This document shows, piece by piece, positions 1-64,000 of a stretch of 64,000 bases of DNA (position 1 is its first letter; every line of letters begins with the position of its first letter). The DNA comes from Neolewinella agarilytica (GTDB lineage Bacteria; Bacteroidota; Bacteroidia; Chitinophagales; Saprospiraceae), in contig NZ_FOFB01000005.1 of assembly GCF_900110645.1 (NCBI RefSeq), forward strand, positions 124,001-188,000, in the 5' to 3' direction. The translations under genes and the position numbers were made by a program. The notes under the pieces were generated by a model, which saw only the letters and a program-made list of their open reading frames with translations, was not told where the DNA came from and made no database searches.

Positions 1-1
1 C

Positions 2-1003
2 CCCGGAGTTACGGCTGATACTGTTTTTGCCAGCAACCCTTCAATTGTCTTCCCGGAAACCGGACTCTACGACGTATCCCTGACGGTAACCCGCCGGTCA
101 ACAGGATTTGTTAGCACGGAGACTAAAACAGAATACATTCAGACTTTTGACGATCCCGTAACTCAGTCTCGCAGCGCGCGCTTTAACCGGGATGGTTCGG
201 CGATCTTCCTGGCACTCAACGAGCCCACGGGAGCAATTGCGGCTGATCTCACCAGCAGGCTCTCTCTCTCTGCTGCAGGAGGCAGCACGGTAGCCATCAC
301 CAGTGCAGAAAAGCCCGCATGGTCTGATAACGTCATTCAGCTGAATGTTGATCCGTCAGCAATGACTGCCGGGACAGACTACACACTTTCCTTTTCTGAG
401 ACGGGAACCTTTACGGTAGGCAGTGGTTCTGTCGTGCTCCCATTCTCCTACGGTGTTACTTTCCTGGGGGAGTCTCAGGACTGGGCGCTGCTCAACTTCG
501 CCAGTGGTGGAGGAAACGACCCCGTAATGGCTACGCTCAACGGGAAGTCTTTCACTTTCGATCAGGATGGGGTAACCTTTGCGGCGGATGCCAACGTCAA
601 CCTTTTCATTTTCAATCCCGGAATGGGCCCACTGACGCAAACCTATCATAATAACGCCTCTACCTATTCGATGCTGATCACTCCTGGTGCTGATGCAGCA
701 CTGTCGGATATTGGAGATGTAGGCTTTGAGCTCGGGTGGTTAGGTCCTAATGGCACGCAGTATACCTTCTCTCAGCCAGTAACGGACCTTCGCTTTGTAA
801 ATGGCTTTGGTAACCCGGACTTTGTCCCGGAGGGAACCCTCTCCGATGACGGTAAAACGTTGACCATCACTAAGCAAGGCAACCGGAACCAGGCGGTGAG
901 AATCTCCGGTATTCTGGAAGACGGTATCAGCGCTACCGGTCTTATGATCTCCCACAATGCACCAGAAGGTGGAACGGTTTACGTCACTGCCAGTGGTCGG
1001 TAG
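2..1003 (+). CDS. Secreted PKD-domain protein, C-terminal fragment
   Basis: The open frame enters from the left edge and runs 333 codons to a TAG stop, so the N-terminus is missing. The first visible residues (PSIVFPETGLYDVSLTVTR) have the conserved end of a PKD beta-sandwich, a fold common in secreted Bacteroidota adhesins and carbohydrate-active proteins. The rest is Thr/Ser/Gly-rich and beta-rich, with no catalytic motif I recognise. The last residues (GGTVYVTASGR) lack the basic tail of a T9SS type A sorting domain. A strong terminator follows, so it closes a transcription unit. Its place beside sulfatases and glycosidases suggests an extracellular galactan-related role, but that is inference; function unknown. 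Confidence 0.7.
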   Translation, partial: PGVTADTVFASNPSIVFPETGLYDVSLTVTRRSTGFVSTETKTEYIQTFDDPVTQSRSARFNRDGSAIFLALNEPTGAIAADLTSRLSLSAAGGSTVAITSAEKPAWSDNVIQLNVDPSAMTAGTDYTLSFSETGTFTVGSGSVVLPFSYGVTFLGESQDWALLNFASGGGNDPVMATLNGKSFTFDQDGVTFAADANVNLFIFNPGMGPLTQTYHNNASTYSMLITPGADAALSDIGDVGFELGWLGPNGTQYTFSQPVTDLRFVNGFGNPDFVPEGTLSDDGKTLTITKQGNRNQAVRISGILEDGISATGLMISHNAPEGGTVYVTASGR

Positions 1004-1064
1004 AAAACACTATAAGCCTTCACCCGCTGCGTCGGGTTAAAAGACTTACTACTTGATTATTTAT

Positions 1065-1099
1065 GGAGTGGCTCGTCTGCACAACGAGCCACTCCTTTT
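1065..1099 (+). terminator. Rho-independent terminator
   Basis: A perfect 12-bp stem (1065-1076 with 1084-1095) with a 7-nt loop is followed by TTTTT. It ends the PKD-protein transcript. Its position makes an ATG at 1053 for the next gene unlikely and favours the ATG at 1134. Confidence 0.9.
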
Positions 1100-1133
1100 T
1101 CTCTCCTTCAACGCCAAAGCTTTTTCAGTGGTT

Positions 1134-3143
1134 ATGGTCAACCGTCTTCCATTGCTTCTTTTGATTTTTCTGTCCGGTTTTCTGTCCGGGCAGTCTTTTC
1201 AGGATGTGAGTGAAGCTTTAGAGATTCATGCTGCTGCTTTGGATGCTAAGCTGATGGCCGGTGGGGTAGTCTGGTTTGATTACAACGGGGACCGTTATCC
1301 GGATTTACTTTTCGTGAATGGTGATTTGCCAGCGAAGCTTTATCGCAATGACTGGAACGGGAAGTTTACCGACGTTACGGAGTCCGCTGGATTACTGGGA
1401 ACGGCAGGAACCATGGGAGCTGTCAGTGCAGACTTTGATGTAGACGGCCATCAGGACCTCTTTTTTACCACCCTGGCGGGAACTCCCAATCGCCTGTTTC
1501 GTAATAACGGGGCGGGCAGGTTTACGGATGTTTCTTTGTCAGTGGGAATAAGCCACTCAGCCTACAGCGCCTCGGCTAGCGTAGGCGACCCCGATAATGA
1601 TGGAGACCCTGATATATACGTTGCCAATTATCTCGCAGGGGAAGAGCCAATGGATGGAGGGCAGCCCAACTTTTTTTACCGTAACGATGGAAGTGGAAAT
1701 TTCGAAGAGGTAGCGGCTGTTCTTGGCATTGACAATAATGGCTGTGGACTTGGAGCAACTTTTACGGACATTAATTCAGACGGCAGAGAAGACCTCTACG
1801 TTGCCAATGATTATGGCTATCTGGTACAGGCCAATGAGCTGTTCCGTAATGAAGGGGGGACTTACCGCGCTACGGCGAACGAGGATGGATCAGCCGCTAC
1901 GATCAATGCCATGGGCATCGCCAAGGGAGATTATGATAATGACGGAGATCAGGACTTGTACATCACAAATATCAGAGAGAACCCTCTTTTCGAAAATGTT
2001 GGAGATGGGGATTTTTTCCGTTATGTGGCAATACCTGCCGGTGTTGCTCTGCCGGAGCTAACAAGCTGGGGAACCGCTTTTGCTGATTTTGACCTGGATG
2101 GCTTACTTGACCTGGTAGTGGCAAACGGGCAGGTGGCTGAAACAGAAAACGACGCTGAGCCAATGGCTTACTTTAAGAATGAAGGAGATGGTACTTTTCG
2201 GAGTATTCCCGGAATTCAGGAAGTGAGCCTGATGGGCAGAGGCCTTGCCGTTGCTGATTATGACCTTGACGGCTTACAGGATGTAGCCGTAAATGCGGTT
2301 AGTCCTGTAGCGAACGGGCCGGAAAGGGCTCGGCTGCTACGCAATACTTCTTCCGCTGCAGGCCGGTGGCTGGCGGTAGAATCTCCTTTTTCTGCCAGGA
2401 GAATGGAATTACATGCAGGAGGAAAAACCCTGTATCGGGAAAAAGATGGCGGCTCCAGTTACCTTTCTCACTCATCCGGTCCTCTCCATTTTGGAATGGA
2501 GACCATTGAGGAAATAGACAGTTTGGTTGTTCATTTTAATGACGGGAGCCGGCTGAGTTATTACGATCTCGCCTGGGGTAATCTGGTGGGGGTTGAGCAG
2601 GAAGGGAATTGGTATTCTGTTCGGCATTCGTCCGAAACCATTTGCGCAAATGAAGCCGCTGAACCAGTGGTAAGTCAGATAAGGGTGAGGGAGGACACCG
2701 GTGCGGAAACCTTGCTCATTTCCCGAACAGAAACCGTCGCCTACACTACTGAGCCACTAAAGGTGGTAGAAATTTATTCCGGAGAGGAGTATCAGGGTGT
2801 GGCGCATACGCAGGATGCAATGATTGTTGATACGATCGCCTCTGCGTCCGCTTGTCCGGTTCTTCAACCGATCGACATTCGAATTTTGCCTGAAGTCGAA
2901 GCGCTAACGATGTACCCTAACCCTGCGGGCAGAGATATTGTGATCGCGCTGACAGAAGCGGTTAGCGCCATAAAACTTGAATTATTTACCATCACGGGCC
3001 AGCTGGCTCATTCTCAGGATATTGAGTTTGAGGAAAGCCTGCGAAGCCTGCCCGTCACCTTACCAAAACTTCCTGCGGGGGAGTACCTCTGCCGTTTGAC
3101 TCATCAAGAGGAAATCACCATTCATAAACTCATTATTCGATGA
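1134..3143 (+). CDS. FG-GAP/VCBS-repeat and ASPIC/UnbV-type secreted protein with T9SS sorting domain
   Basis: From the ATG at 1134 (669 aa) the protein opens with a signal peptide (LPLLLLIFLSGFLSG). An upstream ATG at 1053 lies before the terminator hairpin and would bury that signal. The body is a run of FG-GAP/VCBS repeats with calcium-binding D-x-D-x-D-G loops (DYDNDGDQDLYITN, DFDLDGLLDLVVANG), the pattern of a seven-bladed propeller. A segment like the ASPIC/UnbV domain follows (LHFGMETIEEIDSLVVHFNDG). The C-terminus (MYPNPAGRDIVIALTE to IHKLIIR) is a T9SS type A sorting domain, so the product should be exported and cell-surface attached. Its stop overlaps the start of the sulfatase gene by 4 bp (ATGA), which suggests translational coupling and a role at the galactan locus. 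Exact function unknown. Confidence 0.85.
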   Translation: MVNRLPLLLLIFLSGFLSGQSFQDVSEALEIHAAALDAKLMAGGVVWFDYNGDRYPDLLFVNGDLPAKLYRNDWNGKFTDVTESAGLLGTAGTMGAVSADFDVDGHQDLFFTTLAGTPNRLFRNNGAGRFTDVSLSVGISHSAYSASASVGDPDNDGDPDIYVANYLAGEEPMDGGQPNFFYRNDGSGNFEEVAAVLGIDNNGCGLGATFTDINSDGREDLYVANDYGYLVQANELFRNEGGTYRATANEDGSAATINAMGIAKGDYDNDGDQDLYITNIRENPLFENVGDGDFFRYVAIPAGVALPELTSWGTAFADFDLDGLLDLVVANGQVAETENDAEPMAYFKNEGDGTFRSIPGIQEVSLMGRGLAVADYDLDGLQDVAVNAVSPVANGPERARLLRNTSSAAGRWLAVESPFSARRMELHAGGKTLYREKDGGSSYLSHSSGPLHFGMETIEEIDSLVVHFNDGSRLSYYDLAWGNLVGVEQEGNWYSVRHSSETICANEAAEPVVSQIRVREDTGAETLLISRTETVAYTTEPLKVVEIYSGEEYQGVAHTQDAMIVDTIASASACPVLQPIDIRILPEVEALTMYPNPAGRDIVIALTEAVSAIKLELFTITGQLAHSQDIEFEESLRSLPVTLPKLPAGEYLCRLTHQEEITIHKLIIR

Positions 3144-4756
3144 AGCCAACGCTAACTTCCTTTGGGAGTCTAATACTACTGTTTACCATTTTGTCCGGAT
3201 GTAATGGAGGGAATGGATCTCCGGAAGAAACGGTTGCAGAGCGGCCTAACATTATCTTCATTATGTCTGATGATCATACCACTCAGGCAGTTGGAGCTTA
3301 TGGAAGTCGGTTGGCCCGTCTGAACCCAACCCCCACGCTGGATGCTTTGGCTAAAGAGGGCGCTCTTTTCACCAATGTATTCTGCAACAACTCCATTTGT
3401 ACGCCGAGCCGGGGAAGTATTATGACGGGACAGTATAGCCAGACTAATGGCATTCTCACCCTCAATGATACCTTACCCGTCGAACGGCAGCACCTCCCCC
3501 GTGAAATGAGTAAGCTCGGGTATCAGACGGCTATGGTCGGTAAGTGGCACCTAAAGGCAGAACCGGCGGCTTACGATTACTACCACGTGCTGGAAAGCCA
3601 GGGGAAATACTTTGATCCGGAGTTTCGATCCAGCGACGCGGGAGACTGGCCGGACAATTTTGTAAAATACAAGGGCCACAGTAGTGATATAGTAACGGAT
3701 GTTACCCTTAACTGGCTTAAGACGAAGCGGAAGAAAGACCAACCTTTCTTCCTGATGCACCACTACAAGGCCCCACACGATGACTTTGAGTTCGCCCCGC
3801 GCTATGCCGATTATCTGGAAGATACGCACATTCCCGAGCCGGACAACCTATACGATCAGAACCAGCCGGATTTCGGCTCAGAAGCTACCCGTGGCACGAA
3901 CGACAACTTACGCAACCGCATTGGCACTTCCGTTTCTGACCGCCATCCGTACCGAAGTTATACCGCCCAGTATGGGATAACGGAAACACCACGTGACTCT
4001 GCTACCAGCGCTGCTTACCAGGAGTACCTCAAGCGTTATCTGCGCTGTGTAAAAGGGGTGGATGATAATCTGGAACGACTCTTCGCTTACCTCAAAGAAG
4101 AAGGTCTTTGGGAGAATACCGTGATTATTTATACCGGAGATCAGGGCTTCATGCTTGGAGAGCATGACTACATGGATAAGCGGTGGATGTATGATGAGAG
4201 CATGCGAATGCCATTTATCATGCACTACCCGAAGAAAATTAAGGCGGGGACAAAAAGCGAACTGCTGATTAATAACACTGATTTCGCTCCGACGATGTTG
4301 ACTCTCGCTGGTGGTGAAACACCAGACTATATGCACGGTCGAAGCTTTGCCAACAATCTGGACGGGAGCGAGCCATCTGATTGGCGTACTGCCACCTACT
4401 ATCGCTACTGGATGCACCTCATTCACCATGACGTTCCGGCGAACTTCGGCATTCGTACAAAAGACTACAAATTGATCTTCTACTATGCGCAGCCTTTTAA
4501 AGAATCAGAAGTCGGGGTCGGGAGCATGTGGTGGAAAAAAGAGTCTTACCCCGTAGGCCCCACACCGGTCGCCTGGGAGTTTTATGACCTCCGGAATGAT
4601 CCAACGGAGATCAATAACCGGTACGGTGATCCGGAATACCAGGAAACCATCCTTGAGCTAAAAAAACAACTACAACAATTACGGGAAGAATTTGACGAAA
4701 CAGATCAGGATTACCCGCGCTTCCAGTCGATTATTGATCAATACTGGGATGCCTGA
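3140..4756 (+). CDS. S1-family sulfatase, lipoprotein
   Basis: A 538-aa formylglycine-dependent sulfatase. A lipobox (LSGC, Cys21) makes it a lipoprotein. The metal-binding pair Asp44-Asp45 follows (IIFIMSDDH), then the maturation signature Cys87-TPSR, whose Cys would become the catalytic formylglycine, and later VGKWHL and the TGDQGFMLGEH metal motif. Family members hydrolyse sulfate esters on glycans. The neighbouring GH29, GH117 and anhydrogalactose genes point to a sulfated red-algal galactan such as porphyran or agaran. The substrate and sulfate position cannot be read from sequence. It overlaps the upstream gene by 4 bp and lies 47 bp before the GH29 gene, so the three are probably co-transcribed. 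Confidence 0.93.
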   Translation: MKPTLTSFGSLILLFTILSGCNGGNGSPEETVAERPNIIFIMSDDHTTQAVGAYGSRLARLNPTPTLDALAKEGALFTNVFCNNSICTPSRGSIMTGQYSQTNGILTLNDTLPVERQHLPREMSKLGYQTAMVGKWHLKAEPAAYDYYHVLESQGKYFDPEFRSSDAGDWPDNFVKYKGHSSDIVTDVTLNWLKTKRKKDQPFFLMHHYKAPHDDFEFAPRYADYLEDTHIPEPDNLYDQNQPDFGSEATRGTNDNLRNRIGTSVSDRHPYRSYTAQYGITETPRDSATSAAYQEYLKRYLRCVKGVDDNLERLFAYLKEEGLWENTVIIYTGDQGFMLGEHDYMDKRWMYDESMRMPFIMHYPKKIKAGTKSELLINNTDFAPTMLTLAGGETPDYMHGRSFANNLDGSEPSDWRTATYYRYWMHLIHHDVPANFGIRTKDYKLIFYYAQPFKESEVGVGSMWWKKESYPVGPTPVAWEFYDLRNDPTEINNRYGDPEYQETILELKKQLQQLREEFDETDQDYPRFQSIIDQYWDA

Positions 4757-4803
4757 TTTTTAGCACAAATACATTCTACCTTCCACCTTTTTAATCTTTC
4801 ATC

Positions 4804-6339
4804 ATGAATCATATTTTAATCTCGTTTCTGGCCTTTAGTTCCTTACTCTTTCTGGGTAGTTGTCAGTCTAGTGAAGCCAACGCCGGCGCGATGGACTCCC
4901 CGGCTACAGACGCAGAATATTTAGCCGATTGGTCTTCTCTGGAAAAAGTAAAAGAGGATCCGGAATGGTTTATTGATTCTAAGCTGGGCATATACGCACA
5001 CTGGGGCCCTTATAACGTACCTGCCTTTGGTAGTGAATGGTATCCCCGCAATATGTACATAGAGGGGACTAAAGAGTACAAGCACCATCAGAAGACCTAC
5101 GGAGACCAGTCCTCATTTAACTATCATGATTTTATCCCGAAGTTCACGGCGGATAAGTTTGATGCTGAAGAATGGGCACAAATCATGCAGGATGCCGGTG
5201 CCAAATGGGGCGGCCCGGTAGCACAGCACCATGATGGTTTTGCTATGTGGGACAGTGAAATAAATCCATGGAACTCAAGCGACATGGGCCCCAAGCGGGA
5301 TATTACCGGAGAATTGGCTACTGCCATACGAAAACGTGGAATGAAGCTGATTACCAGCTTTCACCATGCCCGGAATCTGCAACGCAACGCAGATGAGAAA
5401 GAATACTGGAATGGATGGGACAGCCATTTCCCCTATAACCCGGACTGGGCAACTTCTTCCACAGAAGAGCCAACACGCTGGCTGTACGGTAATGTTCCGG
5501 AAGAAGAGTGGTACCCTTACTGGTTCGGGCAGCTGAAAGAAGTCATCGATCAATATGATCCGGACATCATTTGGTTTGACGTCTGGCTCAATCGCATTCC
5601 GGAACAGTACCGTAAAGATTTCTGTGCTTATTATCTCAACCACGCCGCCAAACGAGGCCAGGAGGTCGTGATCGCCCACAAAAAAGACGACCTGCCCATT
5701 GAGGTCAGTATCCTTGACATTGAGCAAGGAGGCAAGAAGGATGTCTCGGAGCGGGTCTGGCTTACGGATATTACCCTGAGTAACCAATCCTGGAGTTATG
5801 TGGACGGGCAGACGTACAAAGACCCCAAAATCGTAATCCGTAATTTCATTGATGTTGTATCCAAGAATGGTGTTGTGCTGCTGAATATTTCTCCGAAAAC
5901 GGATGGTAGTATTCCGGAGGAACAACTGACCGTTTTACGGGCGCTTGGCAGCTGGTTAAAGGTTAACGGTGAGGCCATTTACGGTACCCGCTCGCGGCTT
6001 GAGTATGGGTACGGTAAGGCCAAGGCAGATGAAGGCAAACACGGCGGGCAATCGGCAACCGTTAAGTACTCCGCCAGTGATATCCGGTTTACGGAATCAA
6101 AGGATAAAAAGACAATCTATGTCTTCTTCCTGGGAGCGCCAAGCCCCGGAGAAAAGGTCGAGCTAAAGAGTCTGAGCCCTATCAACTACCCTCCGAAATT
6201 TCCCGTAAAAAAGGTCTCCTTGCTGAAAGACGGCAGAGAACTTGACTTTACCTTCAACAGCCACGAGAGCAGCATCACTCTTCCGGCAGAAGGCGGCTTC
6301 GATGAAATGGCGACAGTGGTGAAAATCGAGATGGAGTAA
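4804..6339 (+). CDS. GH29 alpha-L-fucosidase family enzyme, lipoprotein
   Basis: A 511-aa retaining glycosidase of family GH29. The lipobox is at LGSC (Cys20). Family landmarks are KLGIYAHWGPYNVPAFGSEW near residue 60, the substrate-binding QHHDGFAMWDS at 141-151, and the nucleophile Asp259 in DPDIIWFDVW. A C-terminal beta domain follows residue 400. GH29 enzymes release alpha-L-fucose, but some members in porphyran loci act on alpha-L-galactose, the 6-hydroxyl counterpart of fucose. Because the flanking genes handle sulfated L-galactans, alpha-L-galactosidase activity is a real alternative. It is preceded by a sulfatase, consistent with desulfation before cleavage. Confidence 0.93.
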   Translation: MNHILISFLAFSSLLFLGSCQSSEANAGAMDSPATDAEYLADWSSLEKVKEDPEWFIDSKLGIYAHWGPYNVPAFGSEWYPRNMYIEGTKEYKHHQKTYGDQSSFNYHDFIPKFTADKFDAEEWAQIMQDAGAKWGGPVAQHHDGFAMWDSEINPWNSSDMGPKRDITGELATAIRKRGMKLITSFHHARNLQRNADEKEYWNGWDSHFPYNPDWATSSTEEPTRWLYGNVPEEEWYPYWFGQLKEVIDQYDPDIIWFDVWLNRIPEQYRKDFCAYYLNHAAKRGQEVVIAHKKDDLPIEVSILDIEQGGKKDVSERVWLTDITLSNQSWSYVDGQTYKDPKIVIRNFIDVVSKNGVVLLNISPKTDGSIPEEQLTVLRALGSWLKVNGEAIYGTRSRLEYGYGKAKADEGKHGGQSATVKYSASDIRFTESKDKKTIYVFFLGAPSPGEKVELKSLSPINYPPKFPVKKVSLLKDGRELDFTFNSHESSITLPAEGGFDEMATVVKIEME

Positions 6340-6531
6340 TGGGGCAGGCGGTTATTATTCTGCTCTTTTAACCTTTCATTGCCCCTGCGTTTGCGCCCGA
6401 AATGCAGCAGTTTTCCCGCGTGAACATATATGGTAGGTTTCGAACCGATTGGTACTTCCAGCGGAAGAAGCGCTGTCTTACCTTCGCCAATAATAAAGGG
6501 GCAATAAGCCTTCAGTAGTAATAAAAATTGA

Positions 6532-7554
6532 ATGAAAAACACAGCAACCCGGTATACCGGGAACAAAACTTTTGACGTCATTGATGCTGCATCACCAAGC
6601 CCCGGAAAGGGGGAGGTGCGTATTAAGGTGGCCTACTGTGGCGTGTGCGGCACCGATGTCCATATTTTTCACGGAATGATGGATCAACGCGTAAGTATGC
6701 CCCTGACGATCGGGCACGAAATGTCAGGTGTTGTTGATGCTGTCGGACCCGAAGTGGACGGCTTCAAAGTTGGAGAAAAGGTGGTCGTCCGGCCACTTGA
6801 TGACCGGGGAGCAAAGCCTTCTGATAAAGGCTTCAACCACGTTGCAGCAGCGCTTAAATTTATTGGTATCGACAGCCCGGGCGCCATGCAACAATACTGG
6901 AATGTGCCGGCCTTCACGCTACATAAACTCCCCGCTGACACGGATATGCAACTGGCCGCTCTCGTAGAGCCGCTGGCTGTTGCCTGTCATGACGTCCGCC
7001 TGAGTGGTATTAAACCAGGCGAATATGCTGTGGTACTCGGCGGAGGGCCAATCGGAATGCTGGTGGCAATGCGGGCGAAGCACGCAGGTGCAAAGGTGCT
7101 TATCTCTGAAACCAATGCTACCCGCTGCCAGCTGGCTAAAGAGCTGGGTTTTGAAGTCGTTAATCCCATCAACGAGGATTTGGTTGATTACGTCTCTAAA
7201 GCCACCGACGGCGGACTTGCGGATGTCGTCTTCGAAGTTGCCGGTGTGCAACCCACTATCGATGTAATGACCGAGGTGGCAGGCATTCGGGGGCGTATCG
7301 TGCTGGTGGCCATTCACGGTCAGCCCAGGCCCGTTAATCTGTTCAAATTCTTCTGGAAAGAACTTCAGTTAATCGGCGCAAGAGTATACGAACCCGAAGA
7401 TTATGATGACGCCATTCAGCTGGTCGCTGACAAGTCGCTTCCGCTAAACGCCCTGATAACTTCTGTCGCTCCGCTGACGAGCATACAGTCTGTCTTTGAA
7501 CAAATAGATCAGAATCCGGACGGGATGAAGGTTCTGCTGGACTGCCAGGCATAA
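6532..7554 (+). CDS. Zinc-dependent (MDR) sugar-acid dehydrogenase, candidate 2-keto-3-deoxy-L-galactonate 5-dehydrogenase
   Basis: A 340-aa medium-chain dehydrogenase. The catalytic zinc site is Cys39 (YCGVCGTDVH) and His62-Glu63 (IGHEMSG), and the Rossmann motif GGGPIG is near 170-175. The usual four-Cys structural-zinc lobe near residues 90-110 is absent; that segment reads DDRGAKPSDKG. Family substrates include threonine, sorbitol and sugar acids. It leads a same-strand run with a KduD-like SDR, an AldA-like dehydrogenase and an enolase-superfamily enzyme. In the described 3,6-anhydro-L-galactose pathway a dehydrogenase of this kind oxidises 2-keto-3-deoxy-L-galactonate at C5. That assignment is inference from context; the enzyme class is clear. 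Confidence 0.85.
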   Translation: MKNTATRYTGNKTFDVIDAASPSPGKGEVRIKVAYCGVCGTDVHIFHGMMDQRVSMPLTIGHEMSGVVDAVGPEVDGFKVGEKVVVRPLDDRGAKPSDKGFNHVAAALKFIGIDSPGAMQQYWNVPAFTLHKLPADTDMQLAALVEPLAVACHDVRLSGIKPGEYAVVLGGGPIGMLVAMRAKHAGAKVLISETNATRCQLAKELGFEVVNPINEDLVDYVSKATDGGLADVVFEVAGVQPTIDVMTEVAGIRGRIVLVAIHGQPRPVNLFKFFWKELQLIGARVYEPEDYDDAIQLVADKSLPLNALITSVAPLTSIQSVFEQIDQNPDGMKVLLDCQA

Positions 7555-7599
7555 ACACATGATTTTTTTCAAGTGGGCTGCGCCTACTAAAAAAGCACT

Positions 7600-8373
7600 A
7601 TGAATAACATTTTGGATAAATTTAATCTGGCGGGCAAAACGGCCCTGGTTACTGGCTGCAAGCGTGGTATCGGTAAGGCGATGGCTGAGGGTCTTGCGCA
7701 GGCCGGGTGCGACATTATTGGCGTGAGCGCCACGCTCTCCTCCACGGGTTCGGAGGTGGGAGCTGCAGTAATGGCCACCGGGAAATCCTTCACGGGCTAC
7801 TCCTGTGATTTCAGTGACCGGGAAGCACTTTACGCTTTCATTAAAACCGTAAAGGAAAAACACGGCACCCCGGATATTCTGATCAACAATGCAGGTACCA
7901 TTTTACGAACCCCGGCAGCGGAGCACCCCGATGAAATGTGGGATAAAGTGATTGAGGTAAATCAATCGGCTCAGTTCATCCTCACCCGTGAATTCGGGCG
8001 GGACATGATCGCCCGGGGTAGTGGCAAGGTGGTTTTTACCGCTTCACTACTCACCTTTCAGGGAGGGATTACCGTTCCGGGCTACGCAGCCAGTAAGGGC
8101 GCCATCGGACAGATGACGATGGCTTTTGCTAACGAATGGGCGGGGAAAGGCGTCAACGTTAACGCCATCGCTCCCGGCTACATCGCTACCGATAACACGG
8201 AAGCCCTGCGCAATAACCCGGAAAGAGCTGAAAGCATCCTGGCCAGAATACCTGCCGGCAGGTGGGGAGAGCCGGAGGACTTTGCCGGACCGGTGGTGTT
8301 CCTGGCGTCGGACGCGGCGGCTTACATGCACGGCTCCATCGTTTTAGTCGACGGCGGTTGGATGGGACGCTAA
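7600..8373 (+). CDS. KduD-like short-chain dehydrogenase/reductase
   Basis: A 257-aa classical SDR: cofactor motif TGCKRGIG (18-25), NNAG (96-99), catalytic Ser149, Tyr162 and Lys166 (GYAASKGAIG). The C-terminal DGGWMGR and AGRWGEPEDFAG are typical of the KduD branch, which interconverts 5-keto and 5-hydroxy forms of 2-keto-3-deoxy sugar acids. Between the zinc dehydrogenase and the aldehyde dehydrogenase, the fitting role is reduction of 2,5-diketo-3-deoxy-L-galactonate to 2-keto-3-deoxy-D-gluconate, an epimerisation at C5 in two steps with its neighbour. KduD activity on 5-keto-4-deoxyuronate products is the alternative. Confidence 0.87.
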   Translation: MNNILDKFNLAGKTALVTGCKRGIGKAMAEGLAQAGCDIIGVSATLSSTGSEVGAAVMATGKSFTGYSCDFSDREALYAFIKTVKEKHGTPDILINNAGTILRTPAAEHPDEMWDKVIEVNQSAQFILTREFGRDMIARGSGKVVFTASLLTFQGGITVPGYAASKGAIGQMTMAFANEWAGKGVNVNAIAPGYIATDNTEALRNNPERAESILARIPAGRWGEPEDFAGPVVFLASDAAAYMHGSIVLVDGGWMGR

Positions 8374-8432
8374 GAAACCAATGAATCCACTTTTCTAACC
8401 TACAGATAAAGGATCTGCTTAAAGCTCATGCT

Positions 8433-9866
8433 GTGAAGAATTTTGAACTATACATCAACGGCCAGTGGGAAAGTGCCTCCGGCGGTAGAGATACGATTGT
8501 TAACCCGGCCAACGGAGATTCTGTAGGAAGCGTAGGCGTAGCCAATGCGGACGACGTGCTCAAAGCGCTGAAATCTGCCAAAGCGGCGCAGGTGAGCTGG
8601 CGAAGATTGCCCAATAAGCAACGGGCGGACCTGATCCGTGCCTTCAGCGACAAAATCAAGGAGCATCGGGAAGAGATCGCTCAAACAATTGTAGCCGAGC
8701 AGGGTAAACTGCTCAAGGTCGCCCGCTTTGAGGTCGACGTTACTTCTTCTTTTCTGGAGTATGCTGCCGGTTGGGCCCGCCATATTGAAGGTGACATTGT
8801 TCCTTCTGACAATCCCAATGAGCAACTCCTGATTAATAAGGTCCCCAAAGGCGTAGTTGTGGCCATTACTGCCTGGAACTTTCCGCTGGCGCTGGCGGGG
8901 CGGAAAATCGGTCCGGCACTGGTAGCTGGCAATGCCGTTGTGTTGAAGCCCACTCCTGCCGCTCCCTTATCTTCCCTGATGCTCTGCGACCTGGCTAAAG
9001 AAGCGGGGCTGCCAGACGGAATACTTAATATGGTTACCGGAGGGGTAGAGGCCGGTGTCGCCCTGGTGGAAAGCCCCCTGACGAATATGGTGAGCATGAC
9101 GGGGAGTACCCCGACCGGACAAGCCATCGCCCGCTCTGCGGCGAAGAATCTTACCCACGTTCAGTTAGAGCTCGGCGGAAAAGCTCCCTGTATCGTTTTT
9201 GCCGATGCCGACCTTGATAAAGCCGTTGCGGGTGCCCTGCACAGCCGCTTCGATAATTACGGCCAGGTCTGTACCTGCAACGAGCGAATGTACGTGGAGG
9301 AAGAAATCTACGATGAGTTTATGAGCCGCTTCCATACAGAGGTGGCTAAGCTTAAAGTTGGGGACCCCAGTGAGGAAGATACGGACCTCGGCCCCCTTAC
9401 GGAAGCTAATGTGGTGACCAATCTGGAGAAGCTTATCGCGGAGAGCGTAGCTGACGGTGCCCGCATCACAGCGGGTGGCGGCCGCCCCGAGGGCGCTGCC
9501 TTCGAGAAAGGTCATTTCTTCGAAGCGACCATTCTGGAAGATGTCACCCAGGAGATGAGCATCGTACACGAGGAACTCTTCGGCCCGGTATTACCCGTTA
9601 TCCGGTTCTCCGGCTTTGAGCAAGCCATGGCTTATGCCAATGACTGCAAATTCGGACTGGCGGCCATCGTTTTTACAACCGACATCAGCAAGATAATGCG
9701 CCTTACGGACGAGCTGGAATTCGGAGAAATTTACATCAATCGCGGGCACGGGGAGCTTCACCAGGGGTTTCACAACGGGCTCAAACTGTCAGGGACCGGT
9801 GGAGAAGACGGCCGGTATGGCATTGAGCAATACCTCGAAAAGAAAACAACTTACCTGCGGTATTAG
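8433..9866 (+). CDS. AldA-like NAD(P) aldehyde dehydrogenase, candidate 3,6-anhydro-L-galactose dehydrogenase
   Basis: A 477-aa aldehyde dehydrogenase with start GTG at 8433; the ATG five bases earlier is out of frame and stops at once. Landmarks are TAWNF (147-150), ELGGK with the general base Glu246, and the nucleophile Cys280 (GQVCTCNERMYV). The doubled Cys, the INRGHGELHQGFH stretch and the IEQYLEKKTTYL ending are close to E. coli AldA (lactaldehyde/glycolaldehyde dehydrogenase). Characterised anhydrogalactose dehydrogenases are aldehyde dehydrogenases of this broad type, oxidising the aldehyde to 3,6-anhydrogalactonate. Since the next gene is a candidate cycloisomerase, that is the favoured role; lactaldehyde oxidation during deoxy-sugar catabolism is the alternative. 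Confidence 0.88.
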   Translation: MKNFELYINGQWESASGGRDTIVNPANGDSVGSVGVANADDVLKALKSAKAAQVSWRRLPNKQRADLIRAFSDKIKEHREEIAQTIVAEQGKLLKVARFEVDVTSSFLEYAAGWARHIEGDIVPSDNPNEQLLINKVPKGVVVAITAWNFPLALAGRKIGPALVAGNAVVLKPTPAAPLSSLMLCDLAKEAGLPDGILNMVTGGVEAGVALVESPLTNMVSMTGSTPTGQAIARSAAKNLTHVQLELGGKAPCIVFADADLDKAVAGALHSRFDNYGQVCTCNERMYVEEEIYDEFMSRFHTEVAKLKVGDPSEEDTDLGPLTEANVVTNLEKLIAESVADGARITAGGGRPEGAAFEKGHFFEATILEDVTQEMSIVHEELFGPVLPVIRFSGFEQAMAYANDCKFGLAAIVFTTDISKIMRLTDELEFGEIYINRGHGELHQGFHNGLKLSGTGGEDGRYGIEQYLEKKTTYLRY

Positions 9867-9874
9867 GCAGGGTG

Positions 9875-9990
9875 GAGGTTGCAGGTTGCAAGTTGCGGGT
9901 TGCAGGTTGTAAGGTTCAGCCTTTCTCTCCCGCAACGGGCACCTGCAACCTGTACCCTGCAACCTGAAACCTGCAATCTGTACCCCCCCC
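9875..9990 (+). repeat. Heptanucleotide short tandem repeats in inverted halves
   Basis: The gap between the aldehyde dehydrogenase and the enolase gene is filled with degenerate 7-nt units of the form GTTGCAG (left half) and their complements CTGCAAC (right half), such as GCAGGTTGCAAGTTGCGGG and CACCTGCAACCTGTACC. The halves are inverted, so a transcript could fold into a long imperfect hairpin inside the operon. The same unit recurs at 45576-45660 and 45962-46032. Confidence 0.8.
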
Positions 9991-9996
9991 TCAACT

Positions 9997-11085
9997 ATGA
10001 AAATAACCAAAGTACATACCCGACTATTCAAAGTGCCCCTGGCGGAGGTTCTCTCTGACGCTAAGCATGGCGATCATTTTCACTTTGAACTTGTCACCTG
10101 CACAATTACTCTGGAGGATGGCTCCGAAGGCACGGGCTACACTTACACCGGAGGTAAGGGAGGGCAGGCCATCCGGGCAATGATAAATTACGATCTGGCG
10201 CCAGCATTAATGGGCCAGGACGGAACGGAAGTGGAGAAGCTTTATGACTTCATGGAATGGCATATCCACTACGTAGGCCGGGGCGGAATTGCCAGCTTTG
10301 CCATCAGCGCCGTTGACATTGCTCTGTGGGACATCCGCTGCAAGCGATTAGGTCAGCCACTCTGGAAGGTTGCCGGCGGCGCCGGCAATACCTGCAAGGC
10401 CTATTGTGGCGGCATTGACCTGATGTTTCCTCTGGAGAAATTACTGGATAACATCCGGGGCTATCTCTCGCGTGGGTTTCGGGCGGTGAAGATTAAGGTA
10501 GGCCGGCCGGAACTGGCCGAGGACGTAGCAAGGGTGAAAGCAGTAAGAGAATTGGTTGGCCCGGAGGTGACCTTCATGGTTGATGCGAATTACAGCCAGA
10601 GCGTAGAGGAGAGTATTGCGATGGCGAAAGCCTTCGAGCCGTATGACATTTACTGGTTTGAGGAGCCGACCATTCCGGATAACTACAAAGGCTACGCAGA
10701 GATTGCCGCAGCGACCAGTATTCCGCTGGCGATGGGGGAAAACCTGCATACCATCCATGAATTTGAGTACGCCTGCGAGCAGTCCGATCTGGGCTTCCTA
10801 CAACCTGATGCATCTAACTGTGGCGGGGTAAGCGGCTGGCTGGCGGCATCTGCCTTAGCCAAAGAACACGGTCTGCCCGTCTGCTCTCACGGCATGCAGG
10901 AGCTGCACGTCAGCCTGGTTTCCAGTCAGGAGCACGCTGGCTGGATTGAAGTGCACAGTTTCCCGATCGATGAGTATACCACCCGTCCGCTGGTGGTGGA
11001 AAACGCCCGCGGAGTAGCTCCGGACACCCCCGGGGTAGGCGTTGTTTTCGACTGGGCTAAACTCGTTCCCTTTGAAGAGAAATGA
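9997..11085 (+). CDS. Enolase-superfamily enzyme, candidate 3,6-anhydro-L-galactonate cycloisomerase
   Basis: A 362-aa protein of the mandelate racemase/muconate lactonizing group. The base motif is KIK (165-167), the magnesium ligands are Asp196 (MVDANYS), Glu222 (FEEPT) and Glu248 (GEN), and a late His298 (SHGMQE) completes the active site. Acid-sugar dehydratases and cycloisomerases share this design. At about 360 residues it is shorter than typical L-fuconate dehydratases (about 430). Following an AldA-like dehydrogenase in a GH117 locus, it best fits ring opening of 3,6-anhydro-L-galactonate to 2-keto-3-deoxy-L-galactonate. Galactarate/talarate-type dehydration remains possible. Confidence 0.87.
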
Positions 11086-11149
11086 ATGGCCGAAGGCTTC
11101 CATTTTATAGTAATCCCGGACACTAAGGTCCACTAAGAAAGTAAAGATC

Positions 11150-12205
11150 ATGCCAAGAACAACGACTAAATTCGGAGAGCTGGACGGAAAAAGTGTTGCG
11201 CTGCACACGCTGGAAAACGCTAATGGAATGCGGGTGAAGCTAAGCGATTACGGAGCAGGCATAACCTCCATAGGTGTCCCCGACGGAAAGGGTGGGCGCG
11301 CTGAGCTGATAACGGGCTTTGATTCCCTTGACGGTTACTTCGGAGAGGCCTACCGTGCCAATGCGCCGTATTTCGGCGGCACGATCGGGCGGTACGCATC
11401 ACGGATCAAGGACGGGAAGTTCTCCATCGGAGGAGAATCCTATACACTTGCCGTCAACGACGGCAGCAACCATCTGCATGGCGGTATTCAGGCTTTTGAT
11501 AAGCGCGTGTGGCAATCCGAAGGGGTAGGGGAGAACAGTATAAAGTTTACCCTGCACAGCCCGGACGGAGAGGAAGGCTACCCCGGGAATCTGGACGTAA
11601 GCATCACTTACCGCTTAACGGAAGATAATGCGCTGGAAATGCACTTCGCCGGAACGACGGACAAAGCCACGCCCCTGAGCATGACTAACCACGCCTACTT
11701 TAACCTTTCCGGTTTTACGGAAACCATCCACGGGCATACTGCCCGCATTGACGCGGCGGAGTTTTTGACGCCGGATGAGACGAATATTCCGGTAGGAGAG
11801 CGGACGGCGGTAGCCGGCACTGCGGCGGATTTGCGTAAAGCGACGAAGCTGGCGGATGCCCTGGAGCACTTCCCGACGGGCTTCGAGCATTTCTACGCCT
11901 TTGCTCCTCCAACCACCTCTGCACCTGCGGCTGCGCCCCCCAGAGAAGTGGCCGAATTCACTCACCCTGCTTCTGGTCGTAAACTGGCGGTACTTACTAC
12001 TGAGCCTGGTGCTCTTTTCTACACGGGCTACTTCACTTCAGATGAGTTAAAGCGGGAAAACGGGGATCAATTCGGCCGTTACCGGGCCTTCTGCTTTGAG
12101 TCAAGTCGCTACCCGAACGGCCCCAACCTGCCCGGTGTAACGGATGCGGTGCTGCGCCCCGGGGAAAGCTATTCGGCGACGACCATCTATCAGTTCACTT
12201 TTTAA
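11150..12205 (+). CDS. galM: Aldose 1-epimerase (galactose mutarotase family)
   Basis: A 351-aa cytoplasmic mutarotase with the GalM landmarks: NRIxx-like IGRYASRIKDGKF, the substrate His in NHLHGG (near 107), the catalytic His in TNHAYFNL (near 183), and the Glu base in FCFESSRYPNGPN. It interconverts alpha and beta anomers of hexoses. It lacks a signal peptide, so it acts after uptake. It lies 64 bp after the enolase-superfamily gene and 9 bp before the permease gene, supplying the anomer used by the catabolic enzymes, probably galactose or L-galactose from algal galactan. Confidence 0.92.
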   Translation: MPRTTTKFGELDGKSVALHTLENANGMRVKLSDYGAGITSIGVPDGKGGRAELITGFDSLDGYFGEAYRANAPYFGGTIGRYASRIKDGKFSIGGESYTLAVNDGSNHLHGGIQAFDKRVWQSEGVGENSIKFTLHSPDGEEGYPGNLDVSITYRLTEDNALEMHFAGTTDKATPLSMTNHAYFNLSGFTETIHGHTARIDAAEFLTPDETNIPVGERTAVAGTAADLRKATKLADALEHFPTGFEHFYAFAPPTTSAPAAAPPREVAEFTHPASGRKLAVLTTEPGALFYTGYFTSDELKRENGDQFGRYRAFCFESSRYPNGPNLPGVTDAVLRPGESYSATTIYQFTF

Positions 12206-12214
12206 CCTTCGATC

Positions 12215-13231
12215 ATGACTATAGGAATACTTACTGCCATTGCCGCAGGCATCATGCTGGGGCTTTATGCCCTGCCCGAAAAATATGCCAAAGATTTCGA
12301 GTTCGAGAATACCTGGGGAATGATGTTTTTCATCAATATGCTCATTGTTCCCGTTATCGCCTGCCTGCTGCTGGTTGATGACTTCGGGGGGATTCTTGGG
12401 TCATTGTCTACTGAGATTTACCTCAAAATGGGTGTCGCTGCCCTGGCGTGGGGCGTCGGCGTTATGCTGTGGGGTAAAGCCATCAATTATATTGGCCTGT
12501 CGCTCGGCTTTTCCATCTTTATCGGTACGGTGATTCTGGTGGGCTCTCTGTTGCCTTTTATGGTAGACGAGCTCCCGGCCTCTAACGTGTTGTTTACCAT
12601 TCTTGGTGGCTTGTTAATCGTATTGCTTGGTATTGTGGCTAACGGTAAAGCAGGTATGGTCAGACAGGAAGACGAGCAAAACTCTGACACTGACACCACT
12701 ACCCAGGGGTCAATGGGAACAGGAATTGGTATTGCCGTTGGTGGCGGATTATTGGCCACAGGCTTTAGCTACGCTAATGCAGCCGGCCGGCCGGCTATTC
12801 ACGAAGCTGCTCAGGCGGCGGGTAACCCGGAGTGGGTGACGGCCGTAATCGTCATGTTTGTCATTTACGTGGCGGGGGCACTGTTCGTAATGCCATACTT
12901 CTATTATCAACTGACTAAGAAAAGTCTTTGGTCTAAGTTTAAAACCCCGGCGCTGGGGCGTAACCTGATGTTGACTTCCGCCATGGGGATTCTCAACTTC
13001 GCCGCCTCGGTGACTTTTGCTTACGCGGCCTATCAGTTGGGCAAGGCGGGCAACACCGTTGGCTACGCGATTTTCAATACCGTTTGCGTTGCGGTAGCCA
13101 TCTTAACCGGCCTGTTCACGGGGGAATGGGCAAAGGCTTCGGGGAAAGCCAAGACACTGCTGTACGTTGGTTTGGCGGCCATGGTCGTCGGAGTTTTAGT
13201 CATTGCGGCGGGCAACGGAATGGCAAGCTGA
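12215..13231 (+). CDS. RhaT-like sugar/proton symporter
   Basis: A 338-aa polytopic membrane protein with about ten hydrophobic helices. The first (GILTAIAAGIMLGLYALPEKY), the ALAWGVGVMLWGKAINYIGLSLG segment and the central charged loop (about 147-165) resemble the L-rhamnose/proton symporter family of the drug/metabolite transporter superfamily. It begins 9 bp after galM. In this locus it most likely imports the released monosaccharide, candidate L-sugars being 3,6-anhydro-L-galactose or L-galactose, rather than rhamnose; no rhamnose genes are nearby. Substrate assignment is inference. Confidence 0.82.
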   Translation: MTIGILTAIAAGIMLGLYALPEKYAKDFEFENTWGMMFFINMLIVPVIACLLLVDDFGGILGSLSTEIYLKMGVAALAWGVGVMLWGKAINYIGLSLGFSIFIGTVILVGSLLPFMVDELPASNVLFTILGGLLIVLLGIVANGKAGMVRQEDEQNSDTDTTTQGSMGTGIGIAVGGGLLATGFSYANAAGRPAIHEAAQAAGNPEWVTAVIVMFVIYVAGALFVMPYFYYQLTKKSLWSKFKTPALGRNLMLTSAMGILNFAASVTFAYAAYQLGKAGNTVGYAIFNTVCVAVAILTGLFTGEWAKASGKAKTLLYVGLAAMVVGVLVIAAGNGMAS

Positions 13232-13389
13232 AATTAATTTTCGGATTTGGGCGCGGCAGCGCAGGTGCAGAGAACCGTCCTGACAGCAGGGAGCTACCCC
13301 CCAATAAACCATATGTAGAAGAAGGAAACTTTTTTGTCGTTGTCTGACGCAGAACAAGTGGTCATCTTTACCAACACACTGAAAGTACT

Positions 13390-14607
13390 ATGAGAAGATC
13401 ATTTTATTATTTAAGCCTCACCACTGTAATTCTTTTTTTCATTGCATCCTGCGGCAGCGCACCCTGCCCGGAATGCCCTGACGCTACTTCAATGGAACCT
13501 ACCCCAGAGCAACTTGATTTCCTCGGCATTACTAATGCTGATCACTTAAGCGCTGCTTCCAAACGCGCCCTGCTATGGCCGGAAGAAGCCAGAAGTAATG
13601 AATGGTTTTTGCAGTATAAAGTCCATGACCTCAAAGGAGACCTGGCCTACGAGGAAGGAGTGGTGCGGAGAGACCCCAGTGCTGTTCTCAAGATCGATGG
13701 CCTCTACTACGTTTGGTATACCCGCAGCACGGGGCCTACGCAGGGCTTTGGCGGTGATATTGCCACGGAGAAGGTCTTCCCCTGGGATCGCTGCGACATC
13801 TGGTACGCAACCAGTGAGGACGGCTGGACCTGGAAAGAAGAAGGCCTTGCCGTGGCACGTGGTGAAAAAGGAGCCTTCGATGATCGCTCTGTATTCACGG
13901 TAGAATGCTTGTATCACGATGGGAAGTATTACCTCACTTACCAAACCGTCGGAGGGGACTATGTCGTGCGGGTAAAAAACCAGGTAGGCCTGGCCTACAG
14001 TGACAGCCCCCGCGGGCCATGGACCAAGCTGGAAGAACCCATCCTCAGCCCCGCCGATAATGGCGTCTGGAAAGGAGAAACGCAAAACCGTTTCCTCGTG
14101 GAAAAGAAGGGCGATTTCGATAGCCACAAGGTGCATGACCCGTGTCTGCTTGCCTATAATGGAAAGTTTTATCTCTATTACAAAGGTGAGCAAATGGGAG
14201 AAGAAATCACTTTTGGTGGCCGTCAGATCCGGCATGGGGTTGCCATTGCTGATAACCCGCTCGGCCCCTACGTAAAGTCTAAGTATAATCCGATTTCAAA
14301 CAGCGGGCACGAGATCTGTGTCTGGCACCATGACGGAGGAATTGCCAGTCTCATCACTACGGATGGTTTCGAAAAGAATACGATACAGTGGTCACCGGAT
14401 GGCATCAATTTTGAAATTAAATCCGCCATTCCGGGTGCCCCCCACGCCATTGGCCTGGTTCGTGATAATAACGATGGGAAAGACCCCATTTCGATTATGA
14501 GTTGGGGCTTAACGCACCAGTATAAAAACTCCGACTACCAATTCATTCGCCGGTTTGAAGGAGAGCGGAAAGAACGCCATACGGCTAAAGGTGTGAAAGC
14601 CGAATAA
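13390..14607 (+). CDS. GH117 alpha-1,3-(3,6-anhydro)-L-galactosidase-like lipoprotein
   Basis: A 405-aa lipoprotein (lipobox IASC, Cys21) with a five-bladed propeller-type sequence. Segments recall Zobellia-type GH117 enzymes: [83 protein letters not shown] and [16 protein letters not shown]117 enzymes remove the non-reducing-end 3,6-anhydro-L-galactose from neoagaro-oligosaccharides. This is the best clue to the sugar handled by the preceding dehydrogenase/cycloisomerase genes. Lipidation suggests a periplasmic or outer-membrane location. It lies 158 bp after the permease and ends at a bidirectional terminator. Confidence 0.9.
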
Positions 14608-14697
14608 GGTCTTTAGCTGGTCCTAGATCTAGACACCGATAAGAGAGACTTCTTTAATGAAATCCAAGACTGTTTTTTTTGTATGATCGAATTTCAG

Positions 14698-14730
14698 AAA
14701 GGGCTTTCGGATTAATCCGAAAGCCCTCTT
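14698..14730. terminator. Bidirectional terminator
   Basis: A nearly uninterrupted palindrome (GGGCTTTCGGATT at 14701-14713 and its complement at 14714-14726) lies between the convergent GH117 and sulfatase genes, with A-rich and T-rich flanks. It can end transcripts from both sides. Confidence 0.8.
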
Positions 14731-14787
14731 TCAATACAACCAGATGTAGGAATAATTCCTGTGTGTTAGCGAAGCTGATCAGACAAC

Positions 14788-16347
14788 TTATTCAAGAATC
14801 AGTGGCTCGGTTGCTGAAGTTGCTCCACGAATTTTTTCGAATTCCTCCATCATGGAGCCCAGCTTTTCGGGCATAGCGTCTGCCAGGTTATTGGTTTGGC
14901 TGATGTCTTTGGTGAGGTTGTATAGTTGAGGCGTAACACTATTACCTAGTTCGATATTTACCTGCTTATTGATGGGGACACCTTTATAGGGGGGGATTAA
15001 TAACCATTCTCCCTGCCGGAATGCAGTGCGCCCCGTGGCTTCAATGATAAGCTCTTCCCGGCCGGTATCGCTATCTCCTAACAAGGCAGGCAAAAGGTTT
15101 TTACCATCGAGTTGATCCGTCGATACCTCGGCGCTGACCAATTCTGCGATTGAGGGCAAAAGGTCCATTTGGCAAACCAGTGCATCAGATACTCCCGGTT
15201 CAATAGTTCCTTCCCAGTACGTAATGAAGGGTACCCGGGTGCCTGCTTCGAACAGGCTGTACTTTCCTCCGCGGAGCGGCCCGGCGGGCTGATGGGTGCC
15301 AATCATCTCTACGGCATCATCATAGTATCCGTCATTAAGCACCGGGCCATTGTCTGAAGACAAGACAATGAGTGTGTTTTCCAGCAGGCCTTCTTCCCGG
15401 AGTGTCTTCATGAACTCGCCAATACACCAGTCCGCTTCCACAATCACATCTCCCCGTGGTCCGAGACCCGATTTTCCCACGAAGCGAGGGTGCGGGGTGC
15501 GGGGGACGTGGGGTTGCTGCATAGCATAGTAGAGGAAGAAAGGCTCGTCCTTATGTTTCTTAACGTAGGCTTGGGCGCGGACCAAAAAGTGGTCGGCCAT
15601 ATCTACGTCAATCCACTTCGCTTTTTCGCCGCCCTTCATGAAGCCAATGCGTGGGACGCCGTTTACGATAGTCGCATTATGGCCGTGGTGCCACTTCATG
15701 CTTAGCAGCTCCGGATTGTTTTTGCCGGTAGGCTGGTCACCAAAGTTGTTTTGGTAATCAACTTCGATCGGGTCATCCGGATCAAGCCCTTCTACCAGGC
15801 CGTTTTCGAGATATACCGTAGGAACCCGGTCTTGCGTAGCCGCCAGAATATAACTGTGGTCAAAACCTACCTCATTAGGGCCGGGGCTTACCCGCTCATT
15901 CCAGTTCACGTGTCCTGTGCCCAGCCCAAGGTGCCATTTTCCGACGATGCCAGTATGGTAACCCTGGGATTGGAGCATTTTGGAAACCGTTATCTGCTTT
16001 GTGTCAATGATCAGGGGTGCCGTCCCGGGCAGAATTTTTGCGTCCTTGTTCCTCCAGGGGTATACTCCGGTAAGCAGGGCATAGCGGCTGGGAGTACAGG
16101 TCGCCGAAGAAGCATAGCCATTAGTGAATCGTAAACCTCCGGACGCCAAAGCATCAATGTTGGGGGTGTTTAGCACGTCTCCGCCGTAGGCACTAACGTC
16201 TCCATAGCCAAGATCATCCAGATAAATGAAAACGATATTGGGCTTCGGAGGGGTTTCGTCTTCCTTTGGAGTTTTATCCTCAGTACTACACGAAACGATA
16301 AGCGTAAGTAAAAGAGGCAGCAGGAAAAAACGGGTGATTTTTCTCAT
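14788..16347 (-). CDS. Arylsulfatase A-like S1 sulfatase, lipoprotein
   Basis: A 519-aa sulfatase with lipobox IVSC (Cys20), the metal pair in IYLDDLGYGDVSAYGG, and the formylglycine site Cys84-TPSR followed by YALLTG. Later motifs are GIVGKWHLGLG, the HVPRTPH segment and LSSDNGPVL. It should act in the periplasm or at the outer membrane on sulfated oligosaccharides. It lies 68 bp downstream of the GH16 gene on the same strand, so endo-cleavage and desulfation are probably co-expressed. It differs strongly from the other two sulfatases in the window, which suggests different sulfate positions. Confidence 0.93.
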   Translation of the reverse strand: MRKITRFFLLPLLLTLIVSCSTEDKTPKEDETPPKPNIVFIYLDDLGYGDVSAYGGDVLNTPNIDALASGGLRFTNGYASSATCTPSRYALLTGVYPWRNKDAKILPGTAPLIIDTKQITVSKMLQSQGYHTGIVGKWHLGLGTGHVNWNERVSPGPNEVGFDHSYILAATQDRVPTVYLENGLVEGLDPDDPIEVDYQNNFGDQPTGKNNPELLSMKWHHGHNATIVNGVPRIGFMKGGEKAKWIDVDMADHFLVRAQAYVKKHKDEPFFLYYAMQQPHVPRTPHPRFVGKSGLGPRGDVIVEADWCIGEFMKTLREEGLLENTLIVLSSDNGPVLNDGYYDDAVEMIGTHQPAGPLRGGKYSLFEAGTRVPFITYWEGTIEPGVSDALVCQMDLLPSIAELVSAEVSTDQLDGKNLLPALLGDSDTGREELIIEATGRTAFRQGEWLLIPPYKGVPINKQVNIELGNSVTPQLYNLTKDISQTNNLADAMPEKLGSMMEEFEKIRGATSATEPLILE

Positions 16348-16415
16348 TAGTTCTGTTTGATAGATGTTGTACCTAAGTCAAAGTACTTTAGGTATTGGAA
16401 AGATAGTTGTTTTGT

Positions 16416-17276
16416 TTATTCAAGTTTCCAGGTTCTTACCCATTCATATTCTGTCCTTCGGTCTTTCCGGCTAGCGTCTTTTATTACACCCCCGTCGGCA
16501 GGTATTGGGTTCCAGTCATAGGTTTCAATGGCCATGTGAATCCAGGCGTCGCGATCGTGGGGAACATTTGGCGTGATGGAATAAATGTATTTGCCATCCA
16601 GATAAAACCTCATTTCAGTCGGTGATTTCCACCATACTGCGTAGACATAAAACCGGTCTGCATTTTTGGTGGGCAACGGGACACTTCCCTGGTGTTGCGT
16701 TGGTTCAGGATTACACTCCGTTTTGCGGTGAATAAAATTTGAATGCATCACATAGTCCCATTCACGGGCCCATTCTTTGGCGTCGGGCGAAACCACACCT
16801 ACACATTCCTGAACATCGAGCTCCATTTTTCGCTCACAGTCATACTTTGTCATGAGCCAGAAGGTAGAGGACATTTCGGTGCGGTTGGCTTTCATTTTGG
16901 CTTCCAGGTAATAGCCTGGTCTGGCTGGTTGAAGCGAGCGCACAATACCGCCAAAATGAGTGAAGGTATTTCCTTTTATTTCCACTGCTTCCGGAAGCAC
17001 GCCAACGTTTACGCGGAGTTTTCCTTTACGAACTTCAATGTTCCTGGCCTGGAATAACCCGGGCGGACGGCCAATCCATCCCCAGTCGTTTCCGATGGGC
17101 TCTACCTGCCACTTATTCAGGTCTACCTTTCTCCCCTTGAATTCGTCAGATAATTCAGGAACCGGAACCCACCTTTTCCCTTCCGGTGCCGGGTCGTTTC
17201 CCGCCTGAAAGGTGGGTTGGGCGCGGACGCAGGTGCAAAGTAAAATCAGAAAAGCAAAGATTTGAAATGGTTTCAT
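16416..17276 (-). CDS. GH16 endo-hydrolase, beta-agarase/porphyranase type
   Basis: From the ATG at 17276 (286 aa) it starts with a signal peptide (FQIFAFLILLCTCVRAQ); an ATG 60 bases upstream would place the signal internally. The catalytic GH16 motif is MELDVQE, with the nucleophile and acid/base Glu residues spaced as in laminarinase-like folds. The N-terminal ELSDEFKGRKVDLNKWQ and IGRPPGLFQARNIEVRKGKL are typical of agarase and porphyranase subfamilies, as is the C-terminal TEYEWVRTWKLE strand. It should cut internal beta-1,4 linkages of agar or porphyran outside the cytoplasm. Agarase versus porphyranase cannot be decided by eye. Confidence 0.88.
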   Translation of the reverse strand: MKPFQIFAFLILLCTCVRAQPTFQAGNDPAPEGKRWVPVPELSDEFKGRKVDLNKWQVEPIGNDWGWIGRPPGLFQARNIEVRKGKLRVNVGVLPEAVEIKGNTFTHFGGIVRSLQPARPGYYLEAKMKANRTEMSSTFWLMTKYDCERKMELDVQECVGVVSPDAKEWAREWDYVMHSNFIHRKTECNPEPTQHQGSVPLPTKNADRFYVYAVWWKSPTEMRFYLDGKYIYSITPNVPHDRDAWIHMAIETYDWNPIPADGGVIKDASRKDRRTEYEWVRTWKLE

Positions 17277-17629
17277 TGGTGATGTTTTCAATCTTATGGT
17301 GAGGCCGTAATATCTTCCTGAGGTGATCGAAGACATACCACGTTAAACCATTTTTATAATTCCATTGGTTTTAAGTGTATTTTTTACCGGCCTCTACATA
17401 TCGATGCTTTATTATTGAGCCTCAACAATTTCATCTGAGTGGATTTACTCCTTGCATTTATTGCGACTGGCGAAGAGTTAATGTTGCCAGAATACTCGGT
17501 CCGGAAATGTATGTGCTTTGACGTTTCTATTTAATCGACGAGCCTTTATCCCCCGCTTTATACAAGAACTATTTTGTTCCTGAATGAGCAAATGAATTGA
17601 AACCATTAACTCCTTGAACTTCGTCTGTG
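17277..17629. other. Divergent intergenic region between GH16 and a sulfatase gene
   Basis: 353 bp without a convincing gene. It must carry promoters for both divergent genes, GH16-sulfatase leftward and the third sulfatase rightward, and is AT-rich in the middle (around 17340-17420). I see no clear palindrome or match to a complete promoter pair. As the locus has an HTCS regulator, this is a likely binding region for it (inference). Confidence 0.4.
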
Positions 17630-19162
17630 ATGCCGCTGCCCAAATATCTGATACTCCTTCTGTTTTTTGCTCCTTGCCTGCTCCTTGCCCAGGAAGAAGA
17701 TTCACTTCCTAACGTAGTTGTTATTCTGGCCGACGATGTCGGTCAGGGAGATGTTGCCGCCTACCGCCGGGCAGCAGGACTGGAAGTGATCGTTGAAACG
17801 CCTAACCTTGATCGCCTGATGGCTGAAGGGCTTCACTTTACGGATGGGCATAGCCCAACCTCTCTCTGTGCTCCATCCCGGTATGCGGTCATGACGGGCA
17901 ACAACCCCTACCATAGTTATGCTCCCTGGGGTGTATGGGGTGCCTACCAAAAATCTCCTCTGAAACCCACTGACCTGACATTGGGTAAGCTAATGCAAAA
18001 AGCAGGTTACCAGACCGGCTTTCTGGGGAAATGGCATATGGGAGGAGACTTCTACTTCCAGGGGGACTCCACCAGAATATACGATGGCGACCGTTCCCGG
18101 CCGCAGTTGAATGTGGATATTCGCGCGTATGCAGGCAATGGCCCACAGGATCATGGTTTTGATTACAGCCTTACTTTTCCGGCCGGCATTCAAAATGTCC
18201 CTTACGCAGTTTACGAAAACGGAAAATGGATGCCACTATCCAGAAAGTCCCGGATAACGGAAATTACCCAGGCTAAAATGACTCCACAGCGGGTAAAACT
18301 GGATAAATCCGAAGGGCTTGGAGATTCTCATTGGACACCCTATGACATGGGACCGTTGTTAGTCCTGAAGGGGATTGACTTTATCCGTAATGCTCCCGAG
18401 GATTCACCCTTTTTCATGTACTACTGCTCTCAGGCAGTTCACCTTCCACATACTCCTCCCTTTAGCCTGGATGGAGAGCGGATCCGTAATCAAACGCCCA
18501 GCTATCACCTTGATATGGTTAAAGAACTGGACGTTCAGGTGGGGATGCTCGTCAAGGCGCTAAAGGAAAAAGGAGTTTATGAAAAGACCTTTCTGATTTT
18601 TACTTCCGATAATGGAGGATTGTTACGGAAAGAGTCGCTTTCCGCAGGTCACAATTCCGCCGCTCCTTTTCGTGGAGGTAAGAACCAGATTTTTGAAGGA
18701 GGACACCGGGTACCTTTCATGGTTGTCTGGCCTGAAAAGATCTCTGCGGGAACTCAGTCGGACGCCTTAGTATCGGGCACCGATATTATTGGTACCCTGG
18801 CAGAGTTGACTGGCCAGCAAATACCCGCCGGCCAGGCAAACGATGCCTACGGCTTCTTACCCCTTTTACTCAGGGAGAACACTGCTAATAAAAGGAACTA
18901 TCTCCTCCAGCAGGGAGGAACCACCAAGGAGGTAATCTACCGGGAAGGCGATTGGAAACTTATTATGCAGTTTGATCCCAAGACATCAACGGTTACACCG
19001 AAGTCTTTATTCAATCTGACAACAGACCCGGAAGAACAACCCGGCAGCAACCAAATTGATCTTCCCGAACAAAAGGAACGGCTTACTCGGATGCTAGCTC
19101 AGTATGAGAACATTCGTTTTCAAAAGTTACCTACGGGAAAGCAGGATAGTCCGGGCTTGTAA
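17630..19162 (+). CDS. S1-family sulfatase, secreted
   Basis: A 510-aa sulfatase from the ATG at 17630; the GTG directly before it is the less likely start. A signal peptide (YLILLLFFAPCLLLAQ) has no lipobox, so it is probably soluble in the periplasm or exported. The metal pair is in VVILADDVGQGDVAAY, the formylglycine site is Cys80-APSR, followed by GFLGKWHMGG, AVHLPHTPP and FTSDNGG. It is convergent with the HTCS regulator, only 16 bp apart. With the two other sulfatases it suggests a substrate carrying several sulfate ester types. Confidence 0.93.
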   Translation: MPLPKYLILLLFFAPCLLLAQEEDSLPNVVVILADDVGQGDVAAYRRAAGLEVIVETPNLDRLMAEGLHFTDGHSPTSLCAPSRYAVMTGNNPYHSYAPWGVWGAYQKSPLKPTDLTLGKLMQKAGYQTGFLGKWHMGGDFYFQGDSTRIYDGDRSRPQLNVDIRAYAGNGPQDHGFDYSLTFPAGIQNVPYAVYENGKWMPLSRKSRITEITQAKMTPQRVKLDKSEGLGDSHWTPYDMGPLLVLKGIDFIRNAPEDSPFFMYYCSQAVHLPHTPPFSLDGERIRNQTPSYHLDMVKELDVQVGMLVKALKEKGVYEKTFLIFTSDNGGLLRKESLSAGHNSAAPFRGGKNQIFEGGHRVPFMVVWPEKISAGTQSDALVSGTDIIGTLAELTGQQIPAGQANDAYGFLPLLLRENTANKRNYLLQQGGTTKEVIYREGDWKLIMQFDPKTSTVTPKSLFNLTTDPEEQPGSNQIDLPEQKERLTRMLAQYENIRFQKLPTGKQDSPGL

Positions 19163-19178
19163 ATTCGCCCCGATCATT

Positions 19179-22100
19179 CTATCCTTCTCCAGTTTCTTTG
19201 TTCTTGGCCTTTTCTTTATGTAGTCGAATATATTCGCTGGGCACAATCCCAAATTGTTGTTTAAAACATTTAGAGAAATAAGAGGCGGTGTTGAAGCCGG
19301 TCATAAACATCACTTCCTTGACGGAGTACCCACTGTTTTCTAATAGCTGCACGGCCCGTTTGAGGCGAATTGTTCTGACGAATTCGCTGCTTGACTGACC
19401 GGTTAAGGCTTTTAACTTAAGGTAGAGCTTACTTCGGCTTACCCGCATTTCCCGCACCAGCTCCTCAACGCTGAATTCTGTATTCCCCATGTTCTCTTCA
19501 ACAATATCCATGGCTCTTTGCAGGAATTCCTCATCGACGTTGGTAACCGTAACTTCTTTAGGGGACGTGATCACCTGCTTACGGAAACGTTCATGCAGTT
19601 GTGTGCGGCTATTGAGAATGTTTTTAATTTGCTGGGTTAGGTCTCCGATGTCAAATGGCTTTGTCTGGTAACCATCTGCACCATAACCCAGCCCTTCCGT
19701 TCTGCTTTCCGCGGTGTCTTTGGCAGTGAGCATTATCACGGGTATATGGCTGGTTCTTGGGTCGTTTTTGATTTCTTTCAGTACTTGCATGCCGTCTACG
19801 TCGGGCATCATTAAGTCAGTAATGATGAAATCAGGGACGGCTGTTGTAGCGAGTTCAATTCCTGCTCGCCCACCATCAGCGGCAACCACCCGGAAATCGG
19901 ACTCCATCCCTTTGCGAATGAAACTCCTGAGGTCAGCATTATCGTCAATGTAAAGCAGCAGAGGGGAATCCTCTCTTTCTGCCATCAGCATGTTTCGTTG
20001 CTGTAGCTCCGTTACTTCACTGTTCAGTTCCAGTTCCTCAGCAGAACTTTCGCTACTGGTTCCAATAAAGTCTTCGGGGTCATATTGAGGCAGGTAATTA
20101 TGGGTGGATTCCGTTCTGAATTCATTGGATTCATACTGGTTTTTATCCAGGGTGATTCTAACCGTAAATACAGAACCTTTTCCAGGGCTGGATTCAACGT
20201 CAATTTTTCCCCGATGCAGTTCTACTAACTCCCAGGTGTAAGAAAGTCCAATTCCCGCACCTTCTCTATTTTTCACTTCTCCTGAGGAAGAAGTGTAGAA
20301 ACGGTCAAATATGCTTTTTATCTTGTTTTTATTAATGCCGACTCCAGAATCCTCAACGGAAATTGCTACGGATCCATAGCGTCTGAATTTTTCCGGAGTA
20401 CTTGACTTTTTCCCCATACTTTTTCTGACCCGTACCGTAACGCTACCGCCTTCAGGCGTAAACTTGAAAGCATTTGAAAGCAGGTTGTATAAAATCTTTT
20501 CCATTATTGCCGGGTCAAACCATGCCGTCAATGGCTCTTCTTCGGGTAAGAAATGAAAGGTGAGATTTTTCTTGCTCGCCAGAAAGTCGAAAGGGGAAGT
20601 AATGTCACGTAGAAACTTCACAACATCTCTTTTTTCGAGCTGAAGTGGGGTGGCGCCCTGATCGAGTTTTCGAAAGTCGAGTAGTTGATCTACCAGTCGG
20701 AGGAGGTATTTGGCATTTTTGTACATCAAATGATGATACTTGTTCCGCTGGTCTTCAGTTATCGTTTTGGACGTTTGAATCATGTTTTCAAGCGGGCCCG
20801 TAATTAGGGTCAAAGGCGTTCTGAGTTCATGGCTAATGTTGGTGAAGAACTGCAGCTTTAGCTGATTTAATTCCCGAATCTTATCCTGAGAGACCTGCTC
20901 TATCATCAACCTGTTTTTTTCCTTCACGTCAATGAGGGAAAATTTCCTGAAAGCGTAAAGCATCAGGACGAACAACAGGGCGTAAAACACCTTAGCATAC
21001 CACTCTAACCAGATCGGAGGGCTGATTGAAATGTTGAGCGTTTTAAATTCTTCACTCCATACTCCATCACTATTGCTGGCCTTTACCCGGAACACATAAT
21101 CCTGATAAGGGAGGTTCGTATAGGTTGCTCTACGATGATCGGAGTCGGTGTATATCCAGTCTTCATTAAATCCTTCCAGCTGGTAAGCATACCTGATATC
21201 ATTGGGAGACTCAAATTGAAGCGCCGAGAACTCAATGGAAAAGTTATTCTCGGTGTGACGAAGATTAATGTTGCTGGTCTGCTCCAGGCTTTCTTCAAGA
21301 ATTACTTTGCCGTTGATTGACGCCCCCTGCACTACAGGGATGTTGAGTACCTCAAGCCCCGTTAAAACTGGTTTTACCGTTGATTGATCAACATGGATGT
21401 CATTCGGATGAAAATAATTAACTCCTTTAACCCCGCCAAAAACCAAGGTGCCGTCGCTGAGGCGGCAAGCAGCCAATTCCTGAAACTCATTACTTTGTAA
21501 GCCATCTCCGTAATCATAGGTGGTTAGTTGCTTACTCTTAGCGTCCAGGTGTACAATGCCTTTATTAGTGGAAGCCCATATGTCGTGATCGTTATCAATC
21601 AGAATGGCTTTGATAACGCCATTGGGGAAACCTTCCAGTTCAGTAAACTGCTCAAAATTGGGTATTCCTTCTTCTGAGAAACTGGTCAAATGATTAAGCC
21701 CGCCGCCAAAGGTTCCAACCCAGAGCGTATTATCTGGCGCAACCCTTAAGGATAAAATATAATCGTGACTAAGAGAGGAACTATTCCCTGGCTCATTTAT
21801 AAAAGTCTCGAAAATCGGATTGTCCTCTCTGGCCGCAGAAGATTTTAGCCTGACCAGTCCTTTAGCTGTACCAAACCACAAGTTTCCATCTAAATCCTCA
21901 GTTATACTTCTTATTATATTGCTTGGCAGATTGGATTGATTTCCCGTCTGCAAAAACTTAGTAATTTTATACCCCGATGGTTCAGATTCATCCGGTATCC
22001 ACCGGGAGAGCCCTCCCGCATAAGTTCCAAACCAAAGAATCCCCCTTTGGTCCTGATGCATAGAGAAAACGGCATGCGCAAATCCGGCCACGGGTTCAAC

Positions 22101-23423
22101 CGGCCAGTTCTCATCATTTAGATTTACCCGGTATAAACCTGGATTATCTCCTGCTCCCAGGTATACATAATGATCACTGTCCGAAATGACTTCCATCGTC
22201 GCATAGACTCTGCTGGGGGTGTTTATGCGTCGGAACTGAGCCTCCGTATCTGACCCGAAAGCCGCTTGGGTTACATCAGTTCCCCCGCCAATAGTGCCAA
22301 TCCATAGTCTGCCATCTTTATCTTGATTAAGGGAACGAACAGAGTTGCTGGACAAGCTACTGCCTGAATCCCTGACGTTTAAGAGTTTGAATTTTTTACG
22401 ATTCGGATCGTAATAATTTACCCCGCCGCCAAAGGTCCCGATCCAAACTAAGCCGTTTTTATCGACGTATAAGTCCTCAATCGAATTATTGGTCAGACTG
22501 TTAATGTCCGATGGGTTGTTTTTGTAAGTCTCCGCTGGTTGTGACAGGCCCTCAGAAAGGTAATATCGCCTGAGCCCATTTAAAGATCCAACCCAAAGAC
22601 TGTTCTTGGTGGAATCAATGGCCAGATGGTTGCCAGGTTCAGAAGAAACATTTGTCCATTCTTCTCCACTCTTGTTTTGTAAAAAGATTCCGTTGGGATT
22701 GGAGACCACCATTTGTCCCTCCGGTAGCTGAATGATGGATTGAACTCCGGTGAAAATTCTTGTCTTGTTCCTGTATACAGCCTCAACTTTCCAGGACTCT
22801 TCTACGAATGTCACCTTATTAAGGCTACGATTACTGGCCAGCCAGATGTTGTCATCTTTATCCTCAAAAATGTCAATGACCTGATTGTTTTGGTTAGGCT
22901 CGCCTATTGAAATTCTGGAAAACAGGGCGGGTTTTTCCGGAGACCAGTCTTCGAGATGAAGAAGGTTGACGCCATTGTTAGTACCCACCCACAATCGGTC
23001 TTTGCTATCAACAAACAGGCTCTGAATGATATCATTACTGATGGAGTTTGGGTCCGACTCGTCAGCTCTGAAGACGGTGAATTTTCCCGTAGAAGAATCG
23101 TAGTAGTTGAGCCCTCCACCAGTAGTGCCTATCCACAGGTTGCCATGCTTATCTCCGGTAATGGCGAAAATCAGTATGCTGCTTAAAGATTCAGCGTCAT
23201 TAGGGTCTGGTTTGAAAGTAGTTATTTCATACCCATCGTAACGGTTCAGACCGTCGAACGTACCAAACCACATGTACCCCGTCTCGTCCTGATAAATGCA
23301 GTTAGCGTGGTTTTCAGTTAAACCGTTTTCAGAGGTTAAAGCTTTAAAATAGGCTTCAGAAGACTGACCTGACAGGGTGGTCAGGGTAAAAACAAGGGTA
23401 AAAAGTAAAAGGTAGAGCTTCAT
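19179..23423 (-). CDS. Hybrid two-component system regulator (HTCS)
   Basis: A 1414-aa one-protein two-component system. In order: signal peptide, a periplasmic sensor of repeated propeller units (such as GTFGGGVNYYD, WIGTFGGGLNHL) to about residue 760, a Y_Y_Y domain, one membrane helix (LEWYAKVFYALLFVLMLYAF), HisKA with the phospho-acceptor in ISHELRTPLTLI, HATPase (NLLSNAFKFTPEGG; DSGVGINKNKI), a receiver with the acceptor Asp in DFIITDLMMPDVDG, and a C-terminal AraC-type helix-turn-helix. Family members sense oligosaccharides in the periplasm and switch on the adjacent degradation locus. Position next to the sulfatase makes it the likely regulator of the galactan genes. Confidence 0.95.
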   Translation of the reverse strand: MKLYLLLFTLVFTLTTLSGQSSEAYFKALTSENGLTENHANCIYQDETGYMWFGTFDGLNRYDGYEITTFKPDPNDAESLSSILIFAITGDKHGNLWIGTTGGGLNYYDSSTGKFTVFRADESDPNSISNDIIQSLFVDSKDRLWVGTNNGVNLLHLEDWSPEKPALFSRISIGEPNQNNQVIDIFEDKDDNIWLASNRSLNKVTFVEESWKVEAVYRNKTRIFTGVQSIIQLPEGQMVVSNPNGIFLQNKSGEEWTNVSSEPGNHLAIDSTKNSLWVGSLNGLRRYYLSEGLSQPAETYKNNPSDINSLTNNSIEDLYVDKNGLVWIGTFGGGVNYYDPNRKKFKLLNVRDSGSSLSSNSVRSLNQDKDGRLWIGTIGGGTDVTQAAFGSDTEAQFRRINTPSRVYATMEVISDSDHYVYLGAGDNPGLYRVNLNDENWPVEPVAGFAHAVFSMHQDQRGILWFGTYAGGLSRWIPDESEPSGYKITKFLQTGNQSNLPSNIIRSITEDLDGNLWFGTAKGLVRLKSSAAREDNPIFETFINEPGNSSSLSHDYILSLRVAPDNTLWVGTFGGGLNHLTSFSEEGIPNFEQFTELEGFPNGVIKAILIDNDHDIWASTNKGIVHLDAKSKQLTTYDYGDGLQSNEFQELAACRLSDGTLVFGGVKGVNYFHPNDIHVDQSTVKPVLTGLEVLNIPVVQGASINGKVILEESLEQTSNINLRHTENNFSIEFSALQFESPNDIRYAYQLEGFNEDWIYTDSDHRRATYTNLPYQDYVFRVKASNSDGVWSEEFKTLNISISPPIWLEWYAKVFYALLFVLMLYAFRKFSLIDVKEKNRLMIEQVSQDKIRELNQLKLQFFTNISHELRTPLTLITGPLENMIQTSKTITEDQRNKYHHLMYKNAKYLLRLVDQLLDFRKLDQGATPLQLEKRDVVKFLRDITSPFDFLASKKNLTFHFLPEEEPLTAWFDPAIMEKILYNLLSNAFKFTPEGGSVTVRVRKSMGKKSSTPEKFRRYGSVAISVEDSGVGINKNKIKSIFDRFYTSSSGEVKNREGAGIGLSYTWELVELHRGKIDVESSPGKGSVFTVRITLDKNQYESNEFRTESTHNYLPQYDPEDFIGTSSESSAEELELNSEVTELQQRNMLMAEREDSPLLLYIDDNADLRSFIRKGMESDFRVVAADGGRAGIELATTAVPDFIITDLMMPDVDGMQVLKEIKNDPRTSHIPVIMLTAKDTAESRTEGLGYGADGYQTKPFDIGDLTQQIKNILNSRTQLHERFRKQVITSPKEVTVTNVDEEFLQRAMDIVEENMGNTEFSVEELVREMRVSRSKLYLKLKALTGQSSSEFVRTIRLKRAVQLLENSGYSVKEVMFMTGFNTASYFSKCFKQQFGIVPSEYIRLHKEKAKNKETGEG

Positions 23424-23653
23424 ACTCGAAAGGGGCGAAAGTGCGCCATTTTGTAGCCAATTAAAATAGTAAAATTCTCCGTTCGGACCTATTGATTTCT
23501 GGATAAAACAGACCGGTTCATGATCTCTGCAAGGTATTCAAATGAATTATCAAAACCGAAAATAGATCCCCTTTTTAAAGAGTAATTTAGTCGGAATGAG
23601 CCGGTTTGTGAGCTTAAAAATCGAAACTGAACATCAGTGAGCAACTTCGTCCT

Positions 23654-23661
23654 TACCTTCG
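23654..23661 (+). promoter_or_regulatory. TACCTTCG -7 box, leaderless arrangement
   Basis: The Bacteroidota -7 consensus TAnnTTTG is nearly matched 4 nt before the ATG of the PyrR-like gene, so transcription would start at or next to the start codon. Confidence 0.55.
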
Positions 23662-23665
23662 CGCT

Positions 23666-24160
23666 ATGCAACTCCTGAATCAGCAACAAATTGCCAGCAA
23701 GGTGACTCGCCTGGCTATGGAAATCCTGGAAAGAAACACCGAGGAAACAGAACTTTTCATCATCGGTATCAATAACCGGGGAATGGAACTCGCCCGAAGG
23801 TTGGTAGAAGGCTTACGAACACTATCGAGTTCTCCTTTTCATCTGTTGCCGCTCAAGATAGATCCCGCTGATCCACTCAACCCCGGTCCGATTGTTACAG
23901 GAAACTTAGCGGAGCTGTCGGGGAAAGCGATATTGGTCGTCGACGATGTCGCGAACACAGGCAGAACCTTGTTTTATGCACTAAAACCACTGCAGGACAT
24001 CCTTCCTAAAAAGATCGAGGTAGCCGTTCTGGTAGATCGCAGGCATAAATCCTGGCCGGTCTATGTGACTTATAGGGGCATGGACTTGTCAACAACTCTG
24101 GGAGATAACGTACTGGTAAACTTTGGCGGTGAAGACGGAGATTCTGCCGTCCTGGAGTGA
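23666..24160 (+). CDS. PyrR-like phosphoribosyltransferase family protein
   Basis: A 164-aa type I phosphoribosyltransferase fold. The PRPP-binding signature is AILVVDDVANTGRTL (near 93-107), and the hood region FIIGINNRGMELARRL matches PyrR-type proteins. PyrR combines uracil phosphoribosyltransferase activity with RNA-binding attenuation of pyrimidine operons in Firmicutes; in Bacteroidota the regulatory role is not established. No pyrimidine gene is adjacent, so only the fold can be stated firmly. A TACCTTCG box 4 nt before the ATG suggests a leaderless mRNA. Confidence 0.8.
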   Translation: MQLLNQQQIASKVTRLAMEILERNTEETELFIIGINNRGMELARRLVEGLRTLSSSPFHLLPLKIDPADPLNPGPIVTGNLAELSGKAILVVDDVANTGRTLFYALKPLQDILPKKIEVAVLVDRRHKSWPVYVTYRGMDLSTTLGDNVLVNFGGEDGDSAVLE

Positions 24161-24190
24161 ATTACTTCCGTATTAGACGCTCCTGATGGC

Positions 24191-26341
24191 CTACTCAATC
24201 AAGGTCATTTCATCCACCAAATGTCCGGCGCCGCCTAACTTATCAATTAGAAAGAGAACGTAGCGGATGTCAACCATTATGTTCCGGCAAATGCTGGGAT
24301 CGTAATTTACATCACTCATGGTGCTTTGCCAGGTCCGGTCAAAGTTTAATCCTACCAATTGTCCCCGGTCATTAAGGGCCGGGCTGCCACTGTTGCCACC
24401 AGTGGTATGGTTAGAGCCAAGTACACAAACGGGAAGCTTACCTTCTTTGGTCGCATAACGGCCATAATCTTTTTCCTGGTGAAGTTTAACAAGGCCAGCA
24501 GGCAGGTCAAACTCGTAGTCTCCGGGAACGTACTTTTTCAGAACGCCGTCCAGATAGGTCATGTAGTGTTCATTCTTTCCGTCCAGGCCTTTGAATCCTT
24601 CAAATTTGCCATAGCTCACCCGCATAGTTCCGTTGGCATCCGGGTAGAAGCGTTTTTCCGGAAAAAAAGTCATCAGCGCCTTCATGTACTTCCTCTGTAA
24701 GGGAGCCATGCGTTCAGCAATTTCATTGTAAGGATTGATGACGTGCTTTTCGTTATGCCGGTTGAGTTGATTAGCAAATTGGTAGCCTGGGTCTCCTTTT
24801 AAAACGTCAATGGCCGTCTCCGGATCTCGCTCCAATAGTTGTATAAACCTGTCTCCTTTAGTCAGGTAGCTTCGGTCAAACAGATCGCCAATCATTGTAT
24901 GCATTGAGCCGGCAAAGTCAACCTGGTCTTTGGCATAGAAAGCTTGGTGCTGCTCCGGAACTTTTGAAAAATATTCCGGAATGAGAACTTCCGCTACTCG
25001 CTTATCCACTTCTGCATTATAACCGGCATAAAACCCTTTCAGGTAATTGACGATTCCGGGGACTCGCTTTTTAAAAGCCTCAACACCATTGTTGTCAGCA
25101 ATGGCCAATTGCCGCCGCATAATGTCCGCTATCCGGAACAAATCAATGTTGTAGTTGATCTCAGAAACGTAGGCCCTTGTTTTCGCAACCTCCTCCTGCT
25201 TTTGGGTCAACTTGTCAAGTTCAGGCAGGACGCTTCCGTAGTAAGACTGTTCGGCAGGCTTTTGGGCAAGCCTGCGGTTAAACTCCGTTTCCATTTTTCT
25301 GCGTTCAGCGATCCCGTCTACGGCTTTTACGCCCTCACTTTCTCCCCGCCATTTCTTCCAGTAATTCGCAATACGAGCCTGCTTGCTGGCATAGTCGATT
25401 TTAGTTTGCGGGTTTGCACGCATGGCGCTGTCAAGTACGGCCAGGCTTAGATCGCGCATGCCAATACGAATCGGATTAATTACTTCTGTACGCTGTTGCA
25501 TGGCGCTGGCTGCCAGATATTGATCCGTACTCCCGGGGAAGCCAAAAATGAGAGAGAAATCACCCTCCTTCACACCATTCAGGTTTATTCCCAGGTGCTT
25601 CTTGGGCTTCATGGGGATATTCTCGGAGGAGTAGTCCGCCGGACTGCCGTCAGGAGCCGTATAGATCCGGAAAAGGCTGAAGTCTCCGGTGTGGCGCGGC
25701 CATTCCCAGTTGTCGGTGTCGGCACCGTACTTACCAATGGAAGAGGGTGGGGCACCTACCAGCCGTACGTCGGTATACTTTTTTGTTACGAAGGCAAAGT
25801 ATTGATTGCCTCCATAAAAAGGCTTAACAATCAACTCTTCTCCTTTGCCAAGTTTAAATTTTTCTCTGAGCTCCTTCAGGTTCGCAGCGACCTCCACTTT
25901 TCTTTCTTTCTCGCTGGTATCCTCATCAATACCTTTAAGAACTTTTGAGCTCACATCTTCTATTCGTTCGATAAACGTGACAAATAAACCTGCGTTGGGG
26001 CGCTCGGCAGCTTTGTCTTTAGCCCAAAAACCGTTCTCCAGCAGATTGTCTTCCAAGCTGGAGTGACTTTGAATTGCACTGTACCCACAGTGATGATTGG
26101 TTAACACCAGCCCCTGATCACTGATTACCTCTCCCGTGCAGAAGCCTCCAAAGTGAACGATTGCGTCCTTTAAACTACCATTGTTAATGTCGTAGATGTC
26201 ACGGGCGGAGATTTTCATCCCCATTGACTGCATCTCTTCCTCATTGAGGTTTTCAAGAAGCAGGGGAAGCCACATTCCACCTCCGGCGGAAAGTAGAAAG
26301 GGTAATAGAAAAATTAAGGAAACAAGGAGAATCTTGCGCAT
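24191..26341 (-). CDS. S46 family dipeptidyl peptidase, DPP11-type
   Basis: A 716-aa secreted serine peptidase of family S46, found in Bacteroidota and some other bacteria. After the signal peptide comes the catalytic His motif VLTNHHCGYSAIQ, and near the C-terminus the nucleophile Ser651 in GGNSGSPALN. The residue 18 positions after that Ser is Arg669 (LNFDRTW). In family knowledge an Arg here (Arg673 of P. gingivalis DPP11) gives Asp/Glu specificity, while Gly gives the hydrophobic specificity of DPP7. It should therefore release N-terminal dipeptides with acidic P1 residues in the periplasm, feeding amino-acid catabolism. It is convergent with the PyrR-like gene. Confidence 0.93.
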   Translation of the reverse strand: MRKILLVSLIFLLPFLLSAGGGMWLPLLLENLNEEEMQSMGMKISARDIYDINNGSLKDAIVHFGGFCTGEVISDQGLVLTNHHCGYSAIQSHSSLEDNLLENGFWAKDKAAERPNAGLFVTFIERIEDVSSKVLKGIDEDTSEKERKVEVAANLKELREKFKLGKGEELIVKPFYGGNQYFAFVTKKYTDVRLVGAPPSSIGKYGADTDNWEWPRHTGDFSLFRIYTAPDGSPADYSSENIPMKPKKHLGINLNGVKEGDFSLIFGFPGSTDQYLAASAMQQRTEVINPIRIGMRDLSLAVLDSAMRANPQTKIDYASKQARIANYWKKWRGESEGVKAVDGIAERRKMETEFNRRLAQKPAEQSYYGSVLPELDKLTQKQEEVAKTRAYVSEINYNIDLFRIADIMRRQLAIADNNGVEAFKKRVPGIVNYLKGFYAGYNAEVDKRVAEVLIPEYFSKVPEQHQAFYAKDQVDFAGSMHTMIGDLFDRSYLTKGDRFIQLLERDPETAIDVLKGDPGYQFANQLNRHNEKHVINPYNEIAERMAPLQRKYMKALMTFFPEKRFYPDANGTMRVSYGKFEGFKGLDGKNEHYMTYLDGVLKKYVPGDYEFDLPAGLVKLHQEKDYGRYATKEGKLPVCVLGSNHTTGGNSGSPALNDRGQLVGLNFDRTWQSTMSDVNYDPSICRNIMVDIRYVLFLIDKLGGAGHLVDEMTLIE

Positions 26342-26512
26342 GATCAGTTATGTAGTTCATTGAGTAAGAATGAACCGACCCGATCTTTGGTAATTAATCT
26401 TCTGCCATCTTTTATCGGGAACAGTGGCTGAAAAGTCAGTTTAGATAATCGTAGTCAGTTCAGCCACAATAACGGAAATTGCCACGACAATAGTTCGGAA
26501 ATAGTGAAAGTG

Positions 26513-26839
26513 GTGTGTATCACGAAATGCACGGTCAAGCCGCCTGAGACGTCTCCCCTCTCCTCCGGAGAGGGGCCGGGGGCAGGGCTAACGCATACTC
26601 GAAGCCGGACCCTCACCGCGAAGCAGCCCCGAAGGGAAAGGAACATTTTATCCTTCGCTCCGCTACGGAAAATGCACACTTCGAGGTCCTAAATTGGCAG
26701 TCTAGGACCTCGAAGTGTGCTCAGCCATGGAGCCGGAGGCGAAATTGCTGAGTTCCTTTGAGCGTCCGGTGAGTATGCGTTAGCCCTGGGGGCCGGGGGA
26801 GAGGTTTTTCTAATGAATCGTGCATCTCGTGATACACAC
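26513..26839. mobile_element. MITE-like palindromic element with 9-bp target duplication
   Basis: This fills most of the 590-bp gap between the S46 gene and dnaA. The outer 21 bp (26513-26533) match the inverted complement of 26819-26839 at 20 of 21 positions (GTGTGTATCACGA...). GTGAAAGTG lies directly outside both ends (26504-26512 and 26840-26848), an exact 9-bp target-site duplication. Further arms pair inside (GGGCTAACGCATACTC with its complement), and the centre is a perfect 18-bp inverted repeat (26674-26691 with 26703-26720). There is no transposase gene, so it would be mobilised in trans. It may also act as a terminator for flanking genes. Confidence 0.85.
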
Positions 26840-26933
26840 GTGAAAGTGTGTAAATAACGATATCTACTGACTCACTTGGTGTTCTGTTCACCTGCTTGCG
26901 AACACAATGAAACCTCATTTTCCGGAAAGAGGG

Positions 26934-28346
26934 CTACTGCAGCTCTCCATCGCCCTGCCCGATTCTGATCTTACGCTCCAACTCTCCAAGGGCCTTTTTA
27001 ATCTCATCATTGGTCTCCATCAGATCACGTACCGTTTTGATGGAATACAGCACGGTTGAGTGGTCCCGGCCGCCAAACATCCGCCCGATGGCTTTGAGGC
27101 TTTGATCAGTGTACTCCTTGACCAGGAACATGCTGATCTGACGGGCCAGCACTACGTGCCGGCGACGGGTGGAGCTGGCCAGCTTTTCAACCTCCAGATC
27201 GTAGTAGTCTGCCACCGTACGTTGGATGACATCAGGGGTTACTTCCTTGTTGATCTCAGAAACGAAATTCTTGAGTACTTCTTTGGCTAGCTTGAGGTCA
27301 ATAGAATCATCACCGCGCACCCCTTTATGAAGTACCAGGTTGTTTAGCACTCCTTCCAGTTGGCGGATATTGTGCTGGATGTGGAAGCAGATGAATTCTG
27401 CTACCTCGGCGGGAATATCCACTTCGGTGGATAGTGCCTTAGAGTTCAGGATTGCCATGCGGGTCTCCAGAGCCGGCATACTTAGGTCCGCACTCAGGCC
27501 CCACTGGAAGCGGCTACGAAGACGTTCTTCGATGTCAAGCTCAATGATCGGGCGGTCACAAGTCATGACCACGGCCTTGTTATTCTGGCGGAGTACGTTA
27601 AACAGGTTGAAGAATACGTCCTGTGTTTTCTTCCGTTTAACGAGTTGCTGGATATCATCAACCAGCAGGACATCCACGTTCTGGTACCAATTAACGAGGT
27701 CATTGGTCGTGTTAGAGCCAATCGAACTAACCAGTTGGTTCGTAAAAGTATCGGTACTCACGTACAAGACGGCTTTCTCCGGAAACTTGTTACTAATGTA
27801 GTTGCCAACAGCCTGCAGCAAATGGGTCTTACCCAGCCCTACATTGCCATGAATCACCAAAGGGTTAAAAGCAGTGTTGCCAGGGTTGTCAGCAACGGCT
27901 TTAGCGGCATTTCTGGCCAGGCTGTTACAGTCTCCTTCGATAAAATTGTCGAAGGTGTACCGAGTGTCCAGATTGGAGGGAATCCGCGGACGCTTTACGC
28001 CCGGGATGACAAATGGATTGCCAGGGGCAGGTTGATGGCCCGGAATGCTGCCATTGGACTTTCCGTTCTTCGTGCTGGGAGAAGCCGCTTTTTCCTGACG
28101 GTTAGGGTTAATCCGGTACTGCAAACGACCAGATGTGCCAAGGGCCTGATTGAGGCTCGTTTTCAGGACATCAATATAGTGCTCTTCCAACCATTCATAG
28201 AACAGGCGATGGGGAACCTGAATCGTAAGTTCATTACTCTCCAGAGCAACTGGACGAATCGGTGCAAACCAAGTTTGAAAACTTTGGGGGTCGACGTTCT
28301 GTCGAATGGTTTGCAGACAATTGTTCCAGATGAGGGTGTGATCCAT
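26934..28346 (-). CDS. dnaA: Chromosomal replication initiator DnaA
   Basis: From the ATG at 28346 (470 aa), chosen because MDHTLIWNNCLQTIRQN matches the usual DnaA start; an upstream in-frame ATG adds six residues. Domain I (about 1-80) ends in a proline/serine linker. The AAA+ domain has Walker A HGNVGLGKTHLL and Walker B VDVLLVDDIQ. The C-terminal domain IV carries the DnaA-box signature GRDHSTVLYSIKTV. It unwinds oriC to start replication. I see no cluster of TTATNCACA boxes beside the gene, so the origin may lie elsewhere, as often in Bacteroidota. Confidence 0.97.
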   Translation of the reverse strand: MDHTLIWNNCLQTIRQNVDPQSFQTWFAPIRPVALESNELTIQVPHRLFYEWLEEHYIDVLKTSLNQALGTSGRLQYRINPNRQEKAASPSTKNGKSNGSIPGHQPAPGNPFVIPGVKRPRIPSNLDTRYTFDNFIEGDCNSLARNAAKAVADNPGNTAFNPLVIHGNVGLGKTHLLQAVGNYISNKFPEKAVLYVSTDTFTNQLVSSIGSNTTNDLVNWYQNVDVLLVDDIQQLVKRKKTQDVFFNLFNVLRQNNKAVVMTCDRPIIELDIEERLRSRFQWGLSADLSMPALETRMAILNSKALSTEVDIPAEVAEFICFHIQHNIRQLEGVLNNLVLHKGVRGDDSIDLKLAKEVLKNFVSEINKEVTPDVIQRTVADYYDLEVEKLASSTRRRHVVLARQISMFLVKEYTDQSLKAIGRMFGGRDHSTVLYSIKTVRDLMETNDEIKKALGELERKIRIGQGDGELQ

Positions 28347-28682
28347 TTTGTATCCCAGTTGCACGTTTATAGCGTTCCGGTCGAGCCTGTTCGGCCGACA
28401 AGTTAAAAGTGAAAGTTTCTGAAGGTCAGTAAGTTAAAGACGGTGGAGTGTCGAGGCTTGATCGCCGAGGATTAGGTGTTCAACTTGCGTAGTCATTGGG
28501 TGAACCCTCTTAAAACGTTTCTTACTCCAACCACCGTTGCTCTAACGGCGGACAGCAAATATGAGGAGAAAAGGGGCACCCTTGCAAGGAAAACACTGCT
28601 TATTTATTCAGAATTATCTTTGGCAGGCTTTATCAGCCAAAATGGCAACTTTGTCATAAGCAGGAGGCGATTAAACATCGAC
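28347..28682. other. Gap upstream of dnaA
   Basis: 336 bp between the dnaA start and the metallophosphatase stop. It must contain the leftward dnaA promoter. I find no coding frame, no DnaA-box cluster and no strong hairpin terminator. Confidence 0.4.
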
Positions 28683-29591
28683 CTATACTCGCAAATTATT
28701 GCAAGCCACGCAGCGTCTGAGCTTACCTCCGGGGAAGGTGACATCCATTCGGCCGAGGCGCAGACCTCCAAAGCCGACCTGATTGACAATTACGGGCTCT
28801 CCCTTCAGGTTCGGTACTTCCACCGGTGCGTCCAGAAAAGTGTGGGTGTGGCCTCCCAAAATGATGTCAATGTCACTGGACGTAGCGGCCAACTCAACAT
28901 CGTCCACTTTGTCCTCCCGGTACTTGTAGCCAAGATGGCTCAGACAGATGACCAGGTCGCATTTCTTCTGGTTGCGCAACAGGCTTGCGGTGGCGTGCCC
29001 CTTCTCCAGTGGGTCCTGGTATTCTGTTTTACCATACAGCTCATCCGGCACCAGGCTTTTTAGTTCGATGCCAAGGCCAAAGACGCCAATCTTGATGCCC
29101 CCGCGTTTGAAGACTTTGTAGGGCATGGTCTTTCCTTCCAGCGGGGTTCCTTTAAAGTCATAGTTGGCACAGAGCATGGGGAAATCGGCGTGGCCCAACT
29201 GGGTCACCAGGTTCTCCATACCGGCATCAAAATCGTGGTTGCCAATGGTCGAGGCGTCGTAGCCCATTTGGCTCATCAGTTTCATCTCCAGCTCCCCCGC
29301 AAAGAAGTTGAAATAGGGCGTGCCCTGAAAAATGTCGCCACTGTCCAGTAGAATGACATTAGGTTCCACCGCACGAATCTGCTGAATCAGTCTCATCCGC
29401 CGAACGGCACCTCCCCGGTTGGCGTTTCTGCCACCGTCGTCCGGGAATGGCTCAATCCGGCTGTGCCAGTCATTCGTGTGTAAGATGGTAAGCCTGGGGG
29501 ATGGCTTAAGAAGGTTGGCGGAGGCCAATCCGGGAACCATTAGCAATCCGCCACCAACGGCAGCTTTACGAATGAAAAAACGACGATTCAT
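28683..29591 (-). CDS. 5'-nucleotidase/UshA-type metallophosphatase domain, Tat-exported
   Basis: From the ATG at 29591 (302 aa) the protein begins with a twin-arginine signal (MNRRFFIRKAAVGGG); a longer frame upstream lacks any signal. Metallophosphatase motifs of the UshA/CpdB group are present: ILHTNDWHSR, LLDSGDIFQG, TIGNHDFDAG, LSHLGYK and LGGHTHTF, which bind two metal ions. UshA proteins normally continue into a nucleotide-binding C-terminal domain, but this one stops after the catalytic domain. The missing half is encoded just upstream by the next gene on the same strand, so the two products probably assemble into a periplasmic 5'-nucleotidase. Confidence 0.9.
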   Translation of the reverse strand: MNRRFFIRKAAVGGGLLMVPGLASANLLKPSPRLTILHTNDWHSRIEPFPDDGGRNANRGGAVRRMRLIQQIRAVEPNVILLDSGDIFQGTPYFNFFAGELEMKLMSQMGYDASTIGNHDFDAGMENLVTQLGHADFPMLCANYDFKGTPLEGKTMPYKVFKRGGIKIGVFGLGIELKSLVPDELYGKTEYQDPLEKGHATASLLRNQKKCDLVICLSHLGYKYREDKVDDVELAATSSDIDIILGGHTHTFLDAPVEVPNLKGEPVIVNQVGFGGLRLGRMDVTFPGGKLRRCVACNNLRV

Positions 29592-29688
29592 GGAGCGTTG
29601 ATTTAAAAATTGAAGTTGGGCACCGGAGCTTTTCGGCACAATCAGGCGAGGCCGCAGGTGCAAGGGAAGAACAGAAGAGCAGTGATTA

Positions 29689-30459
29689 TTAGCGTAGCGA
29701 CATTCGTTTGCCTTCCGCCTTAACGCTAATGGGGGCTGTTGCTTTGGCGGCATACTCGATCAGCAGATCCCGGACTTTTTCATTGCTGCTGACCTGGGGC
29801 TTACCTTTTACCATTGAAGAGCCGCTTCCTCCATTGGCGACGTAGTCCACGGTGGCAACCAGGTATCGGGCATCGGGGTCAATCTCCTTTCCGGAAACCC
29901 TGACCATCAGCTTATCATTTTTTAACTGTACACTCAGCTCTTCGCTGACCGGCCAGCCCCCTGAGTTAGCAATGTGGCTGATGAAGGCTTTCATCTCTGC
30001 GCCGGAGAGGTCCAGCAATACCAGTTCATTGTCGAAGGGCATCATTTCATAGATCTCCGATACCAGCAATGGCCCCGTACCGATTTCCCTGACCCGGATT
30101 CCACCGGAGTTGGCAGTGGCAAAAGCAATGTCTTTACCCGGAAAGCGGTCTTTAGCTGCCGCCATCATCAGGTCCGCCATCCAGTTGCCAATGGTGCTTT
30201 CGGCACCGTCTTTAGTTAAGGGCGTGGCCAGTGTGGCCAGCTGGCGATTCATCTTAGCATCCAGTTGCGCTTTATAGGGCGCAATGGTGGCGGCCATCTT
30301 TGCTGTTCCGTCATCCCCCTGCACCTGCGCGCCGTCGCCCGCATCTATACTCCTGGTGATGTTGTACAAACGAGGTTGCACGCTTGGCGCAGACAGAGAG
30401 CCACAACTGCTACTAAACAGCAGGCTTAGCGAAGCTATATATATAAGGTAATGTTTCAT
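29689..30459 (-). CDS. 5'-nucleotidase C-terminal domain lipoprotein
   Basis: From the ATG at 30459 (256 aa); the frame can be extended by a TTG codon three codons earlier. Lipobox FSSSC. The body matches the 5'-nucleotidase C-terminal domain: TIGNWMADLMMAAAK, ATANSGGIRVREIGTGPLLVSEIYEMMPFDN and VATVDYVANGGSGSSM, which includes the substrate-binding segments. There is no catalytic metallophosphatase domain. It lies 97 bp upstream of the Tat-exported catalytic half, so the usual one-chain UshA is split into a membrane-anchored substrate-binding half and a soluble catalytic half. Confidence 0.9.
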   Translation of the reverse strand: MKHYLIYIASLSLLFSSSCGSLSAPSVQPRLYNITRSIDAGDGAQVQGDDGTAKMAATIAPYKAQLDAKMNRQLATLATPLTKDGAESTIGNWMADLMMAAAKDRFPGKDIAFATANSGGIRVREIGTGPLLVSEIYEMMPFDNELVLLDLSGAEMKAFISHIANSGGWPVSEELSVQLKNDKLMVRVSGKEIDPDARYLVATVDYVANGGSGSSMVKGKPQVSSNEKVRDLLIEYAAKATAPISVKAEGKRMSLR

Positions 30460-30516
30460 CGGGGGCAAGATAGAGGGTATGTGATATTCTTATGTAAGAC
30501 TGAGCAAACCACTTCG

Positions 30517-30924
30517 TTAAGTTTGTGTGTTCTCTCCAGGCTCGCTGCGCGGAGCCAGGAAGAGCAATGCCCAGCCGGCTATGAAAAACACACCGCCGAT
30601 GGGAGTGATTGGGCCGAGAAAACCAACCGGCAGACCGTGTACTTCCCGCAAAGCAAGTAAATAGAGGGAACCGGAAAAAAGAATGATTCCCAGCACAAAG
30701 CAAAAGGCCGACTGCCGTAAACGCTTGTTATTCAGCCATTTTTGCCCCTTCAGTGCTACTAGAAGTCCAATGGCGAAAGTGTGGTAGAATTGGTAGCGAA
30801 CGCCAGTCTCGTAAGTCGCCAGCGCCTCCGGAGACAGGAGAGATTTAAGGCCATGCGCACCGAAAGCGCCCAGGGCAACTGCCAATGCTCCCAGCAGGCC
30901 CACCAAACGTAATGTTCTTTGCAT
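30517..30924 (-). CDS. DUF423 small membrane protein (YgdD family)
   Basis: From the ATG at 30924 (135 aa). Four hydrophobic helices are visible, the first in LVGLLGALAVALGAFGAHGL, a hallmark of DUF423, with YQFYHTFAIGLL, FVLGIILFSGSLYLL and PIGGVFFIAGWALLF. A longer frame exists but its first 117 residues are unlike the family. The function of DUF423 is unknown. A TACCTTCG box ends 4 nt before the ATG, on the strand opposite the fabD promoter region. Confidence 0.88.
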   Translation of the reverse strand: MQRTLRLVGLLGALAVALGAFGAHGLKSLLSPEALATYETGVRYQFYHTFAIGLLVALKGQKWLNNKRLRQSAFCFVLGIILFSGSLYLLALREVHGLPVGFLGPITPIGGVFFIAGWALLFLAPRSEPGENTQT

Positions 30925-30928
30925 GGGG

Positions 30929-30936
30929 CGAAGGTA
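30929..30936 (-). promoter_or_regulatory. TACCTTCG -7 box, leaderless arrangement
   Basis: On the minus strand TACCTTCG ends 4 nt before the ATG of the DUF423 gene, the same spacing as for mazG, the CcmC-like gene, the PyrR-like gene and the integrase. Confidence 0.55.
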
Positions 30937-31014
30937 AGTCCCTTTGCTGGCCGATATGATCTGACTAACGTCAAACTTGGCTAAATTGCGCCCCGAAAAC
31001 AAAAAAACGATATC

Positions 31015-31893
31015 ATGAAAGCATATGTATTTCCCGGACAGGGCGCCCAGTTTAGCGGAATGGGTAAGGATCTTTTCGATCTGAGCACGGAAGCCAAGGC
31101 ATTGTTCCGCCAGGCAGACGACGTATTGGGCTACTCCCTGAGTAAGGTTATGTTCGAAGGAAGTGAAGACGAATTGCGGGAAACCAAAATTACCCAGCCG
31201 GCTATCTTTACCCATTCCGCCATCACCTATCTGGTGGCAGACGAAATCGAACAGCCAACGGCCGTTGCCGGGCACAGCCTTGGGGAATTTTCAGCTCTGG
31301 TAGCCGCCGGAGCACTGGACTTTGCCTCTGCCCTCCGCCTCGTAGCCGAACGGGCCCTGGCGATGCAAGCCGCTACGGACGCTGTGCCGGGCACCATGGC
31401 TGCTGTTCTGGGGCTCGATGACAGCATCATCGAGGACGCTTGTGCCGCCATCGAGGAAGTTGTTGTTCCCGCTAATTACAACACTAACGGCCAGCTGGTG
31501 ATCTCCGGCTCCGTGGAAGGCGTAGAAAAAGCCAGCAAAATCCTGACTGATCTGGGCGCTCGCCGTGTAGTACCACTACCTGTAGGAGGAGCCTTCCACA
31601 GCCCGCTGATGCAGCCCGCTCAGGATTGCCTCAAAGCCGCCATCGAAGAAGCGCACTTCCGCCCGCCCGCCTGTGAAATTTACCAAAACACTGACGCTCA
31701 GCCCAGTGCTGATCCATCCGTCATTAAGTCAAAACTCATCGATCAGCTAACCAGTCCCGTCCGCTGGACACAGACAATCGAAAACATGAAAGCCGCGGGC
31801 CTGACTGATTTCGTGGAAGTAGGGGGGAAAGGAAAAATCCTCGCCGGCTTGATCCGTAAGGTGGATCGGGGGCTGAATGTGGAGCAGCTTTAG
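31015..31893 (+). CDS. fabD: Malonyl-CoA:ACP transacylase
   Basis: A 292-aa cytoplasmic enzyme of fatty-acid synthesis. It opens with FPGQGAQFSGMGKDL, carries the nucleophile Ser88 in AGHSLGEFSAL, the malonate-binding Arg in the RALAMQ region, and the catalytic His in GGAFHSPLM (near 196). It transfers malonyl groups from CoA to acyl carrier protein. It is divergent from the DUF423 gene by 90 bp and convergent with the nuclease gene, with a palindromic repeat in the gap. Confidence 0.96.
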   Translation: MKAYVFPGQGAQFSGMGKDLFDLSTEAKALFRQADDVLGYSLSKVMFEGSEDELRETKITQPAIFTHSAITYLVADEIEQPTAVAGHSLGEFSALVAAGALDFASALRLVAERALAMQAATDAVPGTMAAVLGLDDSIIEDACAAIEEVVVPANYNTNGQLVISGSVEGVEKASKILTDLGARRVVPLPVGGAFHSPLMQPAQDCLKAAIEEAHFRPPACEIYQNTDAQPSADPSVIKSKLIDQLTSPVRWTQTIENMKAAGLTDFVEVGGKGKILAGLIRKVDRGLNVEQL

Positions 31894-31902
31894 ATTGGTC
31901 AG

Positions 31903-32042
31903 TTGGTATTTTGGGCTGCCGCAAGGGATATGCAAGGCTGCTGCGCAGCCGGGCTTTAGACGGCAGTAAAGCCGTGGTAATCCATCGAGAATAAAGTACT
32001 GTTGTGCAGCGACCTACAAAGTGCGGTAGCCCAAAACACCAA
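31903..32042. repeat. Palindromic intergenic repeat (MITE-like, no target duplication seen)
   Basis: Two 21-bp arms, 31903-31923 and 32022-32042, are inverted complements at 19 of 21 positions (TTGGTATTTTGGGCTGCCGCA). They enclose smaller hairpins such as GGCTGCTGCGCAGCC. The repeat lies between the convergent fabD and nuclease genes and may serve as a bidirectional terminator. No flanking direct repeat was found. Confidence 0.65.
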
Positions 32043-32062
32043 AGAACCAAAGAACCAAAATA

Positions 32063-32659
32063 CTAATTACTCTTCCGTCGGTTCAGCTCGTCCCGGATCT
32101 CTGCGGCCCGTTCGTAGTTTTCCTGGCTGAGGACTTCTTCAAGCATGTGGTTCAATTCGCCCACGTTGAAGCTGGAAAGCGTGTCCTTTTGTTTTTCTGG
32201 TTGGCGGTCTGCCATTTCCATATTGTCGTCCTCGTCGGCTTCTTCGTCTCCTTCGAGTACGATGCCGGCGGATTCCAGGATGTTTTCGTAAGTGTAAATC
32301 GGACATTCAAAGCGGGTGGCCAGGGCGAGGGCGTCGCTGGTCCGGCTGTCTACTTCGATGATCTCTCCATCCCGGTCAAGTACAAGACGAGCGAAGAAAA
32401 TGCCTTCCCGCAGGTCACTAATGATCACTTCCCGCAGTTCCGTGCGTAAAGTCTCCAGGGTATTTTTGAATAAGTCGTGAGTTAGTGGACGCTGGCCCTG
32501 CATACCTTCAATGGCAATCGCAATGGCCTGCGCCTCCGTGCTTCCAATAATGACGGGTAAACGGCGGGGGCCGCTAAGCTCGCCTAGTACTACGGCATAG
32601 TTAGCGGACTGGGTCACGCTACGACTAATGGCCATCACCTGAAGCTCGATCTTATTCAT
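32063..32659 (-). CDS. Bifunctional nuclease family protein (DUF151) with UvrB/UvrC motif
   Basis: A 198-aa protein. The first 130 residues match the DUF151 bifunctional nuclease family (VVLGELSGPRRLPVIIG, SEAQAIA-like TEAQAIAIAIEGMQGQRPLTHDL, DSRTSDALALATRFECPIY). After an acidic linker, the C-terminus (MLEEVLSQENYERAAEIRDEL) is a UvrB/UvrC motif, a helical protein-interaction hairpin. The pairing is common in Bacteroidota. Plant and thermophile homologues show RNase/DNase activity; the cellular role here is unproven. No signal peptide, so cytoplasmic. Confidence 0.88.
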   Translation of the reverse strand: MNKIELQVMAISRSVTQSANYAVVLGELSGPRRLPVIIGSTEAQAIAIAIEGMQGQRPLTHDLFKNTLETLRTELREVIISDLREGIFFARLVLDRDGEIIEVDSRTSDALALATRFECPIYTYENILESAGIVLEGDEEADEDDNMEMADRQPEKQKDTLSSFNVGELNHMLEEVLSQENYERAAEIRDELNRRKSN

Positions 32660-32767
32660 AAACTGCTACTCTCTACTGGTGTTAACTAACGCCAGCACCT
32701 TCGGATAGGTTGATGCTACGGAGGGGCGTTCCCTTTCGGGGCGGCGAAGATACAAAAACCAACGTTC

Positions 32768-33526
32768 CTACGCCTCGGTTTTTGCTCTTTGCCAGAGGCC
32801 TTCCATTTCAGACAGGGGCATGTCACTCAGCCCCCGCTCGCCAGCGGCCTGTTCTACAAACTCAAAACGCTTGCGAAACTTCAAATTCGTCCGCTCTAAG
32901 GCCGTTTCCGGATCAATGCCCTTCCAGCGGGCGTAGTTAATCAGGCTAAAGAGTAAATCTCCGAATTCCTCTTCCTGGTGGCGCTCCGTTTCAGCCTGGT
33001 GAAACTCTTCCATTTCTTCCCGGACTTTATCCCAAACCTGCTCAACGTTATCCCAGTCAAAGCCAAACTGAGCCGTTTTTTCCTGCATCCGCATAGCTTT
33101 TACCATGGCGGGAAGGGCCGTCGGAACACCCGACAGAACAGTCTTTTTTCCTTTACCGGTGGCAAGTTTGATCTTTTCCCAGTTTCGTTTAACGGCCTCT
33201 TCGTCTTCCGCCACCACGTCTCCGTAGATATGCGGGTGTCGCTCAACCAGCTTGTCGCATACGGTATTGAGCGCATCGGCAATGTCCCAGGCACCCTGCT
33301 CGCTGGCAATTTTGGCGTAGAAAACCATGTGCAGCAGCAGGTCACCTACTTCTTCTTTGATGCCTTCCAGGTCTTCCTTCAGCAATTCATCGGCCAGCTC
33401 GTAGGTTTCTTCGATGGTGAGTTTCCGGAGAGAGAGGAAGGTTTGCTTCCGATCCCAGGGGCATTGCTCCCGGAGTTCGTCCATTATGGTCAGTAAGCGT
33501 TGAAAAGCGGTAAGTTGAGCTGTCAT
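32768..33526 (-). CDS. mazG: Nucleoside triphosphate pyrophosphohydrolase MazG
   Basis: A 252-aa enzyme with two MazG units. The N-terminal unit has LREQCPWDRKQTFLSLRKLTIEETYEL and the metal-binding EEVGDLLLHMVFYA; the second has the EEFGDLLFSLINYARW copy. It hydrolyses NTPs to NMP and pyrophosphate, cleaning the nucleotide pool or lowering ppGpp through effects on its precursors. A minus-strand TACCTTTG box ends 4 nt before the ATG, predicting a leaderless mRNA. Confidence 0.94.
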   Translation of the reverse strand: MTAQLTAFQRLLTIMDELREQCPWDRKQTFLSLRKLTIEETYELADELLKEDLEGIKEEVGDLLLHMVFYAKIASEQGAWDIADALNTVCDKLVERHPHIYGDVVAEDEEAVKRNWEKIKLATGKGKKTVLSGVPTALPAMVKAMRMQEKTAQFGFDWDNVEQVWDKVREEMEEFHQAETERHQEEEFGDLLFSLINYARWKGIDPETALERTNLKFRKRFEFVEQAAGERGLSDMPLSEMEGLWQRAKTEA

Positions 33527-33530
33527 GCTG

Positions 33531-33538
33531 CAAAGGTA
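33531..33538 (-). promoter_or_regulatory. TACCTTTG -7 box, leaderless arrangement
   Basis: An exact match to the Bacteroidota -7 consensus, followed by CAGC and then the mazG ATG. Confidence 0.6.
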
Positions 33539-33578
33539 ATGTGTCTTATATTTAGGCGTCTCTATCTACAGCCCACAA

Positions 33579-35114
33579 ATGTTCAAAGTCGTCAATGCAT
33601 TATTCCGTACTTACCTCGGTCGATACCGTAAGGAGCTTGCTATGCATTACGAAGACCCTTTAGCTCTGCAGGCGGAAGTGCTGGACCACATCCTGCGAAC
33701 TAACCGAAATACAGCATTTGGCAGGGAACACGATTTTCATGCCATCATCAAGGACCGCAGACGCTTCTCGGCGGAAATCCCCGTAAGGACCTACGAAGAA
33801 CACCTGCCTTATCTGCAACGAATATTGTCCGGAGAGAGTAGGGTGTTGGTACACGACGCCCCGGATTGGGTATCGACTACCAGCGGAACGACGGGGGCTA
33901 CAAAGTATTTACCGGTTGCCCATACTTCCATCAGGGACATCCACCTGAAGGGGAGTTGGATGAGCCTCGCCTGCCTGTACGAAAAAGACGAAGAGTTACA
34001 GGTTTTCGGTTCCAGGAATTTACTGATCGGCGGCGCACTCAAAGGCTTACACCCAAGTCTTAATCTTCCTCAGGGAGACATCAGTGCACTTATCATCAAT
34101 TCCATTCCACGAATTATGCGCCCTTTCTACATCCCGGATGTGGAGCTGGCTACGGCGGTTAATTATGAAGAGAAGATCGAGAAAATTGCGCACCTGGCGG
34201 CCGAAGAGCCGGGCATCACGGTGCTGGGAGGTGTGCCTACCTGGAATCTGCCGCTCTACCGCAGAATACTTGAAATCCACGGCGGAGAGAATATGCTGGA
34301 CGTCTGGCCGGAGGCCAGGGTATTCAAACATGGCGGCGTAAACTTCGCTCCCTACCGGACAGAATTTGAAAAGCTCTTTCCTGCTGAGGACTTCATCTTT
34401 CAGGAAATTTACAACGCGACGGAAGGCTTCTTCGGCGTTCAGGACCGGGATGACCTGAGGACGATGCTGCTACTGCTCAATGCAGGCGTCTACTACGAAT
34501 TCGTAAAATGGGAAGACTACCAGCGGGGCAGCCGGTATACAGTGTCCATTGATGGGGTCAGGACGGGAGAAGTTTACGTGATGATCATCACTACGGTAGC
34601 CGGTTTATATCGCTACCCGATGGGTGACCTGATCGAATTTACGGAGACAAACCCTTACCGGATTAAAATCCTTGGGCGCACACAGGAGTTCATTAATGCC
34701 TTCGGGGAGGATCTCCTGCGTTCAGAAGCCGAAGGGGCGCTGATGGAAGCCTGTGCGGCAACCGGGGCGAGCGTACGGGACTTTACCATCGGCCCGGTCT
34801 ATATCGGGGTGGATAAACCCGGGCGCCACCACTGGGTGGTGGAGTTTGAGCAAACTCCCGCAGACCTGGAGCAGTTTAACCAGCTGCTCGACCAGGCACT
34901 CATCGATGCCAACTATAACTACGCCGCAAAACGAAGTAACAACTTTGCCATCAGCCGGCATGAACTGACGGTTGCCCCGCCCGGTTTTTTCCGCGACTGG
35001 CTAAAGAGCAGGGGGAAACAAGGTGGGCAACATAAGGTTCCCCGTCTGGCGAACCACCGGAATATTTTGGAGGATGTGTACCGTCGACTTCAGTCGATGG
35101 GTTACGTTGACTAA
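33579..35114 (+). CDS. GH3 auxin-responsive promoter family adenylating enzyme
   Basis: A 511-aa protein of the GH3 acyl-adenylate superfamily. The ATP-binding motif is STTSGTTGATKYLPVA near residue 105, and later motifs are EIYNATEGFFGVQ and YRYPMGDLIEFTE. Plant GH3 enzymes join amino acids to jasmonate or auxin; bacterial members are common in Bacteroidota but their substrates are not known. Domain completeness argues for an active enzyme. It is divergent from mazG by 52 bp; no neighbour hints at the substrate. Confidence 0.9.
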   Translation: MFKVVNALFRTYLGRYRKELAMHYEDPLALQAEVLDHILRTNRNTAFGREHDFHAIIKDRRRFSAEIPVRTYEEHLPYLQRILSGESRVLVHDAPDWVSTTSGTTGATKYLPVAHTSIRDIHLKGSWMSLACLYEKDEELQVFGSRNLLIGGALKGLHPSLNLPQGDISALIINSIPRIMRPFYIPDVELATAVNYEEKIEKIAHLAAEEPGITVLGGVPTWNLPLYRRILEIHGGENMLDVWPEARVFKHGGVNFAPYRTEFEKLFPAEDFIFQEIYNATEGFFGVQDRDDLRTMLLLLNAGVYYEFVKWEDYQRGSRYTVSIDGVRTGEVYVMIITTVAGLYRYPMGDLIEFTETNPYRIKILGRTQEFINAFGEDLLRSEAEGALMEACAATGASVRDFTIGPVYIGVDKPGRHHWVVEFEQTPADLEQFNQLLDQALIDANYNYAAKRSNNFAISRHELTVAPPGFFRDWLKSRGKQGGQHKVPRLANHRNILEDVYRRLQSMGYVD

Positions 35115-35168
35115 TGCCGACGGTACAAACCTGACCCGCAAACGACGGTAAAGTCATCCTCCCTGATT

Positions 35169-35176
35169 TACCTTTG
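35169..35176 (+). promoter_or_regulatory. TACCTTTG -7 box, leaderless arrangement
   Basis: An exact consensus -7 box, 4 nt before the ATG at 35181. I see no clear TTG at the usual -33 distance. Confidence 0.55.
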
Positions 35177-35180
35177 TGGT

Positions 35181-36311
35181 ATGGAAAAATTCATGCGTCA
35201 ATCCTGGTGGAAACTACTCTCCGTTGTCCTTGTCGTATACGCGATTGTGGTCGGTATGCTCGTACCGCTCAAGCCCAACCTGATTTCGGTCAGCCCCCGA
35301 ACGGGAGAACTCGGCCAGCGGGTAACGGTGGAAGTCGTGGGTTATAACACCAACTTTTTGGGAGACAAGGCGGCGCCAGCCGCAGGTGCTATGCAAGCCT
35401 GGCTGAGAGCAGGGGAGGGACTCAGCCTCGCTGCCAGCGAGGTGAAGGTCATCGATGATCGCCGTGCCTCCCTGACTTTTGATCTGCCCGGTTTTTTGCC
35501 AGACCCGGAGGCCGAAAAGCAGACGCTCTCCATCATCGTAAATAACGAAACGGACGGCGCTTTCGTCGATCCCGTCGGCTTCAGTGTCCGCCAAAAGAAT
35601 CCTGCCGCCAGTAAAGCACTCGCCGAAGCTCCCTGGCGGGCTACCGCCATCCAGAAAGGGCAGCTCTCCGCCACGCCACACATGACCTTCCCTTTCCGCG
35701 GTCATCTGGCGGAGACGATCCGCAACACCTACTTCCACGTAAGCCTCTGGTTTGCGATGATGTTCGTCTTCATCGCTGGCTGCGTCTACGCGGTGAAATA
35801 CCTCCGCCGCTCGGGCAAAGCGAGTGACGAACTGCCCGGTGTTGTTTCCCTGCGCGATAAGGCCGACTACTGGTCCGTGGCCTTCACCAGCGTAGGTATG
35901 CTCTACGGCATCCTTGGTCTCGTTACCGGAGCCATGTGGGCCAAGTACACCTGGGGGAGTTACTGGAGTTGGGACATCAAGCAGTTTACCACCCTCATCG
36001 CCCTGCTCATCTACGCTGGCTACTTTGTGCTGCGCGCCAGCTTCCCTGACCCGGAGCAACGCGCCCGCCTGGGCGCGGCCTACAATATCTTCGCCTTCGT
36101 CTGCCTTATTCCCCTGATTTATATCCTGCCCCGGCTTTCTGGTAACTCCCTGCACCCGGGCGCGGCCGGCAACCCCGCCTTCGGCGGCGAAGACATGGAT
36201 AATACTATGCGCACCGTCTTCTATCCCATCATCATCGGCTGGACGCTGTTCGGTTTCTGGATGGCAGCGGTGAGCTATCGGATTCGGGTATTGAGGGAAG
36301 GGGTAGAGTAG
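35181..36311 (+). CDS. CcmC/CcsA-like cytochrome c biogenesis protein with an inserted extracytoplasmic domain
   Basis: A 376-aa membrane protein. One N-terminal helix (LLSVVLVVYAIVVGMLVPL) is followed by about 140 residues of a beta-sandwich-like segment (SVSPRTGELGQRVTVEVVG, SLTFDLPGFLP) that looks like an IPT/TIG-type domain outside the membrane. Five further helices follow, with the tryptophan-rich heme-handling motif WGSYWSWDIKQFTTL between helices. CcmC and CcsA proteins present heme for cytochrome c maturation. Standard CcmC is about 240 aa, and the periplasmic insert is the unusual part. A palindromic repeat begins directly after the stop codon. Confidence 0.82.
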   Translation: MEKFMRQSWWKLLSVVLVVYAIVVGMLVPLKPNLISVSPRTGELGQRVTVEVVGYNTNFLGDKAAPAAGAMQAWLRAGEGLSLAASEVKVIDDRRASLTFDLPGFLPDPEAEKQTLSIIVNNETDGAFVDPVGFSVRQKNPAASKALAEAPWRATAIQKGQLSATPHMTFPFRGHLAETIRNTYFHVSLWFAMMFVFIAGCVYAVKYLRRSGKASDELPGVVSLRDKADYWSVAFTSVGMLYGILGLVTGAMWAKYTWGSYWSWDIKQFTTLIALLIYAGYFVLRASFPDPEQRARLGAAYNIFAFVCLIPLIYILPRLSGNSLHPGAAGNPAFGGEDMDNTMRTVFYPIIIGWTLFGFWMAAVSYRIRVLREGVE

Positions 36312-36313
36312 GG

Positions 36314-36465
36314 GCCTTGGTGGAGACACTATGCGTCGAGCCGGGCAAGGGAGCGAAGCGACTTTGACCGTGTAACGAATTCCTGCGAAAATGACTGCCG
36401 CAGATACACGCTCCGGGAGCCGGCGGCCCCGTTCGCGATCGACGCATAGCGTCTCCACCAATGCT
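36314..36465. mobile_element. MITE-like palindromic element at the 3' end of the CcmC-like gene
   Basis: Arms 36317-36339 and 36439-36461 are inverted complements at 22 of 23 positions (TTGGTGGAGACACTATGCG...), extendable outward by three bases with one mismatch. GTAGGG occurs just outside both ends (36308-36313 and 36466-36471), a possible 6-bp target duplication that overlaps the stop codon of the preceding gene. The interior is GC-rich with nested hairpins and has no gene. Confidence 0.65.
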
Positions 36466-36541
36466 GTAGGGCAAGCTGTTCCCTCCTTTCCGTCACCCGC
36501 CCGACCAAGCAAAATCCCCACCCGTAGTATCTTAGCCTCCC

Positions 36542-38107
36542 ATGAAGGCATTTTACTTCTTACTAGTCCTTTTGGTAACATTGAGCAGTCTCAATGCCCA
36601 GTCCCTCATCGTTCAGTGGGAGGAGGGTAAAGACTTGGAGCGGAAGGTTGTTGGGGAGGAATCCCGCCGGCTCCTGGTTCCGAGCCTCCACATCGAGCAA
36701 ATTGACTTTGCCAGCGAGGATGCCCTTCACCTTGCCGTCAAAGAACTATCCCCTTGCACCTGCGTCCGCGCCCTGGAAATTGACCGGAAGGTTGACTTTC
36801 GTACAGACCCTAATGATGATTTTTACGGTAGTGAGCAGGGTAATCTGATCCGGGCGGGTTTTGACCGGGCCTGGGACCTGACCTCCGGCGGAAAAACCTC
36901 CGAAGGGACGGATATTGTGGTCGCCATCCTCGACGCTGGTTTCGATGTGGAACACCCCGATCTGGAAGAAAACCTTTGGGTTAACCCCGAAGAAATTCCG
37001 GGAGATTTTCGCGACAACGATGGAAATGGTTACGTAGACGACATTCATGGTTGGAATATGATTGACGACAGTAACGTCTATCCTTTGAACACACATGGCA
37101 CGCAGGTGATCGGTCTGCTGGGCGCCAAAGGAAACAACAACCGGGGAGTGAGTGGTACGAACTGGGACATCAAAATGATGGTCCTGAGCATCAGCACGAT
37201 TTCCAACATTGTGGAGTCTTACGGGTACATTCTGGCACAACGCCAACTCTATAACTCCACCGACGGCCGCGAGGGGGCTTTCATTGTAGCTACCAACGCC
37301 AGTTTCGGGGTGGAAGGCGGTACCTGCGAGGACTTCGCCGTCTGGGGTGGGCTGTATGAAGAACTGGGCCGAGCGGGCGTTTTGACGGCTGCGGCTACGG
37401 CCAACCAAAACTGGGACGTGGATATGTTCGGCGATATGCCCACGGATTGCCCTACGGATTTCCTGATCGGGGTCGCTAATGTGGGTACCGATGATCGTCT
37501 TTATCGTTCCTCCGGATTTGGTAAGGAAAATATTGATTTGGGCGCGCCGGGTGAAGAAAGTTATTCTACCCTGACCAGAGGCCGGTATGGCCCCTTCGGT
37601 AGCACGAGCGCCGCCGCTCCTTACGTGACGGGCGCCATTGCGCTGCTGTACAGTACGCCCTGTCCGTCCTTACTCGATCGGGCCAGAAATGACCCCGCCA
37701 GTGCGGCACTATTGGTTCGGGATGCTATTTTGAGCAGCACCGTTCCCAATACTTCCCTGACCTTTCGTACGGCGACGGGCGGTTCGCTTGACGTAGCAGA
37801 AGCTCAGCGGATGCTGGCCGAAAGCTGTAATCTGGGGGAGGCGGTAGACTTTGCCATCACGGCGGTAAGGCCTAATCCGGCCGCTGAGGAAGCTCTTTTA
37901 GAGACGAATGCGATCGTCTTCAGTGAGAGTGGCCGTATTGATCTGTTTGATTCCATGGGGCGCCTGGTGAGGCAGCAGTCAGCCATTCGGGTTGGTGGGG
38001 CTACGGTGACCCTTCGCCTTAATGTCGCCGGACTCGCCTCTGGATGGTATTCGATATTGGTCACGGAACGAGACCGGGTAGCCCGGAGTGTGATTGTCGT
38101 TAGGTAA
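36542..38107 (+). CDS. Subtilisin-like (S8) serine peptidase with T9SS sorting domain
   Basis: A 521-aa secreted peptidase: signal peptide (FYFLLVLLVTLSSLNAQ), then the catalytic Asp in VVAILDAGFDVEHPDLEENLW, the catalytic His in NTHGTQVIGLLGAKGNN and the nucleophile Ser in GSTSAAAPYVTGAIALL. The Asn oxyanion region reads AAATANQNWDVDMFG. The final 80 residues (VRPNPAAEEALLET to RSVIVVR) form a T9SS type A sorting domain, so it reaches the cell surface. A TATCTTAG box lies 6 nt before the ATG. It probably contributes to extracellular protein degradation; the lipoprotein gene follows 15 bp after the stop. Confidence 0.93.
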   Translation: MKAFYFLLVLLVTLSSLNAQSLIVQWEEGKDLERKVVGEESRRLLVPSLHIEQIDFASEDALHLAVKELSPCTCVRALEIDRKVDFRTDPNDDFYGSEQGNLIRAGFDRAWDLTSGGKTSEGTDIVVAILDAGFDVEHPDLEENLWVNPEEIPGDFRDNDGNGYVDDIHGWNMIDDSNVYPLNTHGTQVIGLLGAKGNNNRGVSGTNWDIKMMVLSISTISNIVESYGYILAQRQLYNSTDGREGAFIVATNASFGVEGGTCEDFAVWGGLYEELGRAGVLTAAATANQNWDVDMFGDMPTDCPTDFLIGVANVGTDDRLYRSSGFGKENIDLGAPGEESYSTLTRGRYGPFGSTSAAAPYVTGAIALLYSTPCPSLLDRARNDPASAALLVRDAILSSTVPNTSLTFRTATGGSLDVAEAQRMLAESCNLGEAVDFAITAVRPNPAAEEALLETNAIVFSESGRIDLFDSMGRLVRQQSAIRVGGATVTLRLNVAGLASGWYSILVTERDRVARSVIVVR

Positions 38108-38122
38108 TTCCTATTTTGCGGC

Positions 38123-39112
38123 ATGAGAACATTTATATTTCTTCTCCTGGTGACCATTTTGGGCGCGGCCGCAGGATGCAACGAATCCGTACAAGAGCAA
38201 GGGGAGCCTGCCCCCGGGCCACTGCCTGAATACGTTCTGTCAAGTAGTTGGCCGTCGGACTCTACGGCGGCCACCATCGGGCAACCCGTTGGTGTAGGCC
38301 TAATGCCCGATGGCAGCGTGGCGGTCTTTCACCGGGGAAAGGGAACGCCCAATCCACACGTCGCGGATGAGGTTGTTGTTTTCATTGATCCGGATTCCGG
38401 AGAAATCATCAATAGCTGGGGAGAGGATTCGTTCATTCATTCACATGGCATGCACGTAGACTGGGCGGGAAACGTCTGGCTGACCGATATTAAGCGCCAT
38501 CAGGTGTTTAAGTACTCCGCTGAAGGGCAGCTCTTGCTCAGCCTCGGCACCGCCGGGGAAGCGGGGCTGGACAACACTCACTTTGACCAACCTACTGATG
38601 TAGCCGTTTCTCCGGAGGGAGACATCTTTGTAACCGATGGCTACGGCAATCGCCGGATTGTAAAGTTTTCTGCCAACGGAGACTTTCTCCTGGATTGGGG
38701 TAAAAAAGGAGAAGCGCCCGGAGAGTTCGTTAACCCTCACTCTATCGACATCAGTAAAGAGGGTGTTTTGTACGTAACTGACCGGGAAAATCATCGTATT
38801 CAAACCTTTGATACACAGGGGAACTTTTTGGATACGATCCCGACCGGAGGAGCAGTATACGCTTGCATCGTTGATGAAAGAAAGGAGGAGCTTTTAGCCA
38901 CGGATTTTCAAAAGCAGGACACCACCATTCTTGGGTCAGATGTTTTTTTGATGGGTTTATCGGACAGCCTTCCGTCGGATGCCTTCATCGGGCACAGCCA
39001 TGACGGAGACCGTGCTGCCTGCCAATACCATGACCTGACGCGAGATGCAGAAGGCAACATTTACCTCGTAGACCTGATTGGTAAGCGGGTGGAGAAGTGG
39101 GTTTTGAAATAA
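38123..39112 (+). CDS. NHL-repeat beta-propeller lipoprotein
   Basis: A 329-aa lipoprotein (lipobox GAAAGC). It consists of NHL/6-bladed propeller repeats: DEVVVFIDPDSGEIINSWG, VWLTDIKRHQVFKYSAEGQ, GDIFVTDGYGNRRIVKFSANG, GVLYVTDRENHRIQTFDTQG. The blade pattern and conserved His/Arg resemble the lyase domain of peptidylglycine alpha-amidating enzymes, but I cannot assign catalysis. It starts 15 bp after the subtilase gene, so it is likely co-expressed and cell-envelope located. Confidence 0.83.
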   Translation: MRTFIFLLLVTILGAAAGCNESVQEQGEPAPGPLPEYVLSSSWPSDSTAATIGQPVGVGLMPDGSVAVFHRGKGTPNPHVADEVVVFIDPDSGEIINSWGEDSFIHSHGMHVDWAGNVWLTDIKRHQVFKYSAEGQLLLSLGTAGEAGLDNTHFDQPTDVAVSPEGDIFVTDGYGNRRIVKFSANGDFLLDWGKKGEAPGEFVNPHSIDISKEGVLYVTDRENHRIQTFDTQGNFLDTIPTGGAVYACIVDERKEELLATDFQKQDTTILGSDVFLMGLSDSLPSDAFIGHSHDGDRAACQYHDLTRDAEGNIYLVDLIGKRVEKWVLK

Positions 39113-39169
39113 CTTTTTGGTTGAGGAGCTTTGCTCCGAAAGCCTGCGGCTTAAAAAGAGAATACATAC

Positions 39170-40111
39170 ATGCTAAAACTTGCCATCGCCCAAATAGCGC
39201 CCATCTGGTTAGACCGGGCGAAGACCCTGGCTAAAATCATTGATTACGTTGAAAGGGCAGCCATGGAAGGGGCCGGACTGGTGGTATTCGGAGAGACGAT
39301 CCTGCCGGGCTACCCCTTTTGGCCAGACGGAACGGGCGGTGCCCGCTTCAATGACCCGGTACAAAAAGACCTGTTCGCGCATTACGCTACGGAAGCGGTA
39401 TGCCTTGAAGAGGGACACCTGGACCCTCTGTGCTCCCGCTGCCGGGAGTTGGGCATCGCGGTTGTGGTAGGAACGGTAGAACGGCCGCTGGATCGCAGCG
39501 GCACCTCCGTCTATTGCTCTTTGATTTATATCGATCAATCGGGCGAGATTAAAAATGTCCACCGAAAACTACAGCCCACCTATGAGGAGCGACTTGTCTG
39601 GAGCCCGGGAGACGGGCACGGCCTGCGGGTCTTCCCGATCGGTGGTTTTCAATTGGGTGGACTTAACTGCTGGGAAAACTGGATGCCGCTGCCCCGGGCA
39701 GCTCTCTACGGCATGGGAGAAACCCTGCACGTGGCCATCTGGCCCGGGAACGCTCGTAACACAGAAGTGCTGACGCGCTTTCTGGCGCGCGAAGGGCGCA
39801 GTTACTGCGTCTCCGTAAGCGGTCTTATGCGCAAAGCAGACGTTCCGGACTACCTGCCACACCGGGAACTGATCCTGAAAGGTATGCCCGACATGCCGGC
39901 CAACGGCGGCTCCTGCTTAGCGGCTCCGGATGGTAGCTGGATTGTTGAACCGGTGGTAGGGGAGGAGGCCTTGCTTTTTGCGGAACTTGACCCTAGGGAG
40001 GTGTTGCGCGAGCGACAGAATTTTGATCCTTCGGGGCATTATTCCCGCCCTGACGTTACCCGGCTGGAAGTGAATCGTCAGCGACAGTCAACCATCAAGG
40101 TGAAGGATTAA
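39170..40111 (+). CDS. Nitrilase-type carbon-nitrogen hydrolase
   Basis: A 313-aa cytoplasmic enzyme with the nitrilase triad: Glu in VVFGETILPGYPFWP, Lys in NVHRKLQPTYEERLVW and the nucleophile Cys in GGLNCWENWMPLPR. The CWEN(W/L) context is typical of true nitrilases and close amidases, which convert nitriles or amides to carboxylates and ammonia. The substrate is not inferable from neighbours; upstream is an NHL lipoprotein and downstream OmpA. Confidence 0.92.
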   Translation: MLKLAIAQIAPIWLDRAKTLAKIIDYVERAAMEGAGLVVFGETILPGYPFWPDGTGGARFNDPVQKDLFAHYATEAVCLEEGHLDPLCSRCRELGIAVVVGTVERPLDRSGTSVYCSLIYIDQSGEIKNVHRKLQPTYEERLVWSPGDGHGLRVFPIGGFQLGGLNCWENWMPLPRAALYGMGETLHVAIWPGNARNTEVLTRFLAREGRSYCVSVSGLMRKADVPDYLPHRELILKGMPDMPANGGSCLAAPDGSWIVEPVVGEEALLFAELDPREVLRERQNFDPSGHYSRPDVTRLEVNRQRQSTIKVKD

Positions 40112-40322
40112 TTTGTTGCCAATGCCCTGGCCCTGTGCATTTCCCTTGCACCAGCACATTCGGCAGGCGAAGTGACCACGGCCGCTCGCCCCGATTGCCT
40201 GTTTTCTCCGGAAAAAACTACAATATCCCATCGAACATACCCGTTTGACCTCCGTTTTACCGAGCGTAAGCGTACCTTACGAAACGAGAGTTACTCATTA
40301 ACCAACAATCATCCTTTTAGTA

Positions 40323-41231
40323 ATGCAAAAACTGCTTATCCTCAGCCTGGCCCTTATGGTCAGCCTTACCTCATGTGTAAGCCAGAAAAAATATGATGAA
40401 CTGCAAGCCAGTATCGACACCCGTGAAGCTAAACTTCGTGACGACCTGAGTAAGCGCGATCAGGAATTGAACCGCTACGCAGAGCGACTTGCCGACTGTG
40501 AACGCCGCGAAACGCAGCTGCAGGGCCAGGTGCAGAACGCTGAGACCCAGGTTAAAATCCGCGAAGAGCAAATCACAGACCTTAAACAACAGCGCGACCG
40601 TAGCGTCGAGCAGGTGGGCGACCTCACCGTTCTGAGCCAGGGAGCTAACGCCAACATTGGCAACACGCTCAAGCAGCTGGAAGGTAAAGACAAGTACATC
40701 CGCCTGTTGCAGAATGCTAAGTCAAAAGCAGACTCCATTAACCTTGCGCTGGCCGTTAACCTGAAAAAGGTACTGCGGGATGGCATCGATGATCAGGACG
40801 TGGACATCAAGGTTGACAAGACAGTCGTCTACATCAATCTCTCCGACAAAATGCTCTACAAGAGTGGTAGCTACGAGATCACCGATCGTGCCGGAGAAGT
40901 GTTAGCCAAAATTGCTGCTATCGCTAAGAGCCGCCCGAACCTGGAGCTGATGGTGGAAGGATACACGGATAATGTAAGCATCAGTACCAACTGTATCAAA
41001 GACAACTGGGACCTGAGCGTACTACGTTCCACTTCTGTTGTGAAGGCCTTACAGAGAGATTACGGTATTGATCCTAACCGTCTGGTTGCCGCCGGTCGTG
41101 GAGAATACAATGCACTGGCTTCTAACGATACGGCCGAAGGCCGGTCTACAAACCGTCGCACCCGTATCATCCTCTTGCCAAAGCTGAATGAGTTTTACGA
41201 TTTGCTGGACCCCGCCAAGATTCCGGAGTAA
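40323..41231 (+). CDS. OmpA family lipoprotein
   Basis: A 302-aa outer-membrane lipoprotein (lipobox LTSC, Cys18). A heptad-rich coiled coil covers about residues 20-110 (RDQELNRYAERLADCERRE and onward). The C-terminal OmpA domain binds peptidoglycan, with MVEGYTDNVSI, NWDLSVLRSTSVVKAL and GRGEYNALASNDTAEGRSTNRR including the conserved Asp and Arg. It ties the outer membrane to the cell wall. A strong hairpin terminator lies 22 bp past the stop. Confidence 0.94.
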   Translation: MQKLLILSLALMVSLTSCVSQKKYDELQASIDTREAKLRDDLSKRDQELNRYAERLADCERRETQLQGQVQNAETQVKIREEQITDLKQQRDRSVEQVGDLTVLSQGANANIGNTLKQLEGKDKYIRLLQNAKSKADSINLALAVNLKKVLRDGIDDQDVDIKVDKTVVYINLSDKMLYKSGSYEITDRAGEVLAKIAAIAKSRPNLELMVEGYTDNVSISTNCIKDNWDLSVLRSTSVVKALQRDYGIDPNRLVAAGRGEYNALASNDTAEGRSTNRRTRIILLPKLNEFYDLLDPAKIPE

Positions 41232-41252
41232 GCCAAGACCCCTTCGGGTATT

Positions 41253-41290
41253 GAAAGCGGGCGCTATCTGGAAAGATAGTGCCCGCTTTC
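41253..41290 (+). terminator. Hairpin terminator after the OmpA gene
   Basis: GAAAGCGGGC and its complement GCCCGCTTTC enclose a second stem CTATC/GATAG around a TGGAAA loop, giving about 15 pairs in all. A U-tract is weak, so it may also act as an mRNA 3' stabiliser. Confidence 0.7.
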
Positions 41291-41321
41291 AGGTTTGCCT
41301 GCTTGCACGGCAGGTCTTTCC

Positions 41322-41469
41322 AGTGCAATCGCAAACTCCCTCTTGGATGCTTGAAGGTCCCGCAATACTGCGGGACGCTTCAGGGTCCAATGGATAATGG
41401 CAGGCAAACCTCGAAGCGTCCTGGAAGGACCTTCGAGCGTTTGCTCTTTTCCGAGTTTGCGATTGCCCT
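41322..41469. mobile_element. MITE-like element with 12-bp flanking direct repeat
   Basis: Terminal inverted repeats of 17 bp (41322-41338 and 41453-41469) match at 16 positions (AGTGCAATCGCAAACTC). Directly outside, GCAGGTCTTTCC is present on both sides (41310-41321 and 41470-41481), a 12-bp direct repeat. The interior holds nested inverted repeats (GGTCCCGCAATACTGCGGGAC) and no gene. It occupies the 326-bp gap between the OmpA gene and the first tocopherol-type gene. Confidence 0.75.
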
Positions 41470-41557
41470 GCAGGTCTTTCCTTCGATAAATCCAATTAAA
41501 GATCATAAAGTCCTGGCAACAGTTCCTACCTTGCCTCTTCCTAAATAGTAGCTGAAT

Positions 41558-42490
41558 ATGCGCCTGATGCAACATAAACGGGAAGCCTACTGGTTTTACC
41601 GTTACTTGTCCATGTTTTATGATAAGCTCGTCAATCCTTTATTCTGGACGGAGCGTATGCGGGAGAAATCGCTGGATATTGGCTTCTGGGATGATGCCGA
41701 GGAGCTGACCGTAATTGACGTTGGCTCAGGAACGGGTTTTACGACCGAGGGGATTGTCCGGCGCGTGCCTTCTCATAATGTTACCTGCGTTGACCAGAGC
41801 CCGCACCAGATGGCACATGCCCGGGAAAAACGGGAGCTGGCCGGTTGTACCTTTCAGTTGGGTGATGCCGAGAATCTCCCCTTTGATGATGACAGCTTTG
41901 ACCGTTATGTGTCGGCGGGATCTATCGAATACTGGCCTGACCCACAGCGCGGTCTTAACGAAGCCTACCGGGTGATTCGGCCTGGAGGCTGGGCCCTGAT
42001 GATCGGTCCGTTGGAGCCGGTCAATCCCATCAGCAAATTCGCGGCTAACACCTGGATGCTCTTTCCGCCGGAGGAAGATTACTTCAGGTACATGGAGACG
42101 GCAGGATTCGACCGTATTGACTACACTTATGTTGCCCCACATTGGCAGCGTAACGAGCGTTACGGCATTGCCATCATTGGCCGTAAGCCCAAACCCGGCA
42201 AAAGCCCTAACCACTATGAAGCGGTGGCCGAAGAGCAAAGCCTGGTCGCCATAAGCGATGAAGGGGTCAGCCTGGGGCGTGGACTGATGTTAGCCGGACG
42301 CGTACTGGCGGGATCTGCCGCCGGTTTCATCTTCATTCCGATGGCATTGGTCGCTTCCGTAACCGCCCCCCTGAGAGGTATTGATGCTGAGCCTGAACCA
42401 CTTAACAAACATCAGAAAGTGGCTCTGGCCGCCGTAGGCGTGGTAGCAGCAGTTTTCATCGTTAACCGATTGAGTCGCAGGAGGTGGTAA
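41558..42490 (+). CDS. VTE3-type 2-methyl-6-prenyl-benzoquinol methyltransferase
   Basis: A 310-aa SAM methyltransferase resembling plant MPBQ/MSBQ methyltransferase (VTE3). Shared segments run from KREAYWFYRYLSMFYDKLVNP through VIDVGSGTGFTTEGIV and DQSPHQMAHAREK to SAGSIEYWPDPQRGLNEAYR and WMLFPPEEDYFRYM. The last 90 residues have two hydrophobic stretches, the second near 284-300 (AAVGVVAAVFIVNRL), consistent with membrane anchoring. VTE3 methylates the aromatic ring of 2-methyl-6-phytyl- or solanesyl-benzoquinol on the way to tocopherols and plastoquinone. A TACCTTGC box lies at 41527-41534. It heads a three-gene run with a VTE4-like and a VTE2-like gene. Not of the cyanobacterial Sll0418 type by eye. 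Confidence 0.85.
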   Translation: MRLMQHKREAYWFYRYLSMFYDKLVNPLFWTERMREKSLDIGFWDDAEELTVIDVGSGTGFTTEGIVRRVPSHNVTCVDQSPHQMAHAREKRELAGCTFQLGDAENLPFDDDSFDRYVSAGSIEYWPDPQRGLNEAYRVIRPGGWALMIGPLEPVNPISKFAANTWMLFPPEEDYFRYMETAGFDRIDYTYVAPHWQRNERYGIAIIGRKPKPGKSPNHYEAVAEEQSLVAISDEGVSLGRGLMLAGRVLAGSAAGFIFIPMALVASVTAPLRGIDAEPEPLNKHQKVALAAVGVVAAVFIVNRLSRRRW

Positions 42491-42545
42491 TAAGTTGCCA
42501 CTAATCACTTCTTTGCCGACCATGCTTTTTTAACCTGCATCCATC

Positions 42546-43400
42546 ATGTCTACCCTCAACACCCGTATTAAGGATTTCTACGATGCCTCCACTCCGCTAT
42601 GGCTGAATACCTGGGGAGAACAGATGCACCACGGTTATTACGGTGCGGACGGCCAGCTGGAAGTTGAGCACAAGCAGGCGCAAATAGACATGATCGAAGA
42701 GCTGCTGAGCTGGGGGCAAGCGCCTGAAAAGGTGAGATCATTCCTCGATTCCGGCTGTGGGGTAGGTGGCAGTAGCCGTTATCTGGCCCTTCGGTATCCC
42801 GAAGCTAAAGGATTGGGCGTAACGTTAAGCCCGGTGCAGGCCGCCAACGGACAACGCTATAACCTGGAGGCAGGGGTAGGAGACCGGCTGGAAATTCGCG
42901 CACAGGACGTTTACAGCCTGGACCCTGATGAAGATGGTCCCTTCGATATCATCTGGTCAATGGAAAGCGCTGAGCATATGGCCGATAAGCAGGCGCTGAT
43001 GAAACTCTTTTTCAAAATGCTGCGCCCCGGTGGCCAGCTACTGATGGCTACCTGGTGCCATCGGGAAGAACCACCTGCTTTGAGCGGGGAAGACCAAAGA
43101 GTGCTGCAGAACATCTGTGATCTTTATCACCTCCCGCCTTTGGTGAGTATTCCTGTACTGGCCGAGGCGGCCAGGGTTGTGGGCTTCAAAGACACGATGA
43201 CGGAGGACTGGTCTAAAGCTGTTGAACCCTTCTGGGGAGCGGTCATTCGCTCCGGCCTTGATCCCCGCAATTGGCCTGGTCTGATTAGAGCAGGCAAAAG
43301 CACCATCAAAGGTGCCTGGGCGATGAAATATATGAAGGAAGGTTTCCGGACGGGGGCTATTCGCTACGGCGTGCTGCGGGCTACAAAACCGATGCGATGA
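42546..43400 (+). CDS. VTE4-type gamma-tocopherol methyltransferase homologue
   Basis: A 284-aa SAM methyltransferase. It follows plant gamma-tocopherol methyltransferase closely in key stretches: KDFYDASTPLWLNTWGEQMHHGYY, FLDSGCGVGGSSRYLA, GVTLSPVQAANGQRY, FDIIWSMESAEHMADK, LLMATWCHREE, PFWGAVIRSGL and STIKGAWAMKYMKEGF. VTE4 adds the final C5 methyl of alpha-tocopherol; the related cyanobacterial family also methylates benzoquinol precursors. No signal peptide is present; membrane-associated action on a prenylated ring is expected. The stop overlaps the next start by 4 bp (ATGA). Confidence 0.85.
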   Translation: MSTLNTRIKDFYDASTPLWLNTWGEQMHHGYYGADGQLEVEHKQAQIDMIEELLSWGQAPEKVRSFLDSGCGVGGSSRYLALRYPEAKGLGVTLSPVQAANGQRYNLEAGVGDRLEIRAQDVYSLDPDEDGPFDIIWSMESAEHMADKQALMKLFFKMLRPGGQLLMATWCHREEPPALSGEDQRVLQNICDLYHLPPLVSIPVLAEAARVVGFKDTMTEDWSKAVEPFWGAVIRSGLDPRNWPGLIRAGKSTIKGAWAMKYMKEGFRTGAIRYGVLRATKPMR

Positions 43401-44257
43401 TCACCTTTCTTCGCTTTGCCCGGGCGCATACCGTTATCGGAACCTCTCTGTCGCTTCTGGCCCTCTATCTGATGGCGGCAAGACACGTTGGGGTGAATGA
43501 TTGGATGATGTTTGCCCTTAGTTTGTTTTCCTGTCTTGCAGCGAATGTTTATATCACAGGTCTTAATCAGCTGACGGACATAGACATAGATAAGATCAAT
43601 AAACCTTATTTGCCGCTGGCAAGCGGGGCATACAGCCCACGGACGGGCCAATGGATTGTGGGCGTCTGTGGCTTATTGGCCGTGCTAAGTTGCCTGGTTT
43701 ATCCACCTTATTTGCCCCTGACGGTGCTGTCCAGCCTCTTCCTCGGCACTATCTACAGTGCTGAGCCAATTCGTCTGAAGCGCTACCATTTCTGGGCAGC
43801 CTTTTGCATCATTGTGGTACGGGGGCTGATCGTCAATTTGTTACTTTATTTACACTTCAGGACGGCTTTGGGCGCCGGAGCGCAGGTGCCGGGGATGGTC
43901 TGGCTTTTGACTTTTGTCATCTTTGTTTTTGGCATCATCATCGCCTGGTTCAAGGACCTGCCCGATACGGAAGGGGACAAAGAGCATGGCATTCAAACGC
44001 TGACTCTGGTAAGGACCCGTAAATGGGTCTACACCCGTGGCGCAGGCTTGCTTGGCGGGACACTCTTGTCAGCAGCCATTTACGCCTTTTGGGTGGAACA
44101 ACAATGGATAGCTGCAGGGCTGGTAGTGTTGCTGCTTTTCTTCGGCTACTTTACAACCCGACTGGATCTGGATGATCAACAGTCAATTGCCCGCTTCTAC
44201 CAGTCTACCTGGGGCGTTTTTTTTGGGGTGTATCTGGTGTTTGCGGTTTGGGGGTGA
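43397..44257 (+). CDS. VTE2-type homogentisate prenyltransferase (UbiA family)
   Basis: A 286-aa membrane protein with eight or nine helices. The two prenyl-diphosphate motifs are at 57-65 (NQLTDIDID, continuing KINKPYLPLASG) and 187-194 (DLPDTEGD, then KEHGIQTLTL). These, with RAHTVIGTSLSLLALYLMA at the start, match plant and cyanobacterial homogentisate phytyltransferases better than UbiA or chlorophyll synthase. The reaction joins a prenyl diphosphate to homogentisate with decarboxylation, the first committed step of tocopherol synthesis. It overlaps the VTE4-like gene, so the three form one operon. The prenyl donor (phytyl, geranylgeranyl or longer) is unknown. Confidence 0.87.
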   Translation: MITFLRFARAHTVIGTSLSLLALYLMAARHVGVNDWMMFALSLFSCLAANVYITGLNQLTDIDIDKINKPYLPLASGAYSPRTGQWIVGVCGLLAVLSCLVYPPYLPLTVLSSLFLGTIYSAEPIRLKRYHFWAAFCIIVVRGLIVNLLLYLHFRTALGAGAQVPGMVWLLTFVIFVFGIIIAWFKDLPDTEGDKEHGIQTLTLVRTRKWVYTRGAGLLGGTLLSAAIYAFWVEQQWIAAGLVVLLLFFGYFTTRLDLDDQQSIARFYQSTWGVFFGVYLVFAVWG

Positions 44258-44353
44258 TGAGCCTGACAGAGAAGGGGCAATCCGTTTTCAGGTCATGGCA
44301 AAAGCCTTTCGGTTGAAAAATTTATCTTAGGGGCAATCAATCTGTACGCTTTC

Positions 44354-45574
44354 ATGCATCGTTTACTGCCACTACTGTTATTCACCCTCCTTGCTTCCTG
44401 CAACCAAAACCCTGCACCCGCGACCGCGGCGCCACTGAGCTTGCCGAAGGTGCCCGAAGAAGCCGTTGCTGAAGAAACTAAAGCGGTATCCGATTTCAAA
44501 GCTAACCCTCAGGCTATACCTAAGCAGGAAGTCCCGACGCTGCCCCTTGGCGCACAAGCCCCTGACTTTAAACTCATGGGAACTGACGGTGAATTTCACG
44601 CTCTGGCGGATTATCAGGAAGATATTCTTGTGCTCGTCTTTACGGCAAATCACTGCCCGACGGCCCAGGCCTACGAACAACGTCTGAAGGACTTTGCCTC
44701 GGATTACAGGGGCAAAAGTGTGCGGGTTGTTGCTATCTCCCCGAACAGCCCCCTGGGGCTACTATATAATGAACTCGGCTATAGTGACCTGAATGATGAT
44801 TACACGGATATGATCATCCGCCACCGGGATGCCGGATTCAACTTCGATTATCTCTACGACGGAGACGACCATGCCGCTTCCCTGCAATACGGGCCGGTAG
44901 CCACACCCCATACTTTTGTGCTGGACAAGGCCCGGAAACTGCGCTACGTTGGCCGGATGGACAAGATTGAGCGCCCGGGCCAGGCCAACGCTGAAGACCT
45001 GCGTGCCGCAGTGGATGATATGCTGGCCGGTCGTGAAGTCGCGCAACCGGAAACCAAAACTTTCGGCTGTTCAACAAAGTGGGCCTGGAAGACGGAGTAT
45101 AAAGAGCAGGTAGCGCAGGAATGGGCCGCTCGCCCGGTATCTCTCCGTCCCATCGATGTGCAGGGAGTAAAAGAACTGGTGGCCAACCCCGGAGAAAAGC
45201 TGCGCCTAATCAATCTTTGGGCCACCTGGTGTGGGCCCTGCGTGCAGGAATATCCCGAATTCATGGTGCTTCAGCAAATGTATGAAGGGCGGGACTTTGA
45301 GTTTATTTCCCTGACGACTGACAAGCCAGCACAGGCTGATAAAGCGCTGAAGTTTTTGCAAAAGGTGCATTCTCCCGTTCAAAACTATCAGTTCTCCGGC
45401 GAAGACGTGTATGAGTTAATCGAAGCCATTGATCCGGACTGGAACGGCGCCATTCCTTACACTTTGCTGGTGGCACCCGGTGGGGAAGTCGTCTGGCGCC
45501 ACCAAGCTGAAGTAGATTTCCTGGAGCTGAAACGGGCGATTGTTGATCATGAAATGATTGGGCGGTATTTTTAG
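44354..45574 (+). CDS. Redoxin plus TlpA-like thioredoxin fusion lipoprotein
   Basis: A 406-aa lipoprotein (lipobox LASC, Cys16) with two thioredoxin-fold domains. The first (about 55-215) is peroxiredoxin/AhpC-TSA like (GAQAPDFKLMGTDGEFHALADY) with a single Cys in TANHCPTAQAYE. The second (about 275-406) is TlpA-like with the redox pair WCGPC in NLWATWCGPCVQEYPEF. A periplasmic or envelope thiol-disulfide role is likely, perhaps protecting envelope lipids or maturing cytochromes. It follows the tocopherol-type operon by 96 bp, which may reflect a shared antioxidant theme, though that is speculation. Confidence 0.87.
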   Translation: MHRLLPLLLFTLLASCNQNPAPATAAPLSLPKVPEEAVAEETKAVSDFKANPQAIPKQEVPTLPLGAQAPDFKLMGTDGEFHALADYQEDILVLVFTANHCPTAQAYEQRLKDFASDYRGKSVRVVAISPNSPLGLLYNELGYSDLNDDYTDMIIRHRDAGFNFDYLYDGDDHAASLQYGPVATPHTFVLDKARKLRYVGRMDKIERPGQANAEDLRAAVDDMLAGREVAQPETKTFGCSTKWAWKTEYKEQVAQEWAARPVSLRPIDVQGVKELVANPGEKLRLINLWATWCGPCVQEYPEFMVLQQMYEGRDFEFISLTTDKPAQADKALKFLQKVHSPVQNYQFSGEDVYELIEAIDPDWNGAIPYTLLVAPGGEVVWRHQAEVDFLELKRAIVDHEMIGRYF

Positions 45575-45575
45575 T

Positions 45576-45660
45576 TGTAGGTTCCAGGGCTGGGCAACCT
45601 TCCAACCCGCAACCTGCAACCCGCAACTTGCAACTTGTAACCTGCAACTTGTAACCTGAT
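45576..45660 (+). repeat. Heptanucleotide short tandem repeats
   Basis: Runs of 7-nt units ACCTGCA/ACTTGTA (for example AACCCGCAACCTGCAACCCG), the same family as at 9875-9990, fill the gap after the redoxin gene. Confidence 0.8.
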
Positions 45661-45676
45661 TCTACGTTACGCTGCT

Positions 45677-45961
45677 ATGCAAGACAATTTATCCCCGGAA
45701 GACATCGATCGTATTATTGAAATGGCCTGGGAGGACCGAACCCCTTTTTCCGCCATTGAATTCCAGTTTGGGCTGCCCGAGGCAGAGGTTATTAAGCTAA
45801 TGAAACGGGAGCTGAAACTCAATAGCTGGAAGCGCTGGCGAAAGCGGGTGCAGGGAAGAAAGACCAAACATGCGCAACTTCGGGATGACGGAGTGCTCCG
45901 ATTCAAATCCAAGGCACAAAAGCAGATTACTAACAATAAAATATCCAAGAAGAGGTATTGA
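45677..45961 (+). CDS. TIGR03643-like small conserved protein
   Basis: A 94-aa basic protein. The stretch DRIIEMAWEDRTPFSAIEFQFGLPEAEVIKLMKRELK with WRKRVQGRKTKHAQLR is highly conserved in the TIGR03643 family of Bacteroidota, cyanobacteria and proteobacteria. The N-terminal half looks like a helix-turn-helix. Function is unknown. Both sides carry heptanucleotide repeats, so it stands alone rather than in an operon. Confidence 0.8.
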   Translation: MQDNLSPEDIDRIIEMAWEDRTPFSAIEFQFGLPEAEVIKLMKRELKLNSWKRWRKRVQGRKTKHAQLRDDGVLRFKSKAQKQITNNKISKKRY

Positions 45962-46032
45962 GGCTAACCCTGCAACCTGCACCTTGTACCTTGCAACCGT
46001 TAACCTGCAACCTGCACCTTACAACCTGAAAA
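45962..46032 (+). repeat. Heptanucleotide short tandem repeats
   Basis: Third block of the 7-nt family: CCTGCAACCTGCACCTTGTA and similar units between the TIGR03643 gene and pncA. Confidence 0.8.
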
Positions 46033-46067
46033 ACCCTATCTTCGCTTCTAAATCAAACTAAGTAGCC

Positions 46068-46703
46068 GTGCATCCCGCTTACGTTGCCCTTATTCTTGTA
46101 GACCTTCAGGTCGATTTCATGCCTGCGGGCATGCTCCCCGTTGCCGAAGGAGATGTTGTTATTCCAATCGCGAATGCGCTAATGCCCCACTACCGAACCG
46201 TAGTCGCTACTCAGGACTGGCACCCGGGCAACCATGGTTCTTTTGCCGCTAACCACCCCTGGCGGAAGCCGGGCCAGGTAATCGATCTACATGGTCTGCA
46301 GCAAGTCCTCTGGCCCATTCATTGTGTACAGAATACCTGGGGGGCTGAGTTTGTGGCGGAACTGGATAGCGACCGTATTACCAAAGTTTTCCAAAAGGGA
46401 ACGGACCCCGAGATTGATAGCTACAGCGGTTTTTACGACAATGGTCACCGGAAAAGTACCGGGATGGCAGAGTGGCTGAAAGCTAAGGGAATTACCGAGG
46501 TCCACGTGCTTGGTGTAGCGGCTGACTTCTGCGTAAAATTCACCGTACTGGATGCTTTAAGTGAAGGCTTTACTACCGTACTGATTAAGGATGCTACCCG
46601 AGGAGTTAACCTCCAGCCGGGTGATGTGGATCGGGCCATTAGTGATATGCAGGAGGCTGGAGCCTCGATTCAGTTGTCGGGCGAATTGGTGGATGCCCTG
46701 TAG
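46068..46703 (+). CDS. pncA: Nicotinamidase
   Basis: A 211-aa cysteine hydrolase starting at GTG 46068. Landmarks are ALILVDLQVDFMPAGMLPV with the catalytic Asp, the metal-binding TQDWHPGNHGSFAAN, Lys in KVFQKGTDPEIDSYSGF and the nucleophile Cys in GVAADFCVKFTVLDAL. It deamidates nicotinamide to nicotinate in NAD salvage, in the cytoplasm. A TATCTTCG promoter-like box is at 46037-46044. It is convergent with the YggS gene; their stops abut. Confidence 0.94.
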   Translation: MHPAYVALILVDLQVDFMPAGMLPVAEGDVVIPIANALMPHYRTVVATQDWHPGNHGSFAANHPWRKPGQVIDLHGLQQVLWPIHCVQNTWGAEFVAELDSDRITKVFQKGTDPEIDSYSGFYDNGHRKSTGMAEWLKAKGITEVHVLGVAADFCVKFTVLDALSEGFTTVLIKDATRGVNLQPGDVDRAISDMQEAGASIQLSGELVDAL

Positions 46704-47366
46704 TTAATTAAACAACAAGCTCCCCACCCGCACCAGGGTACTCCCGTGTTCCAGCGCGATGGGATAATCTCCGCTCATTCCCATGCTGATTTCTTTGAAG
46801 TGCTCGTCATCAAAAAAGACCTGCCGCTGAAGTAAACCAAAAGCATCGCTTAGGGATACAAACTCTCCGGCGATCTGTTCATCGTTGTCTGTGTAAGTGG
46901 CCATGCCCATCACGCCCGCAATGCGGGCGTGGCTAAGCGGTTCTTTTTTGACCGCTTGCAAGAGTTCTTTGGCGCCTTGCAGGTCCAGTCCGTACTTACT
47001 CTCTTCTTCGGCAATGTGAAATTGAAGCAGGGTAGGGATGGTCCGGTCAAAAGCTTTTGCCTGCTTGTCAATCTCCCGCAGCAGCCGAAGACTGTCTACG
47101 GCATGAATAAGTGTTACGAAGGGAGCGATATTCTTCACCTTATTACGTTGCAAATGGCCGATAAAATGCCAGCGAATATCTTTTGGCAGGGCGTGATATT
47201 TCTCCACCAACTCTGCATCACGGTTTTCTCCGAAATCACGCTGACCCCAGTTGTATAGCTCCATGATTTGATCCTGAGAGCGCTGTTTGGAAACGGCGAC
47301 CAGGGTAGCGCCGGCGGCTTTGGTCTCTTTAATGACGGCTTGATAGATTCCCTCGCGGTCAGACAT
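46704..47366 (-). CDS. YggS/PLPBP family PLP-binding protein
   Basis: From the ATG at 47366 (220 aa); a longer frame adds 32 unlike residues. It matches the alanine-racemase-fold YggS family: LVAVSKQRSQDQI with the PLP Lys, GQRDFGENRDAELVEKY, IRWHFIGHLQRNKVKNI, SKYGLDL, and MGMSGDYPIALEHGSTLVRVGSLLF binding the phosphate. These proteins buffer PLP and affect amino-acid homeostasis rather than catalyse racemisation. Divergent from a small membrane protein gene. Confidence 0.93.
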   Translation of the reverse strand: MSDREGIYQAVIKETKAAGATLVAVSKQRSQDQIMELYNWGQRDFGENRDAELVEKYHALPKDIRWHFIGHLQRNKVKNIAPFVTLIHAVDSLRLLREIDKQAKAFDRTIPTLLQFHIAEEESKYGLDLQGAKELLQAVKKEPLSHARIAGVMGMATYTDNDEQIAGEFVSLSDAFGLLQRQVFFDDEHFKEISMGMSGDYPIALEHGSTLVRVGSLLFN

Positions 47367-47475
47367 TTTATCGTTTTTGTAAGGTTGATTTAAGATTTCT
47401 TTGGCAACTAATGCACAATGTTGAGGGGTTGTTTCGTTATCACCTTTGATTTTTAATACCAACCCACACCGAGAG

Positions 47476-47664
47476 ATGAATTACCGTACCGAAAAAAATG
47501 ATCGTCGCCGCCGTCGCAAGGCGCTTGCTTTCACCACCCTCATTACGATCGGGATGCTGGCAGCTTTTGCTTATGCTACTGGCCTGACCGATGAACTGCC
47601 CGCCTTGTTCAAGGATGCTCCGGAAACGGAGGTCGTGGCTGACGGGCCAGTGGCTCGTGTTTAA
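47476..47664 (+). CDS. Small single-pass membrane protein
   Basis: A 62-aa protein with a basic N-terminus (RTEKNDRRRRRK), one membrane helix (ALAFTTLITIGMLAAFAYATGL) and a short acidic tail. The basic-in rule places the N-terminus in the cytoplasm. I do not recognise the family. It is divergent from the YggS gene and convergent with FKBP; the start was chosen as the first ATG giving a compact charged N-terminus. Confidence 0.55.
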   Translation: MNYRTEKNDRRRRRKALAFTTLITIGMLAAFAYATGLTDELPALFKDAPETEVVADGPVARV

Positions 47665-47768
47665 CGATCCCTGCCCTGGTGAGGGCAAATCAAACATGGC
47701 TCATCCCGGAGTTTGGGCAGCCTTTTCTGTGTTTTCTCGGATGGAACCTGGTTCGGTCGGTATAAAAA

Positions 47769-47825
47769 AGCGATCAGCGGACAGCATTCAGAGCCGTTTT
47801 GCCTGAATGCTGTCCGCTGATCGCT
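47769..47825 (-). terminator. Terminator of the FKBP gene
   Basis: A perfect 23-bp inverted repeat (47769-47791 with 47803-47825, 11-nt loop). In the leftward direction it is followed by TTTTTTATA, so it ends the minus-strand FKBP transcript. The rightward side lacks a T-run. Confidence 0.9.
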
Positions 47826-47908
47826 AAAAATCCTATTTTTTGCCAGAAACACCGTCATCTAATCCGAAAATTAGGGATGACTCATGTTTATGTTTGCAGA
47901 TGAGGCTA

Positions 47909-48565
47909 TTACTTCACTTTGAAGAGCTCCACGTCAAAGATCAGTGCTGCGTAGGGCGGAATCTTTGGCTGAGAGCCACGCTCGCCGTAAGCGAGGTTGT
48001 AAGGGATGAAGAAGCGGTACTTTGCACCTTCTTTCATAAGCTGTACGCCTTCCGTCCAGCCTGGGATCACCCGGTTGAGGGGGAACTCGATCGTTTCACC
48101 ACGCTCTACGGAGCTATCGAAAACGGTGCCATCAATGAGTGTGCCGTGGTAGTGAACCTCAACGGTTTGGGTAGCGCTTGGGCTGGCGCCTTCGCCTTCC
48201 TTCAGTACCTCGTACTGCAGGCCGGAGTCGGTAACCTTCACTTCAGCGCGCTTGGCGTTGGTGGCCAGGAAGTCTTCGCCTTCCTTGCGGGCTTCAGCAC
48301 CCGCCAATTCAGCTTTTGATCTCAGGAAAGCCTGAATCTGAGCGTTAGCGGCTGCGGGGTCCATGCTGGCCGTACCGGCCAGGCCTTCTTCGAAGCCTTT
48401 GGATAAGGCAGCAGGGTCAACTTTTTCGAAGCCCTGAGATTTTAGATTTTGGGAAAGAACTACGCCCAGAGCGTAAGAAACAGAATCCATATTGATGGGG
48501 TTAGTTTGGGCCACTAGTTGGCCAATGGAAAGGCATAATACAATGCCAAAGAAAAACGGTTTCAT
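47909..48565 (-). CDS. FKBP-type peptidyl-prolyl isomerase, exported
   Basis: A 218-aa protein with a signal peptide (FFFGIVLCLSIGQLVAQ), an N-terminal FKBP dimerisation domain (VSYALGVVLSQNLKSQGFEKVD), and a C-terminal FKBP fold (VEVHYHGTLIDGTVFDSS, EFPLNRVIPGWTEGVQLMKEG, YNLAYGERG, LIFDVELF). It catalyses proline isomerisation and acts as a periplasmic folding factor, like FkpA/Mip. Confidence 0.95.
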   Translation of the reverse strand: MKPFFFGIVLCLSIGQLVAQTNPINMDSVSYALGVVLSQNLKSQGFEKVDPAALSKGFEEGLAGTASMDPAAANAQIQAFLRSKAELAGAEARKEGEDFLATNAKRAEVKVTDSGLQYEVLKEGEGASPSATQTVEVHYHGTLIDGTVFDSSVERGETIEFPLNRVIPGWTEGVQLMKEGAKYRFFIPYNLAYGERGSQPKIPPYAALIFDVELFKVK

Positions 48566-48669
48566 CTAAAGGACGATTAATTATTATTGGAGAAGGGGAC
48601 AGGAGCTAATACCAGCCTGAAATTCAAGTCCCATCGCTGGCATAAAAGCCTTTGCCCACCTGCAGGCAC

Positions 48670-49683
48670 TCAACGTGCAATCCGCTGCACGTAGTACCCG
48701 ATACCCGAGAAGACCAGTAGGATAATACCGGCAAAAGCAAGGACGAAGGGAGCTTCAGGATTAAAACCTGCTACGGTTTGTGGCGCCAGGGTAACCAGTT
48801 CGTAGTTGAGCTGCTGCATGGCGGCACCACCAACGGGGCCATAGTAGCCCAGAAAAATTCCGAGCGTAAGCGTCGCTACGCCCAGGGGCATCCCGAACGC
48901 GAACAATCGGGCCAGACTGTCCATTTTTGCCGTCTCCAGTACCTTAATTAAAATGCTGAGGTGAAAGAAAATGGTGAGCAAAAAGACCAGAACCAGTGCC
49001 AGTCGGAAAAGCGGACTGGTCCAGAACCAGAAATCGACCAGTTCCGGCCCGCGCAGAGACATTGTTGCCAGCAGAAAAATGCAGAGAGTCAGGGATGGGC
49101 GCATGAGCCGGGACCATTCCACGTGCCAGATGGGCAAAAACAGCCGCAACCCACCGAAGTAGAGGACCAACCAGCCCACCATGACGGCGGTGAATATCGG
49201 GGAGCTCAGGCTGCCAAATAAGGCTGTAGTGCCCGCGCAAATGCCCAGATAAAGCAGTGGCGTAAGAATGTACTGTTCCCGAAGCCCCTTACCCCAGAGC
49301 AAGAGTATGGTAATGATCAGAAGCAGTAGGGAAAGGTAACGGCCGGCATTACTGCTTTCTGCTACCGTCAGGGCTCGCTCCAGAAAGGGCGTAGAGGCAG
49401 CGCGCAAATCTCTGCGGGAAGCCTCCCAGGTCAGGTAAGCTTCTGATCCGCCACGGTCAAGCCAGTTGTAAAAGTCGAGAAGTGCCTCTGCGTCTGGTGA
49501 GCCCGCCAGCGTTGTATCGGCCCGTTCCTGAAAATACCGGCTGGTATTCAGGGTAGAGCCGTCAGCAACGGCAACGGTAGGTGCCCATTCAGCAGTCTTT
49601 TCCGTTAACCAACGACCCAGCGCGAAGTTGAGGATATTGGCCAGCAGAATGCAGACGAGTATGCCAACGAGGCGTTTAGGCAT
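48670..49683 (-). CDS. Polytopic membrane protein, unknown
   Basis: A 337-aa protein. An N-terminal helix (LVGILVCILLANILNFALG) is followed by a soluble segment of about 90 residues and then seven or so hydrophobic helices (YLSLLLLIITILLLWG, FTAVMVGWLVLYFGGLRLF, LALVLVFLLTIFFHLSIL and others). I recognise no family. It overlaps the 3' end of accD by 8 bp and is probably translated with it. Confidence 0.7.
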   Translation of the reverse strand: MPKRLVGILVCILLANILNFALGRWLTEKTAEWAPTVAVADGSTLNTSRYFQERADTTLAGSPDAEALLDFYNWLDRGGSEAYLTWEASRRDLRAASTPFLERALTVAESSNAGRYLSLLLLIITILLLWGKGLREQYILTPLLYLGICAGTTALFGSLSSPIFTAVMVGWLVLYFGGLRLFLPIWHVEWSRLMRPSLTLCIFLLATMSLRGPELVDFWFWTSPLFRLALVLVFLLTIFFHLSILIKVLETAKMDSLARLFAFGMPLGVATLTLGIFLGYYGPVGGAAMQQLNYELVTLAPQTVAGFNPEAPFVLAFAGIILLVFSGIGYYVQRIAR

Positions 49684-50533
49684 TTTTAGTAGCTGGTTCG
49701 AAAAGGTAGAGTAAGTCCCCGAGGCGTTCTTTCAGCTCAGAGCGGTCGACGATGAAGTCGAGGAAACCGTGATCCAGCAAAAACTCCGAAGTCTGGAAGC
49801 CAGGGGGCAGTTCTTTTTTGATCGTTTCTTTAACGACGCGCGGGCCGGCAAAAGCAATGAGTGCTTCTGGCTCAGCGAGGTTGATGTCTCCCAGCATAGC
49901 GTAGCTGGCCGTAACTCCTCCGGTGGTGGGGTCGGTCATCAGGCTGAAATAGGGCACACCAGCTTTGGCGAGCTGGCTAAGCTTCACACTTGTTTTGGCC
50001 ATTTGCATCAGGCTGAAAGCAGCCTCCATCATTCGGGCACCGCCGGTTTTGGAGATGATCAGCAGCGGCGTCCGGCTGGTGCGGGCCTCATCGATAGCAA
50101 CAGCGATCTTTTCCCCTACCACACTACCCATGGATCCGCCGATAAAGCTGAAATCCATACAGGCAATAACAATGGGCCGCCGGTTAATTTTACCGCGGGC
50201 AACGCGGATAGCATCCGTCAGTCCCGTTTTCTTGTGGGCTGCGGCCAGTCGGTCTTCGTAAGACTTCAGGTCTTTAAATTCAAGAATATCGACGGCCTTC
50301 ATGTCCGCCTGAAATTCTTCAAAATTGCCGTCGAAAAGCAACTCGAAGTACTCGTTGGAGCCAATCCGGTCATGATAATTACAGTTGGGGCATTTGTAGA
50401 GGTTTTCCCGCAAATCTTTACGGGTTACCGTCTCTCCACAACGTTTACACTTATACCAAAGGCCTTCAGGTGTGTCCTTTTTGTTACGTGTCGTTGTTTG
50501 TATACCGCTTGTGAGGCGTTTAAACCATCCCAT
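49676..50533 (-). CDS. accD: Acetyl-CoA carboxylase carboxyltransferase subunit beta
   Basis: A 285-aa enzyme. The zinc ribbon Cys29, Cys32, Cys48, Cys51 (CKRCGETVTR, YKCPNC) is typical of AccD. The crotonase-like domain has MDFSFIGGSMGSVVGEKI and the oxyanion segment SKTGGARMMEAAFSLMQMAK, with PTTGGVTASYAMLGD and EALIAFAGPRVVKETI later. It transfers the carboxyl group from biotin to acetyl-CoA to make malonyl-CoA. A TATCTTTG box (minus strand, 50553-50560) predicts a 19-nt leader. Confidence 0.96.
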   Translation of the reverse strand: MGWFKRLTSGIQTTTRNKKDTPEGLWYKCKRCGETVTRKDLRENLYKCPNCNYHDRIGSNEYFELLFDGNFEEFQADMKAVDILEFKDLKSYEDRLAAAHKKTGLTDAIRVARGKINRRPIVIACMDFSFIGGSMGSVVGEKIAVAIDEARTSRTPLLIISKTGGARMMEAAFSLMQMAKTSVKLSQLAKAGVPYFSLMTDPTTGGVTASYAMLGDINLAEPEALIAFAGPRVVKETIKKELPPGFQTSEFLLDHGFLDFIVDRSELKERLGDLLYLFEPATKNA

Positions 50534-50685
50534 GTGAATCAGTTGTGCGCCGCAAAGATAAGTAAGTATGTGGGCAAACGCGTGACGGGAGTCGGTGAAA
50601 GGGGGACTAAATGAGAAAGCGGCGCGGACGCAGGTGCCGGAGAAAGTTGTAAAACAGCAATGAATGCGGCCACTAATCTGTAGCT

Positions 50686-51504
50686 TCAGGCCCGATGCTT
50701 TTTCTTCATTTTTCTGAGAATAATTGCCGGGTCCAATTGCCGATCCGTTGATTTCAAGATCACAATTATGGTAGCAAAGGAGGCATCCTGATCAATCATT
50801 TCGATTAATTCATCAAAGTCTGACCGAATTTGCAAAACCTCCAGCAAGGGAAATTCAGGAGGGTCAGGAAGTGGCTGGGTGGCATCAGGGAAGGAGACCC
50901 GATCCTTAATGAGCTCTTCAAACTCCAGTTCAAGTTCCTGATATTTCAGCAAACGGTTAATTATTTTGCGGTACTCCGAGATCAGGTCTCTGAACTTCCG
51001 TTCAAAGGAAAGGAAGCGCCTGCTGTCAAATGCCTGCCTGAGCTGTTTGCTTGAGCGTTCCAGTTGGAAAACCCGGGCCTTAGTGTAGCCATTGTGTCTG
51101 TGAAGTTTATGGAGCGCTTCCGTGGCAAACCGTGTTCTGATGGCGGCCTCCCGCCAGGCACTTCGTTTCTTCAGGGCGTACTTCTTTTGGAGCACCTTCC
51201 TGGTGTGGTACAGATTCAGCAGAATAGTGGCGATTGCTGAGATGAAAACCCCGGTGCTCAGGAACAGTGTGATGGCAATGCACCAGACTTCAATGGTGTG
51301 GCTGGCAGACGGCCTGTAATGCCATACGACAATGAGGTAAACGGCCATGATGCCTGCCCAGACGATTTTTGACTCGCGACTGCGCAGTTCATCCGCGGTG
51401 AGCTCGTCCTCTGAAGGGTACTCTACCTCCAGCGGCTGGATTTGAAACTGTTCTACGGTAATATTATCGGAGACGGGCGTTTTCCAATAGTCCTGAGAGA
51501 CCAT
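50686..51504 (-). CDS. Two-helix membrane protein with cytoplasmic helical domain, unknown
   Basis: A 272-aa protein. Two hydrophobic helices lie near 50-66 (VWAGIMAVYLIVVWHY) and 75-100 (VWCIAITLFLSTGVFISAIATILL), joined by a short loop. About 170 residues of charged, heptad-patterned helix follow (LHKLHRHNGYTKARVFQLE, FRDLISEYRKIINRLLKYQ). I do not recognise it. It stands between accD and the divergent M24 peptidase. Confidence 0.6.
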   Translation of the reverse strand: MVSQDYWKTPVSDNITVEQFQIQPLEVEYPSEDELTADELRSRESKIVWAGIMAVYLIVVWHYRPSASHTIEVWCIAITLFLSTGVFISAIATILLNLYHTRKVLQKKYALKKRSAWREAAIRTRFATEALHKLHRHNGYTKARVFQLERSSKQLRQAFDSRRFLSFERKFRDLISEYRKIINRLLKYQELELEFEELIKDRVSFPDATQPLPDPPEFPLLEVLQIRSDFDELIEMIDQDASFATIIVILKSTDRQLDPAIILRKMKKKHRA

Positions 51505-51632
51505 GGGGAAGGATTTTATAGGGTTTGTGTAACGCCGTGTCTGATTGGTAAGATAGGGGAGTAGAGATGGTTAAATCAAAAATCGAGAGAATAAATTTAG
51601 CGGAAAAACACTTTGCTACCCGGTACCTTCCC

Positions 51633-51663
51633 TTGCACCTGCGACCGCGCCTCATTACCTTGG
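51633..51663 (+). promoter_or_regulatory. Candidate promoter of the M24 peptidase, with the GC-rich repeat as spacer
   Basis: TTG (51633-51635), 20-bp spacer, TACCTTGG (51656-51663), then 5 nt to the ATG at 51669. The spacer is a copy of the GCACCTGCG motif that recurs in the window. Confidence 0.5.
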
Positions 51664-51668
51664 GGCCT

Positions 51669-52991
51669 ATGAGGAAACATCACTTGATCTATCTGTTATT
51701 GCTCTGCCTGGTTTTCCCGTTATCAGCGCAGGATTATCCCGCTATGCTATCGCTTGAACGGCAAACGGAGCTGCATGATGCCTGGCTGACCGAGCGGGCA
51801 CAGACGGTACTTCCTATGCTCATGAAACGGGCTGAAGTAGATATGTGGCTGCTCATCAGTCGGGAATACAACGAAGATCCGGTGCTGAACACCATGCTGC
51901 CCGGTAAATGGATGGGCGCACGCCGGACGACGATGCTGCTGATTTATGACCCCGGTAACGGCCAGCCCCTTGAAACCCTTGCCTGCGCCCGCTATGCTGT
52001 GGGCGATGTGTTTAAAAAGGCATGGGACCCCGAAGCCCAGCCCGATCAGTGGGCCGCCCTGAGTCAGCTTATCACTGACCGTAACCCGAAAAAAATTGCG
52101 GTGAACCGAAGCCCGGACTTCGGTCTTGCCGACGGCATCAGCTCTTACCACTACGACAAACTACGGGAAAGCATGCCAACAAGCTATCGTGATCGTATCG
52201 TCAACGGAGACAAACTGGCCATCGGCTGGCTGGAAACCAGAACGCCTTCGGAAATGACCGTTTATCGCCAGGTGATGGCGGTTGCCCACGCCATCATCGC
52301 TGAGGCTTTTAGTAATAAGGTCATTACGCCCGGTGTGACGACGACCGATGAGGTCGTCTGGTTCATGCGCGAGCGTTCCAATAAGCTCGGCCTGGGTGTT
52401 TGGTTCCACCCGACAGTTGATGTGCAGCGTAAAGAACAAGATGAACTCTATGCCTTTAGCGGCCGGCCGGGTAGCGTCGTTATTCAGCCCGGGGACCTGT
52501 TGCACTGCGACTTCGGCATCACTTACTGCGGTCTGAATACGGACACCCAGCACAATGCTTACGTGCTAAAACCCGGCGAGGACGAAGCGCCGGCATTCCT
52601 CGTCGATGCTTTTCGTCAGGGTATGGAAACCATGGATGTGCTGACGGCTGAGTACAAAAACGGCCGCACGGGTAATGAACTGTTGGCTGCCGCTCTGGCC
52701 AAAGGCAAAGCCAAAGGGCTGCGACCAACCATCTACACCCACCCCATTGGCTACCACGGCCACGGAGCCGGCCCAACCGTTGGTCTTTGGGATCAGCAGG
52801 GTGGGGTGCCCGTTCGCGGAGACTATCCGCTGCACCCCAATACGGCCTACAGCATCGAACTGAACACAAAGGTGTACCTTGATGCCTGGGGTAAGGATAT
52901 CCGCATGATGATGGAAGAAGATGGCTATTGGGACGGAAAGACCTTCCGCTATATTGATGGTCGGCAGACGGAACTTTACCTGATTCGATAG
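51669..52991 (+). CDS. M24 family metallopeptidase (Xaa-Pro aminopeptidase-like), exported
   Basis: From the ATG at 51669 (440 aa), which starts a signal peptide (HLIYLLLLCLVFPLSAQ); a longer frame covers the promoter and a repeat. The N-terminal creatinase-like domain is followed by the pita-bread fold: LLHCDFGITYCGLNTDTQHNAY with two metal Asp residues, HPIGYHGHGAGPT with the metal His, and YSIELNTKV with the metal Glu. Family members remove N-terminal residues before proline. It acts outside the cytoplasm, complementing the S46 enzyme in peptide use. Confidence 0.92.
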   Translation: MRKHHLIYLLLLCLVFPLSAQDYPAMLSLERQTELHDAWLTERAQTVLPMLMKRAEVDMWLLISREYNEDPVLNTMLPGKWMGARRTTMLLIYDPGNGQPLETLACARYAVGDVFKKAWDPEAQPDQWAALSQLITDRNPKKIAVNRSPDFGLADGISSYHYDKLRESMPTSYRDRIVNGDKLAIGWLETRTPSEMTVYRQVMAVAHAIIAEAFSNKVITPGVTTTDEVVWFMRERSNKLGLGVWFHPTVDVQRKEQDELYAFSGRPGSVVIQPGDLLHCDFGITYCGLNTDTQHNAYVLKPGEDEAPAFLVDAFRQGMETMDVLTAEYKNGRTGNELLAAALAKGKAKGLRPTIYTHPIGYHGHGAGPTVGLWDQQGGVPVRGDYPLHPNTAYSIELNTKVYLDAWGKDIRMMMEEDGYWDGKTFRYIDGRQTELYLIR

Positions 52992-53003
52992 TAATTTTGA
53001 CTT

Positions 53004-53726
53004 ATGAACAAGTACTTGTGGTTATTCATCGGAATACTGTCTTCGTTAATGGCTGCGGGAGGACTGATGCTTAAAGGGGATATTCCTAAGCTCTTGTCGG
53101 CAGGAATGTTCTTGGTAGGGATGATTGTAGCGATGGTCGCTTTTATCTCTTTTTTTGTTTCCCGGAGCAAACAACAGACCCGGGACACTCAGCGGGTCAT
53201 CACCGACCTGGAATTACTCCGTCTTTTCTCAAAGCAGCCAGGCGGATTGCTTTCAGCGGATATGATTGCCGATAAAACGGAGCTGACTAAAGGCGAGGCT
53301 ACGGCAAGACTATCGAATCTATCCACCGGCGGCTTGCTTATTGCTGGGGCTAACCCAACCGGGATGAAGTACTTCTACGAACTCTCCGCCCCGCTGGAAG
53401 AGATTTCCGGGATAGATCTCTCCGGGGAGCCTTTCCTTACCATCGAGGATTTGCAAAACATCTTCATTGCTTATGACTATAAAGTCAGCCCCCACGATCT
53501 GATGGTGACCACCGGTTTACCCTGGAACATGCTCTCCCGGGAGATGCAGCATTTCCGGAAGCAGGGGGTGGTGGACGTAGCTTATATCCAGCGGCCCGGA
53601 GATAGCTATAAGCAGTATATTCTGATGGAAGAATACCACCGGTCTGACACACTGGACCTGGAGAGCCGTATGCGTATAAATGAGGAGGTGAAGCAGGTGC
53701 TCTATGATGAGAATCTGCTTGTCTAA
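53004..53726 (+). CDS. Membrane-anchored protein with winged-helix-like segment, unknown
   Basis: A 240-aa protein starting 12 bp after the M24 stop. Two membrane helices (WLFIGILSSLMAAGGLML; AGMFLVGMIVAMVAFISFFV) precede a cytoplasmic part. Residues 65-115 (DLELLRLFSKQPGGLLSADMIADKTELTKGEATARLSNL) look like a winged helix of the DprA/MarR kind, and a second similar unit may follow near 145-190. It may be a membrane-bound regulator, but no target is evident. Confidence 0.65.
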   Translation: MNKYLWLFIGILSSLMAAGGLMLKGDIPKLLSAGMFLVGMIVAMVAFISFFVSRSKQQTRDTQRVITDLELLRLFSKQPGGLLSADMIADKTELTKGEATARLSNLSTGGLLIAGANPTGMKYFYELSAPLEEISGIDLSGEPFLTIEDLQNIFIAYDYKVSPHDLMVTTGLPWNMLSREMQHFRKQGVVDVAYIQRPGDSYKQYILMEEYHRSDTLDLESRMRINEEVKQVLYDENLLV

Positions 53727-53824
53727 AGAAATTCATAAGCCGGGGTTAAGGTAAATTTAAACCGGCATCGGGACAGAGGGGAAATTCAGTGAAAGCGGGT
53801 TATTAGGGTATAAAATCCCTAATT

Positions 53825-54223
53825 ATGCGACTCTTACTTTCTTTTTTAGTCTTACTTCTTGCGTTGCCCGTCAGTGCGCAACGTGGCCGGGGACCATCAC
53901 TTGTTGGCGTTTGGATAGAAACGGCCGGCCAGCGGGCCGGGCAACCGGTCATTCCCGCCAGCCGTAACCAGCAAACCACGCTTATCCTGGAGCGGGATGG
54001 TTTCTTTGAAGAAATCCGCCCATCCCGGTCGCGTTACCGTCAGAACCGATATACGGGCACCTGGGATGCAGATTATCGGCAGGGGGGATTGGTGATGCAG
54101 GTAGACCGCGGCCGCCGTCGCCCGCAGCTGATTCGCCATACCATTGTTTATAGCGATCGGAATGAGTTGGTGCTTCGCAGCCGGACTACGGGGCGAGAAC
54201 GGGTGTTCATCCGAAGGAGGTGA
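53825..54223 (+). CDS. Small secreted basic protein, lipocalin-like
   Basis: A 132-aa protein with a signal peptide (LLLSFLVLLLALPVSAQ) and a very Arg-rich mature part. GVWIETAG, TLILERDGFFEEI, YTGTWDADYRQGGLVMQV and ELVLRSRTTGRERVFIRR alternate strands, as in small lipocalin-like barrels of Bacteroidota. Function unknown. A clear terminator follows. Confidence 0.65.
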   Translation: MRLLLSFLVLLLALPVSAQRGRGPSLVGVWIETAGQRAGQPVIPASRNQQTTLILERDGFFEEIRPSRSRYRQNRYTGTWDADYRQGGLVMQVDRGRRRPQLIRHTIVYSDRNELVLRSRTTGRERVFIRRR

Positions 54224-54230
54224 TCCTTAC

Positions 54231-54267
54231 AGAATGACAGAATAAGTATTCTGTCATTCTACTCTTT
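54231..54267 (+). terminator. Rho-independent terminator
   Basis: A perfect 13-bp stem (AGAATGACAGAAT at 54231-54243 with 54248-54260), 4-nt loop, then ACTCTTTTTA. Confidence 0.9.
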
Positions 54268-54270
54268 TTA

Positions 54271-54303
54271 TTGTTCTCACCTCAACCAGCTTCCTTACCT
54301 TTG
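54271..54303 (+). promoter_or_regulatory. Candidate promoter of the ferredoxin gene
   Basis: TTG at 54271-54273, a 22-bp spacer, and TACCTTTG at 54296-54303, 26 nt before the ATG at 54330. Confidence 0.55.
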
Positions 54304-54329
54304 CGTCTTCTTTAAGCAAAGCAATTGTT

Positions 54330-54665
54330 ATGACCGAAGATGGCAACGTACTCATTACCGTAGTGGATCGTCACGGTGAAGCTCACGAACTGGAAGCACC
54401 GACGGATATGAACATGAACCTCATGGAGGTTTGTAAGTCCTATGAGCTACCCGTAAAAGGTACCTGCGGGGGTATGGCGCTCTGTAGTACCTGCCATTGC
54501 TACGTACTGTCAGAAACGGCATTGCCCGAAATGGGAGAGGACGAAGAAGACATGCTTGATCAGGCTTTTTTCGTGGAGGATAACTCCCGTCTTGGCTGCC
54601 AGCTACGAATTACGGAGGCACTGGACGGCCTGCGGGTTCAACTGGCACCGGAAGCAGATGATTAA
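54330..54665 (+). CDS. Adrenodoxin-type [2Fe-2S] ferredoxin
   Basis: A 111-aa electron carrier. Cluster ligands are Cys46, Cys52, Cys55 and Cys90 (GTCGGMALCSTC; RLGCQL), the C-x5-C-x2-C spacing of vertebrate/ISC-type ferredoxins, with an acidic partner-binding stretch (EMGEDEEDMLDQ). It is likely involved in Fe-S cluster assembly or electron supply to oxygenases; partner unknown. Its stop lies 26 bp before the tRNA promoter. Confidence 0.93.
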   Translation: MTEDGNVLITVVDRHGEAHELEAPTDMNMNLMEVCKSYELPVKGTCGGMALCSTCHCYVLSETALPEMGEDEEDMLDQAFFVEDNSRLGCQLRITEALDGLRVQLAPEADD

Positions 54666-54690
54666 TTTTTTTCGAAAGTTGCAATAAACT

Positions 54691-54720
54691 TTTGTAGTCT
54701 CAGAATTGTCTATATCTTTG
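54691..54720 (+). promoter_or_regulatory. Promoter of the initiator tRNA gene
   Basis: TTTG (54691-54694), 18-bp spacer, TATCTTTG (54713-54720): a full match to the Bacteroidota consensus TTTG-N18-20-TAnnTTTG. The tRNA begins 72 bp later. Confidence 0.8.
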
Positions 54721-54792
54721 CAGCCCCTTAACGAAGGGTGTACAGTAAGTCTTCAAATTGTTTCGGCATTTTGCAGCAACAAAAACTAACAT

Positions 54793-55167
54793 CGCGGGGT
54801 GGAGCAGTTGGTAGCTCGTCGGGCTCAAGATTGTAACTTAAAGGGTCGCTTAGCGACTTTGAATCATACCTACTTAAGTGATTCGCTGATCTAATCAGAC
54901 TTTAAGCTTGCTTGGGCTGCTATGGAAGAAACTCCATAGTGAATTTCATCAAATTCGGGGAAGCCTTTAGTATGGTAATCCCGAGCCAAGCCTTGTTCTT
55001 CGGAACTCGGAAGGTGTAGAGACTTAATGGTGAACACCGTAGTATTAATTTACCGGTGAAGAGAAAGTCCAGACCATCAAATCCGTCATAATTCGTTGAC
55101 GGGCGTAGCGAAAGCTATAGTGGTACGCATAACCCGAAGGTCACAGGTTCGAGTCCTGTCCCCGCTA
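54793..55167 (+). tRNA. Initiator tRNA-fMet (CAT), interrupted by a group I intron
   Basis: Exons 54793-54825 and 55128-55167 join into a 73-nt cloverleaf: acceptor CGCGGGG with CCCCGCT, D stem GAGC/GCTC, anticodon stem TCGGG/CCCGA around CTCATAA, T stem ACAGG/CCTGT. Three consecutive G-C pairs in the anticodon stem (GGG/CCC) and the unpaired 1-72 position (C with T) are the marks of initiator rather than elongator tRNA-Met or tRNA-Ile2. CCA is not fully encoded; the gene is followed by CA only. The break lies between U33 and C34, just before the anticodon. The 3' exon end doubles as the attachment site of the integrated element. Confidence 0.96.
54826..55127 (+). ncRNA. Group I intron (IC3-like) in tRNA-fMet
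   Basis: 302 nt, no ORF. P1 pairs the 5' exon and intron start (GGCT then CAAG, 54822-54829) with CTTGGGCT (54911-54918), leaving the diagnostic U-G wobble at the splice site (54825 with 54915). P2 is 54920-54926/54933-54939. P4 is CGGG (54956-54959) with CCCG (54980-54983). P6a has a TTCG tetraloop (54995-55006). P7 is GACT (55021-55024) with AGTC (55066-55069). P8 is CACCG/CGGTG (55035-55039/55054-55058). P9 is 55083-55088/55097-55102, and a GAAA-capped stem follows (55106-55117). The last base is G (55127). Core strings GAGCCAAGCC, CGGAAGGTG and AAGAGAAAGTCC recall cyanobacterial tRNA introns. Self-splicing is expected. Confidence 0.95.
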
Positions 55168-55169
55168 CA
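55154..55169. repeat. attL: 16-bp direct repeat at the tRNA 3' end
   Basis: TCCTGTCCCCGCTACA, covering the T-stem end, acceptor strand and discriminator base. It is repeated exactly at 63830-63845. Confidence 0.93.
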
Positions 55170-55185
55170 ATTTTTTTATTTTTTC

Positions 55186-55230
55186 AAAGGGCTAAACTAT
55201 TGACTTTCAATGGTTTAGCTCTTTTTTTTT
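55186..55230 (+). terminator. Element-borne terminator behind the tRNA
   Basis: AAAGGGCTAAAC (55186-55197) pairs with GTTTAGCTCTTT (55213-55224, one G-U) and runs into nine or more T. It sits just inside the left end and replaces the terminator displaced to 63849. Confidence 0.85.
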
Positions 55231-55302
55231 GCCTCCTTTTGCAATGGCTTTTGCGCAATACCTGCTACAAAATGAAAAAAGACCAAAAAAAAGTCAAAAA
55301 AA

Positions 55303-55326
55303 CCGTGCCGGAGTAATCCGACACGG
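55303..55326 (-). terminator. Terminator of the element's leftward operon
   Basis: CCGTGCCGGA pairs with TCCGACACGG (one mismatch, GTAA loop). Read leftward it is followed by TTTTTTTGACTTTTTTTT. It lies 33 bp past the last element gene and shields the tRNA. Confidence 0.85.
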
Positions 55327-55358
55327 CAAAAAACATCCTGAAAATGATTGGCTTCTAC

Positions 55359-56039
55359 TTACTCATCAAATGCACGGTAGTTTGTCCTCACCATGTTTAG
55401 CCCTGAATCGTCTACAATGAAGGTCGGCTCATCCAGGGGGTGGGGGCCTGCTGGCTTGACTTTGACCAGGCCGGAGAACATAATGTTCGCGCCTGTCGTC
55501 AAATCTGCCAAAGAAACGATGTTCGCACCTGCTGACTGATTGCGAGCGTTTGCCAGGTTAACCAGGCGTTCAGCACTCCGGTAAAGCTCTGCATCTGCAT
55601 CAGTAGCGGCGCGTACTTCGGCACGTTCCATGATGGCGGCGCGTTCATCGGGGGTAATGGGGGGCGGGGTGAATTCATCCTTCCCATATCGCTTAGGGTC
55701 TTCGCTAACGGGGTAACAGTCGTTAGCTACCTCAATAAGTGCTGTAAGCTCTTTTGGGTAAAAGAAAGCGGTTGTAAGTGCGCTGTCTCGTACTGGCAAA
55801 TCCTGATAACCTGAATAGTCTAACCATAGACGAACGGCTGCGCGTTCAGTATCGTCAGCATGGTTTCCAGCTGTCAAAAGTTTGTCCATCATATACGGCG
55901 TTGCGGCCTTGCCTTCTGTTAGGGGGGTTATTGCATCGTGTAGCCTCTGAAGGTTCCCGGCTATTTCCTTACGACGTTCTGCCAGGGCGGTGAGTTGTGC
56001 TTCTGCCAGGTCCCGGCGGCGGTGAATGAGTACACTCAT
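55359..56039 (-). CDS. Element protein of unknown function
   Basis: A 226-aa soluble protein. The first 60 residues are helical and charged (RRDLAEAQLTALAERRKEIAGNLQRL), possibly coiled coil. The middle is rich in Ala/Glu (TPDERAAIMERAEVRAATDADAELY), and the C-terminus is less regular. No motif recognised. It is the last gene of the leftward run and starts 17 bp after its upstream neighbour. A structural or scaffold role beside the S49 peptidase is possible but unsupported. Confidence 0.6.
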   Translation of the reverse strand: MSVLIHRRRDLAEAQLTALAERRKEIAGNLQRLHDAITPLTEGKAATPYMMDKLLTAGNHADDTERAAVRLWLDYSGYQDLPVRDSALTTAFFYPKELTALIEVANDCYPVSEDPKRYGKDEFTPPPITPDERAAIMERAEVRAATDADAELYRSAERLVNLANARNQSAGANIVSLADLTTGANIMFSGLVKVKPAGPHPLDEPTFIVDDSGLNMVRTNYRAFDE

Positions 56040-56056
56040 AGTTTGAACTTATTTGG

Positions 56057-56488
56057 TTAAGAAATTTGTTTCACGCTCCCGGAATTGATGGATACCAGGT
56101 AGCGAAGTATTCGTTCATCTTTTATTAGTTCCTCTGCTGTGTAGCGGGTGCCCCTGATCTTCAGGGCGGGCGCTGTCAGCTGGTAACTAATACCTTCCAG
56201 CTCAAAAACACAACGGCTTAAAACGTCCTCGCTAATGACACGTTTTGCGGCGTAATACTTTTGATTTGGGAAGTAATACTTCTCTTCTCCGTCCCATTTT
56301 TTCGCGTCTACTTCAGCGATAAATTTTTTCGCTGCCAAAACATCAGGGCTTAGGGTAATGGGGGCGGGTTCAGCTGGGGGCGTGTCTTCCTGGGGAAGTA
56401 GTTGTTCTGTCAGGTGTTCAAGGTCTTTAAGACGTTCGTCAGCGTCTACGATAGCCTTTTCCACATGGGGTAGTTTGTTTTCTGTCAT
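56057..56488 (-). CDS. Element protein of unknown function
   Basis: A 143-aa protein. An N-terminal helix and acidic-proline linker (LPQEDTPPAEPAPITL) precede a compact domain (KFIAEVDAKKWDGEEKYYFPNQKYYAAKRVI). No family recognised. It lies 43 bp downstream of the S49 gene and 17 bp before the last gene, so it is part of the same transcript. Confidence 0.55.
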   Translation of the reverse strand: MTENKLPHVEKAIVDADERLKDLEHLTEQLLPQEDTPPAEPAPITLSPDVLAAKKFIAEVDAKKWDGEEKYYFPNQKYYAAKRVISEDVLSRCVFELEGISYQLTAPALKIRGTRYTAEELIKDERILRYLVSINSGSVKQIS

Positions 56489-56531
56489 GGGGGTAATTTA
56501 TTGAGCTGTCACGGTGGCCAGCTGGTGAGAA

Positions 56532-57536
56532 TTATTTTTTGCGTCCGGCTAATGAAGCGGATATTTTTTGCGACATCGGAGTATTGAGGTAAACCCGCTT
56601 ACCTGGGTTTGCCTGGGGTGTTGTGGATCTGCTTTGAAGACGTGCAACGCGGCCAGGGCGCTCTTTAAACTTCAGGCAATGGTTAATCCAGATCAACGCT
56701 TTTTGATAGCCGCCAATGTCATCTATCAAGCCCCGTTGTTTTGCTTCGGCTGCCATGAACATTTCGCCCGACAACGTGCCGTTAACGTCTCCCTTTAGAA
56801 TCCTGTGTTCTTTGACTGCTGCCAGGAACATCTTATTTACCTGGTTAACCTTTTGGGTTAATGGCTGGTAATCTCCTCTTAGGGCTGATCTGTGTGCGTG
56901 GTTCTTCTTAGTTGACTTGTCAGCGTAGATTGTGAGGTACCTGGTACGCTCAACTTCAGCTGCAACCTTATCAACTTTCAGCATAGTGCCAATGCTTCCA
57001 ACCTCAACACCTGGCGAGCTTGCGACGATCTTATTAGCCGGTAGTGTTCCCATGATGGCAGCACTTGCCATGAAGTGAGTAAACACAACTACCGGCTTAC
57101 TCATTCCCTCAATCGTTGCTGCTAACATCTGGCCAGCTGTGACCATTCCACCACCACTATTTACTTCCAGCAGTACGGCGGCTATATTGGGGTTACTGTC
57201 GGCGGCGGTCAGCTCGGCGGTAAGGTGGTTTACTCCTCTGATCCAAAGAAAGTCCTGGGACAACATTAGCCCGGTCAGCTGAAGGTGAGCGATTGACTTT
57301 TTAGGGGTGCTGCTGCTGTTGTTCAGGTTCACCTGAACACCTCCGGCGGGGCTCCCGCTGGCACTCATCAGGCGGGCTGCTACGGCTTCCCGGCGGCGGT
57401 CTATTTCCGCTCCGGTGATGGTGTTCGCCAGGGTAGATAGTTCACTCTCAAACGCTTGCCAGTAAGCAGGTGAGACGGCCAGCGGTTCACCTTTTAGGCT
57501 GGTAATCAGTTGGTTAAGTTGTAAGTTGCTTCTCAT
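56532..57536 (-). CDS. S49 family serine peptidase (phage protease/SppA-like)
   Basis: A 334-aa protein with a ClpP/SppA crotonase-like core. IAAVLLEVNSGGGMVTAGQML (near 118-138) is the substrate/oxyanion strand, Ser158 in FMASAAIMGT is the probable nucleophile, and SSPGVEVGSIGTM follows. A Lys for the Ser-Lys dyad would lie in YADKSTKKNH (about 205-215). There is no signal peptide or membrane helix, unlike cellular SppA. Such soluble forms process capsid or scaffold proteins in phages, and they also turn up on small integrative elements. No capsid gene is recognisable here. Confidence 0.85.
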   Translation of the reverse strand: MRSNLQLNQLITSLKGEPLAVSPAYWQAFESELSTLANTITGAEIDRRREAVAARLMSASGSPAGGVQVNLNNSSSTPKKSIAHLQLTGLMLSQDFLWIRGVNHLTAELTAADSNPNIAAVLLEVNSGGGMVTAGQMLAATIEGMSKPVVVFTHFMASAAIMGTLPANKIVASSPGVEVGSIGTMLKVDKVAAEVERTRYLTIYADKSTKKNHAHRSALRGDYQPLTQKVNQVNKMFLAAVKEHRILKGDVNGTLSGEMFMAAEAKQRGLIDDIGGYQKALIWINHCLKFKERPGRVARLQSRSTTPQANPGKRVYLNTPMSQKISASLAGRKK

Positions 57537-57728
57537 ATAACATCAAATTTTAGTGGTTTCTGTCCCAAAAAAAGCTAATCCGCGCACTAAGCGTTAGGCT
57601 GCTTTATTTGTTAAAGTTACTTTTTTGTTTCATAAGTCATTATTTAACAGCGTTTTAAACATTTAAATAATAAATTTTGAAATTTTGGTTTGTCGACGAT
57701 CTGAAGCCGTTTTTGTAGCGTGTTTTTT

Positions 57729-59393
57729 TTACAGTAGTGGAGCGACACTTGCCAGTTCTCCGGTCTGGTGGTTCAGGGGTTGAAAACTACCGTAAGCCTC
57801 TATTAGTGCCTCATACCAGCACCTCCCTTTAAAGAACTTACTCAACTCTCTCTCCTCAAGTCGCGCGCGGCGGGTTAACGCTGTCTCGATGTTTTCAATC
57901 TTCCCTTGCATCCAGCACCATAAATTATTTTTTTCAGCAATAGAGGCGGCGGTTTGTAGGTGTTCAATAATCCCTGCATCAGTTGTCGAGGCTTCAGCGC
58001 GAAGGATAAGCGACTTTACAATTATCCTCTCCATACGGTCCGACTTAACCGGGGCCGGAGTTTGTCTTTTGTACTCTGACTTTTTGACCTGGGAAAAGTC
58101 TACAACCGTCACTCGCTGCCGGCGGTTACGTTTGCTATCGGTGCTGTTCGCTGGCACCCAATCAAACCAACCGGAAAGGGCTTGTTGCCCAATAGCTACC
58201 ATCTTTTCACGGTCGAACAAGTCGCGCCAATCAAAACCAACTAAGGTTCTAAAATAGTCACCTTTCAACTCAACCTCCAGACGTGCAACGGTGTCCTCGA
58301 TACCGTTAATCTTGTGAAATTCTGAAATGTATTCTTTCTTAGATGTTTCCAGCTCTTTAGTCTTATTGTAGCAACGAACAAACCTACCGGCTGATCGGCT
58401 CCCAAAACTGAAGCCTTCTATTTCATCAGTCGCCAGGCTAACATACTTTTTTGCCTTATGGTAAGCGCTCTGTCGGACGGCCTCAATGTTACGGTCATGG
58501 ACGGCGTTCAAAAACGTCATCAGGCCGGGGCTATCAAATGCAATGTCTGCCCGGAATGGCTTAATGACATTTGAGTTTAAAGCCTTTACGGGATTATCAA
58601 CAATAGCCTCCCGGCTTAGCGTCGTATCGTAAAGTGTAGAGTTGGTAATTTCCAACTTCGCGGAGCCTTCTAAACTGGATTGCCTTGCATCCCAAAGCAC
58701 ATTTGCAACGTGTACTCCTCGCGTCCATACTGAAGCCTTCCTCCCATAAAGTTTACCTCCGGTGCCTTGTTCATGAAAGTAGTATTCTCCGGCCTTGTGT
58801 AGCCCGTCTTTATCAAATTCCATAAAGGGAAGATCTCCTTCAGTTATTTTTAAAGCCATTGTATCCAGTTGGGCTAATGTCTTTTGTCCATAGCTAGTAC
58901 CACAGGCTGAAGACGGAACCGGGGCGGCGTAATCGAGCGGGCAATCCGCGAAGGTTTGCAGCTGGTTAGCAACGGTGGCAGCGGCTTCGGTCATCTTCGC
59001 AATGATAGCTCCATCATCAAGCGCCCGGTTCATCTGAAACACCAGGCTACCAGGCCGGTCTTTCTGGTTCCATCGGACGGTTGATATGTGTTTCCCTCTT
59101 AGGGTTAAATAAGCCTTCCGGCCATCGTCACCGTATCGGGGTGCTACTCTTTCCAGCTGGTATGGGGGAAAATCGACTACATAGTTAGTGGCGAAGTGCG
59201 CATCTAAAGCCGTGAAGACTCTCTCCGGTACGGTGGACGTTAGGTAAAGGGCTTTAGGCTTCGTGGGGCCATTGTCCACTTTTATCGCGTTATACTCGGC
59301 GCGAAGATTAGGCGGGGTAGTATCGGAGGTGTTGCAGAATTTTGCTAAATCCAATACCTTTACCACATTGTTTATTGAATCGTGCGAAAGCAT
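57729..59393 (-). CDS. Rep_trans-like replication initiator
   Basis: A 554-aa protein. The central section (about 310-375) has the replication initiation factor pattern: FSFGSRSAGRFVRCYNKTKELETSKKEY leading to ARLEVELKGDYFRTL. The GSR...R-x-Y-x-K-E and R-x-E-x-x-x-K-G spacing matches pT181-type Rep and the NicK relaxase of ICEBs1. The Tyr in RCYNK or a nearby Tyr would be the nicking residue. The N-terminal 300 residues are not recognised and make it longer than typical members (about 300-400 aa). It probably nicks the element's origin for rolling-circle replication after excision. Confidence 0.7.
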   Translation of the reverse strand: MLSHDSINNVVKVLDLAKFCNTSDTTPPNLRAEYNAIKVDNGPTKPKALYLTSTVPERVFTALDAHFATNYVVDFPPYQLERVAPRYGDDGRKAYLTLRGKHISTVRWNQKDRPGSLVFQMNRALDDGAIIAKMTEAAATVANQLQTFADCPLDYAAPVPSSACGTSYGQKTLAQLDTMALKITEGDLPFMEFDKDGLHKAGEYYFHEQGTGGKLYGRKASVWTRGVHVANVLWDARQSSLEGSAKLEITNSTLYDTTLSREAIVDNPVKALNSNVIKPFRADIAFDSPGLMTFLNAVHDRNIEAVRQSAYHKAKKYVSLATDEIEGFSFGSRSAGRFVRCYNKTKELETSKKEYISEFHKINGIEDTVARLEVELKGDYFRTLVGFDWRDLFDREKMVAIGQQALSGWFDWVPANSTDSKRNRRQRVTVVDFSQVKKSEYKRQTPAPVKSDRMERIIVKSLILRAEASTTDAGIIEHLQTAASIAEKNNLWCWMQGKIENIETALTRRARLEERELSKFFKGRCWYEALIEAYGSFQPLNHQTGELASVAPLL

Positions 59394-59742
59394 GAAACAT
59401 TAATTTTGGCCCCGTTGGACGGCAATCCGGCGGGGCCTTTTTAGGCTCGCGCGGGGCGGTTATTGTTTATTGAGGCCTATTGGCCTACGTGCTGCCTGGG
59501 TGCGATCATGACGGCAATCAATTACGCGGGCGGATTCTCTGACGTCGGAGCGGGCGTTGCATCCCGTCTAACATGAACCTTTTTATGAGCCATCTAAGCC
59601 ATAGCGTGACCAGATGAGGGAAAAGCGTGGTTGGGCTGTCAGCACGTCAGCAATGGAGGCTGACAGCCCGTCACGCATTAGGATGAGTGGCACCACATCG
59701 GGAAGGTTCAAAACCCTGAATGGTGCCTCTCATATCATTACT
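59394..59742. other. Non-coding gap upstream of rep with hairpins, candidate origin/copy-control region
   Basis: 349 bp. A rightward terminator-like hairpin (GGCCCCG 59408-59414 with CGGGGCC 59431-59437, then TTTTTA) lies 15 bp from the rep start and points against rep, as an antisense RNA terminator would. A perfect 11-bp stem, GGGCTGTCAGC (59633-59643) with its complement (59659-59669), has a 15-nt loop. AGGCC-TATT-GGCCT is a smaller palindrome near 59473. Rolling-circle origins usually lie at such cruciforms near rep. Confidence 0.5.
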
Positions 59743-60042
59743 CTATTCCATACGGTTAGCTAGTCGGGTTAGCTCTGTATCTGGTATCAGTACACGGGTG
59801 CCGATAGGTATACACTTTATAATTCCGTCTTTCCGGTACTTGTCAAGCGTTTGAACGGTAACCTTGAGTTTGTCCGCTACTTCTTCTCTAGTATAAAAGA
59901 CTGGCTCATTCTTAGCTAGGTTTATACTTTTCATCGCTTCGGCGTGTGCTTTCTCTGCTGCCATCTCTGCCACCATTTCTAATACAGGGGTCATTGCCTC
60001 TGTAATATCCAGATACAATCTTGGGGGGGAAGACTTACTCAT
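59743..60042 (-). CDS. Helix-turn-helix (excisionase-type) protein
   Basis: From the ATG at 60042 (99 aa), placed one base after the RHH stop; an ATG three codons earlier overlaps it. The C-terminal half (VFYTREEVADKLKVTVQTLDKYRKDGIIKCIPIGTRVLI) is a MerR-like winged helix of the excisionase/AlpA type, with the final strand recognising DNA. On integrative elements these proteins direct excision by the recombinase or regulate replication. Coupled to the RHH gene. Confidence 0.85.
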   Translation of the reverse strand: MSKSSPPRLYLDITEAMTPVLEMVAEMAAEKAHAEAMKSINLAKNEPVFYTREEVADKLKVTVQTLDKYRKDGIIKCIPIGTRVLIPDTELTRLANRME

Positions 60043-60043
60043 T

Positions 60044-60223
60044 TTATACAATTTTGGTCGTTATAGAAATGGCAACGCCGTTGCGCTGAAGCTCCTCTCT
60101 AATTAAGTCACGGACTAAAGAGGAAACTGTTTCTCCTCTCGCTTCTGCCATGTTTTTAAGTTCGTCCATAACAGGCACATGAAGCCGGAGCCCTAAATGT
60201 GATTTGTTCAAATTATTATCCAT
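60044..60223 (-). CDS. Ribbon-helix-helix small regulator
   Basis: A 59-aa protein. LGLRLHVPVMDELKNMAEARG followed by ETVSSLVRDLIREEL is a classic ribbon-helix-helix pattern (short strand, helix, turn, helix) of the Arc/CopG/MetJ kind. Such dimers repress rep or partition genes on plasmids. Its stop lies one base before the HTH start. The direct repeats at 60344-60395, upstream of its start, are a plausible operator. Confidence 0.8.
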   Translation of the reverse strand: MDNNLNKSHLGLRLHVPVMDELKNMAEARGETVSSLVRDLIREELQRNGVAISITTKIV

Positions 60224-60573
60224 GTCAATGAGTTTTACTTATTTGTTTAACGCAAATATGGGGGCCTAAATGTCTAAATACAAAATGTGTGATCTTTGAG
60301 AGGCTTCGACTTTTCAAACAAAAAAGCGGTTTTTCGTAGGCTTGTGTAACACTACGGACCGCAAGCCGTAACTTAGTGTAACACTGTGGTCCGCAGTAGT
60401 TTATGTTTTTATAAAATCGCTAATGTTTTCGTCACTTTAAAAGCAAGTACCATATTTCAGAAAATGTTTTAAATTGTTTTCGCCTGTTTTCTTTTGAAAC
60501 ATTCGGCTCGATATTTTTTTTCACTTTTTTTTTGGCGGTGGCCATTTTTTGAGCTGACCACCACCAAAAAAGA
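60224..60573. other. AT-rich gap with 20-bp direct repeats
   Basis: 350 bp with no gene. It is AT-rich and holds two direct repeats described separately (60344-60395). It should contain the promoter for the RHH-HTH-rep genes, read leftward. Confidence 0.5.
60344..60395. repeat. Two 20-bp direct repeats (candidate operator/iterons)
   Basis: GTGTAACACTACGGACCGCA at 60344-60363 and GTGTAACACTGTGGTCCGCA at 60376-60395 match at 17 of 20 positions, 32 bp apart (three helical turns). Each contains the near-palindrome GTGTAACAC and a GG(A/T)CC centre. Confidence 0.75.
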
Positions 60574-60777
60574 CTATCCGTCGGCTCGATTATTCAATAC
60601 CTGCTCCCTTATTTTCTCCTCAAGCCATCCGTGAAGGCACTTAGCAGAATACTCCCTAACAGCCATATCAAATTCAGGATTGACGACGGCGGCGGCGGTC
60701 GACATTAAATCTTTCAGGGTCCAATCCTTAAAAGATGGCCGGGGGCCGTTCTCGTTTGGTTCTATTGTCTTACTCAT
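60574..60777 (-). CDS. Small element protein, unknown
   Basis: A 67-aa acidic-to-neutral protein (SFKDWTLKDLMSTAAAVVNPEFD, AVREYSAKCLHGWLEEKIREQ). Mostly helical by eye, no motif recognised. It lies 78 bp after the membrane protein gene on the same strand; an accessory role in the element is all that can be inferred. Confidence 0.5.
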   Translation of the reverse strand: MSKTIEPNENGPRPSFKDWTLKDLMSTAAAVVNPEFDMAVREYSAKCLHGWLEEKIREQVLNNRADG

Positions 60778-60855
60778 AAGTATAGTGTTGTGGCAAATGA
60801 AGTGTTACTCATTGCCAGGTGAAGCCGTTCCGATATTGGGCGGCAAATAGTTCTC

Positions 60856-62295
60856 TTACTTTTCTGTCAGGGCCTTGAGTAGTCCTTCGTAATGCTCAAC
60901 CCATTGCCTGTTATTTGCTATCGCTTCAGCAGTCCGGGCCTTTACTTGTCCGTCCTTACGTAGCTGTGCGCTGGCTTTCTGCTGGTGAGCGCCTAGTCTC
61001 TTACGGTACTGCATAAGACGTGAGTAAGCCTTCTTTGTTTCAGGGTCTTGCTGTGTGGCGTTCGTGTGTCCACGTACCTTGTCTCGCGTGTGTGTGGGGG
61101 GTGTGTTTTGTGTGTTAAAGGTCGCACGCGGTTTGTGTGTGTGTGGGTCTTCAGCGGCTTGATAGAAGCGGGGCTCCGTCTTGGTGTGTGATGATACTAA
61201 TGGCGGGGCATCTTCTATCGGTTCAGCTCTGGTATCAGTCCAGAATGAAACATAAGGCAAGTCTTTCTCCAGACGGTCACGGGTGCCGAAGACATAAGCC
61301 ATTAGACGGCGGGCTCCTCGTTCTACTCTGTGACTAAAGACGGCTTTGAAGTCAGACCATACTGAAGGCAGCGCGTGGAACTCATTCGGTTCTATTTCTT
61401 CGGCTATCTCGCTCCCGGCCTCTATCTGTAATATGAGATAAAACAAAAGATAGAAAATCAGTTGGCCCGCAAATGTCAGGGCGGCAAATATCCATCCGGT
61501 ATTCTTCGCTTCGCTCTCTACCAGGGCGGCAGCTTCGGCGGCTTCAGCTGTTGCCAGGTGGTTAGCATCGTCACGGGCTTTAAGGGCTTCAGATAGAGCC
61601 TTCCCGCGTTCGGTGGCAATGGTTGCAGCGGTGGCGTTATAGGCGGCTTCAGCGGCGTCTATTTCTGCCAGTATCGCACGGCGTTTTTTCTTGCACCACT
61701 TGTTGCCACGGTCAGCACAACCGGCGTAATCTTCAGCGGCTTTCTCTCTATTGGATTTGGTGGCGTTGAATTGCTGAAGGGCGGCGGCGGCGCGGATCTG
61801 GTAAGGCGCGAATAGCACGGCGGTATCAGCTGCAAAAGCTAGTTGCAGGCTGTCCAGGTTAGCCGGTGGTGCTTCGTCTGTGATGAGCTTCCCGGCATCC
61901 ATACTTCCCATAAAAGAGAGGGCGAAGGATAGAACACCAACCAGCAATAAACCGGCACGGCTAAAGCGGGTGACTAACTTGTGACGGTGTTGTTTTTCAG
62001 GGTCTTCAGAGAACTGATTCTTAACGACCCATGGCCGTATTGATGGCCGTGCAAGTTTCCGGTTCGCCAGTTCAATAAATATGCCAATCAGTATTGCGGC
62101 GGTCACTATTCCCGTACTGGCAACACTTATTCCTCGTCCGGCGATTGCGTCAGATAGCAAGGTAAAAACTGCTAACGATAGCGAAGCCGCGGAGAGTAGT
62201 TGACCGATGTTTGCAATGGTGTAATAGGCTGGTAAGTGTCCACCGTGTTCGTTATAAAATGCCCGGTGTTTGGGCGTAGTCTGAATTTTACGCAT
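60856..62295 (-). CDS. Four-helix membrane protein with central coiled coil
   Basis: A 479-aa protein. Three hydrophobic helices lie in the first 130 residues (SLSLAVFTLLSDAI; STGIVTAAILIGIFIELA; GLLLVGVLSFALSFMG). A periplasmic Ala-rich coiled coil follows (about 150-265, with CADRGNKWCKKKRRAILAEID holding a Cys pair), then a fourth helix (IFAALTFAGQLIFYLLFYLIL). The C-terminal 190 residues are cytoplasmic, proline- and Lys-rich. It lies directly downstream of the integrase gene. I do not recognise it; a conjugation-, egress- or exclusion-related membrane role is conceivable. Confidence 0.65.
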   Translation of the reverse strand: MRKIQTTPKHRAFYNEHGGHLPAYYTIANIGQLLSAASLSLAVFTLLSDAIAGRGISVASTGIVTAAILIGIFIELANRKLARPSIRPWVVKNQFSEDPEKQHRHKLVTRFSRAGLLLVGVLSFALSFMGSMDAGKLITDEAPPANLDSLQLAFAADTAVLFAPYQIRAAAALQQFNATKSNREKAAEDYAGCADRGNKWCKKKRRAILAEIDAAEAAYNATAATIATERGKALSEALKARDDANHLATAEAAEAAALVESEAKNTGWIFAALTFAGQLIFYLLFYLILQIEAGSEIAEEIEPNEFHALPSVWSDFKAVFSHRVERGARRLMAYVFGTRDRLEKDLPYVSFWTDTRAEPIEDAPPLVSSHTKTEPRFYQAAEDPHTHKPRATFNTQNTPPTHTRDKVRGHTNATQQDPETKKAYSRLMQYRKRLGAHQQKASAQLRKDGQVKARTAEAIANNRQWVEHYEGLLKALTEK

Positions 62296-62377
62296 TTTTG
62301 TAAAAGTTTACTGTTAGTAAATAGCCCCGTTCCCGTGATCGTCTGCCAGGACAATTTGCACGGGTTCGGGGCGTTTT

Positions 62378-63655
62378 TTATGCTGGCTGCCAGTTCGCCA
62401 GGTTTAGCGCAGGGCTGTGAATTGTTTTTACCGTTTCGGCTTTCTTTAGCTCTATATACTTCTGAAAAACAGATTCCGTCTTGTGTCCGGTGATCTGCAT
62501 AATTGGATAAGCAACTCCGGTTGCCTCATACATATTAGAGGCAAAAGATTTGCGCCCTGAATGGCTACTAACATAGTCCGCTTTCAAGGCAGTCTCTTTT
62601 ACCGTATTACCTCCTTCAGAATAAACACGCGTGAAGGTGGCCTCTGGTATTGCTTCTCGACATACTTCTTTTATCAGTCGGTTGAAGTACGCAGGTGCGA
62701 TCCGGGGCAACTTGTAGTTATATTTCTCGAAGATGTTTTCCACCTGGGGCACTACCGGGATAACTACTGCCGTCATCGTCTTACTCGTGACCAGTTGCAA
62801 AGTAGTTTGCCCGTCTTTCTCGTGAAAGTTTGCACGGGTAATGCCGTACCAGTCGCTAATACGCAGACCTGTCCAGGCTGCAAAGATCATCAGGTCGCGG
62901 GCTTTATCCATTCCGGGCCGGTCTGATAAATCAAGATGCTCGATAGCATAAAGTTCGGGAACTGTAAGTCTTACTTTGCAGTTGGTAGACTGTCTACGAA
63001 TAATAAATTCTCTGTCCTCTTGAATAGTATTCATATGAATTTTTTTACGGTAAGCGTCTCGCATTACCTGTCTTAGTGCAGCCATTAGTTTGGCGGCGTT
63101 GTTGTTAGCAAAATTGCGGGGGGGGGCATACATCCATGCCGTAAAGTCATCTTTAAACTGATAGTCAAATTTGCTCCAGTCAAGCTCTTGCTTAGTGTCT
63201 TTCTCAAACTCTTTCAGGTGACGTTGCAGGGCCTCAAATTTGCCCCAACTGGTACGGGTCTTACCTGGTGTGTCTTTTCTGAGGGCAATGAAGGCAGACA
63301 AGTATCCGTGGAAGTCTTTTGGCATTTCGCCGGGCCGGTCTTCAGCTCCGACACGGTAAAGAACTTCTTGTTTAAAACCTTCATTCGTCAGCGTCTCGCC
63401 TACTTCGCGGAATAGCTGGTGAACAACATCTTCCCACTTTTGTAAGGAACTTATAATGCGCTCCACATCATTCCGGCCTCTTAGCGATCTTTTAGGGCTT
63501 TGCTTCCTATTATCCCACTCCGAAGGCTTTATGTACATTTGCAGCGATATTGATACACGTTTGCCTCGATAGCTAAACCGAACGTTAATAATCCCTCCTT
63601 CAGTGATATAAAAATTGGGGGTAGGTGGCCTCCGGCCTGGATTGCGTTTTTTCAT
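62378..63655 (-). CDS. Tyrosine recombinase/integrase
   Basis: A 425-aa phage-type integrase of the Bacteroidota family: N-terminal Arm/SAM-like parts (VSISLQMYIKPSEWDNRKQ) and a catalytic domain with Arg265 (WTGLRISDWYG), Lys near 292 (SKTMTAVVIP), His365 and Arg368 (SSHSGRKSFA), His391 (ITGHKTESVFQKY) and the nucleophile Tyr400. All catalytic residues are present. It recombines the tRNA-fMet 3' end with the element's attP. It lies 174 bp from the right att repeat. A TACCTTTA box 4 nt before the ATG suggests a leaderless mRNA. Confidence 0.96.
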   Translation of the reverse strand: MKKRNPGRRPPTPNFYITEGGIINVRFSYRGKRVSISLQMYIKPSEWDNRKQSPKRSLRGRNDVERIISSLQKWEDVVHQLFREVGETLTNEGFKQEVLYRVGAEDRPGEMPKDFHGYLSAFIALRKDTPGKTRTSWGKFEALQRHLKEFEKDTKQELDWSKFDYQFKDDFTAWMYAPPRNFANNNAAKLMAALRQVMRDAYRKKIHMNTIQEDREFIIRRQSTNCKVRLTVPELYAIEHLDLSDRPGMDKARDLMIFAAWTGLRISDWYGITRANFHEKDGQTTLQLVTSKTMTAVVIPVVPQVENIFEKYNYKLPRIAPAYFNRLIKEVCREAIPEATFTRVYSEGGNTVKETALKADYVSSHSGRKSFASNMYEATGVAYPIMQITGHKTESVFQKYIELKKAETVKTIHSPALNLANWQPA

Positions 63656-63659
63656 GCTG

Positions 63660-63667
63660 TAAAGGTA
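63660..63667 (-). promoter_or_regulatory. TACCTTTA -7 box of the integrase gene
   Basis: On the minus strand TACCTTTA-CAGC-ATG: the same box and the same 4-nt spacer as mazG (TACCTTTG-CAGC-ATG). Confidence 0.55.
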
Positions 63668-63829
63668 TTGTTGTGCCTTTCATATATGCAATAGTCGGCA
63701 CTATTCAACTACCTGTATAACAGTCATTTAGGCAAAAGCAATATATTCATTAAAAAAACACATATACATAATGCGCTGACAAGACAACTTTTTATACATA
63801 ACGGCTTTAACACAATCAAGGGCGGCTAT

Positions 63830-63845
63830 TCCTGTCCCCGCTACA
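63830..63845. repeat. attR: 16-bp direct repeat
   Basis: Exact copy of 55154-55169 (TCCTGTCCCCGCTACA). This is the original tRNA 3' end, now cut off from the gene. Confidence 0.93.
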
Positions 63846-63848
63846 TTT

Positions 63849-63888
63849 AAAGCCGTCTTTGACCTGTGGTCATTGACGGCTTTTTTGT
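63849..63888 (+). terminator. Probable original tRNA-fMet terminator, displaced
   Basis: AAAGCCGTC (63849-63857) pairs with GACGGCTTT (63875-63883) with an inner TGACC/GGTCA stem, then TTTTTTG. It begins 4 bp past attR, where the terminator of an uninterrupted tRNA gene would lie. Confidence 0.85.
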
Positions 63889-63922
63889 TTGTTTTTAGAG
63901 TTTACTTCCCTTAAATTGTGTT

Positions 63923-64000
63923 ATGGACACTAAGCTGAAGGGAGATATCGCAGAACATGCAACAATACTTTATGCACTTACTCAGGGCTGGGGAGTGTTA
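63923..64000 (+). CDS. Start of a PD-(D/E)XK endonuclease-like protein (group I intron-associated type), partial
   Basis: Only 26 codons are in the window: MDTKLKGDIAEHATILYALT then QGWGVL. The pattern M-x-T-K-x-K-G-D-x-A-E followed by a helix and G-x-x-V-L resembles the N-terminus of the PD-(D/E)XK family that includes the homing enzyme of the Synechocystis tRNA-fMet intron. The Glu in this first helix is part of the fold's conserved core. The catalytic residues lie past the edge, so the call rests on the N-terminus and on position: before the element inserted, this gene began about 80 bp after the intron-containing tRNA-fMet. Free-standing relatives are widespread, so a homing role is inference. 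Confidence 0.55.
   Translation, partial: MDTKLKGDIAEHATILYALTQGWGVL

Follow-up and report, generated by a model that had tools for sequence, protein, structure and literature searches.

How does a bacterium start translation when the gene of its initiator tRNA is interrupted by a group I intron, and by what route did such an intron come to stand in a Bacteroidota chromosome? These questions are raised by a 64-kb stretch of DNA, hereafter the window, from a genome of Lewinella/Neolewinella type (6.22 Mb, completeness 100).

The split tRNA-fMet gene and its intron fold

The tRNA-fMet(CAU) gene occupies positions 54793-55167 of the forward strand and consists of exon 1 (54793..54825), which ends at U33, a 302-nt intron (54826..55127) devoid of an internal endonuclease frame, and exon 2 (55128..55167). 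The exons were delimited by sequence reading and ARAGORN, and the splice boundaries, which place the intron between U33 and C34, by exon joining and P1. Once joined, the exons form a tRNA-Met(CAU) with a normal cloverleaf in ARAGORN, and the insert matches the Rfam family RF00028 (54881-55091) at 68 bits (gathering score 50, E 4.2e-15), the sole Rfam family above its gathering score in the 64-kb window. The tRNA-fMet of a Bacteroidota genome is confirmed to be split by a group I intron, and a first-pass annotation of this DNA had the gene, its coordinates and the length of the insert right; the Rfam comparison was its own suggestion.

ARAGORN finds zero tRNAs in the 64-kb window without the intron option, and with introns allowed it labels the split gene Leu(CAA), because CA is present at both intron edges. 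For the same reason three splice registers yield an identical tRNA, and only the register with U33 before the intron and a terminal G fits the usual group I rule (U before the intron, G at its end), as printed in an excerpt of PMC11915505. In this register U54825 pairs with G54915, and G55127 is the last intron base. A terminal G is found in all 80 split genes compared besides that of the window, being partly fixed by the exon search pattern. Upstream of exon 1, a promoter-like site on the same strand (54691..54720) was recognized by eye, with TTTG (54691-54694), 18 bp and TATCTTTG (54713-54720), presumably resembling the Bacteroidota promoter consensus.

Further analysis revealed the helices of a group I fold, all on the forward strand. 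A pairing search placed the 5' strand of P1, GGCU/CAAG, across the splice site (54822..54829, the slash marking the site), and we read the internal guide CUUGGGCU (54911..54918) as its partner, with G54915 facing U33; a first reading with the guide near 54850 was given up in favour of this one. An automatic P1 finder came back empty for many of the rows compared (mostly cyanobacterial) and pointed to sites in the endonuclease gene in others, and in both kinds of row the guide was taken from the alignments by eye. P2 forms a hairpin at 54920..54939, followed by P3 (54945-54950 with 55029-55034), which encloses P4, P5 and P6, by the guanosine-binding helix P7 (55021-55024 with 55066-55069) together with P8 (55035-55058), and by P9 (55083-55102) and P9.2 (55105-55118). 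The P1 with a U-G pair, P2, P4, P7, P8, P9 and terminal G of the first-pass annotation are all present, and the helices from P3 to P8 were found. The intron may be akin to the Anabaena tRNA-Leu intron, and may thus belong to subgroup IC3.

Covariation was evaluated over 38 core pairs (P2, P3, P4, P5, P6, P7, P8 and P9.2, with P9 outside the set) in 29 fMet introns, giving 1,102 cells, 98.8% of which are paired. Changes on both sides occur in 19 of the 38 pairs (158 cells), and none of 500 shuffles reached these pairing and covariation values; when the partner was shifted by 1 to 3 columns, pairing dropped to only 31-45%. The count of further pair types is not above shuffles (247/500). All seven pairs of P2, four of six in P3 and three of five in P9.2 changed on both sides, and three of five in P8 covary. 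P4 is devoid of covariation and P7 never varies and is always paired in the 29 introns, so both helices rest on conservation; the pseudoknotted P3-P7 core combines a covarying P3 with an invariant, paired P7. GGGC precedes P2 in all 29 aligned introns, a conservation that is not independent because the motif itself was used to set the start of each relative's row. The folding energy of the 375-nt strand lies 3.35 sd below that of its shuffles, 1 of 100 of which is as low.

Initiator tRNA genes in the genome and its relatives

The first-pass annotation held that splicing would be essential if no second fMet gene existed, and called for a genome search. In the 6.22-Mb genome, that search returned no second canonical fMet gene and only two half matches, both from the split gene. 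The tRNA census, in which 150 of 249 candidates were scored, yielded at least 49 Rfam tRNA matches, and ARAGORN read 48 tRNAs, three with CAU, in the 30 stretches holding the 49 matches. The split gene is the only canonical fMet found in the genome, and splicing should be needed for normal initiation because an intact canonical copy was not found. The annotation's premise stands for canonical copies, but a divergent initiator-like CAU tRNA read by ARAGORN is present on the minus strand (G000:C27:518210-518283; L199 685-758), inside an array of six tRNAs flanked by chromosomal genes.

Might the split gene be silent, and this divergent tRNA initiate translation instead? Its first base is unpaired and its D arm is fMet-like. 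However, its anticodon stem has four pairs and lacks GGG:CCC, which marks initiator tRNAs; a like copy occurs in 3 of 21 congeners, and among the eight congeners with a split fMet gene it is found only in the present genome, being absent from the other seven. Moreover, the exons of the split gene are whole and its intron core covaries. We therefore give a silent split gene a very small probability, and the split gene is likely the genome's only initiator tRNA.

The same genome has a second group I intron, in tRNA-Leu(UAA) (L002 983-1792; G000:C27, about 63,460-64,270; 52.5 bits), which apparently likewise follows U33 and carries an HNH endonuclease frame of 161 aa; the 48 tRNAs read include no intact copy of Leu(UAA).

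Comparison within a genus sample of 21 genomes, among them Lewinella sp. JB7 (G003) and Neolewinella lacunae (G005), revealed an fMet gene in 19, split in eight and intact in 11; the two genomes in which none was seen are 55% complete, in some 880 contigs. Both forms share one locus, with the same upstream ferredoxin-like gene (54330-54665) in 18 of 18 congeners compared, and alignments of the window against the intronless G014 and G004 are interrupted exactly at the insertion.

RF00028 matched in 17 of 60 relatives examined, and ten further split fMet genes were placed among those loci. The top score among the relatives (85.6 bits) belongs to L005 (G050:C167:817-1046), where no tRNA is visible to ARAGORN. 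Other tRNA group I introns in relatives (L023 G034, L009 G021, L008 G023 and L015 G046) split an Arg(UCU) gene, a gene that reads as Ile2 or Met (CAU) by eye and as Gln in ARAGORN, and two Leu(UAA) genes, the latter two at a different place of the loop.

A pattern scan for split fMet genes returned at least 114 stretches, 67 with a complete split gene and the remainder being other tRNAs, tandem arrays and cut contigs. In total 81 distinct split genes were compared, 80 from loci among the matches listed and that of the window. The intron starts with CA in 79 of these 80 and with CG in one; since the pattern requires CA and then a non-T after U33, the scan does not show this start to be general. 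Spread via phages or plasmids found no backing: with the same pattern, viral contigs gave one stretch, an unsplit tRNA with one extra loop base, phage records gave 16 remote matches of <38% identity, and plasmids gave none.

The endonuclease gene and the integrated element

A separate gene on the forward strand, encoding a 140-aa endonuclease, starts in the window at 63923..64000 and continues beyond it (L027:1424-1846). It is therefore not intron-encoded, for the intron holds no such frame and the gene begins outside it. The protein matches PF11645 with 153.6 bits (cut-off 26.1) and PDB 2ost with 189 bits; the entry is titled 'Putative endonuclease', and we take it to be I-Ssp6803I. NCBIfam gave no match for the endonuclease. 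A protein search returned 2,144 relatives, some of which carry the NCBI name 'group I intron-associated PD-(D/E)XK endonuclease'.

Between the split tRNA and this gene sits an integrated element of 8,676 bp from repeat to repeat (55154..63845), identified by its repeat, its integrase and its flanks against congeners. A repeat search located two forward-strand copies of the 16-bp repeat TCCTGTCCCCGCTACA, the left one (55154..55169) including the tRNA 3' end and the right one at 63830..63845. The tyrosine integrase is encoded on the reverse strand (62378..63655; PF00589, PF13102, PF17293; phrog_1), and integrase and repeat together are those of an element that targets tRNA genes. Other genes encode a replication-initiator-like protein (Pfam below cut-off, phrog E 3e-9), a head-maturation-protease-like protein (phrog E 1.7e-36) and an HTH protein, and the element may be a phage satellite or a small prophage. 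To its right follow a terminator-like hairpin with a T-run (63850..63886, forward strand, by eye), the endonuclease gene and then the downstream ferredoxin-like gene of the congeners (L027 1913-2254), which lies near the locus in 8 of 18 congeners. Congeners have a similar hairpin directly after the tRNA, and this one is probably the former tRNA terminator. The element has thus parted the endonuclease gene from the split tRNA, the two being now about 8.7 kb apart, a separation that should weaken joint transfer.

Among the matches listed, and with broken copies counted, the 81 split genes have the endonuclease inside the intron in 22 cases, outside in 25 and without trace in 34. Inside copies sit in the P1 loop of the intron, and no locus of the 81 has both an inside and an outside copy on the same strand within 3 kb. 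Outside copies occur in 11 of 31 Bacteroidota rows, 14 of 34 Cyanobacteriota rows and none of 16 rows of other phyla among the matches listed, the phylum of some rows, including one without rank, having been assigned by us. Besides that of the window, 21 of 24 outside copies begin 47-216 nt past the tRNA; the other three (L143, L148 and L166) lie 507-1,188 nt away, so another insertion may be present there.

In a sample of 199 genomes of the family, 18 have a match: eight within the intron of an fMet gene (one of these at a contig end), seven beyond a split fMet gene, one beyond an intact gene, the window's own and one remnant without placement. In 16 of the 18, the endonuclease lies inside or beyond fMet in the fetched locus, and the window is the 17th when the element is allowed for. 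The copy beside an intact fMet gene in G236 is a pseudogene with four in-frame stops, whereas in its congener G033 the intron is present and the endonuclease frame at the same place is open, and the two loci align at 74-75% up to and after the insertion. Within the genus, endonuclease traces are found at five of eight split and none of 11 intact loci (Fisher p 0.005, kinship uncorrected). A case that speaks against the pairing is the draft G210, in which an intact fMet gene coexists with a split one whose endonuclease frame is open; since the two contigs correspond to a single G121 locus, the draft may be a mixture. A phylum sample of 395 genomes added one endonuclease match, shortly after a split exon 1, for which the exon pattern found no exon 2.

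Mobility, origin and known systems

We consider it probable that this group I intron belongs to a mobile family, and that its I-Ssp6803I-type endonuclease was a separate gene that was later displaced. The precursor tRNA-fMet would be transcribed, and in two steps started by guanosine the 302-nt intron would cut itself out and leave U33 ligated to C34. In P1 the guide (54911-54918) is predicted to bind the last bases of exon 1 together with the first of the intron; the same guide bases could next hold C34-A35 of exon 2 as P10, a pairing that would account for the CA with which intron and exon 2 both start. The most likely target of the endonuclease is the conserved anticodon region of intronless fMet genes, and repair of the break would copy the intron, plus the endonuclease gene when it lies directly downstream. 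In the window genome, the separate endonuclease gene was then presumably moved by about 8.7 kb, by the element at the tRNA 3' end.

As an alternative, the intron might be an immobile relic kept by descent, with nearby endonuclease genes as functionless leftovers. The 34 of 81 split genes without endonuclease trace, the several broken copies and the clustering of the eight congeneric introns would suit such a relic; indeed, with three of the eight split genes in the genus among those without a trace, simple inheritance may by now be all that maintains many copies. However, 17 of the outside and 13 of the inside copies have open endonuclease frames, all seven chosen pairs of such frames differ most at third codon positions, and the intron is missing at the same locus in 11 of 19 congeners. 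Furthermore, inside and outside copies are intermixed in the endonuclease tree (35 rows, 18 of them outside copies, 8 of 32 inner branches starred), where the place needs seven changes, one of which is forced by starred branches alone, and a single clade of outside copies was rejected (p-AU 0.0005). On this evidence we think a relic unlikely.

The other alternative, a recent arrival from cyanobacteria, was close to the lateral transfer put forward in the first-pass annotation, and the gene, the site and the endonuclease family are indeed all shared with cyanobacteria. The tree with cyanobacterial fMet introns that the annotation proposed was built from the intron core by a quick method (81 rows, 13 of 78 inner branches starred). 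Against such an import, the row of the window falls not among cyanobacteria but within a starred set of eight Bacteroidota rows, all congeners (98), its nearest row being G007 (94%), and because of this congeneric cluster a recent import is not supported. Moreover, 28 of 31 Bacteroidota rows are apart from all 34 cyanobacterial rows, a split with weak support (77) in this quick tree. We accordingly hold a recent cyanobacterial import to be very improbable. Over the core tree, cyanobacterial rows need two changes and Bacteroidota rows five. One row from Desulfococcaceae falls within Bacteroidota (90) and one from Acidobacteriota next to a Bacteroidota row (100), which is consistent with lateral transfer or with misbinning of drafts. 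Members of the intron family occur in many phyla, and lateral moves between phyla within it are likely.

Beyond the favoured reading of a mobile intron with a displaced endonuclease, we tentatively raise a possibility that we regard as rather doubtful, namely that in two bacterial phyla an essential gene hosts a two-part homing and addiction unit made up of the intron and a separate downstream endonuclease, and that the endonuclease has switched at least twice between the P1 loop and the downstream position. The enzyme would then cut every intronless fMet gene, the intron would be the only protection, and its loss would be survivable only after the death of the enzyme. If this holds, the locus family would show mobile introns assembling or decaying in living chromosomes. 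Cultured hosts such as Neolewinella lacunae and Nostoc could show how endonucleases and introns form mobile units.

In the excerpts covered by our literature search, neither an fMet intron of Bacteroidota nor a split tRNA gene followed by an endonuclease gene was described, and an earlier mention of the outside layout is possible. The available part of a 2014 review places tRNA group I introns in cyanobacteria and in alpha- and beta-proteobacteria (PMC4033280). According to an excerpt on tRNAscan-SE 2.0, which names Gloeobacter and Synechocystis for fMet, an fMet or Ile2 gene was missed in 36 genomes owing to such introns (PMC8450103); a split fMet gene likewise accounts for genomes where tRNA finders, like ARAGORN here, miss fMet altogether. 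The introns of tRNA-Leu(UAA), Arg(UCU) and Ile2 in other bacteria also interrupt the anticodon loop of single tRNA genes, and one sulfur bacterium has both its Arg and its Leu gene split (PMC4853749), but they lie in other tRNAs, and the passages available report no I-Ssp6803I-type gene with them (PMC4853749, PMC8450103). The tmRNA introns share the group I type, a tRNA-like gene and even the bacterial family, one site being special to Saprospiraceae; by contrast, they are sited in the T-loop, and those bearing endonucleases have LAGLIDADG genes, as far as the excerpt describes them (PMC11915505).

The layout resembles collaborative homing in phages, in which an ORF-less intron is accompanied by a free-standing endonuclease targeting the insertion site (excerpt of PMC3984707). 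In both, an ORF-less intron interrupts the host gene and the endonuclease has a separate gene next to it, and besides the window 24 loci among the matches listed have this layout; however, the host gene here is a chromosomal tRNA gene rather than a phage protein gene, and cleavage is predicted. A close counterpart in gene and enzyme is the fMet intron of Synechocystis, the one fMet intron with an endonuclease in the available part of a 2007 table (PMC1995217). Compared at the level of the gene, exact site aside, the two have in common the gene, the group I intron and the endonuclease family (the 2ost match), whereas here the host is a Bacteroidota, the endonuclease is a gene of its own outside the intron, and an element lies between them. 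Altogether, with congeners carrying and lacking the intron at one locus, the known cyanobacterial case broadens to a many-phylum family of probably mobile introns that target the initiator tRNA.
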